A DNA stretch of 64,000 nt from Cubamyces lactineus (taxonomy: Eukaryota > Basidiomycota > Agaricomycetes > Polyporales > Polyporaceae): contig JACDTU010000019.1 of assembly GCA_022376465.1 (NCBI GenBank), forward strand, positions 186,001 through 250,000, read 5' to 3'. Position 1 is the stretch's first letter. The number at the start of each line of letters is the position of its first letter. This document shows positions 1 to 64,000 of the stretch, in pieces. Under the pieces are notes generated by a model. The model was not told where the DNA came from. It saw nothing but the letters and a program-made list of their open reading frames with translations, and did no database searches. Position numbers and translations under genes: made by a program.

Positions 1-906
1 ATACACCAGTGAGTTGACCGACCACAGCCCGGCACATTACGCCGCACATAGCTCAATCCAACAGATGACGCGCGGCCGGATAGAGAACAAAGCATTCAGG
101 GCTGTAGATTTAGACTCAGAGACTGACTGCTACAGTAACCAGGTGACCCGTAGTCGGCGCAGCGGCGATAAGACCAAGAGATGCCAGATCCAGCAAGACA
201 AAGAGGATGAGTCAAGTAGCGAGCCCAGTTAATGTAGGCAAGATCAGAAACAGTTCGTTCAGAACAAACGAGACCGCTAGCAGGAGTGCAACAAAGAGAC
301 GAAGAGAAGCAGAGACCAGGACCTGGTGACATGGGCGTTCACAAGATGTTCCCCACAAGACATACACGCCCAGCGTATCAGCCCATTGGACACATTCAAC
401 TGCTGACGTACACCCAGTGCCGGAGGACGGAGGTTGCATTCACGAATCAATGCCAGTGGCCCAAGCAGCTCGAAATTCTGAAGCTTTAGCAACCGCAAAC
501 AGGAGTAAAGGGTTGCCGAATCAGGCCAAGTTCGAGGGAAGACGTCACCCTGAAGCAAGTAGCCTTTGGCAAGCAGAGAGACGAGAGCGAACCGGGGAAC
601 CCATGATGTTTAGCGAGTACAGACGGGTCTAGAGCACGAGCACTAGCAACGCCGAATAAGAGCGAGCAGGGCGACAGCAGCGAGAGGTGGCTTAAAGCGA
701 TTGCAATGCGTGCGGGGGTTCGGGTGACGCAACAACGTCGACGGCGCGGGCGTAGTCGACGAACAGAACGAAGACAAGTCCAACAGCGACAACCGTTGCT
801 AGCCGCTAGCGATATGTTATTTGACCGTGTTTGGTTTGAGGCTTAGAACGGTTGGGCGCTAGTTCGAATCGAAGCATTCGTACTTACTACTACAGTATTT
901 GAGCGC
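1..906. other. Left intergenic stretch, no gene recognised
   Basis: Only short open frames on both strands overlap here; none shows a recognisable domain, a consistent splice model or a codon pattern like the genes to the right. The sequence could be untranslated or a decayed gene whose body lies left of the window. I see no RNA gene in it. Confidence 0.5.
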
Positions 907-1086
907 CAGGTGGAAAATGACCCCCAGGTGGAAAATGACCCCCAGGTGGAAAATGACCCCCAGGTGGAAAATGACCCCCAGGTGGAAAATGACCCCCAGG
1001 TGGAAAATGACCCCCAGGTGGAAAATGACCCCCAGGTGGAAAATGACCCCCAGGTGGAAAATGACCCCCAGGTGGAAAATCACCAG
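907..1086. repeat. 18-bp minisatellite, 10 tandem copies
   Basis: Ten head-to-tail copies of the 18-bp unit CAGGTGGAAAATGACCCC. The first nine are identical and the last ends in a variant. Because 18 is a multiple of three, frames without a stop stay open through the array and produce artefactual periodic ORFs on both strands; these are not genes. The near-perfect identity suggests recent expansion or homogenisation. Confidence 0.97.
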
Positions 1087-2340
1087 CGCTGTCCTCCCTC
1101 ATGTAACGCGCCACTCGCGCACCCCGTGCAATGAAGCCATCGTGATAACATCGTGATACATGCTTGTGTTCCGATTCCCTCCTGCACATTGCAGTCTCGC
1201 CAATGAACAATATGTGTACTCTTCAATTGAGATCAGTGAATATAATCTGTTGATTCTTGAAAGCGCACTGCGGGAATTTCTCAATATATCCCTTATGGCG
1301 CAACACACACACCTGCACACTAAGAATGAACATGCGGGGAGAGCTGTACTTCGCGCTGCATGTAATATGAGTATCGCATGTAGGGGCGACGTCACGTGAT
1401 TGCTTCGGTCATTGCGCGAACATCAGTTGACAACGTTGAGCTGCCCAAAAGAGGCTCTTTGGTGGGCCAATGATGCGGTGAGGCCTTCTGCTGCCCGACT
1501 CAGTACATTCAGCGGAATGCAAGATGAATGGCCGGAGGTGTGCGGGGATATGTGACATCATCGTGACCTATGTGACCGCCTGCTTTACGCACAGTGTGCC
1601 CTTGGGAAGACACCAGGTCTTTGGGCCCATATGATTCTGAGCAACCCTACTGAAGTTTCGTGGACATGGACGTATTAGAAATGGAAATTATATTCAACTA
1701 TCTCTCTGTGACATCACGGCGCTTCGGGTTTTCCACCTGGCGGTCATCCCGAAAAATTGGGTGCCGCCAAGTTGTCCCCCTTCTTCCGTGTCCCGCCCAG
1801 CTATCTCCCTCGCGATATCAAAACTATACAACATTGAAGGTATATCACCGAAGCGCGACATAACAGGAAGACTGCACCGGGTCTTGCGTTTGCAGCGGAT
1901 CGCGCGAAAACCGCATTCCGTCTGACGGTCAAATACTGTACTGTACTTAACATGGTGAACCCAGAGGACGTCATTATCACTACAATTTTCAACACCCCCA
2001 GTTAACCCCTACTTCAGCTAGTGATCGGCACAAATAACTAGATAAGGTCGTAGCGCCTACCACCTCTCAGGCCCACAGTGCACGATGCATACCCGCGTTT
2101 AGATTCTCGGTTAGAAATCAGCGGGCTTGAATAATGAGGGTGGAGATGAGCCAGCTGTAGAGGGTGGCGGTTTCGTCGTACTGAACCTCGAAGATGTCGG
2201 ACCGCCCTGGTCTTGGGCGGATACGGTATCTTGGATTGTGGTGCACGTCTAAGAGAGCTCGAGTAAGGAGTGGTGTAAGGAGTGGTAGCGAAGGAGAATG
2301 CCACTGCTTGAAGCACATCAAGCGCCCACGGGGGTGAGAC
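1087..2340. other. Intergenic, no gene recognised
   Basis: Short overlapping open frames only. At 1729-1746 a sequence resembling the reverse complement of the minisatellite unit (TTCCACCTGG core) is present, possibly a diverged single copy. No RNA gene or mobile element recognised. Confidence 0.5.
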
Positions 2341-2344
2341 CAGT

Positions 2345-2560
2345 CTCCAGGTCCTCCTCCGTTTCCTCCTCCTCCCTCTCCCTCTTTCCCCTCTTTGGCC
2401 GCCCTCTCGCCGCACTCGCTACCTGGGGCTCTTGCGCATACTGGGGTCTTGGAAATACTCGACATTCGTTTGACTTGGTCTCTGTTGCTCTCTTCTCCAT
2501 CTTCTCTTGCTCCGTCGTGCCAGCACGCGTCCTTCTTTCCGCATCTCTCTCATCCAAGCA
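2345..2560 (+). promoter_or_regulatory. Pyrimidine-rich promoter/leader of the SH3-RA gene
   Basis: Long C/T-rich tracts (for example 2351-2396, runs of TCC and CTC) lie 100-300 bp before the ATG at 2667. Such CT-rich tracts commonly precede transcription starts in filamentous fungi. Assignment as promoter is inferred from position and composition only. Confidence 0.45.
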
Positions 2561-2666
2561 ACCCTACGACCTTGTCTAATCCTTCAGTGTCTTCCGCTCT
2601 GGACCTCTAATATTCTATCTCTACGGAAATACCCTTCCCCAAACACACTAGACTTAGCCCTTCGCT

Positions 2667-5600
2667 ATGTCTGACGATCTCATGCAACACCAAATGCATG
2701 GTGATATGACTTATCCCTCAGACGAGGAACACTCTGTCCTCGAGGACGACTCTGATGGCGAGGATAGAGACATGGACTACATGGACGATGATGACGGCTC
2801 TTCCTCCCTTTCCATCCCGAATGAGTCCATCGACTTTGACCTCGTCTATGCCCTTCACAGCTTCGCTGCTACCGTCGAGGGACAGGCCAATGTCGTCAAA
2901 GGCGACAGTCTCTTCCTCATGGACGACAATAACAGCTACTGGTGGCTCGTACGCGTCCTCAAAACACAAGAAGTGGGCTACATTCCTGCCGAGAACATCG
3001 AAACTCCCTTTGAGCGCTTGGCTAGGCTCAACAAACACCGCAACGTCGACGTACGCGCACCGTTTGTTTTGTTTGGGCTCAACTTTGATTCTGATCTAAC
3101 TACTGTAGCTCGCATCTGCCACACAAACCGAGCTACAAGAGTCGCGTGATAGGCTGCTGCAATCTTCCCGCACAGGCTCTCACCAAGGCAATACACCTTC
3201 GCCTACCCCCGGTACCCGCAACGCCTCTCAACAGGCAAGGGGTGTCCGCTTCAGAGCGGACTTTGGCGTTCACCGGTACGCTCCCGCCATCTGGAATGAC
3301 GATGAGGAAGAGGAGGAAGATGTGGAGTGGGACGACGAAGACTATGAGGACGAAGACCCGGAGCTTGCAGAAGAATGGGAAGAGCGCGAACGTACCGTCA
3401 CCGGACACCAGGCCCCGCCCCTCGGCATGGAGCCCGATGACGGTATGAGTTGGGAAGATGGCGCCGCCGAGGAGATGCAACGGGAACGACAGGCCCAACA
3501 GCAAAAACAGTCGCAGCAGCAGGGCAGCGTACAGGTCGAGGAAATCCCCCGTCGTCAGGATTCAGTTGTGTCACCCCGCGAAGACTCCGTGCAACCGCTC
3601 CGTACACGCGACAAGCTCATCATTGTACAGGACGAGCCGTCACCCTCTTCGCCGTCGTCACCGGGACGTACTATGGACCCTGCGCAAGCTACGGAGACGC
3701 GCAAGTTGAGCATGACGCCTCCTGTCGCACGTAGCGAGGAGTACTCTGCACCCGCGCAGAACGGCCCTCTGTTGCCCAGCGCAATCATGCAGCAGCAGTC
3801 GGAGGAGCGCAAGCGTACGCGCGAGGAGATCGAGGCGCTGGAAGAGGCCGCCCGTAAAAAGGCCCACCTGGCCGGCAATGCCAATGCTCCTAGAGGCAAG
3901 GTCACCTCTAATGTCTCCGCGGGTGATCCAGCTCCTGCAAAGTCCGGCGGCAAGCTGCGCAAAGAACGCGATCGTGGTCACGAGACTACGGACGATGAGA
4001 GCGGTAAGGAGAAGGACAAGAAGAAGAAGGGCGGCGTCTTCGGCGGATTGTTTGGACGCAAGAAGGACAAGGACAAGGGCAAAGATCGGTCAGACACTGG
4101 TAGCGCGGCTAGTGCGGATTCGCTCAGTCTCAGTCGCGAATCCGAGGAATCCGGCCGTTCGCGCTCGTCCCCGCTCACGCCGCCCTCATCCGCTGAGGTC
4201 TCGTCCCCGACCACTACCAGTGCCCGGCAGCAACAGCAACAGGCGATGCTCATGCAGAAGAACGCCGCTGACCCGAAGAGAATCGTCCAGCAGCAGCAAC
4301 AGCAGCAGCAGTCGCAACAGGGTCAGCCCTTCTCCCCACAGGATGCAGCGTCCCAGCCGCAACAGAGCCGCGCGCAACCCGATGCGAACCCAGTGCAAGT
4401 CCAGCTTTCCCAGCATGCGTCGCAACTCCGCCAGCGCGACCAGCAGCAGCAGGCGTTGTACCAGCAGTACCTCAACCGCTCGCCTGCGACGCCGCCCGAG
4501 GCGCAACCGTCGTACGGTCTTCAGTCTGCGTCGGCCGTCATGCCGGGCTCGATGTCGTTCAGCTCTTCCACGAGTTCTACCTCTGGGCTTACAGCCAGTG
4601 GTTCGAGGCCACGTCCTGGCTCTTTGGTCCTCTCGCCGACCTCTATGGATGGGCAGGGGGTTGGCTTGCCCGATCTCAGCGTCGTTCGGGTCTTTGCTGG
4701 CGATCATCTGCAGACGGAGGCGACGTTCAAGACTGTTCTGCTCAACTCGTCCACGAGCGCCTCAGATCTCGTGCGCCAGGCTATCCAGCGATTCCGTCTA
4801 CCCGCTGGCGAGGACGAGAAGGATTACTACTTGACAATCAAGCAGGTTGAGGGCTCCTCTGCGGTCCTTCGTCCGGAGGAACGCCCGCTCGTTGTGTTCG
4901 AGTCGCTTGTTGAGGCCGCGATGGAGATACCGAAGGTGAAGCGGAGCAGTGTCGGCAGTATTAGCTCGGTCGCGAGTAACTTGTCGATGCACCCGGCGAT
5001 CAAGAAGCTGTCCATGAACGACTTCACCGACGACTCTCAGGTCAAGTTCTACCTCAACCGTCGCGGCCGCGATGACGAGAGCATGGCTGAAGAAGGGGAC
5101 GAGACGCTCTTGGCAGAAAGTATAGATGGCGACAACGACTCGACGCGTTCGCGTCCTCAGTACCTGTCGGTATCCACCGCAGGTGGTAGTCACGTCCCGC
5201 CAGAGCGCTTTAGCTCGCCGTCCGTCAGATTCGGCCTCCAACTCGTCATTTATCCGGATGATCTACCGGACGACATGGTGTTCGACCCACAGACAGAGGC
5301 AATCGTATTCAAGAACACGCTCCGGAACCGCCCTCAGGCGAGCCAAGTACCGTCCCCTGGTATCTCGCAGACTATGCGCAAGAAGATCTTCGTCTTCCCG
5401 AAGAATATCACTGTCGCGGAGGTTATCGAGCAGGGTCTGGACAGGTTTGGCATCCCCGAGGGCGTTGTGGACGGTGGGGACGAAATCGAAGACAAGCTGA
5501 CCAAGCGGAGGAGTTCTTCGCGCGTGCGGTATGGGCTGACCGTGGAGGTGAACGGAAGAGGTGCGAGTCCTTTCTTCGTGGGATTAATGTTTGGCTGATC

Positions 5601-7056
5601 AGATGCATCCGTAGAGCGTGAGTTGTCACCCTCGAGCAAGGTCATTGACGCGTTCCCTCGGCCTCCCAATTACCGCCAGGTCGATCGCAAGTTTGAGAGC
5701 AAGCGCCGCTCAGTAGACTCTGCCCAGTTGCTCCTCGGCTCGAACGATGACATCCGCCCGGACGATCCTGTCTTCATACTCCGTCGCGCCGTCGCATACC
5801 GCAGCTCTTCCTCTCGTCACCGCTCCTCTGCCCCTCTCGACGAATTGGCGCTACAACATCTACGGGATTCAATTGCTAGCTCCAGCACTGCATCGGACAC
5901 GACTGCTCAACCGGAGGAGCCCAAGCGCCAACCGTCGAAACAGGAGATCATTGCCGCCCAGCGTGCCGCGACGCGCGCGAACCAGCGCGCTATCCTGTCT
6001 GCCAATGCCAACTCCTTGCGCGGTTTGGACGTCTTGCTTCCGGGTAATGCGATGATCCGTAGCTCCCGGTATGAAGTCGACGACCGGATGCGTTATTCTT
6101 ACGTCGAACCCGATGGTGAGACGTATGATATCAGTGATATCGTCGAACAAGAGTGGCGCGGAGAGGTTGGACCTCAGAGCCTCAAGGCCAACACGTCGGG
6201 CGACGACCTGCTGCATGGCGTGCTCGCGCATGGCAAGGATGGCCTAGGTGCGAAGCTCGACCGGGTGCTGAGCAAGATCAAGCATGAGAAGGGTGCTGGA
6301 CGTGCCCCCGTCTCTCAGTCGTCATCTGGACAGAGTGTTGATACTATGGACACCGGTCGTACGAGCTCGGACTCGACTTACTCAGCTACTGAAGGCAGGC
6401 AAGATTCTGCATCCCGCACCGCGACTCCTACGGCACGGGATCCGCACAACCGGTCTGGCTCTGTCAGTACTATCGGTCAACGTGTCGCCTCCCCGCCGGC
6501 GTCTCGCTTGTCGAGCTACCGAACGGCGAGCCCTGGTGAATCCGACTACCAGCGATCGCATACCGCCACGCCCACCGGGCGCAGTCGCGGTTACCCCGTC
6601 CCGCACGAGCGACAAGCTTCTTTCGCCTCCGCGATATCCGACTACCGAACCGCGACGCCCTCTTCGCCGCGGGGCCCTATGCCTGCAGCGCATACACATA
6701 CGAAGGACGAGAAACCGAAGGTGGTGCTTCCGAAGAACGACTTTGGGTTGAACGAGATGATGGCGGTCATTGAGATGCGGGCGATGCTGAGCCACAACGA
6801 GATACCAGAGCAGACGCCGCTGGACCCGGTGGAAGAGATGTTGTTCGGCCGCCCGCTGGATAAGGACTCGCTGCACCCTCAGATTAGAGATATCTATGCC
6901 GATACCTTCGCGCAGCTGGAAGAGATGGACCAGGTACGTGCACCTCTCTGCGAGTTTATGTGTCGTGTGAGCCGACGCTGATGCGCTATCTCTTTGTTTA
7001 CGTTACTGGCACAGGTCCTTGACGAACTATTGCAGCAGGCCATTCGCGTGCACTGA
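2667..7056 (+). CDS. SH3 and Ras-association domain cell-polarity protein, Bud14/Tea4-like
   Basis: Four exons: 2667-3050, 3109-5560, 5615-6933, 7015-7056, giving 1,398 aa; all introns (58, 54, 81 nt) are GT-AG and keep frame. An acidic N-terminus is followed by an SH3 domain (about residues 61-112) that runs into the RLARLNKHRNVD block typical of fungal Bud14/Tea4 proteins. Residues 172-176 (RGVRF) fit the RVxF docking motif for type-1 phosphatase; known Bud14 and Tea4 bind PP1 and control formin and polarity at cell ends. The middle is low-complexity, rich in Gln, Ser and a Lys-rich block. Residues about 649-735 look like a Ras-association (ubiquitin-like) fold and about 834-990 like a second, weaker one, which suggests GTPase input. 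The last exon is only 42 nt. Function is inferred from domain order; the RA calls are from pattern, not a search. Confidence 0.88.
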
Positions 7057-7591
7057 GACATCGGACGGGGCGTATCATGACGTACATATTTATGCGGTTC
7101 TCTCCGCTCTGCTCATCATGTCTATGTATCTTACAGCTGTTGCGTTTGCTTAGTATTTATGCACGGGCTACTTGCAATCGGATCTCCGCCTTTGTTTTGT
7201 GTCACTATAAGGCTTGCAGCTCGATATGGAAAGTCTGGAGACGAGGACAAAGGTTGCAGTGTCTCAGACCGACTACATTATTATTGACTGTTGTCTGGCG
7301 GGGATGCCATTGTTATGCGAGTGGCGTGGGCCGGGTTCATTTAATATTATAGCCTTTGGACACCACGCACGGGCGAGTCAGAACTCAGAACTGAAACGAC
7401 CGCGTGTTAGCCACATTGCGCACGCAGAGCCGCAGACTTCAGCAAACAACACCGTCTGCGTTCCGACAAGAGCACGACCCTTCCACCCTTCAGGCTACCT
7501 GACGTCGCTTACCGCCATGCATTTCGAACTTCCGCTGACGCTGAAGAGCGCCAACATATCGATAGTATGTGGTCATCGATTTCTTTGAGGC

Positions 7592-8308
7592 ATGCCGAGG
7601 CTCACGTACGCCACTCAACAGACGTTACAGACGTTAAAAAGTTTTGTGCAAGTGCTCGTCAAGGCCTGGACAGTTGCTCGGCCTCTCGCGTTCCCTGGGG
7701 GTGTCATCGTCTTCAATTGGTGGAACCATGGAGCCTCGTACGGATTTGCGGCGCGTATACGAGCGTGGTTCGACCGCATAGGCGACTACTTCAGGCCACA
7801 CTACGCCATCTACCGGAGTCCGAAGGAGGAGGATAGCTACTGGAGGACAGCGGAGAGGGCACGACGGTCTCTGCAGGCGTCGAACGCGAACGTCATACCG
7901 GAGGAGGTTCCGCTAGTGAGGTACTTTGCGCCGAAGCTACCGCCTCTATATCGTGACGTTAGAGAAGAAGATCCAGAGGCGAGAGAGTACCATCTCTCCC
8001 CAAGAGTATATTGCAAATGGCACCGGATGGTGTTCCGAGGACCGGTACGTCCACGTTGGCCTTATTCTTGCTCAGGAAGGAAGACTTCTGACGGGGGATA
8101 CACTCAGTTGCATCCAACACTAAAAGAAGCTCGAGAGCAGATCCAACTCTATAGTAGCCGTGACCGGCGAGAGATCTACAGAATCTCACGGTTAGCAACA
8201 GACGAAGAAGTGTTCCGGAAGAAGACCCTGTGGACGACGCGCTACGCTGCCATGTGGAAGCGGTGGTTAAACGCGAAGGGGCCGGATGTGGCCATCGTGT
8301 TCCAGTAG
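7592..8308 (+). CDS. Hypothetical protein, probably with one 63-nt in-frame intron
   Basis: Unrecognised protein. The frame is open without interruption for 238 codons, but 8045-8107 starts GTACGT and ends CTCAG, is 63 nt long, in phase 0 and stop-free, so it is very likely an intron; the spliced product is 217 aa. The protein is basic and rich in aromatic residues (Trp, Tyr, Arg), with one moderately hydrophobic N-terminal stretch around residues 26-45 and no clear domain. It could be a mitochondrial or other organellar protein, which is speculation. It ends 108 bp before the convergent GRC3 stop. The first in-frame ATG was taken as start. Confidence 0.6.
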   Translation: MPRLTYATQQTLQTLKSFVQVLVKAWTVARPLAFPGGVIVFNWWNHGASYGFAARIRAWFDRIGDYFRPHYAIYRSPKEEDSYWRTAERARRSLQASNANVIPEEVPLVRYFAPKLPPLYRDVREEDPEAREYHLSPRVYCKWHRMVFRGPVRPRWPYSCSGRKTSDGGYTQLHPTLKEAREQIQLYSSRDRREIYRISRLATDEEVFRKKTLWTTRYAAMWKRWLNAKGPDVAIVFQ

Positions 8309-8416
8309 TGTACTTTTCTCTAGATCGACAGACAGACAGTGTAGGACGCCCTAGCTTAGCAACATGTACATTAGCACACACGCATAGTATTGGTTTGGAT
8401 TGTAACACCGCTCACC

Positions 8417-10951
8417 TCACATCTGACCCTTCCTCATCAGGTTCCGCCGGACTCTGCGCCGCTCACCCCCCGCGCCTTCGCCCTTGCCCCATCGCAGATA
8501 GGGAACCTTTCCGCGCTCGTATCCAGCTATCTCGCCGCTGTCGTCGAGTGTGCGGAAGTCGAGCATTCCCCAGACGGGGAGTTGTAGCTCGCCCATGACG
8601 AGCACCCGTGCCGAACTCAAGAGAGGCAGAGGCACTGGTGTGAGAAGTTGCAGGGGTGTGGCAGGACTTGGTCCGATAGCTCTGACTAGCGCGAGACCTA
8701 GACATCGAGAGGCAGTGGGTAGAGGTGGTGGTGCACCTTGCTCATAGGCTAGAGGAGTGGAAGATCCATCATCTTCTGGCTGAGCATCAGCCTCCAGAGT
8801 GCCAGGCTCGCAGCTGACCAGTCCGACGATAGCACAGTTCAGAGCTTTCTGGACCTCGTCCGACACGACGTCCTCCATTCCCGCGCCAGTAAGGATGAGC
8901 TTGTCGAACGCGACTTCGCCGTCGACTTCGTATGGTGCCTGAGCGCATAGTGGTGTTGCCGTGTTCCACGTCGTAGCGATGGGCGAAGCATAGGGGGACG
9001 ATGGAGGTTCTCGAGGGAAGATAGCGTGGAGATAGGAGAGGATGGACAAGTTGCGGTGATCTGCCGCAGTATTGTGGGAGGCACTGGGGTGGGAAGGCAC
9101 GCTCTCAACGGGGTGAACACGAGGACCGTGAACGTGGGCCGGGATTTGTGAAGGCACAGTTCCGTGAGCCTGATCGTCATCCGGAGAGGTCGCAACGAAT
9201 GGGAATATATCTGTTGGCCCGATGATCTCCTCTACTTTGCGTGCGAGGTCTGCGCCCAAACCCTTTGTCCAACCCATCGTGTTGACGACGAGCGGTATCG
9301 TGGACGAGATACGTCCGTCTTCCTCCGGAGGCTCTTCGTCCAGAACCGCGTCCTGCACATCTATCTCATATTGCTGTATAAGGGCTTGTATGGAGTCGAG
9401 ATAATGTGATGGCGACGACCGTGGCGAAGTAGCGCCGATATAATGGGCTGCGAAAGGGATGCTTGGATGGCTGAAGGAAGGGCCTGGATCCGGTTTGCAG
9501 TTAGAACGTGCTGTGTTATCAAGCACGTTATGTCGTACTCACCAAAGACGGGCTTCTCTATCACATTCAGACTGACCATACCGCCCGGAGTGAACTCCGA
9601 TTGGCCCAGGTCGCATTCTAGGTATGCCACACGACGATGCCTGGACAGAAGTCGATCTGTGTGTTACAATGCATGCTAGGCATTGACTGACCTTGTAAGG
9701 AGCGTGTTCATCAAGTATTTCGCAAATGTGCTCTTTCCAGCATTCTTCGGACCTTTGATCAGGCACACGCGTCGTTGAGCTGTAGCGTCGTCGCCGGCGC
9801 TGGGTGGCAGTACCGCATTTGTCGCCTTCGTCCAGGTAGGAGGAACGACAAGCGGAGATACGTCAGGGGTTTGGTGGGGCAACTGCACACGCGAGGAATG
9901 GCTTAGAATGATGGTGTTCACAGAGATTCATAAGGAAACCCACAAAATACACATGACCGAGACCCAAGTCAAACCTCTCCTGGTTTCGCCACCAGCGCGA
10001 AGGGGCGAAGAAGCCATCAAATGTCCTGCATATACGACCCAATCCCTCGATCCCTGTGTGCAGCTCCTGTAGCATGATTGCTGCGTCGCTATTCGACGCT
10101 GCCTCTGCGACGTTTGCAGGTAGAATGAAGCTTGGAACGCTTTGTTGAGAGGAACGACGGGTAAGGCATTGGATGATTGGTATAGGAGACGAGCGAGGCG
10201 CGAAGACGGGATGTGCAGTCGAGGACGCCGTGAGGATGACACCACCGAGAGACACGACTCCACGGAGGACGGTCAGAGTGTATGCACCCAGCAGAGCGAC
10301 CGATTCGGAAGCTCGAAGCAACAATACGGCTCGGCCTTGTCTACTGCTGCTCGAGGACTGTGAGGGTGGAAGGTGGAAGACGTTTTGGTCAAGGACAGGC
10401 TGGAACGTCGATAGCACTGTCGGGGCGTCGGGAGAGGAATCAACTTCTGCAGGAGCTGAGACGTCCAGTGGGACCTGTTCGTCCTCTTCATCTGAAGAGT
10501 CGGCCAGAGGTGCGCTGGGAGACCAAGCCCGTTTTCCTGCAGTTTTGGATTGGGTAGGACGAGCATGCGTCCAATCCTTGTCAGACTCAGCGCTGGAAGA
10601 TGCAACAGAGGACTCGCTGTCGCTTTCGTCGACAACTATGAGGTCATCCTGAGCCTTGAACGCGTCCGCTTGCGCAAAGTACCGTGCAGGCTGCTGCTCT
10701 TGGGGCCTCTTGCGGTGCTGGCTCTTCTTTTTCTTTATGAAAGGGTTGCCTGCGGACGTGCTCGGCTTGCGTTTTGAGGGGGGCTTCTGCGAGGCTGCTG
10801 GTGGCTTCGTAGCAACAGGCGTAGCCTTTGCTTGGGGCACGGGATAGGGTGGTGAGGGTCCAGCTATGGCCTTGGCTTCTGGAGCAGCTGTTTGAGTCTG
10901 CGCCTGAGATTGCGCAAGGCGCGCCTTTCGCGCTGCGACCGCGCTCAACAT
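8417..10951 (-). CDS. GRC3: Polynucleotide 5'-hydroxyl-kinase GRC3 (NOL9 homologue)
   Basis: Four exons on the minus strand: 10951-9944, 9882-9692, 9640-9543, 9483-8417; introns of 61, 51 and 59 nt; product 787 aa. The first 200 residues are Lys/Pro/Ser-rich and look nuclear. The Clp1-type kinase core starts around residue 210. The P-loop GPKNAGKST is at residues 380-388, followed by ECDLGQSEF (Walker-B region) and VNTMGWTKGLG. The C-terminus carries RRRVRRNLMRK, an ending typical of the family. Known role: with the nuclease Las1 it processes ITS2 of pre-rRNA, phosphorylating the 5'-OH left after cleavage, in the nucleolus. It is divergent from TSR2, another ribosome-biogenesis gene. Length exceeds yeast Grc3 mainly through the N-terminal extension. 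Confidence 0.93.
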
Positions 10952-11176
10952 TTAGCCTACAGCACAATTGAATCAAGTGTTCCAGAGAGCCAGAGAGTGA
11001 ATGTGAAGGGAATGCCAGAGGGAGACAAGAAGGAAGTCTCTGTGCACGTCTAGAGTTGGAGGAAGCGCGAGTGCGAAGTTGTCGGAGATCTATGCGCGCG
11101 AATTTTGAATTTTTGATCGACAACTCGGAAGTAGCAGCCATACATCCACTCTGTCCATCTACCCTTCTGCACAACC
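10952..11176. promoter_or_regulatory. Shared divergent promoter GRC3/TSR2
   Basis: Only 225 bp separate the start codons of two divergent genes that both act in ribosome biogenesis. The interval must carry both promoters; no TATA box or named element was recognised in it. Confidence 0.55.
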
Positions 11177-11767
11177 ATGTCCACCTCTGCCTCGTCGTCT
11201 ACACCAGCTGCTCCTTCGCAAACATCTATTCTCTTCGCGCGCGGGGTGATAGCGCGGCTCGCATACTGGCCCGCTCTCCGCATCGCCGTCGATCAAGGAT
11301 GGGGTGGCCCCGAGTCCGCAGAGAAGCGCACCTGGCTCGCGTCCGTGCTCGTCGACGACTTTGAAGAGCAGGACCCCAAACCAGACCTCGATTACGTTGA
11401 GGACCGCCTGCTCCAGGTCATGGCGGACGAATTCGATACGGTGCTAGAAGACGGGAGCGCGGAGGCGGTCGCTAAAGATGTTGTGAGACTCTGGGAGGAG
11501 GTCGCGGCGGGGAGGACGGAGTTGTTGGCTGAATTCGAGGAGCGCGCGGACAAGCTCAAGGGGAAGAAGCTCCAAGTGCAAGTGGAGGAGGCGGCAGGGG
11601 ATAATAGCGATTGGGAGGACGAGAGTGGCGACGAGGATGAGGACGAAGAGGTCGATGAGCAGGCCCCGCAACTGCTCGACTCGCAGCCGCGTCCACCAAA
11701 GGAAGAGCCTGAGGTCGATGCAGATGGATTCATTACGGTCAAAGGCAAGGGTAAAAGCCACAGGTAA
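11177..11767 (+). CDS. TSR2: Pre-rRNA-processing protein TSR2 (Rps26 escort)
   Basis: Single exon, 196 aa, close to the usual length of the family. Residues about 15-100 show the TSR2 signature (FARGVIARLAYWPALRIAVD, then VLVDDF and the acidic helix that follows); a strongly acidic C-terminal tail (about 140-160) precedes the conserved DADGFITVKGKGK ending. Known role: Tsr2 takes Rps26/eS26 from its importin and delivers it to 90S/40S precursors. The ATG at 11177 is the first in frame. The gene converges on the malate dehydrogenase gene (211 bp between stops). Confidence 0.93.
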   Translation: MSTSASSSTPAAPSQTSILFARGVIARLAYWPALRIAVDQGWGGPESAEKRTWLASVLVDDFEEQDPKPDLDYVEDRLLQVMADEFDTVLEDGSAEAVAKDVVRLWEEVAAGRTELLAEFEERADKLKGKKLQVQVEEAAGDNSDWEDESGDEDEDEEVDEQAPQLLDSQPRPPKEEPEVDADGFITVKGKGKSHR

Positions 11768-11977
11768 CGCAAGAGTTGCAGTGTACGTCGCAAGCCTTAC
11801 GCGCACTGGATCAAGTTACTCACGTAGTTGTAGTACACATCATCTCATATAGTAGGACCGATGTACGAATTATGGAATCCAAGCCGTGGCAAAGCACTAT
11901 TAGATTCTAAGGGTACAACAACGCTTTTGCACGATGTCTAAGTAAGAGTCCGCGCGCACGGCCCCCAGGTAGCTCGT

Positions 11978-13242
11978 CTAGGACTGCTGGACGAACTTCT
12001 TGCCCTTCTCGATGTTCTTCTTGAGGTCAGGCAAGCACGCCTCGAGCAGCTTCTGCTCCTCGGCGGAGAGCTCACCGAGAGGGTGGATCTTCTCAACACC
12101 GTTGGGCTGAAGATAAGAAAAGTCAATACAGACGATAGCCATGTTATGCAATCATCGATACTTACGCCGAGCTCAACGTTGGAGGAGAAGAAGTCAATGC
12201 CTTGGTCGGCGAAGAGCGGGCTCTTGACGAAGGTGGGAGTAACAACACCCTTCTCGCCGTTGAGGGCACGGAGGATGTCCGCAGTGAAGCGAGCACCGGC
12301 GTACGCCATGGAGAGGGTAGCCGAGCCAGCACCCTCCTTGGCTTGGACGACCTCATCACCACCGAACTGGATGCGGTGGACGAGCTTGTCGTACACCTCA
12401 CCGGTGAGGCCCTTGCCCTGGGGAGTCTGAGAGAGCAAGGGGACGATGGTCGCACCGGAGTGGCCGCCAACGACGGTGACCTTGACGTCCTTGGGGTCGG
12501 AGTTGGTGACACCAGCGAGGAAACGCTGAGCACGGACGACATCGAGGGTGGTGACACCGAAGATGTGCGCGGGGTCGTAGACACCGGCCTTCTCGAAGAC
12601 GGCGGAAACGATGGGTACGGTAGAGTTGACGGGGTTGGAGATGACGAGGACCTTGGCCTTGGGAGAGACGCGTGCAATCGCAGCGGCGAGGTCGCGGACG
12701 ATGGAAGCGTTGGTGTTGAAGAGGTCGTCACGGGTCATCTATTGATACGTGGGGTTAGAACGGGACGGACGGAGCGGAATGGCGAGGGAAGGCTTACGCC
12801 AGGCTGCAAGAAAAGGCTATCAGTACACACGTCACAGGGTGCAGTGAGACAGTGGGCGACGCACCTTGCGAGGAACGCCAGCAGGGATGACGACGACGTC
12901 AGTGCCCTCGAGGGCCTGGTCGAGCTTGTCGGCGGGGTAGCCATAAACCTATGGCAAATGGGTGACACGTAGGTGAGGCAAGGGAAGAAGATAGGTGGGC
13001 GAAGGGAAGCGTACCTCGCTGTTGGTGTCGATGTGGCTCACGTCGGCCGCAACACCGGGAGCGCCACGGATATCGTAGAGGCTGAGCTCAGTGACGTGAG
13101 GGTTGAGCTTGAGGAGGAGCGACAAGGGCTGGCCGATGCCTCCACCAGCACCGAGGACGGCAACCTTGGACTGACGGGTGGCCGAGGAGGAGAACTGGCG
13201 GGACTGGGACTTGAGAGCACGGGCGGCAGCGCGAGCGAACAT
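11978..13242 (-). CDS. Malate dehydrogenase, mitochondrial
   Basis: Five exons: 13242-13015, 12948-12865, 12803-12798, 12738-12166, 12106-11978; 339 aa, the normal size. The first about 24 residues are Arg/Ala/Ser-rich without acids, a mitochondrial presequence. The NAD-binding loop GAGGGIG is at residues 31-37, the substrate-binding Arg of MTRDDL at 109 and the catalytic His of GGHSGAT at 199. The third exon is only 6 nt and encodes the Pro-Gly of the invariant VPRKPGMTR block; without it the motif would be lost. Introns are 66, 61, 59 and 59 nt. It oxidises malate to oxaloacetate with NAD+ in the TCA cycle. The presequence argues against the cytosolic or peroxisomal isoform. It is divergent from SSN8 with 250 bp between starts. 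Confidence 0.95.
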
Positions 13243-13492
13243 GGCGTAGGTCGTTGACGACGTCGCGGACGGTGGTGAGGGAGGTGAGGAAAGGGAGATG
13301 GGCGTGTGACGCGACGAGCGAGCGCGTTTTGAATTCGGAGCGAGTCGGGAGAGACGGACGCGACGCCCGGCATCTCTCCTCCGACCCTCTCACTTTGTTT
13401 CTCTCTCGCAGTCCATTCGGAATTCGTGCATAGGGGACACAATACATACACATACGCCCTGCGCACCCTGCAATTCGGAATACCTCGCACAG

Positions 13493-14988
13493 ATGGCCAC
13501 CGACTTCTGGTCCAGCTCGCACTAGTGCGTTCTCCGCTCAATCCATCTCTCCTCATTCGCTCACCCTCGCGCTCGAACGCAGCAAACGTTGGATCGTGGA
13601 CAGAGCAACGCTGCGGCAAGCCCGCTCAGACGACCTCCAGTACGTCGACAACCCGGAACATCTCGCCTTCCTCAACATCTTCACCGCCAACCGTCAGTCC
13701 CCTCACCCGTCCTTCGCCGTAAGCCTTGCATGTCCAGCCACTCATGACCTCATCCAGTCATCTCCCGTCTCGGCAAGAAACTCTCGCTCAGGCAGAGAGT
13801 CGTCGCCACCGCCACTGTCTTTTTCCGCCGGTTCTATGTCAAGAACTCGTACTGTGAGACAGACCCCTTCATCGTCGCCGCCGCTTGCTGCTATGTCGCC
13901 GCAAAGGCAGAGGAATCCCCCGTGCACATCAAGAACGTCGTCTCTGAAGCTCGCGCGCTGTTCAGTATGCTTCTGCGTCCTTCATACTCTCGCTGGCCGT
14001 AACTGACCGATGGCAAGGTGAGTACGGGATCAAGACGTTCCCGTCAGACAACTCCAAGCTCGCAGAGATGGAATTCTACCTTGTCGACGAGCTCGAGTGC
14101 GACCTGACCGTCTTCCACCCCTACCGCACTCTCACCACCCTCGTTGGTAAGGGTGCCCATGCCATTTCCCAAGCAGAGGCTGGGGAGGCCGAAGACGGCC
14201 CGCGCTACTGGGGCACAGGTGAGGGAAAGCTTGAGCTCTCAGAGCCTGCCATACAGACGGCATGGTGAGCACGCCTTTAGCGCTGCCTCCCTGGTCTGCC
14301 CACCTGCTAAGGTCAGTTTTTGTTTTCTTGTGTCGTCAGGTTCATCATCAACGACACGTACCGGTCCGAGCTCTGCTTGCTCTACCCTCCACACCTGATT
14401 GCCATTGCCGCCATTTACCTCACTCTCGTATTCAACGCCAACACCCGTGCCACCCTGCAGGCGTCAACTTCTGCCTCAGCCTCGCAGCACAGTCAGTCAG
14501 ATCCAGCCCGCCGCTCGTCCCGCTCGTCTTCGAGCAGCAGCAAGAAGCAGGCGCAGCCACCAGATCTCATCGGATGGATGGCAGGCCTCAACGTCAGCAT
14601 GTCTCTCGTCGCGACCATTGCTCAGGAGATGATCGCCCTCTATGCACTTTGGGATCGGTACAACGAGGACGGCGGGCCGGAGCAGGCGAGAGCGGCTGCT
14701 GCCATAGCGGCCTCGATGAGGAGTGCGCAATCGCACAGGGGTGCTCGCACGACCAAAGGGAGCAGTACCCGGAGCGGTAGCGTCCATAGCGGCAGTGGTA
14801 CGGGGAGCAATGCAGAAACGCCCGAGTCCAAGGATGACGGCACGCCGAGCGAGGTCGTTACACCCATGTTCCTTGTGCAGCTCTTGTTGCGGATGAGGGA
14901 GGCGCGTATGGCCGACTTGGCACATCCCGCTAGTGGCCGGCCGGTTGCTATAAACAAGATGCTGGAGCGCACACAGGCCGCGGGATGA
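13493..14988 (+). CDS. SSN8: RNA polymerase II holoenzyme cyclin-like subunit (cyclin C)
   Basis: Five exons: 13493-13524, 13583-13692, 13758-13964, 14018-14264, 14340-14988; 414 aa. The N-terminus MATDFWSSSHYKRWIVDR is typical of cyclin C. The first cyclin box covers about residues 35-140 (LISRLGKKLSLRQRVVATAT, then the FYVKNSYCETDP and AAKAEESP blocks); a second box follows with a serine-rich insertion around residues 250-280 that fungal orthologues also carry. Known role: with Cdk8/Srb10, Med12 and Med13 it forms the kinase module of Mediator in the nucleus. The C-terminal 100 residues are low complexity. It converges on PMT1 with 175 bp between stops. Confidence 0.93.
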
Positions 14989-15163
14989 TGGCTAATGAAG
15001 ATCAACTGGATAGCAAGCTCAGAACAGAGGCGATGTAGACTATGTACCATAGCTAGCGGGCCAGAGTCCTTGCTGCATGTACAACGCTGTACATATATAT
15101 ATTACGGACGAAGTATGGAATCGAGTATCGAGGATTGAGGATCGGGCGATAACGAGAGCGAAA

Positions 15164-18100
15164 CTAGTCTTCCTGAACTTTGGGGAACAAGGCTTCACGG
15201 ACGCGGTCAGCTTCTGCCTGCTCCTCAGGCTTTGGCCCCTCTGCGTGTTCAGACCCACTGGACTCCGTCGTTCCGGCTGCAGTCGATGACGTCTCGCTAC
15301 CGCTCTCCGTAGCCTGAGTGGTCTCCGTTGTCGACGACGTCTCTGGCTGCGCATCCACCTGCGAAGTCGTATCGACAGCCATGTAACTGATTTCCTTCGG
15401 CTCATCACGGGCGGCGTCATCGACGACGCGAGGCGCCTCGCTTGGTTGACTCTTCATGTCGTTGTGGGGATGGTCAGCGAAGATGTCTCGACCGGGCTCG
15501 GCTTGGCCGAACGCGAGGGTGGTCGTGTCAGGCTCCGCCGGCGCCTGGATCTTGACGGGCTCGCCGATGGGTACAGCGCCGATGCCTCCTTGGTTGGGAT
15601 TGTTGACGGCCGCAGGGGAGGACTTTTGTGGGGTAGGTACGACTGCGCTCTTGTACTGCGAGTACTACACACGTTGTCAATCAAATAGCATACCAATATG
15701 ATGGATTCTAGACTTACATCGTCAAGGAAGTCGTTGCTGAACGAATGCATATAATGAGTTTTCGTAGATTTCAGCGGAGGTGAGGACGAGATCACTTACC
15801 AGGAGAAGTCCCATGTTTTGAGCCATCTCGCTTTGTTGCACTTGGCCTTCGTCCATGGAAGACCGTAGGCAATAGGGCTGAAGTAGGTATAGTTCCAGAT
15901 GGCGACAACGAGTAACACTGCAGCAATTTGCAGGCGGATGCGTGGTCGTAGAGTGGAAGTGACGAGGTCAAAGACGCTCGATGCTAGCAGTATTGCAAAA
16001 TAGAGCGCAGGAAGGTAATGGTGTAGGAAAAGCTGACGACCCATCAAGTAGAACGGCAGGTAATGCAAGGCCCATCCTACGAACAGGAAGCCGCACAGCG
16101 TATCGTACTTCACCACTTTGGCTAAGATGCTATGAGGACGAGAATGAGACTGTGCGGGGGAAAGAATTACTCACTGCTATCGAAGTCACGGTAGCCACGT
16201 TGAGCTCGGAGAATGAGACAGCCCCGAACAACAGCGTAAGTGAAGACTGCAGCCGTGCTCAGCCACCATATAATGGGGTTGCCGAGCAAGTAAATCTGAC
16301 GATGGTCCTTCACCCAGAAATTCTAAGGAAGCTCGTTGAGTACTGTCGCATGTAAGGACGAGGAGGGGTACGCACGATACCACGGCGCAGACGAGGCCAT
16401 GCATCGGGACGAGAATCGTAGGTGTGACGATCGGTCAAGCCAGCGTTCGTGGCCCACATGACCTTTTGGAGTTCCCAGAACTTGGCGAAGAAGCCGGGAA
16501 GCTTGTAGTTCACTTTGGGCGCGTCCGCGGGGACTACGTGTTATATGTTCGAATGAGTACTACGAAGAATTGAGGCGAGGAAATAATGCACTCACATTTG
16601 GGATGCTGAGAGGTCTCAACGTACCACAGAGAGTTCGCCAATACAGCCTGTTTGTTGCAAGTGACCTCCTGCTGTTCGTATGCCCAGTCGGGGAGTTTCA
16701 CTTTGTGCGAAAACAAGTAGCATCCCGTCATGGCGTGTCGTAGTCGGAATTGAGTCCTCAGGGTGCGGAGGCGCTTCAATGACTCTCTATCCTTCTTGTC
16801 ACCCTTGTAGATCTCGACGATCCAGTCGTCATTCGCATCTCCAGCATACCCAGGAATACCGTACCCAGACACTTCATTCTGGAAGTCGACATCGGAGACT
16901 GGTGGACGTACATCGTGCGAGTGAAGCGACTTGTCGGTCTGAATGTGGCGAATCTTCACGCGGGCACCATTTGGAATGTATGAGATGTCTTCATCCATCC
17001 AAGAAGTGTAGGGGTCGCCTTCAGCAGTCGCGTTGACTATGCGCCACTCGTTGTTACTGTCGCGGTGCGGATACAGAGTAATCTGTTGTTCTACGTGTGC
17101 GCAGGAGTATGAGTGAGATGATTGAGACACAGGGAAATGACCACCGTACGTTTACTGCCACCAGGATAACTATGCGGATGAGAATGCAGGTATCCTCCCT
17201 GGGTGTTGATGTGACGGATTGTGATTTCGGAGCCCACTGCAACGTCAACAAAGGTATCTGCCATGCCGCGGCCCCTCAATGTATGCTGGAATTCAGAGCT
17301 CATGAAGCCATCGCCATCGCCTGAGTTAGACAGGATGAGGAAATGGATGCCAAACATGGACATATAGAAGATGACCGGAATCAGGATGAGGCAGATCGCG
17401 CGAGCAACGAAGTGTTTGATCCACAGCCTAGCCGGGACTCGGAGATCGCCTAGGAGCGTCCAGAGTTGCCTGAGAGTACCCAGACCGATCGTAGCAATAG
17501 TGAAGAGGCCAACCCACTTGCAGCTGACGACAGCACCGAGTGACAGACCAGTCATCGTAAGCCATGCCCACCACGATTCTGTGAAAGGCTCGTAATGATC
17601 TTCGTTGCAGAACGCAGTCCAGGAGAACGTGGTGAGAGCAGTGAAGAAGACCAGCGGTGAGTCAAGGAGAATGTGGCGGGATTGTGTGATGAGACCGTTC
17701 TCGAAGGTGATGAACAAGGATGCCAGTAGAGCCGTTGTTACACGACAATCAAGAGCACGGAGCGTCAGGTAGGCCAAGGGAACGGTCGCAATCCCCATTA
17801 AGGCGGGGACCATGCGCATTGAAACGTAGGGGACGTTCTCATACACTCTACAGACATCATGAGCAACTGAGACATTGAATGTGGGTGAGGACACACACTT
17901 TGCTATATCTTTGAAGTCGAAGTTGCCATCATATCCGGAGAGCCAGCCAGCAAGGGTAATCAGGAGTTTTGCCAGGGGCGGGTGAACGTCGACGAAGTAT
18001 GATGATTTGATATACCGAGAGGCAAACTTTCCGAAGTGCACCTCGTCAAAGCTATTCGCTTATAGTGAGCGTACTGCTACAACACAAGTACGACACTCTG

Positions 18101-18376
18101 GGAGACTCACACTACGCTGTTTGGCTGAGAGATGCGGAAGAGGCGGACGAAGCCAGCAACGATGAGTATGACGACGAGGAGTCTCCACTCCGCAGGGGCG
18201 AGATTGAGGCCACCAAAGGCATGGGCTTTGCGACCCGGGCGAAGACCTTTTGAGACCGCTTCACGCCTTTGATCTGCATCTAGATGGTCGTGTCGAGAGT
18301 GGGGAAAGCGCGGACCCGAATGTGCCAGTTTCCCTGGTGGTGAGGGCTGCCTGCGTGCTCGGACGCTGCCCGACAT
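15164..18376 (-). CDS. PMT1: Dolichyl-phosphate-mannose protein O-mannosyltransferase, Pmt1 type
   Basis: Nine exons: 18376-18111, 18051-17899, 17847-17150, 17090-16596, 16533-16376, 16322-16175, 16121-15800, 15736-15718, 15664-15164; 919 aa. The luminal-loop Asp-Glu (FDEVHFGKF) is at residues 91-92 and the following YFVDVHPPLAK block is intact. Several membrane helices precede three MIR repeats (GGYLHSH; LHSHDVRPPVSD; RHAMTGCYLFSH), then C-terminal helices and a long Ser/Thr/Glu-rich tail. The MIR and ANDDWIVEI sequences match the Pmt1 branch rather than Pmt2 or Pmt4 (judged by eye). Known role: transfers mannose from dolichyl-phosphate to Ser/Thr of secretory proteins in the ER membrane. 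Exon 8 is only 19 nt, and the 51-nt intron 17898-17848 is stop-free in frame. It is divergent from CCT2. Confidence 0.92.
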
Positions 18377-18701
18377 GAGGACTGTCTGGCAAGTCGATTG
18401 TGGTCGTTTGAGAAGTAATGAAAGGAGAGATCGTGCGATTATAGAGCGGTAGCAGCAGTAAAAGATCCGTCCGACGAGAAAGATACTGTACGAGAAAAGG
18501 AGAGAGGGAAGCAGAAAGCGGAGTGCGAGTGTTGAGTAGACCCTCAACTGCTGCGCCGCGTCCGTCGACGTGGTGGGCGGTACTGTGCACGTGATCGACC
18601 ATGCCCACGTGATCGCTTTGCCCTTCCAATTTCGAGTCTCGAGTCTTCTCCCAAGTGTCGCGTTTGCGCATACGCCTATCCCTTCCTTCCACCCCTTCAT
18701 C
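18377..18701. promoter_or_regulatory. Shared divergent promoter PMT1/CCT2
   Basis: 325 bp between two divergent start codons. Two CACGTG E-boxes lie 18 bp apart (18587-18592 and 18605-18610). CACGTG is bound by bHLH factors such as Cbf1 in fungi; which gene they serve cannot be told from sequence. Confidence 0.5.
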
Positions 18702-20765
18702 ATGTCTATGAACATCTTCGGCGCAGAGGTATGTCTATATGGTCCGACATATATACAGCTTTCTCACATGGCATCGCAGGCTACAGAGGAAAAGGCGGAG
18801 AACGCGCGTCTCGCCTCTTTCGTAGGGGCTCTCGCACTTGGCGATCTCGTCAAGTCGACTCTCGGTCCGAAGGGCATGAACAAGATCCTTCAGTCTGGAT
18901 CCTCAGGAGAGATCAATGTTACCAACGATGGCGCTACTATCCTCAAATCGATACAGCTCGACAATGCAGCTGCAAAGATCCTTGTGAACATCTCCAAGGT
19001 CCAAGACGATGAGGTCGGCGATGGCACTACCAGTGTCTGCGTCCTGGCGGCCGAGCTTCTACGGGAGGCAGAGAAACTCATTGCGCAGAAGATCCATCCC
19101 CAAACAATCATCGAGGGTTTCAGGATAGCCAGTGCGGCGGCCCTGCGTGCGCTCGAGAAAGCCGCGACAGACAACAGGTACGTTCATTCCGATTTTAACT
19201 GAACATCTTTCTCGTCAACATCATCTGTAGTACCGATCCTGCGCGCTTCAGGCAAGACCTTGTCAACATCGCACGCACTACACTCTCGTCAAAAGTCTTG
19301 AACCAGGACAAGGACTACTTCGCCAACCTTGCCGTAGACGCTGTTCTGCGTCTCAAGGTGAGTACAACATCATTTACACGATGATCGCTAAACGACTTCT
19401 CGGAATGCTATTGCAGGGTTCGACAGACCTTGAGCACATCCAAATTATCAAGAAGGCAGGAGGCAAGCTGACCGACTCCTACTTGGATGAAGGTATCGTC
19501 CACTCTCTTGACAACCGTCTTCGATTCGTGTTGATTGGTATCAGGCTTCATCCTTGATAAGGCTATCGGAACGAACTCGCCCAAACGGCTAGAAAATGCG
19601 AAGATACTCATTGCAAACACTTGTAAGCCCATGCATTCTTGCCCTCGACGTATCGTGACCTAACGTACTTTCAGCTATGGACACTGACAAAATCAAGGTG
19701 TTCGGCGCTCGCATCAAAGTGGACAGTACGGGTAAGCTCGCGGAGTTGGAACGAGCCGAGAGGGTGCGTACATTTGAGATGTGTGGATAAAACCTCTGCT
19801 CATTGTCCAACAGGAAAAGATGAAGGCCAAGGTGGACGCTATTGCGGCGCACGGTATCAATTGTTTCGTCAACCGACAGCTCATTTACAACTACCCTGAG
19901 TCTCTCCTTGCTGAGAAGGGCATCATGACGATCGAACACGCGGACTTCGAGGGCGTTGAACGTCTTGCCCTTGTCACCGGCGGTGAAATCGCAAGTACTT
20001 TTGATCATCCAGAACTCGTCAAGCTTGGTAGATGCGAGTTAATCGAGGAGATCATGATTGGGGAGGACAAGGTATGCATAGCATGTCGAACCTGATCGGT
20101 ATCCTCTTCGTCTCAACGTATTCCAATGTAGCTCATCAAGTTCTCTGGCGTCGCGGCGGGAGAGGCCTGTACTGTCGTCCTGCGTGGTTCCACAAACCAG
20201 ATGATCGACGAGGCCGAGCGGTCGTTGCACGATGCGCTGTCCGTTTTGTCGCAGACAGTCAAGGAGACGCGGGTGGTGCTTGGCGGCGGCTGTTCAGAGA
20301 TGCTGATGAGCTGCGCGGTGGAACAGGAGGCTCGCAAGATTCAAGGCAAAAAGGCGATTGCTGCAGAGGCGTTCGCCCGGGCCCTGAGGATGATCCCCAC
20401 CATCCTCGCGGATAACGCGGGTTATGACTCTTCTGACCTTGTTGCGAAGCTTCGGGCGGCGCATTACGAAGGACGGTCCGACGCCGGGCTTGGTGCGTTG
20501 CGTTCATGTTCTAGCATGTTGCTTATGGTTGATTGAGCATTTTGGGACAGACATGAACGAGGGCGCGATTGGCTCGATGATACAGCTCGGTGTTACTGAA
20601 AGCTACAAGCTCAAGCGGCAAGTCGTTCTCAGTGCAAGTGAAGCTGCTGAAATGATCCTACGGTATGTGCTTTGATTCGAGCGGCTGTGACTTTGGTGTT
20701 GATGTGTACATTGCAGTGTGGACGACATTCTGAGGGCGACGCCACGGAGAAGAGAAGCTGTATAA
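18702..20765 (+). CDS. CCT2: T-complex protein 1 subunit beta (CCT chaperonin)
   Basis: Ten exons: 18702-18728, 18780-19177, 19231-19357, 19417-19492, 19545-19622, 19675-19763, 19814-20071, 20132-20492, 20551-20662, 20717-20765; 524 aa, the usual size. Group II chaperonin motifs are all present: [21 protein letters not shown] (ATP-binding loops), GGGCSEM and [12 protein letters not shown]. The beta-subunit character comes from [18 protein letters not shown] and the NIFGAE N-terminus. Known role: one of eight subunits of the cytosolic ring that folds actin, tubulin and WD proteins. The 27-nt first exon ends before a 51-nt stop-free intron, so an unspliced reading would extend the N-terminus; the spliced form restores the family N-terminus. 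It is the last intact host gene before the transposon-rich half. Confidence 0.95.
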
Positions 20766-21406
20766 TAGCCAACTGTCATACAATTGACCCAATTTTGGCA
20801 TGTAATACGTTTAGTTGCACGATCGAAAGGTGACCTCGAAACCACAATGGTAATCAGTCACCAGGCTAGATAAAGGAGAGCCATTAACCCCTAAGGCACC
20901 CCATAGTATAGCAGCACGGGGCATTTATTCTTCCCTTTCATCTTCCTTCTCATATTCTGCAATCTTTGTTGTTCATCGTCTCTTGACTCTCCTTCAGTTT
21001 CACCCCTCTGGCAGGTAGTGCCTTCCAGAATTGTTCCTAGAAATCATTGATTGTGCGATTTTCCGAATATCTCTGCAATGGCTGAATGTAATATTGTCAT
21101 GCAAATTGTTTTAGTAGCTATACTTCATAGCTTTCTTATGGTTCTTATTTTGGACCACAACTGCCTGCTCTATATGGCATTCCTTGACCTTAACTCCTGG
21201 AAACAGTTTTGTAATAGGCCATTCAGGGGGCACATTGCTAGGTTATCATGAGCCTATTTTTCTTCAGTAGTCATGTGAGATGGTGGAAATATATCCTATA
21301 ATGTTTACTGAGACCACTCCACATCAGTTCTGCTGGAATACTCCGGTACATCAGCTACCACCATGCCTCCAGCCCTTTCTGGCTCTACAGTCAACAATAT
21401 AATCTG
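20766..21406. other. Boundary region, no gene recognised
   Basis: AT-richer than the gene half and without a supported open frame. It marks the switch from host genes to repeats. It may include the CCT2 3' untranslated region. Confidence 0.5.
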
Positions 21407-21967
21407 TGTTACAAACGTACAATTGGTGGGTCATGAACTTTATGATTTGTTATGGACTTGTGCTTCGTTCCCTGTATGATACAAATATGGCAGACTCTAG
21501 GACTGTAGCTATGGTTCTTTAGTCCAGGAATGTTCTCGTCTCAGCTAGGACTTTCTAGCACTTACTCTACACTTACCATATAGGGATGCACAGTCGCTTC
21601 TGCGCAGCTGCCCGTGGTGCACAGCAGCACTGCCACAGTGGTAGTAGATTCAACTAGCGCTGACTACGAAGTACCAGAAAGTCCTTGAATATGCTAGAAC
21701 ATTCCTCTCTTTACTCTTTGTACATGTATATAAGAGGCGACGCCCCAGAGCGACCCTTAGCTTTCGGTTGAACTCTGAGATCCATGGGCTTTCATTTGAA
21801 CTTCGCGAATTACGAACTCGGATTGCTCGTTAACACGCTTTCAACTGAACAAGTTACTACGCACTTATCTTCGACAAGCTAGGGCTAGTAATCGAATAGA
21901 AACAAGCTCTCTATTCATTGACGTCTTAAGGCTTGATAGTTTAAGAGTCACGCTCGAAAGCGTAACA
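21407..21967 (+). mobile_element. Solo LTR of the gypsy chromovirus family, with 5-bp target duplication
   Basis: Begins TGTTACAAACG and ends GAAAGCGTAACA, and is similar along its whole 561 bp to the 542-bp LTRs of the young element at 52.9-61.8 kb. It is flanked by perfect direct repeats ATCTG (21402-21406 and 21968-21972). No internal sequence is present, so it is a solo LTR left by recombination between the two LTRs of one insertion. TATA box TATATAAG near 21728. Confidence 0.9.
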
Positions 21968-22069
21968 ATCTGTCTATCCAATCAGAAACTCTTCATCTCT
22001 CTCATACAAGCTAAGACTGGTTAGTAGGAGCCAGATCAGCAAGATCTACTCTGCTTGTTGAGCAGGGCT

Positions 22070-22357
22070 TGTTACACAGTGAAAAGCCCCTCTAGCTCAC
22101 TTACCTGTATAGCTCTAAATAGAGGCACATGTAGGGAATAATGGTTAAGAGCAACTTGTTAAACTGCTCTAATAGAGCAGTCTTATGTATATACATGTAC
22201 ACAGAGGCTATTATGTAATACTGTGTAGTACAACATCATACTATATAGTACCTCAGCCATGGTATCTGGAACTTTCTTTAAGTAACTGGTAGCCTTGTGC
22301 CCATTCCTGCTTACTAGCCTGCTATTAGCTGGCACCTAATGTGTGTCCAGTTTAACA
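22070..22357 (-). mobile_element. Probable copia-type LTR remnant with polypurine tract
   Basis: Read on the minus strand it starts TGTTAAACTGG and ends GTGTAACA; just upstream on that strand (plus 22358-22369) is GGTGAGGGGGAG, the kind of polypurine tract that precedes a 3' LTR. About 100 bp of adjoining sequence (22370-22470) could be the end of the pol gene but is too decayed to assign. No target duplication was identified. Confidence 0.45.
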
Positions 22358-22479
22358 CTCCCCCTCACCAAGCACCACAGTAGTAGTGTGCATGAGTGCA
22401 TAGGCTGAATGTAGCAGATTTAGGCTGAGTCACCAAACTCAAAGCCAAGTTGCCCTCTGTGCTTGGTAAACTTGATAGG

Positions 22480-22874
22480 CTTTACAGAACATTCTTGTGG
22501 TAGCTATGACTTTCTAGCATTTACTCTGTACTTACCATATAGGGATGCACAGTCACTTCTGCACAGCTACTTGCAGTTCACAGCAGCACAGCTACAGTAG
22601 TAGACAATGTGCTAGAAAGTTCTTGTTTGCACTAAAACTTTTCCCTCCGGTCCCTTGTACATAATTGTAAAAGGCAACACCACAGAGCAACCCTCAGCTT
22701 TCAGTCTCTTTGTGAATTACAACTTCAGTTTAGCTTGTTAACTTGGTTTCACTGAACACATTACTATGCACTTATCTTTGACAAGCTAGGGCTAGTAATT
22801 GGATAGATACAAGCTCTCTATCTATTGACACCTTAAGGCATGATAGTTGAAGAGTCATGCTCAAAAGTATAACA
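22480..22874 (+). mobile_element. Truncated, decayed chromovirus-family LTR
   Basis: Matches the 3' two thirds of the solo LTR at 21407-21967, from the ACTTACCATATAGGGATGCAC block to the AGTATAACA end, but with many C-to-T and G-to-A differences. The first part of the LTR is missing. Confidence 0.75.
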
Positions 22875-22875
22875 C

Positions 22876-23383
22876 TATGATAAATGGAGATTAAATCTAG
22901 TTTAATAGGATGTGTATTGACCTTGCATTTTTGACAAGCCATGCAGTGCTTGACATATTACATAATGAAATTTTGCATGCTGGGCCACATATATTTCCTT
23001 TTAACCAAGTTGTAGGTCTTCTGAACTTCTGGGTGTCCCATAATTGGCACATCATGATACAACTTGACTATATCATGGTACAACTGATTATCTGGTGGAA
23101 CATATACTCTGTTCTTGTATAGAAGTATTTTGTTATTATTGGACCAACTTTTTTTTTTTAAACCCCAGGCATTTGGAAGCCTTTCCTTTTAGAGCAATAT
23201 ACTCTACTACTGAGGTATCCTGTAGTTGGCTATCTCTGATGCACTTGTGAAGCTCAACATTGATAGCCTTGACAAAAAGTTTTAATCCTAAAACAATGAT
23301 GTCTTTGTTGTCATTTTCCCCCTCATCATCTCCTGATCGCTGAGAAAGGGCATCTGCTTAGGTGAGGGATTTTCTAGGGCTAA
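22876..23383 (-). pseudogene. Gypsy integrase/RNase H region fragment
   Basis: Homologous over its length to the integrase zinc-binding region of the chromovirus family (compare 28310-28470 and 34945-35280 here, and 58280-58750 of the young element). It encodes, with many stops, the HHCC block and the linker from RNase H. Coding direction is minus. Decayed and not functional. Confidence 0.75.
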
Positions 23384-23674
23384 GCCAGCCATTGCCCATT
23401 ATGACATAGCAAGCATGCGAGCATCATGTGGTCATGGGCATCAGTTTTCAACAGCTCCTGCCAGGGCAGTGGCAGCTGCCCATCAGGCTGTTTGGTGCCA
23501 GGTTCTTGTGATGGAACCTCCGATCTTCCAGCACACCTTCCAATGCTGTTTTGGGATGGAAGGGTGGGATCCCACCCCTGCCTTATTAGGGACATTTATT
23601 TTTTGTAATAGTAATATGAGATAAACAGTTTTTGTGTGAATTTGTATGGTGGCGAGTTGTCAGAAGATCGTCAC
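23384..23674. other. Unassigned 290 bp between gypsy fragments
   Basis: No similarity to the other elements of the window was noticed and no supported open frame is present. It may be transposon sequence of a family not represented elsewhere here. Confidence 0.4.
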
Positions 23675-24188
23675 TGTTACGCTTTCGAGTGTGACTCTTA
23701 AACTATCAAGCCTTAAGACGTCAATGAATAGAGAGCTTGTATCTATTCGATTACTAGCCCTAGCTTGTCAAAGATAAGCACGTAGTAATTTGTTCAGTGA
23801 AAGCGAGTTAACGAGCAATCTAAGTTCGTAATTTGTAAAGAGACTGAAAGCTGAGGGTCACTCTGTGGCGTCGCCTCTTATATACATGTACAAAGAGCAA
23901 AGAGAGGAATGTTTTAGCACAAACAGGGACTTTCTGGTACATCGTAGTCAGCACTAGTTGAACCTAGTACCACTGTGGCAGTGCTGCTGTGCACTGTGGG
24001 CGGCTGCGCAGAAGCGATTGTGCACCCCTATATGGTAAGTATAGAGTAAGTGCTAGAAAGTCCTAGCTGAGACGAGAACGTTCCTGTCCTAAAGAACCGT
24101 AGCTACAATCCTAGAGCTCGCCATATCCGTATCGTACAGAGAATGTAGCACAAGTCCATGACTAATCGTAAAGTTTGTAAACAACCTA

Positions 24189-25806
24189 CAGTGACTTACA
24201 AAACTATTGCCATGTTTCGCACTGTTTGAATGGGAAGGCTGTATCTCCACCATTTCTGACTCAATGACCATGATTCAACTACCAATAGAAAGGTGTGCAT
24301 CCTGGCTTTCCCACGGCATGTCAATCACGTGATTTGAAGCTCTGGAAGCGGAGATATTCTCTACTCTTTGGAGCAAGTGCATGGCAATAGTTTTGTTGCT
24401 GGCCCTGCTTCAGCAACAAATGTCCCCTTAGAGCGGCCATTATCACATGACTGATAGAGGAGTATCATGTGACATCATCCTAGTTGATCTCCCATCAAAA
24501 TCTGCCAGCTCATCACTTGAACCTTTACCACCACCACCATGCGACCTCTCCCTCAGCAAACTGTGAATGATATTCTCTCTCTGCTCGACCAAGGCCTTTC
24601 CTTGAGTCAAATCTCTACCCAAACTGGTGTCCACACCTCTACAATTAGCAAGATTCGTTCCAAACTCCATTTCTACCTTCCAAAGTCCAAGGGAGGCCGT
24701 CCATCCAAGCTTTCTTCCACCACCATCAACTATGCGCAGCGCCTTATCTGCTCTGGAGAAGCTGATACAGCTGTGGATGTCCACAAAAAGTTGGAGGATG
24801 TCTGCACAAAGCCAGTCTCCACTCAAACGGTGCGTCGCCATCTCAAGAAGCATGGAATGAAGGCCGTTGTGAAGCGTAAACACCCGCTTCTTCTGAAGCG
24901 TCACATTCGTGCGCGGCTGGACTTTGCTTTGGCCCACCAGGACTGGACTCTGGAGGACTGGAAGAGGGTTATCTGGTCAGATGAGACCAAGATCAATCGT
25001 CTGGGGTCAGATGGGAGGAAGTGGGTGTGGAAGAAGACTGGGGAGGGCCTCAGTTCACGGCTGGTGGAGGGCACAATGAAGTATGGTGGTGGAAGTTTGA
25101 TGCTTTGGGGCTGTTTTGGGTGGGAGGGGCCTGGATATGCGATGAAAATCGAGGGCAAGATGGACGCCAACCTCTATGTCAGCATCCTGGAGGATGCACT
25201 GCAGGATAGCCTTGAGTATTGGGGCCAAACCCCCGATGACATTGTCTTCCAGCAGGACAACGATCCCAAGCACACCAGCAAGAAGGCCAAAACCTGGTTC
25301 AAAGACCATGGTTTTGAGGTTATGGAGTGGCCAGCCCAATCTCCTGACCTCAACCCTATCGAGCACCTCTGGGGTATCCTCAAACGCAAGCTGGCCAGCC
25401 ACAAGGAGCCACCGGTATCAATTGATGAGTTGTGGAAGAGGGTAGAGGCAGAGTGGGAGGAGATTTCAGTCAAGGAGTGCAGGGACTTGATTGAGAGCAT
25501 GCCTAGGAGGGTTGCAGCTGTGTTGAAGGCCAAGGGGGGGTACACCAAGTATTAGACTGCCTGAAATGTATGGATCTTGGTCATGATTTGGGCCAGCAAC
25601 AAAACTATTGCCATGCACTTGCTCCAAAGAGTAGGGAATATCTCCGCTTCCAGAGCTCCAAATCACGTGATTGACATGCCGTGGGAAAGCCAGGATGCAC
25701 ACCTTTCTATTGGTAGTTGAATCATGGTCATTGAGTCAGAAATGGTGGAGATACAGCCTTCCCATTCAAAAAGTGCGAAACATGGCAATAGTTTTGTAAC
25801 CCACTG
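24189..25806 (+). mobile_element. Tc1/mariner element, copy 1 (1,618 bp, TA duplication)
   Basis: Bounded by CAGTGACTTACAAAAC on the left and its inverted match on the right, with TA on both sides (24187-24188, 25807-25808). Terminal inverted repeats are about 217 bp (24189-24405 and 25590-25806). Each repeat carries the 17-bp core ACAAAACTATTGCCATG at its outer end and an inverted copy at its inner end, four sites in total (24198, 24380, 25599, 25781). It sits inside the LTR of the old gypsy copy, so it arrived later. Confidence 0.93.
24539..25555 (+). CDS. Tc1/mariner transposase, apparently intact, copy 1
   Basis: 338 aa, a normal length for Tc1 transposases, one exon. Residues 1-110 hold two helix-turn-helix units (ISTQTGVHTSTISKIRSK; TQTVRRHLKKHGM). 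The DDE domain follows: Asp148 in WSDETK, Asp240 in QQDNDPKHTS and Glu275 in NPIEHLW, spacing DD34E. It cuts and pastes the element at TA sites. All key residues and both ends of the element are present, so the copy could be active. It differs from copy 2 at 37.6 kb by two residues (Asp270 and a Gly near the end). Codons are not decayed like the surrounding gypsy sequence. Confidence 0.92.
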   Translation: MRPLPQQTVNDILSLLDQGLSLSQISTQTGVHTSTISKIRSKLHFYLPKSKGGRPSKLSSTTINYAQRLICSGEADTAVDVHKKLEDVCTKPVSTQTVRRHLKKHGMKAVVKRKHPLLLKRHIRARLDFALAHQDWTLEDWKRVIWSDETKINRLGSDGRKWVWKKTGEGLSSRLVEGTMKYGGGSLMLWGCFGWEGPGYAMKIEGKMDANLYVSILEDALQDSLEYWGQTPDDIVFQQDNDPKHTSKKAKTWFKDHGFEVMEWPAQSPDLNPIEHLWGILKRKLASHKEPPVSIDELWKRVEAEWEEISVKECRDLIESMPRRVAAVLKAKGGYTKY

Positions 25807-25858
25807 TATTGTACATTTGTAACATCAGCTCCCCCTCCGCTGAAGGTCGTCCTTGACC

Positions 25859-27195
25859 TTAGAGATCCAATATAGCGTTAGGGTTTCTCTCAACAACCTC
25901 TGGGCAATAAACGTCCAAAGATATGTTAATGAGATCAGCTTTGTTGCCCACCATCTGGATACGATTCCACAGCGTACACTCCAGTGTCGACATGCCTATA
26001 GCTTGGCGGTAAGTCGTCAGAATGTGTTCTGCTTCGACCTTGAAAGCAGGAAAATTCCCCCTTTGAGCGATGACATCGTTGATGAGAAGGGAAGCTGCCT
26101 TGGTAGTCCTAACTGAAGCCTCTGGCCACCGAAGATGGTAGAAAGCCATGATTTGGGTGACTGAAGTGCCGAAGTATTCGTTAGGGACCATGAAGATGTC
26201 GCCATTGTAATTGATGTAACTGAGTTGATCTTCTCCAGTTCCTTAAAAGAAAACACATTGTCCACGAGGACCCTCGACGTTCTTGAGGAGAGTCGTCGGA
26301 GGAGGGGAAGGAGGAGAGGGAGCCCTAACAGCAACCTTGAGGGCATTGTGAAACTCCTTCTCTAAAAGTTCATTGACAGTGCTGAGCTCAAGATGATTGA
26401 GCTCTGGGAGTAAGCCAAAAGACTCAACCTCAGAGCAAGGTGAGTCGGAACGAGAAGAGACGAGGGAGGGAGTGGACTCCTCGACCGGAGTCAGACCCCA
26501 CTTGATAGCCTCCTCCTCAGGGTCAGGGGTGGAGACCTTCCAAGGGTTCATCAAGGGAGTGGACCATCCTTCAGAGTGCTCCTGGTCCTTATCTTTATTC
26601 TTATCCAAGGAATCCACCCCAAAAGGCTTCTGGTAGTCATCGAGATGCATAGGCCAAAAAATGTGCCCCCAGTTTTGAGTACTGTGCTGGTTGCAAAGCA
26701 GCATGAGATCCAAGAGGACCCCTATGACCTGGGGATTAGTGAGCATAGACATGACTTTTTCTGCCACTTGGATCACTGCTTGGTAGGCCTTACTTATGAC
26801 CTGTCCCACCTTCTTCTTCTCCAACTTGGGTGCCAGCATTCTTTTGTTGTATTTGATGAGAACAGTGTACAAGGGGGCAGCCTTAGCCAGAGCACAGTAG
26901 ATGTCAATGAGGTCCTTGACCTCAGGGAGATGGGAGACCCTAGCCTTGACATGGCTATAGAGGTTGGGGTAGATGATAACCCAGCCAATACGATTGGTGA
27001 GGGTGCCTTTGTTGTGGATAGAAACTGTGTGTCAGGGAAGATGATTGTAGAACACCATTCACTGGTCACAAATGAAGTTGGGAGGGTGAGGGATGTGACA
27101 CCTCAAGCCCTCAGTGAAGCGGTGTTCAGTGAGATGGGTATGAGTGTAGACCATTGTAAAGATATGAAAATTGTCAAGAAACTTCGAAGAAATAT
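25859..27195 (-). pseudogene. Decayed copy of the extra ORF that follows pol
   Basis: Clearly related to the 431-aa protein at 59911-61206 of the young element: the blocks DPWKVSTPDPEEEAIKWG (here NPWKVSTPDPEEEAIKWG), ALKVAVRAPSP, the WGHIFWP motif and the C-terminal AFYHLRWPEASVRTTKAA region are recognisable. Several stops and frameshifts break it. It shows that the extra ORF was already part of the family when this copy inserted. Confidence 0.8.
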
Positions 27196-27219
27196 TTGAG
27201 AGGGGAGTGCATTGAATCT

Positions 27220-28470
27220 TTCATCGCAACTTGTGCCTCTTCTTATAGTTGCGCAGGACAGTCTGCGCATTCTTGAGATGCTTTTCTGGCTCCCAAGAAT
27301 TTTCCGATGCGGGCCAACCCTTCCAAGCCACAAGATACTGCTTTTGGGTACCTCTAGTGCAGTGACTTAGGATCGCCTCTACCTCCCATTCCTCCCCTTC
27401 AGTTGACTCTGGGGTTGGAACTGGTGGAGCTCAGATGTAGTCTGGGCCGTGCTCCTTTGTTGTGTGGTACGGAGTGAGTAGCGCTGCATGAAAGATGGGG
27501 TGTATCTTCCATGTCTCTGGAAGTTTGAATTTGAATCTGACTGGTCCCAAGACCTTGATGATTGTGAATGGTCCCACTCGTTTTGGAATTAACTTCCTGA
27601 GGGCATATAGGAGCCTGAAATTCTTTGTGTTGAGAAGAACCTTGTCTCCTTGCTTCAGCAGTACTCAAGCAGCAGGGAGCCTTTTTGACATTGCTGCGGC
27701 CGCTTGAGCATGCACAGCGATTGTATTCTCCCTGGCTTCTTGAAGACTTTGAAGCCTCTGCTCCGTACTTGGATGCTTTGGGGTTGTTCTGACTGTCCCA
27801 ACGGCCTCTGGCTGAAATCCGTAGAGGAGTTCAAAAGGGGATTTTCCTGTGACAGAGTGTGTCCGCTGATTATGCGCGAATTCGAATTGAGGCAGCAGTT
27901 TGGCCCAGGTATCCGGATTGTTAGCACAGTAGAGTCAAAGTGCTAAGTCGAGTTCTTGATTGACTCGTTCCATTTCCCCATCCGTTTGCGGATGATAGGC
28001 CGTACTGAGCACAGTTTAAATTCCTAGGCTGTTGTGTAATTCTTTGAATGCCTTGGAGACGAATCGCAGTCCTCAATCCAAAATAATCTTTGCAGGTAAT
28101 CCGAACCTGCGATATACATCTCTTTGCAGAATATCCATGGCTCCTTCAGCCATAATATTCTTTGTGCAGGGAGAGAATACCACTGCCTTGGATACATCAC
28201 GGTCGACTACCACTTGGATGGCATTGAACCCATCCAACTCTGGTAAATTGGTGATATAATCCATGGTGATCATCCGGAAAGGCCTAGTATCCCCACTATG
28301 TTGAATGGGAATTAAATCTGGTTTGAGGGGATGTGTATTGACCTTGCATGTTTGACAAGCCGTGCAACCCTTGACATATTGCGTGATGAATTTTTGCATG
28401 CCAGGCCACATATATTCCCGTGTAACCAAATTGTAGGTCTTCTGGACTCCTGGGTGTCCCATAATCGGCA
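27220..28470 (-). pseudogene. Pol fragment: integrase core, C-terminus and chromodomain, decayed
   Basis: Matches 58590-59843 of the young pol. The DDE integrase blocks (ITMDYITNLPE, RDVYRRFGLPAKI) are readable at 28050-28270 but contain stops. The chromodomain region near 27240-27400 is decayed. It is joined in the ancestor to 34945, on the other side of the LINE. Confidence 0.8.
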
Positions 28471-28994
28471 CATGATATTGTTTGTTTGTTTGGATCCTCG
28501 TTTATTGCCCGGCAGGGCCAAGCCCTATGGTAGGCGATGTAGCGTGTATATGTACTGGTGGTCGGACGAGTGGTTGGCTGTTGTGGGTAGGGGGGGGAGA
28601 GGGTGCGAGAGTGCCCGATGTAACTAGTATGTAGCTATAGGGTAGGTGCAAATGAGAATAGAGGTGGAGAGAGAGAAAAGGGAGGAGGAGAAGAGAAAGG
28701 GGGAAGCTGTGCTGCCCACACCGCGCCGGCCACTCAGTGGCAGGGAACCGAGATCTAAACCTCACCGCCCTTATGGATAGCGTTTGCGCATCCGGGCTTT
28801 AGCCTCTTGCTGTGGGAGGGGTACACGCATGCGGGTGACACCTTTGTGGTGTCAGAACTCCCCTGGCCCCAACGTGGAAGTTACACAGGCAGCGCACTTT
28901 GTAAGTAGAGAGAAAAAACTATTGCAACAGAAGGAGAAGGGAGGGGAGGGCGTCGGTGGGCTGTACGGAGTGGCTGAGAACATGTCCCGGGGGC

Positions 28995-30799
28995 CTAGCT
29001 GTCACCTCCATTGCTGTCGTCATTGCTTGCATTTTCGTAGTTGTCTGGGATGTTGAGGGATCTAAAGGTCGTGCAGAGTCGGCCGGTCGTATTGACATAG
29101 TTGAAAAGGGGGTGTATGGCCTCCTTACTATTCAGGAGAGTCTTGAGGTTGCGGCCGGAGAACCCAAGTGGGCGGTAGTGCACTGCGTGGTGAAGGGTGT
29201 AAGTAGGGCAGATGAGGAGGAAATGTGCGACCGTCTCAGAGGCAGCACCGCAGGTCGGGCATGTGGCCGCTTCGGCCTTCCCAATGCGGGTGAGGTAGGC
29301 CTGGAGCGGGATGTGGTTAGTACGGAATTGAATGAAGAGACCCGCGTGGCGGCGCGGGAGCTTTGCTGTCAGTTCAGCGAATCTCTTTGACGGCATGGCA
29401 CCATCAATCTCTGCTGTGCGGACACCAGGTCGGATCACCGCCAGCGCGTCACTGCGCACTTGTTGAGGTGTGCCTTGTAGTTCTGTCGCGCCCGAGTTGC
29501 ACTCATTGGGAGGGGGTCGCGGAGTGCTTGTGGGAGCTGAGAAGGGTGAGAGGAGGGTCCCCTCGCCGCCTCCTTGGCCGCTTCGTCTGCCGCCTTATTG
29601 CCAGGGATGTCACTGTGCCCGGGGACCCATCAGAGGGTCAGCCGGAGATGGGGGTGCGCCGTTTTCAGCTCACGGACCGCTGCGTGAAAAATGTCAGTGA
29701 GATAGTGACCCGGGGCTGAGGATCATAGGGTTGACGCTCGTATAGTAGCAGTGTTGTCTAGGGTGATGGATGCAAGCTGCGAGCAGCGCGTCTCCCGACA
29801 CAGTAGCTCCACCCCGAGGGCTGTGGCAGCCACTTCCACCTCGTTGTGAGAGACCGTGCCTGGACAATAACACAATCTAACAACTGGGCCAAAAGGCCAC
29901 TATGCTGAGGTTATCAGCATAGTCATCCGGATCTATATAAGCAGTTCCTAATGCCATGACATGCCATTCCAGCATGGATCATGACACTCGTATACAGTGT
30001 GCCGGGTGGAGGGACCAAGGTGTAGCTGCAGAACTCTTGGTGCAGCGCATCCTGGGACGTACAGGAGCGCTGCTGCGCTGACCCCGCCATTCATGTCTGA
30101 GCCATCCGTGTACACACGGTAGGCTCCATCCGCCACCCATGCCTTGTCCTCATCCTCTGCCTCGTCTCTATTGGGGTTGATGTCCACTCGGTGGCGCGCT
30201 CGCCAACGCGGGTGGAGGCGGATTGGCCGGATCCGCTCGGTGTCTTTGAAGTCCAGCCACGGTTGGTATGCATCCAGGAGCTTGTGGATTGCTGAGCGGT
30301 GGGCCTTGACTAAGCGGGGGCCAGCCTTCCAGATGTGCAGAGCTAGAGGGTGAGTAGATGGGAGCGTGCAGAGTTGTACTGCTGCTCTGTGGCAGAGCTT
30401 GTCGACTAGGAGGTCAAAGGGGAGGAGTTGCGCGTGGGCTTCTAGTGTGTCAGTAGGGGCTGAGCGAAGGGCACCCGTCATTGCCAACAGTGCCTGTCGC
30501 TGGACTGCAGCCAAGCGGCGGATGTGACCAACCGATCTGTGTCGTTGTGACTGGCCTGATAGGGTGCGAACAGGGGTGAGGAAAGTGTCAGCAGCGTAGA
30601 GCATACTCGGGACTACTGTGGCAAGGTACAGTCGCCACACAAGCGGCAGTGTGAGCCCGTTGCGCACGTTTGCAATTCGTCTGATCTGCATGACCAGGCG
30701 ACTTCCCTTAGCATATGCTGCTGCAACGTGCTGGCGGACACGTAGGCCCTGGTCAACCAGCACCCCCAGGAAATGGTGGTGGCTGAGAGGTGCAATCAT
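28995..30799 (-). pseudogene. LINE ORF2, RT thumb, RNase H and C-terminal zinc finger, broken
   Basis: Contains the thumb region (FLGVLVDQGLRVRQHV), an RNase H start (YRVYTDGSDMNGG, near 30090) and a C-terminal finger CPTCGAASETVAHFLLIC (near 29230). Frameshifts divide it into pieces, one of them 283 codons long. Confidence 0.75.
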
Positions 30800-32303
30800 A
30801 GTTCCATCCGTGAGCTGTAGCGGGGCCCAATGCCGATGCGTTTAGGCTGCGACTTGCAGTTGAGGAGGCCAAACTTGTCAATGGAGTATGCCGAGTTGTG
30901 TGACTGTGACCAGTCATGCGCGCCACCGTCTCTGTCCATAAAGCAGCGTGCCTTGCTGTGACAGATGGCGTAGGTCTTGCCCGTGGTAACCAGTGCGACA
31001 TCATCCATGGGTTCCACTGCGGTCTCTCCCCCTTTGATGTCAGGTCAGAGTTATAGAATGCATACAGAATGACTGAGAGCAGGCAGCCTTGGTCAATCCC
31101 ATTGACAATGTCGAAAAGGTCAGAGGTGAAGTTGTCAAACTTGAGACGTGTTTTCCGGCTGGTGAGCTTGATGCGGAGCCAGTCTACATATTGCTGTGGG
31201 ACCCCTCGTGAGCGTAAATTGTGATAGAGACGTGCAGGTGACGCCGCTGGGAAGGCCGACTTGATGTCCAGAAAAATGATTGAGGCTACGTCACCTCTCC
31301 GCCAGGCATCCTTGACTGTCTTGGTTACTAAATGAATGGAGTCCATCGTCGTGCGGCCCGCCCATCCGCCAAATTGAAGGTGCGCAAGCATTGAGCGTTG
31401 TTTAGCTTCGTGGACCAGTACATCTGCCACGCAGCGTGACAGTATCTTTGAGATGCAGTTGAGGAGTGCAATTGGCCGCCACGCTTTAGCTACCATGTAG
31501 TCAGACTTTCCTGGCTTCTGTAGGACTACTGTGTCAGACACTTTCCCACACTCGGGGTAGTAGCTCAGCATAAACGTCGCTCGGAAGAGCGACCCGAGCA
31601 CCGGGGTGAGCGTCAATGTGCAGTGCTTGTACACCTTATTTGGGATTGCGTCGTGGCCCGGGGCTTTGAAAGTGTGGAGAGCGTCTATTGCATGCCGTAC
31701 TTGGGTGTTCGAGATGGGCTTGAAGGTGAAGGTCAGCTGGGGGTAGGGGCCATGGGGTACCATAGCTGTACTCGGTGGTAGGAAGAATGTACGGTGGAAT
31801 TCAGCGCCCTTGTCAGTGTTGGAGTTTAGCGTGCGCTCACTGCCATCGTCCTGGTGTACTCGGATAGGTGGTATCCGAGCACTGCTGCCATCTGTTGCAC
31901 CACGTCTAAGGAAACAGTTAGCATACCAGATTGTCTTTGCATCGACCGAGTCAATCCAGGCTTTCCAGTAGTCATTTCTTGCAGCTGTAATGTGATCAGC
32001 ATATTTGTTTTGGAAGCACCAAAACTCAGCGTGAATCGGATGTGCCTGGTCAGCTTGGTGACGGTGTGCACAGCATCCTAGCTGCTCCTTCTCCTTCCTC
32101 ATCTTGGAGAGGTCCAGAGACCACCAGCGTTTAGCGTATGGTGTGCCTGTTACCTCTGGGACATGTTCCTGGATTGTTTCTTGGAGGTCGTGCATGAGAC
32201 GGTCGAGTACTGAGTCAAAGCTGGCAACTGAGGTGATTTCGCTGGGGAAGTGCTGTGCTTCTAGCCTTGCTGCCAGAGTAGAGTTGAACTTCTCCCAGTC
32301 CAC
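30753..32303 (-). pseudogene. LINE ORF2, reverse transcriptase, frameshifted before the YxDD box
   Basis: A 516-codon open frame with reverse transcriptase blocks AWRPIALLNCISKILSRC, FGGWAGRTTMDSI, FLDIKSAFPAAS and GIDQGCLLSVILY. The catalytic MDDVALV box lies in another frame (30796-31017), so a one-nucleotide loss, probably in the G run near 31030, has broken the enzyme. Otherwise little decayed. Confidence 0.85.
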
Positions 32304-32379
32304 TTGCCGGAAGTTTTGCCACCCAGACCATGCTGCAGCTGCTGTAGAAAAGTCAAAGATAAGGCTGGTGGGGAAGTGG

Positions 32380-33390
32380 TCAGTTCAGGTTGGGTGCTTT
32401 TCGGGAACTGTCTCACAGGTGCACAGGTGGTCCCTCACTCCGTCAGAGCAGAACACATTGTCGGGTTGGGTGTGGTTCTTGGTTCTTGAGGCCTCCAGGG
32501 AGGCCATATCTTGTGGGAGGGCTTGCTCCATCCCATGCCGTCCGACTATTTCTATAAGCCGCTCTACACACCAGAGGTTTGCTGTGGTGAAGAGGTGATG
32601 GTTAGCATGGGTGTCCCACATAGGATGGTGCCGATTGAAGTCGCCAAGCCAGATCAGGTGGTCGGGTGAGCTGTCAGGGTCTGGACGTAGAAAGGTGGCT
32701 GCCCGAGAGGAGGCATGCAGAGCAGAGTCATAGTCGCTGTCGACGTAGAGATTGAAGAGGTGCAGCTGTGAGTCGCCCATGCAGACAGAGATCGCAGTGA
32801 CGTCTGGATGAGGTACCGGGATTGGGTTCCAGTCATTGGTAGAGAGCCACCGGTTGACAAGAATAATGGAGCGGGAGCAAGACTCCCCGTCCGTGCCATG
32901 TTTCGTAGGGTAGACCACCCGCCATGATGGTGTGCTGGCTGTGAGGCTGAGGAAGAAGACATAAGGTTCTTATAGTGCAATAATGTCATAAGTCTTTAGG
33001 TCGGTGTCATTGAGGAGGTCAAGTTGCGCGCTGTTGGATTTGTTGAGGTTTTGTTGCCAAATTCGGAGGGTAGTGATGGGGGCCTCATTCATAGGTGCTG
33101 CGTTGAGGAGTCGGACTGCGCTGGTGCCGCTGTGAAGTTCTCTAGTCAGGCTTGTGTCGTAGTAGGGCCGCTATCTGTGGCGTCAAAACGGTGCTGTATG
33201 TGGGACCATACCATCAGCAGGGGAGGGGCATGAGAGAGTTCTTCTTCCTCCGAGATCCAGGTTTCGGGGGCGTTGGTCACGAAAAAACGGAAACCACAGT
33301 CAGCCTTACGATGCACTCCCATGCGTACCTTTGCACGTAAGGTCAGGCAGCTTCTATCCCAAGCCGCATGTCTGTTTTCCTTGCAATTGG
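32380..33390 (-). pseudogene. LINE ORF2, endonuclease part, broken
   Basis: APE-type endonuclease remnants: the block IWLGDFNRHHPMWDTHAN (residues of the GDFN motif) near 32590-32660 is clear, followed by the SDGVRDHL region. Stops and at least one frameshift separate it from the ORF1 side (32985-33390) and from the reverse transcriptase. Confidence 0.7.
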
Positions 33391-33394
33391 CACA

Positions 33395-34282
33395 TCAGTA
33401 GCGGCTAGGGTCATCAGCAACCGTACAGTCTCTTGTGGGATGGGTGTCGGCACAGTTGGCGCAGACCTCGTTGACCGTCTTGCATTCCCGCGCGAAGTGG
33501 CCACTGTAGCACTGGCAGTGCGCACACCGCTTGGGCTCTTCTACCTCTCGTCGGACAAGCACCTGTTGGTTCGCTAATGTAAGCCCCTTCAGAGCTTGGT
33601 TGGCCTGATCAACGCTGTTGAGTGTGAGCATGAGGTAGGCCGTGCGTTGGCCCGGGCTTTGCTTCTCGACTGGCTTGATCCAGTCCACTCGCACGATGCT
33701 GCCCGTCCTGAGGCTATGCATGGCCTCCACCACCCGGAGTGTGGCTGCACTGTGTGGGTCAAAAGTGACTGGGACCCGCTTGACTACCAGCTTGTAGGTA
33801 TGCTCGATGACCTGCACCTCCAGACCCATCTTGCGCGCGAAGCGCTTCGCTACGGCCGTCTTGAGAAACCAGTGCGCCGCGTCAGCGGTGGATACCGTGT
33901 AAACTGCATCGCCATGCGGGAGCACCTTTGCATGCTCAATCGCTGTGTCCACTGGCAGTGAGAGCCCTTCTCTACTCATTTCCTCCAGAGTGTTGCGTGC
34001 CTTCTCTAGCACAGTCGCCTCTCCAAGGCGCGCCCCGCTCTCCGCTCGTAGCATGGCACCACGGACCAAGACTTGCCTCTGTAACAGGTCAGCCAATGTA
34101 GCCGTTCGGCGTACTCGGATTGGTGCAGCGTCGAGAGTGAGGGGAGGGGAGATGGTGTGGGGCATACTACTGTATGTCGTGACCCTATTGCTGGTGCTTC
34201 CTACAGCTCCTGCCGTACATCTTTGAGAGCCTTTTCTACTTCTCGAACTGTTTCGCATGCTACCTTCAGCCCTAGAGTACAT
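33395..34282 (-). CDS. LINE ORF1 nucleic-acid-binding protein with CCHC knuckles
   Basis: 295 aa. The C-terminus has two zinc knuckles: one spaced CX2CX5HX4C (CAHC...HFAREC) and one CX2CX3HX4C (CANCADTHPTRDC), typical for RNA-binding ORF1 proteins of LINEs. The middle (about residues 110-200) could be an RRM-like fold, which is a guess from length. It forms the ribonucleoprotein with the element RNA. The ATG used is the one overlapping the upstream TAA. Confidence 0.7.
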   Translation of the reverse strand: MYSRAEGSMRNSSRSRKGSQRCTAGAVGSTSNRVTTYSSMPHTISPPLTLDAAPIRVRRTATLADLLQRQVLVRGAMLRAESGARLGEATVLEKARNTLEEMSREGLSLPVDTAIEHAKVLPHGDAVYTVSTADAAHWFLKTAVAKRFARKMGLEVQVIEHTYKLVVKRVPVTFDPHSAATLRVVEAMHSLRTGSIVRVDWIKPVEKQSPGQRTAYLMLTLNSVDQANQALKGLTLANQQVLVRREVEEPKRCAHCQCYSGHFARECKTVNEVCANCADTHPTRDCTVADDPSRY

Positions 34283-34656
34283 TACGTAGTCTCCTTCTTC
34301 ATCCGCTTGACGGCCGCTGACAGCTCTTCTATTCGGTCTTCTACATGTGATGTGTGGTGATCCAGGTGAATTCGTAGTTGATCCTCGGCACGTTCCACCA
34401 CCAGGTGACTGACAGCCTCTTGCATTTCGCGGTTGAGTATCTCCTTGGCAAGGTAGGCAAAAGCGATGAGTCCCATCCTAGCAAGTTCATGGGTAGGACC
34501 CGAGAGAGCAAAATGAAGTAAGCCAGAGATGAGGGACTCGCCCGTTACGGCGTAAGATCCTTCCGGGATTAGCGATCTCAACTTCAAGAAGGCTGTCGCA
34601 TCTGTCAGATTCGGTACCACCTTCTCAGCCTCCACCCAAGCCTCCTGGGATGCCAT
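34282..34656 (-). CDS. LINE ORF1a, 124 aa, stop-start coupled to the next ORF
   Basis: A small mostly alpha-helical protein with a C-terminal heptad-like stretch (about residues 85-120) that could form a coiled coil, as in many LINE ORF1 proteins. Its TAA stop overlaps the ATG of the next ORF as TAATG at 34284-34280. Either the element really splits ORF1, with coupled re-initiation, or a frameshift mutation has divided one ORF1. Unrecognised otherwise. Confidence 0.5.
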   Translation of the reverse strand: MASQEAWVEAEKVVPNLTDATAFLKLRSLIPEGSYAVTGESLISGLLHFALSGPTHELARMGLIAFAYLAKEILNREMQEAVSHLVVERAEDQLRIHLDHHTSHVEDRIEELSAAVKRMKKETT

Positions 34657-34944
34657 GGGTTTTCGCGGTTTGTTCTATTGTTTTGCCGTTGTTGTTGCTG
34701 CGCTAGCATGCCTGGCGCCTGTCGTCGAGTGCGATATAGGAGGCGTGCTGGCTGGTCGAGGGACAACTGGATGGCGCAGGCCCGAGTAGTCACTCATATG
34801 CTCTTGTAGTAATGCTAACGCTGCCTAGCCTAGACCACAAAGCTAGTAATATCGCACACTCCAAAACTCCCCCTATGAGTATGGAGCGTGGGAAAGAACC
34901 AGCAGATGGTGGTAGAGCGTCAAGAGGGGTCCGGTGCATGATAT

Positions 34945-36676
34945 AACTTGACTATATCATGGACTTGACTATATCATGGTACAACTGATTATCTGGTGGA
35001 ACATACAGTATACTCTGTTCTTGTACAGAAGTATTCCATCATCATCGGACCAGTCTTCTGGTTTGCTGAACTCCAGGCATTTGGTAGCCTTTCTTTTTAG
35101 AGTAATGTACTCCACTACTGAGGTATCCCGTAGTTTGCTATCCCTAATGCACTCTTGAAGCTTGACATTGATAGCCTTGACAAACAATTCTGATCCTAGG
35201 ACAACGACATCCTTGTTGTCATTTTCCCCCCCGTCATGCCCTAATCTCCAAGAAAGGGTGTCTGCTTGGGTGAGGGATTTTCCAGGTTGGTGGTTGATTG
35301 CAATGTTGAATTTCGGGAGGAATAAATGCCATCAAGCCTGTCTGCAATTCAACTTCTGCACCGTACAGAAGTATGTCAGATTTTTGTGATCTGAAAGAAC
35401 TTCCACAGGATGAGGGGATCCCTGTAGAAAATGTTACCATGCTTTGAGAGCTCGAACAATGGCTAACAATTCTCTATCATAAATCTGATAGTTCCGTTCC
35501 GCAGGAGTGAAAGATTTGGACAAATAGGCACATGAATGCCATCGTCCATCTTCTCCTTGCTGTCGTAGTACAAAACCTGTTGCAACCTTGGATGCATCGC
35601 ACTCTATTTGAAACGGTTTCTCCGGATCCGGGATTTGCAGGATTGGTTCTTCTGTAAACCGTTTCTTGAGTGTCTCAAATGCTTCTTGACAGTCTTAAGA
35701 CCACACAAAGGGCTTGTCTTTCTTTGTTATTCCATGAGGGGTCGAACTATCTTGGGATAATCCTGAATAAACTGTCGGTAAAAATTCCCAAACCCCAGGA
35801 ATGCTTGGACTTGCTTGACCGTCTTTGGTGGCTCCCACTCAATGATCGCTATGAGTTTAATGGGATCCATAGTGACAACTCCTGGCCAGATAATTGATCC
35901 TAAGAATTTGACTTCTTGCCTATCGTTCTCCATGTTCTGTGTAAGTCAGCGGGTAGATCTTCCTCCATGACCCTTTGGTGTTATAATCAAAGTCCTTCTT
36001 GAATTCAATTGCATGGTCCCATGGTCTCAAGGGTGGAAATCTACTTGCTGCCTTCTTCTCAAAGACCTGTTGATAGTCCTTTACAAAATCCGGCAGGATT
36101 TCGTCCAAGGTCCTTTCCTTCTGATCTTTCTTTGCTGCTATAGCGATCTCCATAAACTTATTAATCCTTCAAATCTTCTTCTTGCGATACCATTATTCAA
36201 TTGTCCTCGAAGGATTGAATGTAAGTCTTTCGGAGTCTGGGTCTTCCTCGTCCTCATCCGATAGAGCACACACAAATGAGACAACCAGATCTTGATTTAG
36301 AGGTTTGACAGGATAATTCCATAGCATTCCCTTGGGTGGGCTGTGTTCACATTGGAATGTATGGATTCGCTGCTCCTTCTTGATAATATCTGGCTTGAAA
36401 GTGACTTGGCCACTTTCCCAGTCAATATTAGGATTATATTTGCGAATCCATGGCATGCTGAATAGGACATTGTCCCATCCAATGTCGGCAACATGCCAAT
36501 TGGTCGGAAGTTTCTTTCCTTGGAGATTGAAAGTTCCTTCCACCCGATGGGTAATGGTTCCCATACTATTGACACTATCGCCCACGTTCCAAAAAGTCAG
36601 AGTCTTGGGTAATCTGATGGTCAGAAGATTGTACTTGTCTACAATCTTTCTATTGATGATGACTGTGTCTGCACCC
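34945..36676 (-). pseudogene. Pol fragment: protease, deleted RT, RNase H, integrase zinc region
   Basis: Protease (end of the DTGAD block at 36650-36676), the linker with KKDQKERTLDEILPDFVKDY, then a deletion joining the start of the RT to its end near 35935, RNase H and the HHCC region. A 17-bp tandem duplication (ACTTGACTATATCATGG, 34946-34980) sits beside the LINE end. Stops TAA and TGA after SRTIE are shared exactly with the copy at 52.0 kb. Confidence 0.8.
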
Positions 36677-37226
36677 TGTCACAAATTGGGACATTTCCTG
36701 GAGTTTTCTGGTGCTTATTTACAGGGGATATTCATTATTTCGATATATTTAGCGTTTATTGGACACATATATAATGGACAAATCCCCTTATCACTCAGAT
36801 ATCAATAGTTATCATTGTTTTCTTCGCTTTTTGTCCTATTTGGGGGTTATCTCATATGTTCTAGACAGTTCTGTGGCTGGAACCCTGTTCCAGCCGGTTC
36901 TAGGCCTAGGTAGAATGTTCTGGATGATTGCCTAAGTAATGTAGGGTATGCTATTGGTCAGATCTTTGCTAGGCAAAGGGCATGCTCAGCACATGACTCA
37001 GTATGGCTCAGGCTGACTCCGGGCTGACCCGGGCTGACTCAGTCTGACTCAGAGTGACTCAGACTGGTCAGGTGATTAGCTTAGTAACCTAGAGTACCAG
37101 GGGTCTTCCCCCAGTCCTAGAGGGACTGGTCTGCATGTATATATACCACCTGCCTGAGGGCTACCCCCCTCAGACTAATCCACTTATTGTCTAAGCTCAA
37201 CTACCTCTGGCCTAACAAGCCTTTTA
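36677..37226 (+). mobile_element. Foreign LTR-like sequence replacing the gag-protease junction
   Basis: Starts TGTCACAAATTGGGACATTT and is unlike the chromovirus LTR. It has a TATATATA box (about 37137-37146) and repeated GGCTGACTC/GACTCAG units at 37008-37065. Its 3' end is where the second mariner copy inserted (TTTTA). Probably a solo LTR of another family that came with a deletion of about 300 bp of the gypsy copy; no target duplication was seen. Confidence 0.5.
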
Positions 37227-38844
37227 CAGTGACTTACAAAACTATTGCCATGTTTCGCACTTTTTGAATGGGAAGGCTGTATCTCCACCATTTCTGACTC
37301 AATGACCATGATTCAACTACCAATAGAAAGGTGTGCATCCTGGCTTTCCCACGGCATGTCAATCACGTGATTTGAAGCTCTGGAAGCGGAGATATTCTCT
37401 ACTCTTTGGAGCAAGTGCATGGCAATAGTTTTGTTGCTGGCCCTGCTTCAGCAACAAATGTCCCCTTAGAGCGGCCATTATCACATGACTGATAGAGGAG
37501 TATCATGTGACATCATCCTAGTTGATCTCCCATCAAAATCTGCCAGCTCATCACTTGAACCTTTACCACCACCACCATGCGACCTCTCCCTCAGCAAACT
37601 GTGAATGATATTCTCTCTCTGCTCGACCAAGGCCTTTCCTTGAGTCAAATCTCTACCCAAACTGGTGTCCACACCTCTACAATTAGCAAGATTCGTTCCA
37701 AACTCCATTTCTACCTTCCAAAGTCCAAGGGAGGCCGTCCATCCAAGCTTTCTTCCACCACCATCAACTATGCGCAGCGCCTTATCTGCTCTGGAGAAGC
37801 TGATACAGCTGTGGATGTCCACAAAAAGTTGGAGGATGTCTGCACAAAGCCAGTCTCCACTCAAACGGTGCGTCGCCATCTCAAGAAGCATGGAATGAAG
37901 GCCGTTGTGAAGCGTAAACACCCGCTTCTTCTGAAGCGTCACATTCGTGCGCGGCTGGACTTTGCTTTGGCCCACCAGGACTGGACTCTGGAGGACTGGA
38001 AGAGGGTTATCTGGTCAGATGAGACCAAGATCAATCGTCTGGGGTCAGATGGGAGGAAGTGGGTGTGGAAGAAGACTGGGGAGGGCCTCAGTTCACGGCT
38101 GGTGGAGGGCACAATGAAGTATGGTGGTGGAAGTTTGATGCTTTGGGGCTGTTTTGGGTGGGAGGGGCCTGGATATGCGATGAAAATCGAGGGCAAGATG
38201 GACGCCAACCTCTATGTCAGCATCCTGGAGGATGCACTGCAGGATAGCCTTGAGTATTGGGGCCAAACCCCCGATGACATTGTCTTCCAGCAGGACAACG
38301 ATCCCAAGCACACCAGCAAGAAGGCCAAAACCTGGTTCAAAGACCATGGTTTTGAGGTTATGGAGTGGCCAGCCCAATCTCCTAACCTCAACCCTATCGA
38401 GCACCTCTGGGGTATCCTCAAACGCAAGCTGGCCAGCCACAAGGAGCCACCGGTATCAATTGATGAGTTGTGGAAGAGGGTAGAGGCAGAGTGGGAGGAG
38501 ATTTCAGTCAAGGAGTGCAGGGACTTGATTGAGAGCATGCCTAGGAGGGTTGCAGCTGTGTTGAAGGCCAAGGAAGGGTACACCAAGTATTAGACTGCCT
38601 GAAATGTATGAATCTTGGTCATGATTTGGGCCAGCAACAAAACTATTGCCATGCACTTGCTCCAAAGAGTAGGGAATATCTCCGCTTCCAGAGCTCCAAA
38701 TCACGTGATTGACATGCCGTGGGAAAGCCGGGATGCACACCTTTCTATTGGTAGTTGAATCATGGTCATTGAGTCAGAAATGGTGGAGATATAGCCTTCC
38801 CATTCAAAAAGTGCGAAACATGGCAATAGTTTTGTAAGTCACTG
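37227..38844 (+). mobile_element. Tc1/mariner element, copy 2 (1,618 bp, TA duplication)
   Basis: Same length and structure as copy 1, with TA at 37225-37226 and 38845-38846. The ends match better here: the right end reads GTAAGTCACTG, the exact complement of the left end. The two copies differ at only a handful of positions, so they are recent relatives. Confidence 0.93.
37577..38593 (+). CDS. Tc1/mariner transposase, copy 2
   Basis: 338 aa, all three catalytic acids present at the same positions as in copy 1 (148, 240, 275). It has Asn instead of Asp at residue 270, five residues before the catalytic Glu; the SPDLNP block is conserved in the family, so this change may weaken activity. The other difference is Glu for Gly in the last ten residues. 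Better terminal repeats but a possibly weaker enzyme than copy 1. Confidence 0.9.
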   Translation: MRPLPQQTVNDILSLLDQGLSLSQISTQTGVHTSTISKIRSKLHFYLPKSKGGRPSKLSSTTINYAQRLICSGEADTAVDVHKKLEDVCTKPVSTQTVRRHLKKHGMKAVVKRKHPLLLKRHIRARLDFALAHQDWTLEDWKRVIWSDETKINRLGSDGRKWVWKKTGEGLSSRLVEGTMKYGGGSLMLWGCFGWEGPGYAMKIEGKMDANLYVSILEDALQDSLEYWGQTPDDIVFQQDNDPKHTSKKAKTWFKDHGFEVMEWPAQSPNLNPIEHLWGILKRKLASHKEPPVSIDELWKRVEAEWEEISVKECRDLIESMPRRVAAVLKAKEGYTKY

Positions 38845-38846
38845 TA

Positions 38847-41125
38847 TGTCCCGGCTTTCTGCACCGGAAACATAATCCTTTGTCTTGCAACTCTTGTCTG
38901 TCCTTGACAGAGAGTTTGTTAATGTCGAGCGAGTCGTCCTCAACATTGATTATCTTGACGTTCTTCTTTGTCCTCAAAGTTTTAGCCTTTCTTCCTTAGT
39001 GATTGGCCAAAACTTTCTCAGTAAGATGGTAACTATGGTCGATCTCCTTTGCTCGAGTCATCCACTCCTCAATGTTTGTCGGTGGAGGATATGACATGGA
39101 AATCTTCCTCAACAAATATTCTGGAAGCACATTCCTATAGAGAGCAAGTTGTGCTGCTGAGTCCAGAATATTTCCTTTGAGGGCTAGATCCATAAATTGA
39201 GCATTGAACTCATCGACTGAAGAATAGTCTTTGAGTTGGATCGTTGTGAGATTGACCATAGAGTTGTTGACCTCGTCCACTGGAGCAAAAGCGAGCAAGA
39301 AATTTCTCTTGAAGACCGCCCAAGAGTCGAATCCTCTAAGGGCCTGTTCGGCAACAAAGTTGAGTTTGAGATTGCGGTATTTCTTGCCCATATATAGTAA
39401 TGAAATCAAAGTCACGTATTTCTGGAAAATGTACAAAAATCCCGTGTTTGGATGGCCGAGATTTCGAGATTTATGGGCACCTACTCTACTTGCTCCCTCG
39501 ACACAGCACCGTCCTCGTCTGACGTCTCGTAGACTGGTGCTCATGGTGCGCTGGGACCTTTAGTCTGAAGAGACCTTACTGGATGGTCTCCGTAAGGCTG
39601 TCTCGGAGGCTCAAACCGGGGACAACAACTTTCAGCCTCAAGTCTATCAGCACATCGCTCAGACTCTCACGGAGAAGGGCACTTGGAATGTAGTCACAGC
39701 CGAGCAGGTCAAATCACACTGGCAGCGTGTTCGTTACCCAGCTCTGTTGATGTAGGCATGGTACTGACTCTGATTGTAGTTCAAATCCTCCCAAAATGCG
39801 GTCCATTATATCCGCAATCTGTCTGTCATGAATCCCGACTTTCCTGGGCATTCCATCAACATCGGTCCGCCAGCCGGGATTTCTCAGCGCAACTTTGATG
39901 GGAAACGGAGATTCCGCCATTCCCGGAAATACCGCAATCTCAAACTCAACTTTGTTGCCGAACAGGCCCTAAACTCTCCTGGTCTAATTTCTTCTTCAGC
40001 TCGCTGGATAGTAATATCCTTCCAGTAGTTTATGTTGTCCCCTTCCATGAAGGATAAGGCCGTTGCCACCTTCGTATAGTCATTGACGAAGTCGTGGGGT
40101 CTTGCCATGAACAGAAGGAACAATTGATTGAGGAAGGACCTAGTTTTGTTCTGGTCTCCCGTAAAGACCTCTGGGTCCTTGATCTTGCCTTTTCCTTGTC
40201 TCTGTTCCTGCGGCATATTATTCCCTTGGGGATTTCCTGGTTGTCCAGGCGGATCAGGGTCTGGGCCTTGTCCCGGTGGTCCTCCTCCTCCTGGTGGATA
40301 AGGACTTTGTGGTCCTCCTCCATCTGAAGGTTCAGGATCAGGTCTGCCTCCAGGCCTACTGGGTCCGCCTCCTCCTCCGCCTCCGGAAGGATTAACCATT
40401 CCTCCCAAGAATGATGTCGCCCTCGGGGCCGGTCCACTAGATGAAAACCCAAATGTCCCTCCTCCGAAGGTAGTCCTCAGAGTGAAGGTGTATCTATGGG
40501 CTCCAGAGATGGATTCCCCTGTCGCTGTAATTGTTTCAGACATATACAATGGTACTGACTGTTGTACAAACTCTGGGGTTGTACTACGACTTGATTGTTC
40601 TTCTTCTCTTGGTTCAGGTACTTCGACCTTCGTCTGAATAGTTTCTTTTTCTTCCAAATGAGGTACTTTGACTGTCATCTGAAAATTGTCTTCTTTAATG
40701 TCTGAATCCTTCCCTTGAGGCTATTTGATCTCTCGCTCTTTCTCCTTTAGAGGTGAATCAGGTTCCCTGGGTGATTCAGATTCTCGGGGTCTCAGGGGTC
40801 CTACTCTTGAAGTCAGAAACAATCCTGCCACCACTCTTGAACTAATAATCAAGCTAGTGTCCCCTGCTGGTAGAGGATTCTTTACTAGCGCGGGTTGTTG
40901 TCGGTGACTCTTCTTTATTTCCTTCTCCTGAGAGACCTTGGTTTTAATAAGAGCCAGGGAGTGTGCGATGTTTGGGACCTCCTTGGTATTGTATCGAAGT
41001 GGGCACCGTGCGTGTGTGCAATTAGACCACTTCTCTACTAATTCCCGATAGTAAACGTCCCGAACTTTGTCGGAGTCGTAGAGATGATATAGACGTGAAC
41101 AACTGTATGTTTCGGGTGAACTCAT
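38847..41125 (-). pseudogene. Gag of the old gypsy copy, broken and interrupted
   Basis: Homologous to the 624-aa Gag at 54319-56193. The zinc knuckle (38847-38885), the capsid blocks (TQFMDLALKGNILD-like, FLLAFAPVDEV) and the Gly/Pro-rich linker (40200-40430) are recognisable. A Harbinger-type element interrupts it at 39340-39969. The ATG at 41125 overlaps the ORF1 stop as ATGA, exactly as in the young element. Confidence 0.82.
39340..39969 (+). mobile_element. Harbinger-type non-autonomous element with SANT-like remnant
   Basis: Perfect 44-bp terminal inverted repeats starting GGGCCTGTTCGGCAAC, flanked by the 3-bp target duplication TAA (39337-39339, 39970-39972), features of PIF/Harbinger elements. 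The interior (about 39540-39760) reads, across a stop codon, as a Myb/SANT-like DNA-binding segment (LLDGLRKAVSEAQTGDNNF then HIAQTLTEKGTWNVVTAEQV). Harbinger elements encode such a protein beside the transposase. No transposase remains. Confidence 0.85.
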
Positions 41126-41868
41126 ACACGTTGTACTTCTCGAAGGAAAGCTTGATGTAGTTCCCTAGCTTGAAGGCAACTACAAAGTTTCCCTAGATTA
41201 TATTTGAGGTCTATATCTGCGTAGTTCTCTGGATTGATCGCCTTTGCTCGCAGGTAATCAATCTGGTCTTGAAGAAAATCTGCACAGTTATGTACCCTCT
41301 TTGGAGGTGTAGCAACTTCTCTTGGGATTAATTCAAGCGTCTGGATGACTTGAGAGATGTATTGATGTGCCCGTTCAAGAGCCTTGTGATATCTTCCCGT
41401 GAAGTCTTCCTGTCCCAACACTTCGAGATTGTTTGCAATCACCTGAAGTGTGTCAATCGCGTGCACCAGAACTTGTGTCCTTTGATAGAACACTCCTTCT
41501 GTCGAGGATGTTTCTTCAACACTTGTTCCTGGAGTCAATTGATAAGAGCTATCCGTTCCTGGACTTGCCCTTCCTGGAATGGGTACACCTTTCGCTACCT
41601 CGAATTCCGATTGAATGGCCAGAGAATTCCTATATTCTCTCCACTCGTCTGTCCTTTGATACGCGGGTTCTTCGTCCGATTCTCAAGTGTCCCAACTTGA
41701 TGATATTGTGCTAGTACCCTCTGCAACAGGAAAAACCATCTGAAGCCCTCTTTCCAAGGGGAATGGAGATCCTCTTGGTGAATGTGGAAGAGCAATAATA
41801 CTCTCCGGGATTGCAAGTGGTGGTAAAGTCAGTAGTCTATTATTCCTTTCATCTAGTACCATAGTTGA
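41122..41868 (-). pseudogene. ORF1 of the old gypsy copy, decayed
   Basis: About 165 codons at its end are open and closely resemble the ORF1 at 53447-54322 (blocks HAIDTL, NNLEVLGQEDF, QDQIDYLRAKAINPENYADI, ARELHQAFLR). The first part is broken near 41590-41700. From the gag start back to 41737 there is no ATG on the coding strand in any frame (611 nt). Confidence 0.8.
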
Positions 41869-42171
41869 TGGTCAAGATAGGGTATATATACTGTTCCCAC
41901 CATCCTTGACTATCCATCTCCTTAGGTGTTTAGGCAAAGAAGATATTCTCTGTGTCCAGTATTTGTTATCTTGCTAACAATGGAGATGTCAACTTGGAGG
42001 TTGGCTGCTGCATGGAAGGTTTGATTGAGTGCACACCACAGATCTGGGTCTACTGACTACCCTCTGCTTCTCTACCTGTCTTTCTGCCACTGCAGCTGCT
42101 CCTCCTGCGTTGGTGGCCGCATTTAGATGTGGCTGTGGTCTGGGGGAGGTTACCATTGAACACACACATAG
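41869..42171. other. Unassigned spacer
   Basis: No supported gene or element. The old gypsy copy ends abruptly here, so this may be the pre-insertion flank or part of an unseen element. Confidence 0.4.
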
Positions 42172-43094
42172 CACTGGGTGTTACAAAATTTTTTCGCTGA
42201 GTAAATGTGGAGGAAAGTTGAACGTGTGCACCGGATTTGCACCAGATATGTATCGCAGCAAAGCAATGCAAAAGAATATGAAACTATGAAATTCTGAAAT
42301 CTTCGTTCCGTTTTTGACACGAGCGCCTACCGTAAATGGGCGCCAATTGGGCACAATTCGCTCTCCGCAGGCCTCCTCAGATATAACCTTCTGATTCACT
42401 TTGGTCACACTTATTTAAGTGGGATTCATGTATGTCTATGAATATATTTGATTGTAATTGTACAAGGACAAAAGGCTATACATATTCAACAAGGTGTGCA
42501 CGTATTACTGGAGTCTGAGAATTAGGCTCATAGCCTACCTCGCCAGCATTCTGTTCAAATAACACTGTGAGTGAGCACATATATTGATCACGAAGAGACT
42601 ACTCACATTATTACCTTGAAGCCGCCGCTAAGGTTAGATTTCCGAGTCCTAGTGACTATATGCGGTATCTGGGAGGTCGGGCGGGGTTAATCAACATCTG
42701 TATTCACTATAGGTGAATGTCTTCACTGACATACCTGTGCTATAGTATATGCTGGCCTCAAGAGTTCTAAGACGTCGCATTCGCAGTCGCCAGTGATGGA
42801 AGGAAGAGAAGAGTGAATAGTTGGCGGACGAAGAGTTGACTTGGTTTTAAGGACAACCAACTGCATTCGTTGGAACTCCGACCAATGTAGAGCAAACGCT
42901 ATGACATCATGATCAAACCGTATATGCTCGATTGAGGGAGGCTTCGAGGACTTGTTGCTTTCAGGAGGAATATTACCTTTGCACGGGTCAAAGACAACGT
43001 AAATACAGAGTGCAGTAAAGACCGAGCAAAAGTGGAGTAATAGATGGAAATTAGACTACATTTGCTCTGGGAAAATTCGTTGTAACACCCAGTG
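42172..43094. mobile_element. CACTA-like non-autonomous DNA transposon, 923 bp
   Basis: Ends are inverted: CACTGGGTGTTACAA is perfect over 15 bp on both sides, then imperfect to about 40 bp. Flanked by a 3-bp duplication TAG (42169-42171, 43095-43097). CACTG ends with a 3-bp duplication fit the CACTA/EnSpm superfamily. No transposase gene inside. Confidence 0.65.
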
Positions 43095-43599
43095 TAGAGG
43101 CAGGGCTGAAACATTTGCATGCTCCAGGGTTGCTGCCGGTGAGGCTGCCCTTGCAGGTCGGCTCCTTTGCAGTGTGGTGGAGACGAATGTTAGCATGAGG
43201 CAGGGCCTGGCCTTGCACCACGTACTAGGTGCGGTCATTGCAGTGCTTCAACCACTTGCATACCCCAAGTCTGATGCATAGTGCACGCCCTTGCAGTTGC
43301 GGCACTGAGGTGGGTGGGGTTAGTCTGAGAACAGGCGGTCAGGGCACTCTTTGTCAGTGTTGGCCAAGGTCTAACAGGTCAGAGATCAGATGACCGGTTT
43401 AACTCCGACCAGTTGTCAGACTGGTTAGACCACAGTGGTCAAAGTGGTCAGTAGTCACATGTGAGTTTTTGATGCCTGGGGTCAGTGGGGCTTGGATCTA
43501 AGATATGACCCATACCTACAAAACCATCAAGTCAATTTTGCAAGAGGTCATGTTAGGCTTAGCTACAATGCAACGAGAGCTAGTAGTCTTCAGCCTATG

Positions 43600-45490
43600 G
43601 CAGCTCATATGAGTGAGGATCTTGAACAAATTTTTGCTCTCTGTTCTGCTCTCCATGTCTGGAAATGCTGCATGCCGGGGCCCTCGGTGGCAGCTATTTG
43701 AGTCAACAGGGGCTCAATTTGCAATGAACAGATCGTACTTGGCCACATGGTGCAAAGGGTGCCTTGAACACCGCATGTGCCTGAACCACGAGCGAGATCT
43801 GGCTGATGTGCGCTTCCTGAACCACGTTCTCAGAATGAGCTTACAAGACTGGGTGAGCTTGAATATAGTGAGAACACCACCTGGGGGCGATTGTCTAAGC
43901 CATGTCTGTGCGGCTTTGGTCCGAAGGCATGCACAGATATGGAACTCCGAGAAAGGCCTTTTACACCTGCAGAGACCCGGCCGCCCTAGAGCCAGTTTAT
44001 AGGCGTGCCCAGTCGATGAGTGCACACGCCTGGAGATGTCCTCATACGGACAAGGTCCAGGTTTAAGAGGTCACTGATGAAGATGCCACAAGAACAAGCA
44101 GCTTGTGCTGCGAAAGTGAATGCGGAGAATATCAATCCTGTTATGGGGCCTAGTGCAATGCAACCTAGGCTGGCATGCGGTATAAGCAATGTCCCTGTTC
44201 TCACCATCATCCTTAAGCTTGTCCAGCTTGTCCACCCCCGGCACCGGTACCTACAAGAACATCCTCTGGTGCAAGTCACTTTCAAATGCCAGGTTCATCA
44301 TCAGCCCCTTCCTTGCAGATGGAACTGCTTTGGGATGAGCTGTGCCAGCAGCAGTTTGCTCAGGATCTGTGCAAAGTCTTCGTATCCTGTGATATCACTT
44401 GGAATGTCGCCGTCTCTCTACCAATTCCTCTCATTGTCATAGCGTGCTAGGCTCACCAGATCAACCTCATCCCAGGCGACCTTCTCAAGCTCGACTGGAT
44501 CAAGTCCACAATCCGAGATACCCTTGAATTCATCAACAAGTGGTTCAATAACCATGGGGTTACGCTACTGAGCAGCAGGTTAGTAGGCCTGGCTCAGAAC
44601 CTCTTGCACTGATGCACCCAGTTGAGACACACTGGACATCTCATTTTCTGGCTTGTACACAACTTCTTACCCTTTGCTCTGATGTACAAGCATGTGTTGC
44701 CCGCCATGCTGATTGCCTTGTCAAGTCAGTTGGCCGCAGTAGTGATGCAGTTGCTAAAGCATAATGGGTGGTCAGTAAAGCCCGAGACCAATGATATTGG
44801 AGAGCGTTGAGCCAGTAAGTGCCGATTCTAGTGTACTACCTTACGGTAGCTGAATGTGCTGTAGAATTTGAATGTACCTTGAGCCACTTGCTATAGCTGC
44901 CAATGTGACCCAAGCATCTGATACCCATCTCGACCCTTGGGCACCTATACAGGACGTTCAAAGGCTCTCCAGGGCTCAACGCACCTGTCCAAGAATGTGT
45001 TCTAGAAAGCCTGGAGACGTGTTGGGGACAGGCCGATCAGGATGTGTGCATCCTTGCAGTTTTCTTCAACCCTTATGTCTGTTGTCACTGCTTTGACCAG
45101 GAAGCCATCTCCTCCTCCGATCTCATCATCATTGCCGGACGGATGTACAAACACATCTTTGGGGTTGACACAGACACTCGGTTCTTTTGAGGCCTGCTGG
45201 CATACTCTGATTGCAAGGGTGAATTCTTTAGATGACTTCTATGTGGAAGCACAGCGTGATGAGGTGAGCATGAACTTTGTGTATGTCAGGCAACTTAGAG
45301 CTTAGGATAATGACCTACCTACAGCACGTTGATATCAAGGAGATCTGGTTGCTTACATACACCAGCAAGGAGAACGCACCAGCAGGGTGTGCCCGCGTCG
45401 CTCAACTGGCTACTGAAATTCTGTCAATCGTTGCAAACTTGGGCAGCTGCAAACACGTATTCAGCTCCCTTGGTATGCTTTATCTGGTGA
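43600..45490 (+). pseudogene. hAT transposase, heavily decayed
   Basis: Blocks in order, in changing frames: a BED-like NRSYLATWCKGCLEH (43730), WDELCQQQFAQDLCKVFVSC with TWNVA (44325), FINKWFNNHG (44530), HLEPLAIAANVTQASDTHLD-like (44870), CILAVFFNPYV and SSSDLIIIAGRMYKHIFGVD (45050-45170), and the C-terminal dimerisation block LATEILSIVANLGSCKHVFSSLG (45405-45475). Order and content fit the hAT transposases common in basidiomycetes. Many stops and frameshifts. Terminal repeats were not found. 43098-43599 holds nothing I recognise. Confidence 0.72.
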
Positions 45491-45499
45491 ACTGAGATT

Positions 45500-47580
45500 G
45501 CATCCGGTATTGACCTTTGACAGTATCATAAGTGAAAACCTTCCCCTTAACCTACTTGCTGATAGCCTTCGGTCACATGCGTACATGACCTTCCCCTATG
45601 CCAACCCTCACGCAACTCTATAAACACAATCCCTCTGAGTTTAGTGACAACTCATCTTAGGAGCTCTCAGACAGGGAACCCTCTCCTTTGCTTCCAATCC
45701 CTCCGGTTCTGGCTTGCCTTCAGCCCGGAGCCCCAGCCCTAATACTCCCAACTCCTCACAATGAAAGTGCATCAATGTCTTAGTTGATCAGACCCACATC
45801 TGCGTTCATCATCACCCCCGATCCATTCACACTTCCTCTGCCCGTATTTGGCCCAGTTCCCCTCATATGCCATAAGAATTGTCAATCAGTTTGTCTCCCT
45901 TGAACCAGATCTTGCAATATTCTAGGAATCCCTTCCCTTCCTGACCCTGATTCTTTCCCAACAACGCAAAGTTCGATGACCGAGTCAACAAGGTCTATAA
46001 GTAGTATGTATAATACTTGGAGCTGGAATCAGCCTCATGACAACTTTGCCTTCCCGGATGAGGCCATCTCACGAGGTTTTCTGCTGAGTAACTGTGCCAC
46101 TGCACCCTTCCATACAAAACCTTTCTATGCTGAACTCTTGTACCATTGCCCCTGTTTCCTATTCCACATCATCAACTAGCTCTCAGAATCCCTCTGCTGA
46201 GAGGAACAGCTGCTAATTGGTCACAAGGACTATTTGTTCCATTACTGTTACCCCATCCTCATCAAAGAAGTCCCAGCTAGCCATCTCAACATTTGATTCC
46301 TTCCTCCCAATGACGGACGCCATTCATGTCACCCAATCCTTGTGTGCATGACTCGAGTTCTGATGTCGAATTGGTAGTGCCATGCAACCTGTTCTTAGCA
46401 TCTGGAATGGCAACAACTATACATCCAATTGGATCACAGTCTTTACAAAAGACAGAGCACCCAACCACATAGCCTTTGAGAACCCACCCCCTGACACTTG
46501 TCTTGCTCTCTGTATCTCCCAATGTTCCCATGACTAATGCACATACTTGGTTACAAACCCTCTTACTGCCTCTCTGCCCCTCACAATACCAATTTCACTG
46601 ATATCCCCGGAACTTTGCACATCAATTGGGGGCTCACAGCTATTGAACACCCCAAACCACTGTCCCGACCTAGACCAGAGTTTATCTCAACTCACTATTG
46701 AGGACATCATTTACACCCACATCTAATCCAAGCATGGAAAGCACATCAGCAGTTTTCAGTCTCTCAGCAGAAGTACAGTTCATCTGCTCAATTGTATGAG
46801 AGCTTCCACAGCCACAGGTCCCCACTGGGTCCTAGCCTGAATTGAAAGACCCCCACTTTACAGACATGAGAATATTTCACAGAATTCAAGCAAATATGCA
46901 CACAGGTGGGATACAGTTGCAAAGGTGCAATGACAAGATGGTGCTCATCTTGCAGCAAGGGATCTGATCAGACATTGTGAAGATGATTTACTGGGCCAGG
47001 ATCAACATCCCCGACTGGAAGTCGAGAGTATTTGACATCATAAGCTGTTATGGGAAGCCATTGCCCAATTCCCATACAAGCCCCTGCTCAAGCTCCCTCG
47101 TTCTGTGCCCATACCAGCCTATGTTCCAACTCAGACCCAACATGACGGGATTTATGGTGGATGCAGACAGTTGATGGATCTCAATTGTCTCTGTCAAGTG
47201 CTGGATGAAGAAGAAAGATGCAGGAATGTGTGGGGACCCGTGGCACATCCCTCACCATAAGACTCTGGCACAAGTGGGAAGAAGATTCGCATCAGGAGCT
47301 TTTTGGTGAGGTCAGGAACTCCGTCATGGAAGATCCTATCAATCTATGCATTCCTCTTCTATATCTATCAACTGCTTCTTTGTGCTAGACATTGAAGAAG
47401 CTGATCAATCTGTACTATATACCCTGTTCTTATAATTTACATCTACCGAAGAGGTGTCTCCTCGTGAGCACAGCCGGCATGAACCAGTGCTTAATTCCTC
47501 TTCAAATAATATTCAAAATACTCTGAGCGTGATAGAACCCAAACCAAACATCTTGTATCTACTGCACTTTGCGGGATGAC
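45500..47580. other. Unassigned AT-rich region
   Basis: Only short broken open frames on both strands. Probably decayed transposon sequence, but no domain block is clear enough to name a family. No RNA gene seen. Confidence 0.45.
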
Positions 47581-47589
47581 TACCTTATC

Positions 47590-47902
47590 TACAACAACGC
47601 ACTGGCCTTTGCCTTTGAGTCTATAGCAGAGCATGCGCTCAAGGTGAGTGAATAGCCCTCCGGAGAGCGCAGATCAATCTCTGAGGTCATGCAGCTTGCA
47701 CCTGAGGAGTGCGAGTACTGGCTGAAGGCTGCACAGGATGGGATCCAGTCCTTGGCGGAGAACTGCACCTTTGAGCTCGTCCAGCTGCCTTGGGGGCGCA
47801 AGGCCACTGGTTCTCAATGGGTCTTTTGCATCAAGCGCAATGCAGATGGCTCCATTGAGCGGTACAAGGACCATCTTGTCGCCAAGGGCTTCTCCCAGTG
47901 CA
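47590..47902 (+). pseudogene. Copia reverse transcriptase, first part, interrupted
   Basis: AFAFESIAEHALKV, then WLKAAQDGIQSLAENCTFELVQLP and GSQWVFCIKRNADGSIERYKDHLVAKGFSQ, the start of a Ty1/copia RT. It stops at 47902 where a DNA transposon is inserted and resumes at 50043 with the next RT block (PKWALIRTILALAALEDLEL, then VDVSSAYLNGKL) up to about 50175. One stop is near 47655. Confidence 0.85.
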
Positions 47903-48076
47903 AAACAATAGACTGCGGGGGTCCGCCGCGAGCGGGGGTGCCTTGTTTGGCTCCCTGCCTGATATAGCAGGTACGAGCGCTTGTAGCACTCGCGGTTGAG
48001 TCATGCGCAAGGCAGCGTCATTGGAATTCCAGCACTCATTCACTCATTCTTTGACCAACTACCTGCTGTATACGCT

Positions 48077-49158
48077 ATGGGCAATCAACGACATATATCT
48101 GATGAACAGAAAGAACTCATTCTGACAATGTCTGGGTGCCTCCATGCCAAAGAGATCTCAGCTCTCATTGGGTGCAGTGCTCGCACCGTGAGACGGGTCC
48201 TACAAACCTATCGGGAGACTAGGCAGGTGTCACGGAAGCCACTACAAGTAGGACGCCCCCGTGAGCTGACCGGACTCGAAGTCTCTGTATGAATCATCAT
48301 GAATGTACCTGGGTGACTTCACATCAAATATTGCTATAGTATCTCGAGTCACTTGTTGAGAGACAACCTGACATTTTACTCGATGAGCTACGGCAACAAG
48401 TAGCGGTGAACCGGTCAACAATCTCACGGTGCCTCCATCAATGTGGCTATTCATCTAAGAAGGCATGTGTGGTGAAACTCATGAAAAGTAGAGGTTTCTT
48501 ATACAATGTTGCACATACGTTGCACGCCCAGCTCTTGAGCGGAATGAGGACGTACGGTTTACAACAAGATGGACATATGGTTGGGCCCCTGTTGGTGATC
48601 GTGCCCGTCGGCGTGGCTACTTTGTCCGTGGTACCAGGTCCGTAGTGAAACTTGAGATCCATACAACTGAGCTAAGGGAATATGTAGATATTCAATCCTA
48701 CCTGCCATATCCCTGGATGGTGTTCTCCATCTCGACATCCTGACACATTCCTGGAATGCCACTGAGTTCGAAAAATTCATTGATGTTCCGTTGGACAACA
48801 TGAATCCCTGGCCACAAAAGAACTCAGTGCTAGTGATGAACAATGCTTCCATTCATCATTTCGAGGGTTTACGCCAGATTGTGGAGTCACGGTAGGGTTC
48901 CAATATAATACATATATGCTCGCTTGTATTTGCCACCATACTCACCAGACTGTAATCCCATTGCAGAAGGCTTCTCTGCAATGAAGGCCTAGATTCTACG
49001 GAACAAGGACTACATCCGTGGAGAGATGGGAGAGGAGGTGCCGTGTGATCCACGAAAGTTGCTTTGGATGCCGTATACTCAACTATGACTGTCAACCGGA
49101 GAACATCCGTGGCTGGTTTGCTCACTCAGGCTACACTCACTGGGTTCTCGAAGACTAG
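48077..49158 (+). pseudogene. IS630-like DDE transposase, inactivated
   Basis: Starts with a homeodomain-like HTH (KELILTMSGCLHAKEISALI then SARTVRRVLQTYRE); a 53-nt intron 48287-48339 joins it to SLVERQPDILLDELRQQ. The WAPVGDRARRRGYFVRG block near 48570 and ATEFEKFIDVPLDN and YSPDCNPIAEGFSAMKA blocks follow in changing frames. The second catalytic Asp is Asn (VLVMNNASIHH) and the catalytic Glu region reads NPIAEG; the first Asp region is lost. Not functional. Confidence 0.8.
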
Positions 49159-49314
49159 GTTGAATTATGACTACGCAGAAACATAAGCTCTAATAATCAG
49201 TGGTCTATCATAGAGCAGGGTCAATGTTCTCATCACCTTGTCCCTGGTGCTGATGAGCAACAGGCACACGAGAGCCTCTCCTTCACAATGCGTAGCTCCT
49301 CATTGTATGCAATC

Positions 49315-49871
49315 TCAACAGGACGGGGGTTTCAAAACGTAGAAAAGGCTCGGATCGATTTGCTGGTAGAACCTGGTAGCTGAGACGGGCTTGGTTGCCT
49401 TCATCAAGGCCCATAAACTCACGTATGCGCCCAAGACCTCCTCCGGTGGGAGGTTAGCCGCCAGCTTGAATGAGGCTTGTATGACGGGCTGGCTGTCTTT
49501 GGTGGTGTTAATAGGTGCAAGAACAGCAACTTGCTCTGTGTTGATCATAAGCTAGTGTCAAGAGAAACGTGAAATACCTGCTGATGTCAATACTCACTTG
49601 CTTCAACAGGACCATAGTGGCCACCTGGCGCCGGCATTGGTGCACCCCCCTGAGGTGCTGGCTGAGTCCCACCCGCTCTGCTTGAGGTAGATTGATGCCT
49701 GCGCTGAACCCTCCAGGAGCATTGAGAGCTGCAAGCGCATACGCAGCGGGGTGCTGGTAGAGGCCCTTGGCCCAATAAGTAGCGGTATATCGCCCCTCGG
49801 GGCAGGTTTCGTGGATTCTCTAGCGGGTACTGATGGTCTTGAGCATAGTAACGATCGTGGGGGTGTTGCAT
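49315..49871 (-). CDS. Accessory protein gene of the DDE transposon, unknown function
   Basis: Unrecognised. Two exons, 49871-49598 and 49535-49315, around a 62-nt GT-AG intron, give 164 aa without a stop. The first 60 residues are rich in Tyr, Arg, His and Pro, a Gln/Pro/Gly-rich linker follows, and the C-terminal 70 residues (QVAVLAPINTTKD then VLGAYVSLWALMKATK) look folded and helical. It is convergent to the transposase within the same terminal repeats, so it is likely a second gene of the element. The unbroken frame contrasts with the ruined transposase. Confidence 0.5.
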
Positions 49872-50179
49872 GCAGAACGGGAAGCTCAGTAATAGTGAAC
49901 GTAGAGGAATAGAGACGACAAACACATCACGACACGAGCTTGACACGCGGGTGCTACCAGCGCTCGTACCTGCTATATCAGGCAGGGAGCCAAACGAGGC
50001 ACGCCCGCTCGCGGCGGACCCCCGCGGTCTATCGTTTTGCAACGGGCTGTAATGACTTTTGCTCCTATACCTAAATGGGCATTGATTCGCACCATCCTCG
50101 CACTAGCAGCCCTGGAGGACCTCGAGCTTGAGTCTGTGGACGTCTCCTCTGCCTATCTGAATGGCAAACTGACATATGG

Positions 50180-50990
50180 TGCATAGCCTGTAGTCTCCAA
50201 GCAATCAATATCAATAGCAAACTTGATAGCAAGCTGTTTACTCTGTTTCTGTGTGGTACCAACACATAGTCACAACATCTGAGTGACCATGCAGTTTTCA
50301 CATTCCATGTGGCCATTTGTTTCAGGGTAGTACATTGTAGCTGAACAGCAACAAGATGATGTAAGTGAGTCCGGAATGTGCTTAGGTAAAGCAAGTTCAC
50401 TAATGTGTGTGGCATGCGCTGTGTAGTTGATATACCTCAGCAAATACAAGTTCTGCCTGACAGTATAGGTTATCTGACATCATAGTAGGTGAACCATACC
50501 AGTCAAGTGGTCAATGCCAACTGCATGGGATCATGGGCACCGTTATGGTCCTTGGGCCTCGGAAGAGAACCAACATCAACATACTGATAACCTCCAATTG
50601 CATCATCGACATGGTGATTGTGCAGCTCAGCCTTGCTTGTTTACAGGAGATACAGAAGCAGCAGACATCCCTGCCATTATCTTCCACCAGATATAGTTGC
50701 ACAGCAAGGTTGTGGTCTTGTAGGAGCCGAAGTGAGCCAAGAGCATGTGAGCATGGTGTACAATCATCTTCCTTGTGCCTCCGCCATTGTGCAGGACATA
50801 CAGCTTGTACCTATGGTAGCCTTCTCATGCAAGAAGATCAGACTGTCAGCTTAGGTCCCGAAATTCTTGAGAGCCCAGGGAGCGTTCAAAACACTCTCAA
50901 TGAACTGATTTTCACTTTAGTGGTTGCTCTGTGCTTCCCACAAGCAAGAGACAGATTGGTCAAGATTATCACTGGATCCTGCACATACCC
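50180..50990 (-). pseudogene. Gypsy integrase fragment of a different family
   Basis: Minus-strand reading, with stops, gives an integrase zinc-region pattern (YKLYVLHNGGGTRKMIVHHAHM then LLAHFGSYKT and WWKIMAGM, 50650-50830) and a core beginning (GIDHLTGMVHL, 50495-50530). The sequence differs from the chromovirus at 52.9 kb. The rest is too decayed to place. Confidence 0.5.
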
Positions 50991-50999
50991 TGATTAAGA

Positions 51000-51754
51000 C
51001 TGACGATGGACAGCCTCAGCATCCAGATCACCATATTCCTCTCTGATGGGCCGGCCTTGCAATAGGATCAGTAGCCTATATCTCTGTTGGTCTGGGGCTT
51101 TGTTAAGGACAAAGCTCCATTGCCATCCGCACAGTGGCTTCCACGCCAGCAATAGGTAGATATGGATGTTGTGAACAAGTACCATGGCAATGACTCCCCA
51201 TCCATCATAAGAAATGTACTCTGAGGCAGTGCTGACATGCATGAAAGTTAATTTAATTAAACCAAGCTCTGACTAAAGTGACTGGATCAGACATTGGATC
51301 GAGAACACTTCATGAGTTAGTTTGTAGAAATGAAAGTGACTTGGATAGGACTCAAATTGTCCTCAGGTAGTTTACGGAGACCTCGGTGTAGGTCTGATGA
51401 TGATGGCTAAGGCTTGACTGACAATTTTAATAAGTTCTCACAAGACTTCGCTACCTCTGCACTTATGAGAGGCTAAAGTTCAGGTGGGAAAAGCTTCCCT
51501 CTCATTCTATGGGACTACCACTACTTGTATATATGTATCACGGGAGAATTTTATAACAATAGAACCTTATTGCTAATGGGTGTCTTTGGTTGAATATATG
51601 AGGCAAAGAAAGAGACATGAACAATAATGAGTCAAGCAATAGAACTGGAGAACAATTAGCTCTTTGACCAAAGTGACTGAGAAGAGACCATCCATTTTCT
51701 AATACTGTGAGCCATCCCCTACTCCAACAGTTCCAATAGGTCTTGGACATTGCC
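51000..51754. other. Unassigned spacer
   Basis: No supported open frame or terminal repeat. A TATATATG motif and the sequence around 51520-51580 could belong to an LTR, but I could not find its partner. Confidence 0.4.
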
Positions 51755-52878
51755 TCGGATGATGTCATATTCAGCATGCCATGAATTCACAGATACTTTC
51801 AAGCCAGATATTATCAAGAAGGAGCAGCGAATCCATACATTCCAATGTGAACACAGCCCACCCAAGGGAATGCTATGGAATTATCCTGTCAAACCTCTAA
51901 ATCAAGATCTGGTTGTCTCATTTGTGTGTGCTCTATCGGATGAGGACGAGGAAGACCCAGACTCCGAAAGACTTACATTCAATCCTTCGAGGACAATTGA
52001 ATAATGGTATCGCAAGAAGAAGATTTGAAGGATTAATAAGTTTATGGAGATCGCTATAGCAGCAAAAAAAGATCAGAAGGAAAGGACCTTGGACGAAATC
52101 CTGCCGGATTTTGTAAAGGACTATCAACAGGTCTTTGAGAAGAAGGCAGCAAGTAGATTTCCACCCTTGAGACCATGGGACCATGCAATTGAATTCAAGA
52201 AGGACTTTGATTATAACACCAAAGGGTCATGGAGGAAGATCTACCCGCTGACTTATACGGAACGTGCAGAACTCAACAAGTTCATTGTGGAGAATCTCGA
52301 GAAGGGATATATTTGAAAATCCAAGTCTCCTCTAGCCTCGCCATTTTTCTTTGTCACCAAGAAAGATGGAAGTCTTCGACCGGTTCAAGATTACCGGGCT
52401 CTTAACGAAGAGACAGTGAAAAATGCATACCCTTTGCCACTCATTAGCGACATTATTGACCAGCTGAAGGGGGTCACAATATTCACCAAACTTGATGTGC
52501 GAGCAGAATACAAAAATGTTCACATCAAGGAAGTGGAAAGCTGTGTTTATTACACCAAGTGGATGGTTCGAACTAATGGCCAGGTTTTTGGTTTGTGCAA
52601 TGCACCAGCTGCATTCCAAAATATGATGAATAACATCTTGTGGGATATGCTCCAGGCATTTATGTGGATGTGATCCTAATATTCTCATACAATGTTGAAG
52701 AACACCACAAAAGGACAAGGAGAGCCTTACAACAGGTCCAAGACAGTGACCTATTCCTGAGGGCAGAATCATGCAAATTTGGTAGGCAAAGACTTGAATT
52801 CTTAAGATTGATAATCTGTCCAGGAGTAGCCCTATGAATCCCATAACACTTAAGGCAATCATTGAGTGGGAACCACTA
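51755..52878 (+). pseudogene. Decayed chromovirus pol (protease end to RT), target of the young insertion
   Basis: Related to 56540-57720 of the young pol, with TAA after SRTIE and TGA shortly after, and further stops in the RT (after YMxD-equivalent MWM and CPGVAL). It continues at 61788-61859 (KTVRQVQAFLELRDFY-like) on the other side of the young element. From 51795 to 52262 it is nearly identical to 36415-35945 of the old minus-strand copy. Confidence 0.85.
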
Positions 52879-53420
52879 TGTTACGAATGTACGATAGGCG
52901 TGTTACGAACTTTACGAACTGGTACAGTATCTGCTTCGATCTCTGTACGATACAGATATGGCGGACTCTAGGATTCTAGCTACGGTTCTATAAGACAGGA
53001 ATGGTCTCGTATTATCTAGGACACTCTAGGACTTTCTATGCACAGTCACTTCTGCACAGTGCACAGTTAATTCCGCGCAGTGCACAGGCGCTTCTGCACA
53101 GTCCACAGCAGCACTGCCACAGTGTTACTAGGTTCGACTAGCGCTGACTACTACGTACCAGAAAGTCCGTGTATACGCTAGAACATTCCGTCTACAGGCC
53201 TGCATACATGTATATAAGAGGCGACGCCATAGAGCGACCCTCAGCTTTCAGTCTCTTCGCGAAATACGACTTTGGTTGCTCGTTAACTCGCTTTCAACTG
53301 CAAATACTACTACGCGCTTATCTTCGACAAGCTAGGGCTAGTAGCTGAATAGATACAAGCTCTCTATTCATTGACGTCTTAAGGCTTGATAGTTTAAGAG
53401 TCACGCTCGAAAGCGTAACA
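52879..53420 (+). repeat. 5' LTR of the young chromovirus
   Basis: TG...CA ends with 7-bp inverted termini (TGTTACG and CGTAACA). By the start site predicted at 53243, U3 is 364 bp and R plus U5 178 bp. U3 contains short repeated GCACAGT units (53039-53110). Confidence 0.95.
53211..53243 (+). promoter_or_regulatory. LTR core promoter: TATA box and predicted start site
   Basis: TATATAAG at 53211-53218 and a TCAG initiator-like site with A at 53243, 32 bp downstream. The A is also the exact start of the 12-nt match to the primer site, which supports it independently. Confidence 0.75.
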
Positions 53421-53422
53421 TT

Positions 53423-53434
53423 AGACTGAAAGCT
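53423..53434 (+). other. Self-primer binding site for reverse transcription
   Basis: AGACTGAAAGCT lies 2 nt inside the 5' LTR and is perfectly complementary to the first 12 nt of the predicted transcript (AGCTTTCAGTCT, 53243-53254). No TGG-type tRNA primer site is present. The arrangement matches the known self-priming of Tf1-type chromoviruses. Confidence 0.78.
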
Positions 53435-53446
53435 TTAACCCTCCAC

Positions 53447-54322
53447 TTGTTAAAAGTGCAGAGGCCTACGTCGGAAGACAACGACTACGAAACGCATCAG
53501 AACTCTCTCTTGCTCGTAACGTACAGAGAGACGATAGTCAATACGGAGGGAACTACACAACCCCCATTGCGACAATCACCCAGGGTACTAGGCGGAAGGA
53601 ACAAAACACTGCCGAGCTTACCACCACTCGCGATCCCGGAGAATATAGTTGCTCTCCCAAGATCGCCAGGAGGATCCCCATTCCCCTTGATAAGAGGTTT
53701 TAGCTCGACAATCCCTTACGTAGAAAGTACCAGTTCGACATCGTCGGGTCGGAGCACTCGAGTATCGGAACAAGAACCCGCGTTTCAGAGAACAGACGAG
53801 TGGAGAGAATATAGGAATTCTCTGGCCATTCAGGCGGAATCAGGAGTAGCAATAGGCGTACCCATTCCAACCCGAGCGAGTCCAGGAACGGATAGTTCGG
53901 ATCGATCGACTCCAGAAACTAGTGTTGAAGAAGCATCCTCAACGGCAGGGATATTCTATCGGAGAACACAGCTTCCGGTGCACGCGATCGATACACTTCG
54001 AGTTATAGCAGATAACTTGGAAGTACTAGGACAGGAAGACTTCACGAGGAGATATCACGCGACTCTCGAACGAGCCCATCGATACATAACTCAGGTCATC
54101 CAGACACTCGAATTTATTCCAAGACAAGCTGTTACACCTCCAACGAGGGTACGGAACTTTGCGGGATATCTTCAGAACCAGATTGACTACCTGCGAGCAA
54201 AGGTCCTCAATCCGGAGAACTACGCAGATATAGACCTCGAAGAAAATCTTAGGAAATTTCGTAGTTGCCTCCGAGCTAGGGAACTACATCAGGCTTTCCT
54301 ACGACAAGCACAACGTGTATGA
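53447..54322 (+). CDS. Chromovirus ORF1, 291 codons without any ATG
   Basis: Unrecognised protein. The frame is open from 53393 to the TGA at 54320-54322 and has no ATG; the start shown (TTG) is arbitrary. In-frame near-cognate codons include ATT 53420, CTG 53426 (A at -3), TTG 53447, GTG 53456 and ACG 53468. The first half is Ser/Pro/Thr-rich; the second (from about residue 150 of the frame shown) is helical and charged, and is conserved in the decayed copy at 41.1-41.6 kb. The stop overlaps the gag ATG as ATGA. It could be an accessory Gag-like protein. Alternatives: an intron supplying an ATG, or loss of the original ATG. Confidence 0.7.
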   Translation: MLKVQRPTSEDNDYETHQNSLLLVTYRETIVNTEGTTQPPLRQSPRVLGGRNKTLPSLPPLAIPENIVALPRSPGGSPFPLIRGFSSTIPYVESTSSTSSGRSTRVSEQEPAFQRTDEWREYRNSLAIQAESGVAIGVPIPTRASPGTDSSDRSTPETSVEEASSTAGIFYRRTQLPVHAIDTLRVIADNLEVLGQEDFTRRYHATLERAHRYITQVIQTLEFIPRQAVTPPTRVRNFAGYLQNQIDYLRAKVLNPENYADIDLEENLRKFRSCLRARELHQAFLRQAQRV

Positions 54323-56193
54323 GTTCAGCTGAACCATATAGTTGTTCAAGGTTATATCATCTCTACAACTCCGACAAAGCTCGGGACGTATACTATCGAG
54401 AAAGCGTAGACAAGTGGAATTTTTGCACCAACGAAAGGTGTCCACTTCGGTACAACACTAAGGAGGTTCCAAACGTCAAGCACGCATCGGCTTTAATCCT
54501 AACACACTCTTCACAAGAGCGGGATATTACTAACACCCACGGACGACAACCCGCGTTAGTCAAGAAGCCACTACTTGCTGGAAAAGCTACTGGTCGGATT
54601 AATAGTCCGAGAGTTGTGTCAGGATCGTTTCCGACTTCAAGAGTAGGAACCCCAAAACCTCAAGAATCCGAATCACCTAAGGAATCAGGTCCATCCTTCA
54701 AGGAGAAAGGAAAGGAGACCGAACCGCCTAAGGTAGAGGACTCGGACAAGGAGGACGAGACTTTTCGGACGACGGTCGAAGCACCTGAACCGAAAATCGA
54801 GGAAACTATTCGGATTAAGGTCGTAGTACCTGCACCGAAAACAGAAGACACTCGGGTAGAGGCAGAAACACCTGAACCGAGAGAAGAGCATATTCAGACA
54901 GAGGTCGAGGAGACTAAATCTGAATTGGAGTATACTGGTCGCAGCGCAACCCCAGAATTTGTACGAAAATCAGTACCATCGTACATGTCGGGAACAGCGA
55001 CAGGAGAGTCCATTTCTGGAGCCCATAGATATGCGTTCACTCCGCAAGGGCAAGGCTCAGAAGGAGAAAGATACGGGTCTTTATCAAGTGGACCAGCCCC
55101 TCGGGCAACGGCAATTTCTGGAGGAGTTATCAATCCTTCTGGAGGTGGAGGAGGAGGCGGACCAGGTAGGCCCGGAGGTCGGCCTGACCCTGAGCCTTCA
55201 GATCCCTACTCCCCAGGAGGAGGACCACCAGGACCAGACCCAGACCCGGAACCGCAAGAAGCTCCAGGAAATGCGCCGCAAGGACACGGAAAGGGCAAGA
55301 TCAAGGACCCTGAGGTCTTCAACGGAGACCGAGACAAAACCAGGTCCTTCCTCAATCAACTGTTCCTGTTATTCACGGCGCGACCCCACGACTTCGTTAA
55401 TGATTACACGAAGGTGGCGACGGCCCTGTCCTTCATGGAAGGGGACAATATAAACTACTGGAAGGACATCACAATTCAGCGAGCTGAAGAGGAAATTAGA
55501 CCGGGAGTCTATCGAGGATTTGACTCTTGGCCGGTCTTCAAGAGGAATTTCCTGCTCGCATTTGCCCCAGTAGACGAGGTGGACGACTCTATGGTTAATC
55601 TCACGACAATACAGCTCAAGGACTACTCTTCAGTTGATGAGTTCAATGCGAGGTTCATGGATCTAGCTCTCAAGGGAAAAATTCTGGACCCAGCAGCGCA
55701 ACTGGCCCTGTACAGAAATGCGCTTCCAGAATATTTACTTAAGAAGATATCCATGTCGTACCCTCCGCCGACGACCATTGAAGAGTGGATGACTAGGACT
55801 AAGGAGATCGACCATAGCTATCACCTTACGGAGAAGATTTTGGCTAATCGTAGAGGACGCAAGGCCAAAACCTCGAAGACTAGGAAGAATGTCAAGACGG
55901 TTAATATCGAGGACGACTCGCTCGATATTAACAAGCTCTCTGTCAAGGAGAGACAGGAGCTGCAAGACAAGGGACTATGTTTCCGGTGCAGGAAGCCGGG
56001 ACATATTTCCAGAGACTGTCCTTCTAAACCTAAGAAGCCCGGCAAACCTGTCAGTCGGAAGGTACGACAGGTTACCGACGAGGACTTAGAGGACGAATCT
56101 GAGGAGATCTCAGACGAAGAGGACGACGAGGACGAAGAGGACAATATTTCTATTAACGCACTCAGGGCTACAGATTTCGAGACGGGTTTTTAG
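54319..56193 (+). CDS. Gag polyprotein with CCHC zinc knuckle
   Basis: 624 aa from the first ATG of the predicted transcript. Residues 1-230 are charged and repetitive; a Gly/Pro-rich stretch follows (about 275-320). The capsid-like Retrotrans_gag domain covers about 330-500 (RSFLNQLFLLFTARP, FLLAFAPVDEV, LPEYLLKKI). The zinc knuckle CFRCRKPGHISRDC is at residues 554-567. The tail is strongly acidic. It forms the particle and packages RNA. The last codons before the stop make a frameshift site (see 56184). Gag and ORF1 overlap by 4 nt. Confidence 0.9.
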   Translation: MSSAEPYSCSRLYHLYNSDKARDVYYRESVDKWNFCTNERCPLRYNTKEVPNVKHASALILTHSSQERDITNTHGRQPALVKKPLLAGKATGRINSPRVVSGSFPTSRVGTPKPQESESPKESGPSFKEKGKETEPPKVEDSDKEDETFRTTVEAPEPKIEETIRIKVVVPAPKTEDTRVEAETPEPREEHIQTEVEETKSELEYTGRSATPEFVRKSVPSYMSGTATGESISGAHRYAFTPQGQGSEGERYGSLSSGPAPRATAISGGVINPSGGGGGGGPGRPGGRPDPEPSDPYSPGGGPPGPDPDPEPQEAPGNAPQGHGKGKIKDPEVFNGDRDKTRSFLNQLFLLFTARPHDFVNDYTKVATALSFMEGDNINYWKDITIQRAEEEIRPGVYRGFDSWPVFKRNFLLAFAPVDEVDDSMVNLTTIQLKDYSSVDEFNARFMDLALKGKILDPAAQLALYRNALPEYLLKKISMSYPPPTTIEEWMTRTKEIDHSYHLTEKILANRRGRKAKTSKTRKNVKTVNIEDDSLDINKLSVKERQELQDKGLCFRCRKPGHISRDCPSKPKKPGKPVSRKVRQVTDEDLEDESEEISDEEDDEDEEDNISINALRATDFETGF

Positions 56194-56224
56194 GCAGGCA
56201 AGCAGACTCGACGCCTGACTTGCC
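56184..56224 (+). promoter_or_regulatory. -1 ribosomal frameshift signal at the gag end
   Basis: Heptamer GGGTTTT at 56184-56190 stands in the gag frame as G GGT TTT, directly before the TAG stop. The pol frame is open across it (ttt tta ggc). A hairpin GGCAAG/CTTGCC (56197-56202 with 56219-56224) begins 6 nt downstream, the usual spacing. Confidence 0.72.
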
Positions 56225-59200
56225 CAAGGAACTGCATGTAACTATTGTAACCAATACAGAGCGGAGACGCAGTGCTCTGCTGATACCCGGTTACATGCAG
56301 GTTCAGGACAAAGCCGTCGAAATCAAGGGGCTCATTGACACTGGTGCGGATGCCGTGATCGTCAATAAAAAGATTGTAGATAAGTACAATCTTCCGACAG
56401 TCAGACTACCGAAGACTCTGACCTTCCGGAACGCGGACGATAGCGTTAATAGTATGGGAACCATTACCCATCGGGTGGAGGGGACATTTAATCTCCACGG
56501 GAAGAAGCTCCCAACAAATTGGTATGTGGCCGACATTGGACGGGACGATGTCCTATTCGGCATGCCATGGATCCGCAAGTACAATCCTAATATCGACTGG
56601 GAAAGTGGACGCATTACTTTCAAGTCGGATATTATCAAGAAGCAGCAGCAGATCCATAAATACCAATGCGAGCACGACCCACCCGAAGGGATGCTGTGGA
56701 ATTTCCCAGTAAAACCTCAAAATCAAGATCTGGTCGTATCGTTCGTACGTGCTATACCGGACGAGGACGACGCAGACCCAGACTCTGAAAGGCTTACATT
56801 TAATCCTTCGAGGGCCATCGAGCTATGGTACCGCAGGAAGAAAATCCGAAAGATTAATAAGTCTACGGAGATAGCTATAGCAGCAAAGAAAGACCAGAAG
56901 GAGAAGACCTTGGACGAAATCCTACCTGATTTTGTAAAGGACTATCGACAGGTCTTTGAGAAAAAGGCAGCAAGTAGATTTCCGCCCTCGAGACCATGGG
57001 ACCATGCTATCGAATTCAAGAAGGACTTCGACCATCATACCAAAGGGTCTTGGAGGAAAATCTACCCTCTGACCTATACGGAACGTATAGAACTCGATAA
57101 ATTCATTGCGGAGAACCTCGAGAAGGGCTACATTCGAAAATCCAAGTCTCCACTAGCCTCGCCATTTTTCTTTGTCACCAAGAAGGATGGGAGTCTTCGA
57201 CCTGTTCAAGACTACAGGGCTCTTAACGAGGGGACTATCAAAAACGCATATCCCTTGCCGCTCATTAGCGACATCATTGACCGGCTGAAGGGGGCCACAA
57301 TATTCACCAAACTCGACGTGCGAGCAGGGTACAATAATGTTCGCATCAAGGAGGGCGATGAGTGGAAAGCTGCGTTTATAACACCCAGCGGATTGTTCGA
57401 ACCAACAGTCATGTTTTTTGGTCTGTGCAATGCACCGGCCACATTCCAGAACATGATGAACGACCTCTTCCGAGACATGCTCCAGGAAGGATGGATGGTC
57501 ATTTACATGGACGACATCCTAATATTCTCAGACAATGTCAAGGATCACCACGAACGCACGCGAAGAGCTTTAAAGCGACTTCAAGACAGTGATCTATTCC
57601 TTAAGGCGGAAAAATGCGAATTCGACAGACAAGAAGTCGAATTCCTAGGATCAATAATTCGGCCAGGGGTAGTCGCTATGGATCCAGTAAAGCTCAAGGC
57701 AATTATCGAGTGGGAACCACCGAAAACAGTCAAGCAGGTTCAGGCATTCCTAGGGTTCGGTAATTTCTACCGACGGTTCATTCGGGATTATTCAAAGATA
57801 GTCCGACCCCTCACGGAATTAACCAAGAAGGACCAGCCTTTTCTGTGGACCCCTGATTGTCAGAAAGCATTCGACACACTCAAGAAGCGGTTTACTGAAG
57901 AACCGATCCTGCAAATCCCGGATCCGGAGAAACCATTTCAGATTGAGTGCGATGCTTCTAAAGTCGCAACAGGTGCTGTACTACGACAGCAAGGAGAGGA
58001 CGGACTATGGCATCCTTGTGCCTATTTGTCCAAGTCCTTTACTCCTGCAGAACGGAACTATCAGATTTATGATAGGGAATTGTTGGCCATTGTTCGAGCT
58101 CTCGAAGCGTGGCGGCATTTTTTGCAGGGCTTCCCACACCCTACAGAAATTCTATCAGATCACAAAAATCTGACCTATTTCCGTACGGCGCAGAAGTTAA
58201 ATCGCAGACAGGCGCGATGGCATTTATTCCTCTCGGAATTCAACATCGTAATCAAGCACCAACCCGGAAAATCCCTCACTCAAGCAGACGCCCTTTCTCG
58301 GAGATCAGGGCATGACGGGGGGGAAAATGACAATAAGGACGTCGTATTATTAGGGCCAGAACTTTTTGCCAAAGCTGTCAACGTTGAGCTACAAGAGCGC
58401 ATCCGTGATAGCAAGCTACGGGACAACTCGGTAGTAGAGTACATTACTCTAAAAGGAAAGGCTACCAAACGCCCAGAGTTCGGCAAACCAGAAGATTGGT
58501 CCGACGACGACGGAATACTCCTGTACAAGAACAGGGTATACGTTCCACCAGATAATCAATTGTATCGTGATATAGTCAAGATGCATCACGACGCACCAAT
58601 TATGGGACACCCAGGAGTCCAGAAAACCTACGATCTGGTTAAACGGGAATATATGTGGCCAGGCATGCGGAAATTCATTGTGCAATACGTCAAAGGTTGC
58701 GCCGCTTGCCAAACAAGCAAGGTCAATACGCATCCCATTAAACCAGGCTTAATTCCCATTCAACACAGTGGGGATACTAGGCCTTTTCGGACAATTACCA
58801 TGGATTATATCACGGATCTACCAGAGTCGGATGGATTTAATGCCATTCAAGTGGTAGTCGACCATGATGTATCCAAGGCAGCAGTATTTTCCCCTTGCAC
58901 CAAGAATATTACGGCTGAAGGAGCCATGGATATTCTGCAAAGGGATGTATATCGCAGATTCGGACTACCCGCGAAGGTCATCTCGGATCGAGGACCGCAA
59001 TTCATCTCCAAGGCATTCAAAGAATTACACAACAGCCTCGGAATTGAAACGGCACTCAGCACGGCCTACCATCCTCAGACAGATGGGGAAACGGAGCGAG
59101 TAAATCAAGAACTCGACTTAGCACTTCGGCTCTACTGTGCTAATAATCCGGAGAACTGGGCCAAACTGCTGCCTCAATTCGAATTCGCGCACAATCAGCG

Positions 59201-59843
59201 GACACACTCTGTCACGGGAAAATCCCCGTTTGAGCTACTCTACGGGTTTCAGCCAGAGGCCGTTGGGACAGTCCGAACAACCCCAAAGCATCCAAGTACG
59301 GAGCAGAGGCTTCAAAGTCTTCAGGAAGCCAGGGAGAATACAATAGCTGCGCACGCGCAGGCCGCCGCAGCTATGTCAAGAAGGCTCCCCGCTGCTCAAG
59401 TTCCGCTGAAGCTTGGAGACAAGGTTCTTCTCGATACAAAGAACCTCAGGCTTCCATATGTCTCCAGGAAGTTAATTCCAAAACGAGTGGGACCGTTCAC
59501 GATCGTCAAGGTCTTGGGACCGGTTACATTTAAGTTAAAACTCCCGGAGAAATGGAAGATACACCCTGTCTTCCACGCAGCGCTACTGACCCCGTACCAC
59601 ACAACTAAGGAACATGGACCAGACTACGTCCGACCTCCACCGATTCCCACTCCAGACTCGACGGAAGGAGAGGAATGGGAGGTAGAAGCAATCCTAAGCC
59701 ACCGTACCCGAGGTACCCGAAAACAGTACCTAGTGGCTTGGAAGGGTTGGCCCGCGTCGGAAAATTCTTGGGAACCAGAAAAACATCTCAAGAATGCGCA
59801 GTCGATCTTGCGCAACTATAAGAAGAGGCACAAGTTGTCGTGA
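56190..59843 (+). CDS. Pol: protease, reverse transcriptase, RNase H, integrase, chromodomain
   Basis: Open for 1,217 codons after the frameshift point; there is no ATG at its start (TTG at 56220), which supports expression as Gag-Pol. Numbered from 56220: protease active site DTGA at 40-43; RT YMDD at 429-432; RNase H from about 560; integrase zinc region HHDAP...CAACQ around 789-830; integrase DDE at Asp862, Asp923 and Glu959 (DX35E); a GPF/Y-like segment, and a C-terminal chromodomain (EEWEVEAI... WKGWP... SWEPEKHL). The chromodomain defines a chromovirus and in known members directs integration to marked chromatin. All catalytic residues are intact. Confidence 0.95.
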   Translation, partial: LGRQADSTPDLPKELHVTIVTNTERRRSALLIPGYMQVQDKAVEIKGLIDTGADAVIVNKKIVDKYNLPTVRLPKTLTFRNADDSVNSMGTITHRVEGTFNLHGKKLPTNWYVADIGRDDVLFGMPWIRKYNPNIDWESGRITFKSDIIKKQQQIHKYQCEHDPPEGMLWNFPVKPQNQDLVVSFVRAIPDEDDADPDSERLTFNPSRAIELWYRRKKIRKINKSTEIAIAAKKDQKEKTLDEILPDFVKDYRQVFEKKAASRFPPSRPWDHAIEFKKDFDHHTKGSWRKIYPLTYTERIELDKFIAENLEKGYIRKSKSPLASPFFFVTKKDGSLRPVQDYRALNEGTIKNAYPLPLISDIIDRLKGATIFTKLDVRAGYNNVRIKEGDEWKAAFITPSGLFEPTVMFFGLCNAPATFQNMMNDLFRDMLQEGWMVIYMDDILIFSDNVKDHHERTRRALKRLQDSDLFLKAEKCEFDRQEVEFLGSIIRPGVVAMDPVKLKAIIEWEPPKTVKQVQAFLGFGNFYRRFIRDYSKIVRPLTELTKKDQPFLWTPDCQKAFDTLKKRFTEEPILQIPDPEKPFQIECDASKVATGAVLRQQGEDGLWHPCAYLSKSFTPAERNYQIYDRELLAIVRALEAWRHFLQGFPHPTEILSDHKNLTYFRTAQKLNRRQARWHLFLSEFNIVIKHQPGKSLTQADALSRRSGHDGGENDNKDVVLLGPELFAKAVNVELQERIRDSKLRDNSVVEYITLKGKATKRPEFGKPEDWSDDDGILLYKNRVYVPPDNQLYRDIVKMHHDAPIMGHPGVQKTYDLVKREYMWPGMRKFIVQYVKGCAACQTSKVNTHPIKPGLIPIQHSGDTRPFRTITMDYITDLPESDGFNAIQVVVDHDVSKAAVFSPCTKNITAEGAMDILQRDVYRRFGLPAKVISDRGPQFISKAFKELHNSLGIETALSTAYHPQTDGETERVNQELDLALRLYCANNPENWAKLLPQFEFAHNQRTHSVTGKSPFELLYGFQPEAVGTVRTTPKHPSTEQRLQSLQEARENTIAAHAQAAAAMSRRLPAAQVPLKLGDKVLLDTKNLRLPYVSRKLIPKRVGPFTIVKVLGPVTFKLKLPEKWKIHPVFHAALLTPYHTTKEHGPDYVRPPPIPTPDSTEGEEWEVEAILSHRTRGTRKQYLVAWKGWPASENSWEPEKHLKNAQSILRNYKKRHKLS

Positions 59844-59910
59844 AAGACTCAACCCACTCCCCACTGAAATATTTCTTCCAATTTTCTGAACAATTTCTCA
59901 TATATTCACA

Positions 59911-61206
59911 ATGGTCTACACTCGCACTCAGCTCACTGGTCGCCGTTTCTCTGAGGCTTCCAGGCGTAACATCCCTCGTCCCCCCAACTTCATCCGCGAA
60001 CGACGAACGGTTTTTTATAACCACCTTCCTCGACACACCGTCTCGGCCAACGATGAAGGCACCCTCGCCGACCGCATCGGCTGGGTCATCGTTCACCCTG
60101 ACCTCTATAGTCACGTCGAGGCAAGGATCGCTCATCTTCCCGAGGTCAAGGACCTCATCGACATCTACCGCTCTCTCGCTAGAGCCGCTCCCTCTTATGG
60201 AGTTCTCGTCAACTACAATAAGAGAACGTCGGCTCCTAGGTCGGAGAAGAAGAAGGTAGACCAGGTAGCAAACGAGGCGTACCAAGCGGTGATCCAAGCG
60301 GCAGAGAAAGTACTCTCTATGCTCGCTAACCCCCAGATCGCGGGGGCTCTCTCGGATCTCATGCCCCTTCGCAACCAACACGGCACTCACAGCTGGGGGC
60401 ATATCTTTTGGCCGCAGCGCCTCGACGATTACCCGGAGGCTATTGAGGTAGATGAGGATGAAGACGCAGATGTGAGTTCAGTCGGAGGATGGTCAATTCC
60501 TTCGACTGATCCCTGGAAGGTATCCACCCCCGACCCTGAAGAGGAAGCTATCAAATGGGGTCAGACTTCTACCCAAGAGTCGACTCCTTCCCTGACCTCC
60601 TCCAGTTCCGACTCATCCTATTCCGAGGTTGAGTCTTTCGACCTCTTACCTGAGCTCGAACACCTCGAGCTTAGCACGGTCGACGAAGTCGATGAGCTCC
60701 TTGAAGAGGAGTTCCATGAGGCTTTGAAGGTCGCAGTCAGGGCGCCCTCTCCTCCTCCTCCTCCCCCGACAACGCTCACTAAGAACGTCGAGGAACCCCG
60801 AGGACGTTGCGGGTTTTTTCGAGGAACCGGTGAAGATCGACTCGGATATGTCAACTCCAACGGCGACATCTTTGTCGTTCCCAACAACCCCTTCGGCATC
60901 TCGATTACTCGCATTATGGTCGCATACCACCTTCGATGGCCGGAGGCTTCTGTTCGGACCACCATGGCGGCAGCACTTCTTATCGACGATGTCATCGCTC
61001 GTCGAGGTAATTTTCCTGCTTTCAAGATCGAAGCAGAGCGTACCCCGACAACTTATCGCCAGGCTCTAGGCATGTCGGCGGCAGAGTCGGCGCAGTGGGA
61101 CTGCATTCGGGCGGTAGGTAATGAGTCTGACCTCGTCGAGATCTCGTTGGACGTCTTCCGTCCTGAGGTTGTCGAGAGAAACCAGAACATTATTGTGCAT
61201 GCCTAA
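59911..61206 (+). CDS. Extra ORF after pol, 431 aa, unknown function
   Basis: Unrecognised. It starts with ATG 67 bp after the pol stop, in the place where env would lie, but has no signal peptide or membrane segment, so it is not an envelope protein. The N-terminus (residues 1-40) is basic, a central acidic Ser/Thr/Glu-rich part covers about 185-270, then a Pro run (APSPPPPPPTT), and the last 150 residues look folded (RGTGEDRLGYVNSNG, then HLRWPEASVRTTMAAALLIDDV). It is conserved in the decayed copy at 25.9-27.2 kb, so it is part of the family. How it is expressed (spliced RNA or separate promoter) is not clear. Confidence 0.75.
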   Translation: MVYTRTQLTGRRFSEASRRNIPRPPNFIRERRTVFYNHLPRHTVSANDEGTLADRIGWVIVHPDLYSHVEARIAHLPEVKDLIDIYRSLARAAPSYGVLVNYNKRTSAPRSEKKKVDQVANEAYQAVIQAAEKVLSMLANPQIAGALSDLMPLRNQHGTHSWGHIFWPQRLDDYPEAIEVDEDEDADVSSVGGWSIPSTDPWKVSTPDPEEEAIKWGQTSTQESTPSLTSSSSDSSYSEVESFDLLPELEHLELSTVDEVDELLEEEFHEALKVAVRAPSPPPPPPTTLTKNVEEPRGRCGFFRGTGEDRLGYVNSNGDIFVVPNNPFGISITRIMVAYHLRWPEASVRTTMAAALLIDDVIARRGNFPAFKIEAERTPTTYRQALGMSAAESAQWDCIRAVGNESDLVEISLDVFRPEVVERNQNIIVHA

Positions 61207-61222
61207 GGTCGAGGACGACCTT

Positions 61223-61240
61223 CAGCGGAGGGGGAGCTAA
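61223..61240 (+). other. Polypurine tract of the young chromovirus
   Basis: GCGGAGGGGGAGCTAA ends at the TG of the 3' LTR. It primes plus-strand DNA synthesis in LTR elements. The same purine run, complemented, is at the LTR edge of the old copy (25825-25845). Confidence 0.85.
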
Positions 61241-61782
61241 TGTTACGAATGTACGATAGGCGTGTTACGAACTTTACGAACTGGTACAGTATCTGCTTCG
61301 ATCTCTGTACGATACAGATATGGCGGACTCTAGGATTCTAGCTACGGTTCTATAAGACAGGAATGGTCTCGTATTATCTAGGACACTCTAGGACTTTCTA
61401 TGCACAGTCACTTCTGCACAGTGCACAGTTAATTCCGCGCAGTGCACAGGCGCTTCTGCACAGTCCACAGCAGCACTGCCACAGTGTTACTAGGTTCGAC
61501 TAGCGCTGACTACTACGTACCAGAAAGTCCGTGTATACGCTAGAACATTCCGTCTACAGGCCTGCATACATGTATATAAGAGGCGACGCCATAGAGCGAC
61601 CCTCAGCTTTCAGTCTCTTCGCGAAATACGACTTTGGTTGCTCGTTAACTCGCTTTCAACTGCAAATACTACTACGCGCTTATCTTCGACAAGCTAGGGC
61701 TAGTAGCTGAATAGATACAAGCTCTCTATTCATTGACGTCTTAAGGCTTGATAGTTTAAGAGTCACGCTCGAAAGCGTAACA
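61241..61782 (+). repeat. 3' LTR of the young chromovirus
   Basis: Identical to the 5' LTR over all 542 bp by direct comparison, which indicates a recent insertion or recent gene conversion. Confidence 0.95.
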
Positions 61783-61859
61783 CACTAAAGACGGTCAGGC
61801 AAGTCCAGGCATTCCTAGAATTGAGGGATTTTTACTGACAGTGGTCCCATGCCCAAGAC

Positions 61860-61964
61860 TGTTACGCTTTCAAGCATGAATAGAGAGCTTGTTTTTATTC
61901 AATTACTAGCCCTAGCTTTTCAAAGATAAGTGCATAGTAACTTGTTCAGTGAAAGTGAGTTGAT
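61860..61964 (-). repeat. Chromovirus LTR fragment, inner part deleted
   Basis: Complement of the LTR end (GTTACGCTTTCAAGC, then GAATAGAGAGCTTGT and CAAAGATAAGTGCATAGTAAC), with a deletion of about 30 bp. It is cut off where the second gypsy element begins. Confidence 0.75.
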
Positions 61965-62416
61965 TGTTATGACGAGTCTAGATCGGTCATGCGGTGGCTG
62001 AGCTAGGGGTCACGTCGCCTCGAAGGGTAACAAAGAGGCGAGTCAGGGATTGAAGATCTTCTGAGAAGAGGCGAGTCGGGGTTCGGTGAATAGGCAATAG
62101 ATAACCAGATCAAGCTGAGGTTCTTCGAAGAAGGTCCTCGGCTTATATATACATGGCCGAGACTAATAATAGACTGGATCGGTAAGCAAATGTTCAGTAT
62201 GGCTAAGTATAGTTGGGGCTGACTGTACATGGGAATGGAGGTGACGAATCATGAGAATAAATGACGTGTCGCTGACGTGGCATGGGAGAATGGAGCTAAG
62301 TATACAACATATGAGTAAGCCGCAGCAGGCTCGGCCTCCGGAACATATAAGCATAGAACAAGTCACAAGGTCAAGACGTAACCGTAACAGTGGCCGTGTC
62401 ACGCACCGTCGTAACA
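61965..62416 (-). repeat. 3' LTR of a second gypsy element
   Basis: On the minus strand it starts TGTTACGACGG and ends CTCGTCATAACA (452 bp). TATA box TATATATAAG at 62151-62142 and a CTCAG start-like site with A at 62116. The polypurine tract (AAAGGGGGTAA on the minus strand, 62427-62417) adjoins it. Its partner LTR must lie beyond the right end of the window. Confidence 0.8.
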
Positions 62417-62452
62417 TTACCCCCTTTGTATGGTCGACGACGACCTCGTCAT

Positions 62453-62731
62453 TCACCAATAGTATTCACAATTGTTGAGCCCGTCAGGACCCTGGAGGCC
62501 ACGAGCGGGGTCATCGAGGGTGGTGTCCGCGAGTTCAACAGGGGCCTGCACTCCCCATGGTGCGTTCGCATGCACGTCTCTCGTTGCTTCCTCTAGCGAA
62601 CTCGGGTAGAACTGCGAGTTGTTTGCCAGGGCTTGTCTGTACGGGGGTGGCGGTATGATCGGGGCTTCTTCTGGGTACGCAGGTGCCGCGGTCGCAGGTC
62701 TCGTTGGGGGTTCATAGGACAGCGAGTGCAT
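62453..62731 (-). CDS. Second gypsy element, 3'-most ORF with PPPPY motif
   Basis: 92 aa, unrecognised, Pro/Ala-rich, with PPPPY at about residues 27-31. PPxY motifs bind WW domains of Nedd4/Rsp5-type ubiquitin ligases and serve as late domains in retroviral proteins. The stop is 37 bp from the LTR edge. Whether it is expressed is uncertain; 62732-63058 upstream has no clear ORF. Confidence 0.45.
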   Translation of the reverse strand: MHSLSYEPPTRPATAAPAYPEEAPIIPPPPYRQALANNSQFYPSSLEEATRDVHANAPWGVQAPVELADTTLDDPARGLQGPDGLNNCEYYW

Positions 62732-63058
62732 TCAAAATTGAATGTCCATGAACGGAATCCGCGGGACCGTTGAGGGCCCGGGATCAGCGGCGACTGGACC
62801 AGCTACCTCTTGTGCGTAGGGTGTCGGTGGTCGCAGTTGTCGCAGGGATGTGCGTTGAGCTACACGAGATTCGACTCCTTGCTCTCTTCGCCGCTGTATT
62901 ATCGCCGCCTCACGTGCTCGTCAAGTGTAGTTGTGGTGGTCGCGCGGTAGGTACGTGTAGTCCTCCCGCGAAGATCCAGGGATGGTGTGGTACGTGGCAG
63001 GTCGTTCACCGGAGGGAGGTTCAAGCAATGGAATCAGGTTGCGCGTATACGGCTGGTG

Positions 63059-63751
63059 TCAAAGAGTGAACGAAGGGGATTCCATATGGTGGATGAGGCT
63101 TCGCCGCCCTCGACTGTTGCATAGCCGGAATCGGCTGACAGACGCCTCGATGGAACGGGCGTCTTCGGTGACTTCTTGCGCCGATTCGAGGATGTGCTCG
63201 GCATCGTCTTCGTAGAGGTGGGTGATGTCAGAGACTTCCCTTCTTATGTTGTTGATGACCTCTTCGACGTGGTCCAGCGCGTCCGCAACGTTCTTCATGC
63301 TTCTCTGTATCCTGCCAAGTTGGCCGCGTGCATCTTCCCTTATCAGAGACGCCGATCCCCGCAGGTTGACTAGATGCCTGCCTATGTGGCTGAGCTCTCG
63401 CGCATCGTTGAACATGTCCCGATATCTAGCGAGCGGGTTGACTAGTTCAGGGCCGGAGCGTACAGCGTTGATGAGGGGTCCTGGGTCAGTGAGGAGGGCA
63501 TTGACGAGTTGTCGTACCTCCCGCGAGTTGGGTTGATCGACGAGAGAGTCATTTGTAGCGAGCGACTCTAGATCAGATGTTTCGTCCGGCTCTTCCGGGT
63601 CGCTGTCTTCTTTGTCCATCTCGCCATTGTATGGAGGGGGAAGGTCTGCCGGAGGTGGAATATTCTCTTGGTCGCTCGGGTTTAGCGACTGCGTGGAGGG
63701 AATTGAGAAGTTTTCCGGGGTCAGGTTCTCCGCGAACTCGAAGTTAGGCAT
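63059..63751 (-). CDS. Second gypsy element, ORF with PPPY motif and coiled-coil-like half
   Basis: 230 aa from the ATG at 63751, which overlaps the end of the membrane ORF by 8 nt. PPPY lies around residues 37-40, followed by an acidic stretch and a long helical half (about 110-215: repeated Arg/Glu/Asp heptad-like pattern, EEVINNIRREVSDI) that may form a coiled coil. After the TGA stop the same frame stays open for about 55 more codons, so readthrough is possible. Unrecognised. Confidence 0.55.
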   Translation of the reverse strand: MPNFEFAENLTPENFSIPSTQSLNPSDQENIPPPADLPPPYNGEMDKEDSDPEEPDETSDLESLATNDSLVDQPNSREVRQLVNALLTDPGPLINAVRSGPELVNPLARYRDMFNDARELSHIGRHLVNLRGSASLIREDARGQLGRIQRSMKNVADALDHVEEVINNIRREVSDITHLYEDDAEHILESAQEVTEDARSIEASVSRFRLCNSRGRRSLIHHMESPSFTL

Positions 63752-63896
63752 GGTTGGGATAGACGGGGAGACTGTCGGCAGGGATGTCGCAATGTTCGAT
63801 GGTGAACTCAATGATGCGGAGGTAGAGAGTGACGTAGGCGATGATCCAGAGGAGAGTGAGTAGGAAGGTGATGGTCATGCACACAATAACGATCAT
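63744..63896 (-). CDS. Second gypsy element, 50-aa single-pass membrane protein
   Basis: Small ORF from ATG 63896. Residues 2-28 are a continuous hydrophobic segment (IVIVCMTITFLLTLLWIIAY), then a charged tail. Its ATG overlaps the stop of the upstream frame as ATGA (63896-63893). Too short for an envelope protein; a viroporin-like or anchor role is speculation. Fully visible only in context of its neighbours. Confidence 0.5.
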   Translation of the reverse strand: MIVIVCMTITFLLTLLWIIAYVTLYLRIIEFTIEHCDIPADSLPVYPNHA

Positions 63897-64000
63897 AGGA
63901 TTTGCTCGTCGTCGGACTCGCTAGGGTGCGCAGGGATTCTTATCAGAATTGGGGGCGATCGGTTGTCGGTGTGATGGAACTCGCGCTCGAGGGAGTCGTG
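63893..64000 (-). CDS. Second gypsy element, end of an upstream ORF (partial)
   Basis: 35 codons enter from the right edge and end at TGA 63895-63893. The segment is acidic at its end (SESDDEQIL). It could be the end of pol or another small ORF; the window is too short to say. Confidence 0.4.
   Translation of the reverse strand, partial: HDSLEREFHHTDNRSPPILIRIPAHPSESDDEQIL

What the first reader, a model, noticed from the sequence alone, without database searches (positions are those of the whole stretch)
53243..54322. A 1,076-nt ATG-free leader with a 291-codon ORF that ends in an ATGA overlap with gag
From the predicted transcript start (53243) to the gag ATG (54319) I find no ATG in any frame on the sense strand, while the complement has 13 (counted as CAT). 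About 17 would be expected by chance with even base use. Inside this stretch ORF1 is open for 291 codons (open from 53393) and ends as ATGA on the gag start. Together this predicts that ORF1 starts at a non-AUG codon and that the scanning ribosomes that miss it reach gag, the first AUG. Known parallel: RTBV/badnavirus pararetroviruses use AUU initiation, AUG-poor ORFs and ATGA overlaps. I know of no such layout described for a fungal LTR retrotransposon.
Basis: partly seen in the sequence, partly recalled or inferred. Interest (0 to 1): 0.95.

Follow-up and report, generated by a model that had tools for sequence, protein, structure and literature searches.

The report
AUG-free leader gene in fungal retrotransposon
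A mobile element in a fungal genome carries an extra, selectively maintained gene in front of its normal genes, in a stretch that never contains the usual start signal ATG; this points to translation from an unusual start codon with ribosomes leaking through to the next gene, a layout best known from certain plant viruses.

Summary
There is no ATG from 53243 to the gag ATG at 54319; ATG is the only trinucleotide missing. ORF1 is open for 309 codons (not 291) and ends in ATGA. A fair expectation is 4-7 ATGs, not 17. The transcript start is independently supported: 53243-53254 is the exact complement of the primer-binding site (Tf1-type self-priming). ATG-freeness looks selected: 62 of 62 close copies, and a copy with 205 leader substitutions (8.45 ATGs expected), have none; other older copies have ATGs, mostly at ACG sites. 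ORF1 evolves as protein between subfamilies (dN/dS about 0.37). Seventeen database homologues hold 1 internal Met in 3,346 aligned residues. Shared stop codons and a frame change put the ORF1 start near the end of, or after, a hairpin; ACG at 53468 is the best candidate. The spliced-AUG route tested fails in several subfamilies. Also: the next 666 nt of gag is ATG-free up to an in-frame AUG, and a second family has an ATG-less in-frame gag extension. Best reading: non-AUG (probably ACG) initiation plus leaky scanning, working like RTBV but in a self-priming Ty3/gypsy chromovirus. Translation itself is untested.

The parts
52879..53420 (+). 5' LTR (TGTTACG...CGTAACA, 542 bp), identical to the 3' LTR
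   Evidence: no mismatch over the whole length; 5-bp target duplication CACTA at 52874-52878 and 61783-61787 (sequence)
53211..53217 (+). TATA box TATATAA
   Evidence: 32 nt upstream of 53243; also in the other leaders aligned except L081 (one base differs) and L080 (does not align)
53243..53254 (+). predicted transcript 5' end / self-primer AGCTTTCAGTCT
   Evidence: exact reverse complement of 53423-53434; 12-bp duplex in the predicted fold
53423..53434 (+). primer-binding site AGACTGAAAGCT just inside the 5' LTR end
   Evidence: in family 2 both sides of the pair are changed together (AGCTCGACCT/AGGTCGAGCT in L090, AGCTCGATCT/AGATCGAGCT in L091)
53440..53464 (+). post-PBS hairpin CCTCCACTT-gttaa-AAGTG-ca-GAGG
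   Evidence: arms kept in the A/B and C leaders aligned (one-base arm change in L071 and L079; L080 does not align) and in L085, while loop and bulge vary
53393..54322 (+). ORF1, 309 codons open, no ATG in any frame, stop TGA overlaps gag ATG (ATGA)
   Evidence: dN/dS 0.36-0.39 against six group C copies
53468..53470 (+). candidate ACG start codon of ORF1 (inferred)
   Evidence: first near-cognate (AAG/AGG not counted) after the hairpin in A/B, including the four TAG-53459 copies; same codon in frame in 7 of 10 aligned C copies (L080 left out) and present in L085; ACA in L074, ATG in L077 and L081
54319..56193 (+). gag, starting at a weak-context AUG (acaacgtgtATGag) in ATGA
   Evidence: ATGAGTTCA in 76 of 76 loci L009-L084; CCHC zinc knuckle, and Retrotrans_gag below its cut-off
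54319..54984 (+). N-terminal gag extension (222 codons) with no further ATG up to an in-frame second AUG
   Evidence: 0 vs 2.79 expected (P 0.024) or 3.96 with pol codon usage (P 0.004)
54985..54987 (+). second gag AUG, in frame, candidate start of core Gag
   Evidence: next ATG at +666 in 58 of 62 A/B loci and at +582, in frame, in 5 of 14 C loci
56184..56190 (+). GGGTTTT slippery-type heptamer directly before the gag stop; pol is in the -1 frame
56157..59843 (+). pol: protease, RT, RNase H, integrase, chromodomain
59911..61206 (+). ORF4, extra ORF between pol and 3' LTR, not ATG-depleted
61241..61782 (+). 3' LTR

Best explanation
The element is a young (identical LTRs), self-priming Ty3/gypsy chromovirus whose full-length RNA starts at 53243. 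Scanning 40S subunits pass the self-priming duplex and a small hairpin. A minority start ORF1 at a near-cognate codon just after the hairpin, most likely ACG at 53468. The rest meet no AUG for 1,076 nt and reach the gag AUG in ATGA. That AUG is in a weak context, so some probably continue another 666 AUG-free nt to an in-frame second AUG, giving a shorter Gag. Selection removes AUGs in all frames because any would intercept these ribosomes. ORF1 probably makes an accessory structural protein with a disordered N-terminus and a helical C-terminus. Shown by sequence: AUG absence and its conservation, protein-level selection on ORF1 between subfamilies, self-priming complementarity. Inferred: transcript start, start codon at or after the hairpin, ACG, translation, leaky scanning, ORF1's role.
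For: 0 ATG in 62 of 62 A/B loci, 47 distinct leader sequences; 83 single-base variants among the 41 leaders of equal length make no ATG, 3.93 expected. L071 (72% aa identity) has 0 ATG despite 205 substitutions, 8.45 expected, P 0.0002; L073, L076 and L077 have 2, 1 and 2 against 8.3-8.8 (P 0.001-0.008). Of 30 ATGs in nine other C leaders, 23 sit where most other copies have ACG, and none is the majority state. dN/dS 0.36-0.39 against six C copies, about 0.20 in the last 123 codons. 17 database homologues (not independent; down to 42% identity): 1 internal Met in 3,346 aligned residues, against 1.5% Met in gag core and pol. Four B copies share TAG at 53459-53461, right after GTG 53456, with ORF1 otherwise open and the neighbouring pol frame open; group C has a different upstream frame ending in TAA in the hairpin loop. 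Family 2: a coding extension upstream of its first AUG (dN/dS 0.39) whose only near-cognate with both R-3 and G+4 is ACG.
Against: No RNA, ribosome or peptide data. ACG 53468 has a poor context in A/B (-3 C, +4 T); at the same place L074 has ACA although its ORF1 is open, and L077 and L081 have ATG. In C a GTG overlapping the hairpin's last base precedes it. L071, the ATG-free distant copy, has one TGA in ORF1. A versus B dN/dS is 0.73-0.99 on 16 substitutions each and the first 40 codons give 0.82. The B copy L048 is uninformative (0.69 ATG expected, P 0.50). The family 2 extension is not significantly ATG-depleted (P 0.59 and 0.16; 0.13 with gag-pol codon usage). Scanning over more than 1 kb is demanding (general knowledge).
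Confidence: 0.78

Rival explanations
1. A spliced mRNA gives ORF1 an AUG, either at an A|TG junction such as AAAAG|TGCAGAGG (53456) or from an upstream exon.
For: In A/B this junction would give in-frame ATG CAG AGG and an open frame. In C a deep in-frame A|TG site exists near leader position 778-808, which would keep only about the last 98 codons. A Cerioporus squamosus gene model joins unrelated upstream sequence near this place (P0011).
Against: AT|G junctions are impossible, because AT|GT or AT|GC would itself contain ATG. The 53456 junction gives ATG CAG AGG TGA in group C and ATG TAG in four B copies. No in-frame A|TG exists in L090 or L091. No A|GTRNG donor in the first 400 nt of 8 of 8 family 1 leaders tested nor in L090; L091 has one (only this donor form was tested). 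An exon upstream of 53243 was not tested.
Confidence: 0.07
2. Gag is reached mainly by termination-reinitiation at ATGA after ORF1 translation, not by leaky scanning.
For: ATGA kept in 76 of 76 loci L009-L084; non-LTR retrotransposons use stop-start overlaps (PMC5902531, passages).
Against: Elongating ribosomes do not see out-of-frame AUGs, so this does not explain their absence in ORF1, nor the ATG-free first 666 nt of gag. ORF1 is long; reinitiation is usual only after ORFs under about 50 codons (PMC5902531, passages).
Confidence: 0.15
3. Internal ribosome entry or another promoter serves ORF1 or gag, and the AUG absence has another cause.
For: Predicted structure in the 5' region (-66.6 kcal/mol for 53243-53470, no shuffle control).
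Against: Neither needs a 1.1-kb AUG-free tract. An upstream start would add ATG 53208, whose frame closes after 46 codons.
Confidence: 0.08
4. Chance or composition; ORF1 is a relic.
For: Dinucleotide content alone lowers the expectation from 16.1 to 6.6.
Against: Shuffle P about 0.001 in the window copy, P 0.0002 in L071, purifying dN/dS between subfamilies, nearly Met-free homologues.
Confidence: 0.02

Closest known systems
Rice tungro bacilliform virus and badnaviruses (Caulimoviridae)
   Same: [quoted passage not shown] the family has short overlaps and fused stop-start codons (PMC5902531, passages).
   Different: Here an LTR retrotransposon with integrase and chromodomain in a fungus; no AUG uORF in the leader; candidate codon ACG, not AUU; the second AUG-free stretch is part of gag, in frame with its downstream AUG.
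Tf1/Tf2/Tj1 and other self-priming Ty3/gypsy elements
   Same: PBS complementary to the predicted RNA 5' end (PMC4600332, passages).
   Different: ORF1 in front of gag and the AUG-free leader; that Tf1 has a single ORF is recalled, not looked up.
PEG10 (Ty3/gypsy-derived human gene)
   Same: Gag-like protein initiated at a non-AUG codon upstream of the AUG as well as at the AUG, with -1 frameshift (PMC2800197, passages). Closest to family 2 here.
   Different: CUG and a 34-residue extension in a domesticated host gene; the window's ORF1 is a separate frame, not a Gag extension.
Additional ORFs of LTR retrotransposons
   Same: Extra ORFs occur, in plants also upstream of gag-pol (PMC7264820, passages); a fungal chromovirus survey marks an additional ORF of unknown function in a figure legend (PMC2864245, passages).
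   Different: The passages seen mention no AUG-free leader or non-AUG start; figures and supplements were not seen.

Membership tests
Ty3/gypsy chromovirus | PR-RT-RNase H-integrase order with C-terminal chromodomain | tested here: met
   Pfam hits in that order, PF00385 E 1e-15
Ty3/gypsy chromovirus | TG..CA LTRs and short target duplication | tested here: met
   identical 542-bp LTRs, CACTA on both sides
Self-priming (Tf1-type) elements | PBS complementary to the RNA 5' end inside the LTR | tested here: met
   12 of 12 nt, 5' end itself predicted; the pair is changed on both sides in family 2
Self-priming (Tf1-type) elements | RNA is cleaved and primes reverse transcription | not testable with these tools
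   needs biochemistry
RTBV/badnavirus-type polycistronic translation (works like) | first ORF devoid of AUG, conserved in relatives | tested here: met
RTBV/badnavirus-type polycistronic translation (works like) | non-AUG initiation followed by leaky scanning, measured | not testable with these tools
   no expression data
RTBV/badnavirus-type polycistronic translation (works like) | AUG-started short uORF before a large stem-loop (shunt) | tested here: not met
   no ATG between 53243 and 54319
Caulimoviridae (membership) | no LTRs and no integrase (recalled) | tested here: not met
   LTRs and integrase present
Non-AUG Gag extension (PEG10 type) | non-AUG ORF in frame with Gag | tested here: not met
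   ORF1 is in another frame than gag; family 2 has it, L090 2321-3847

The most novel reading that the evidence does not exclude
A clade of self-priming basidiomycete chromoviruses shares an ACG-based translation programme. An ACG shortly after the primer-binding site opens an AUG-free coding region, and scanning leakage sets the ratio of two or three products: ORF1, long Gag and core Gag in the window family; long and core Gag in family 2. The self-priming duplex sits directly upstream (with a hairpin in the window family) and may switch the same RNA between translation and reverse transcription.
Probability: 0.37. Interest if true: 0.88.

Novelty: new variant of a known kind. Interest (0 to 1): 0.77.

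Why it matters
It would extend RTBV-style polycistronic leaky scanning to a fungal LTR retrotransposon and provide a long natural ORF with a non-AUG start whose selection can be measured. Gene prediction handles such proteins badly: the annotated models seen for relatives in Cerioporus squamosus (P0011) and Trametes cubensis (P0018, P0019) take their first Met from upstream sequence; for Trametes it resembles LTR sequence before the start site (my comparison with L090). Older copies that regain ATGs serve as a built-in control for translation-driven selection.

Tried and rejected
Viral contig scan with ORF1 gave no relative. Rfam found nothing in the window at gathering scores. The ORF1 model is poor overall (mean pLDDT 49.7; C-terminal blocks 52-82) and has no PDB match at E <= 0.001. 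Pfam finds nothing above cut-off in ORF1 or ORF4. Homology between the gag extension and the family 2 extension is not supported by the part of the BLAST output that I kept (low-complexity alignments, best E 0.002 without composition correction). Initiation at CTG 53426 inside the PBS, TTG 53447 or GTG 53456 was considered and rejected as the general start: upstream of the in-frame TAA or in another frame in group C, and followed by TAG in four B copies. Literature searches (9 of 10 used) listed no paper whose title or shown abstract describes this layout in a fungal LTR retrotransposon; passages of five papers were read and a term search of a sixth found none of the terms (PMC3248453); none was read in full.

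Rows dropped: L085-L088 were left out of ATG counting because gag could not be placed; the script still printed 3, 0, 8 and 7 for them over arbitrary intervals. L080 lacks the start motif and aligns badly; its count of 9 rests on a fixed-length interval and it is not in the ATG-origin table. L072, L074 and L075 lack the exact start motif, so their counts also use a fixed length. L001-L008 lie inside the same copies as other loci. L070 has a frame change in its N-terminal part but is counted among the 62. The alignment holds 11 of the 14 group C loci; L075, L082 and L084 were not put in.

Full report
What it is. The stretch lies in a complete LTR retrotransposon: identical 542-bp LTRs at 52879-53420 and 61241-61782, target duplication CACTA, gag with a CCHC knuckle, and pol with protease, RT, RNase H, integrase and chromodomain, so a Ty3/gypsy chromovirus. 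It sits inside older gypsy pol fragments (73-83% identical to it in pieces). The named relatives of proteins here are from Trametes cubensis (family 2 Gag; best two 85-86%) and Cerioporus squamosus (ORF1, 54% over 59%), so a polypore-type basidiomycete host is inferred.

The observation. No ATG occurs from 53243 to 54319, and 13 CATs do. ORF1 is open for 309 codons from 53393. Against dinucleotide shuffles (mean 6.6; 2 of 2,000 with none) and synonymous-codon shuffles (mean 4.2; 3 of 2,000 with none) the absence is unlikely by chance. With pol codon usage the mean is 3.87, P 0.0044. ATG is the only absent trinucleotide both here and in the distant copy L071.

The start of the transcript. 53243-53254 is the exact complement of 53423-53434, two bases after the LTR end, and the predicted fold pairs all 12 positions. 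In self-priming elements such as Tf1 and Tj1 the PBS is complementary to the RNA 5' end (PMC4600332, passages). In a second family of this genome the pair is AGCTCGACCT/AGGTCGAGCT (L090) or AGCTCGATCT/AGATCGAGCT (L091), so both sides change together. This supports 53243 as the 5' end, although no RNA was seen.

Conservation. ORF1 protein matches 86 places in the genome, held in 80 loci L009-L088. In the 62 loci of groups A/B (95-100% aa identity; the window's own copy is one of them) the leader has 0 ATG in 62 of 62, over 47 distinct leader sequences. Group C (14 loci, L071-L084, up to 72%) has 0 in L071, 1 in L076, 2 each in L072, L073, L074, L075, L077 and L078, and 3-9 in L079-L084. Among 13 aligned leaders, 30 ATGs in nine C copies were traced: 23 lie where most others have ACG, none is the majority state, some are shared by two to four copies (L080 left out). 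Random placement of the observed substitutions predicts 8.3-8.8 ATGs in L071, L073, L076 and L077; observed 0, 2, 1 and 2 (P 0.0002-0.008). The same test on the B copy L048 is uninformative (0.69 expected, 0 observed). ATGAGTTCA at the gag start is kept in 76 of 76 loci L009-L084.

ORF1 is a protein gene. dN/dS between the window and six group C copies is 0.36-0.39; for the two compared in detail it is about 0.20 in the last 123 codons, 0.41-0.48 in the middle and 0.82 in the first 40. Three pairs within C give 0.30-0.37. Two group B copies give 0.99 and 0.73 on 16 substitutions each, uninformative or relaxed. L071 has one TGA and L073 one TAA in ORF1. Database searches found 17 homologues, several of them close to each other. 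They carry 1 internal Met in 3,346 aligned residues. In P0001, P0003, P0013, P0014 and P0016 the first Met sits where the window has Val. For P0001 (GTG) and P0002 (TTG) the DNA of copies here suggests that the gene caller read an alternative codon as Met; for the others the DNA was not seen.

Where it starts. A small hairpin (53440-53464) follows the PBS. Its arms are kept in the A/B and C leaders (one-base arm changes in L071 and L079; L080 does not align) and in L085, while the loop changes in length. In group C the ORF1 frame is closed by TAA in the loop and differs upstream, so ORF1 there must start later. Four B copies (L064, L066, L067, L069) carry TAG at 53459-53461 and are otherwise open through ORF1 and the held part of gag; the RT frames at the matching distance are open for 1,228 codons. 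L066 and L069 differ at 21 of 1,676 positions, so this looks like a lineage that spread and diverged. After the hairpin the first near-cognate in A/B (AAG and AGG not counted) is ACG 53468. The same ACG is in frame in 7 of 10 aligned C copies and is seen in L085; L074 has ACA there, and L077 and L081 have ATG, which would itself be an AUG for ORF1. In C a GTG that overlaps the hairpin's last base comes first. In A/B the ACG context is poor. ACG is therefore the best candidate, not a demonstrated start.

Splicing. An AT|G junction cannot exist without an ATG in the DNA. The only in-frame A|TG acceptor in A/B (53456) gives ATG CAG AGG TGA in group C and ATG TAG in the four TAG copies. Group C has another in-frame site far downstream, which would leave about 98 codons. 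Family 2 (L090, L091) has none in frame. No A|GTRNG donor was found in the first 400 nt of eight family 1 leaders or in L090; L091 has one. An exon upstream of 53243 was not tested.

Beyond ORF1. From the gag AUG the next ATG is 666 nt on and in frame in 58 of 62 A/B loci, and 582 nt on and in frame in 5 of 14 C loci; the other 4 and 9 have an ATG earlier. Synonymous shuffles expect 2.79 in the window (P 0.024). The gag AUG context acaacgtgtATGag lacks both R-3 and G+4 and is identical in the six A/B and C loci inspected; the context of the second AUG (ccatcgtacATGtcg) is no better. This fits a second leaky step to a shorter Gag, as RTBV ribosomes pass ORF II to reach ORF III (PMC5902531, passages).

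A second family. L090, L091 and L092 have 64-66% RT identity to the window. In L090 the leader is ATG-free for 653 nt and open in frame with gag from 2321; in L091 it is ATG-free for 657 nt and open from 2569; L092 has one ATG where L091 has ACG. The extension is protein-coding (47% aa identity, dN/dS 0.39, though dS is 1.34). 41 of the 83 rows show the 509-codon frame, three of them with an inner TGA (my count). The only in-frame near-cognate with both R-3 and G+4 is ACG, at 2405 of L090 (60 codons examined) and 2590 of the reversed L091 (40 codons examined; no other near-cognate there); AAG and AGG were not considered. The two ACGs align in my reading of the protein alignment. Two Trametes cubensis gene models carry the same extension with Thr at the aligned place. 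Against this: ATG depletion in the family 2 extension is not significant (P 0.59, 0.16, or 0.13), and DNA of only three leaders was seen.

Mechanism and rivals. Leaky scanning is preferred over reinitiation because only scanning ribosomes would be trapped by out-of-frame AUGs inside ORF1 and inside the gag extension. Reinitiation at ATGA may add to it. Internal entry is not excluded. ORF1's function is unknown beyond a predicted helical C-terminal part; an accessory structural role is a guess from its position.

Novelty. The searches named in Tried and rejected listed no description of this layout in a fungal LTR retrotransposon; subscription papers are mostly missing from that library, and figures and supplements were not seen. 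RTBV, PEG10 and self-priming elements cover the individual parts, so this is a new variant that combines known kinds.

Noticed in passing
54319-54985: The first 666 nt of gag have no further ATG up to an in-frame second AUG, suggesting long and short Gag forms.
   Followed up: yes
L090 2196-2849 (G000:C23) and L091: Second self-priming family with an ATG-less N-terminal gag extension in frame with gag and one ACG in strong context.
   Followed up: partly
59911-61206: ORF4 between pol and 3' LTR, 431 codons, no Pfam family above cut-off, 99 matches in the genome in several sequence groups (about 93-95%, 85-86%, 65-78%).
   Followed up: partly
56184-56190: GGGTTTT heptamer directly before the gag stop, with pol in the -1 frame: likely -1 frameshift site.
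   Followed up: no
51794-52877 and 61783-61842: Older gypsy pol fragments on both sides of the element, 73-83% identical in pieces: the element inserted into an older one.
   Followed up: no
61965-62116 (- strand): Stretch 94.7% identical to the R-U5 start of the family 2b leader of L091.
   Followed up: no
L072-L083 leaders: Older copies gain ATG mostly at ACG (23 of 30), consistent with C-to-T decay at CpG in silenced copies.
   Followed up: partly
P0026 (database protein): Another Gag homologue with about 150 residues free of internal Met before a core starting MSGTQ, hinting at a wider pattern.
   Followed up: no
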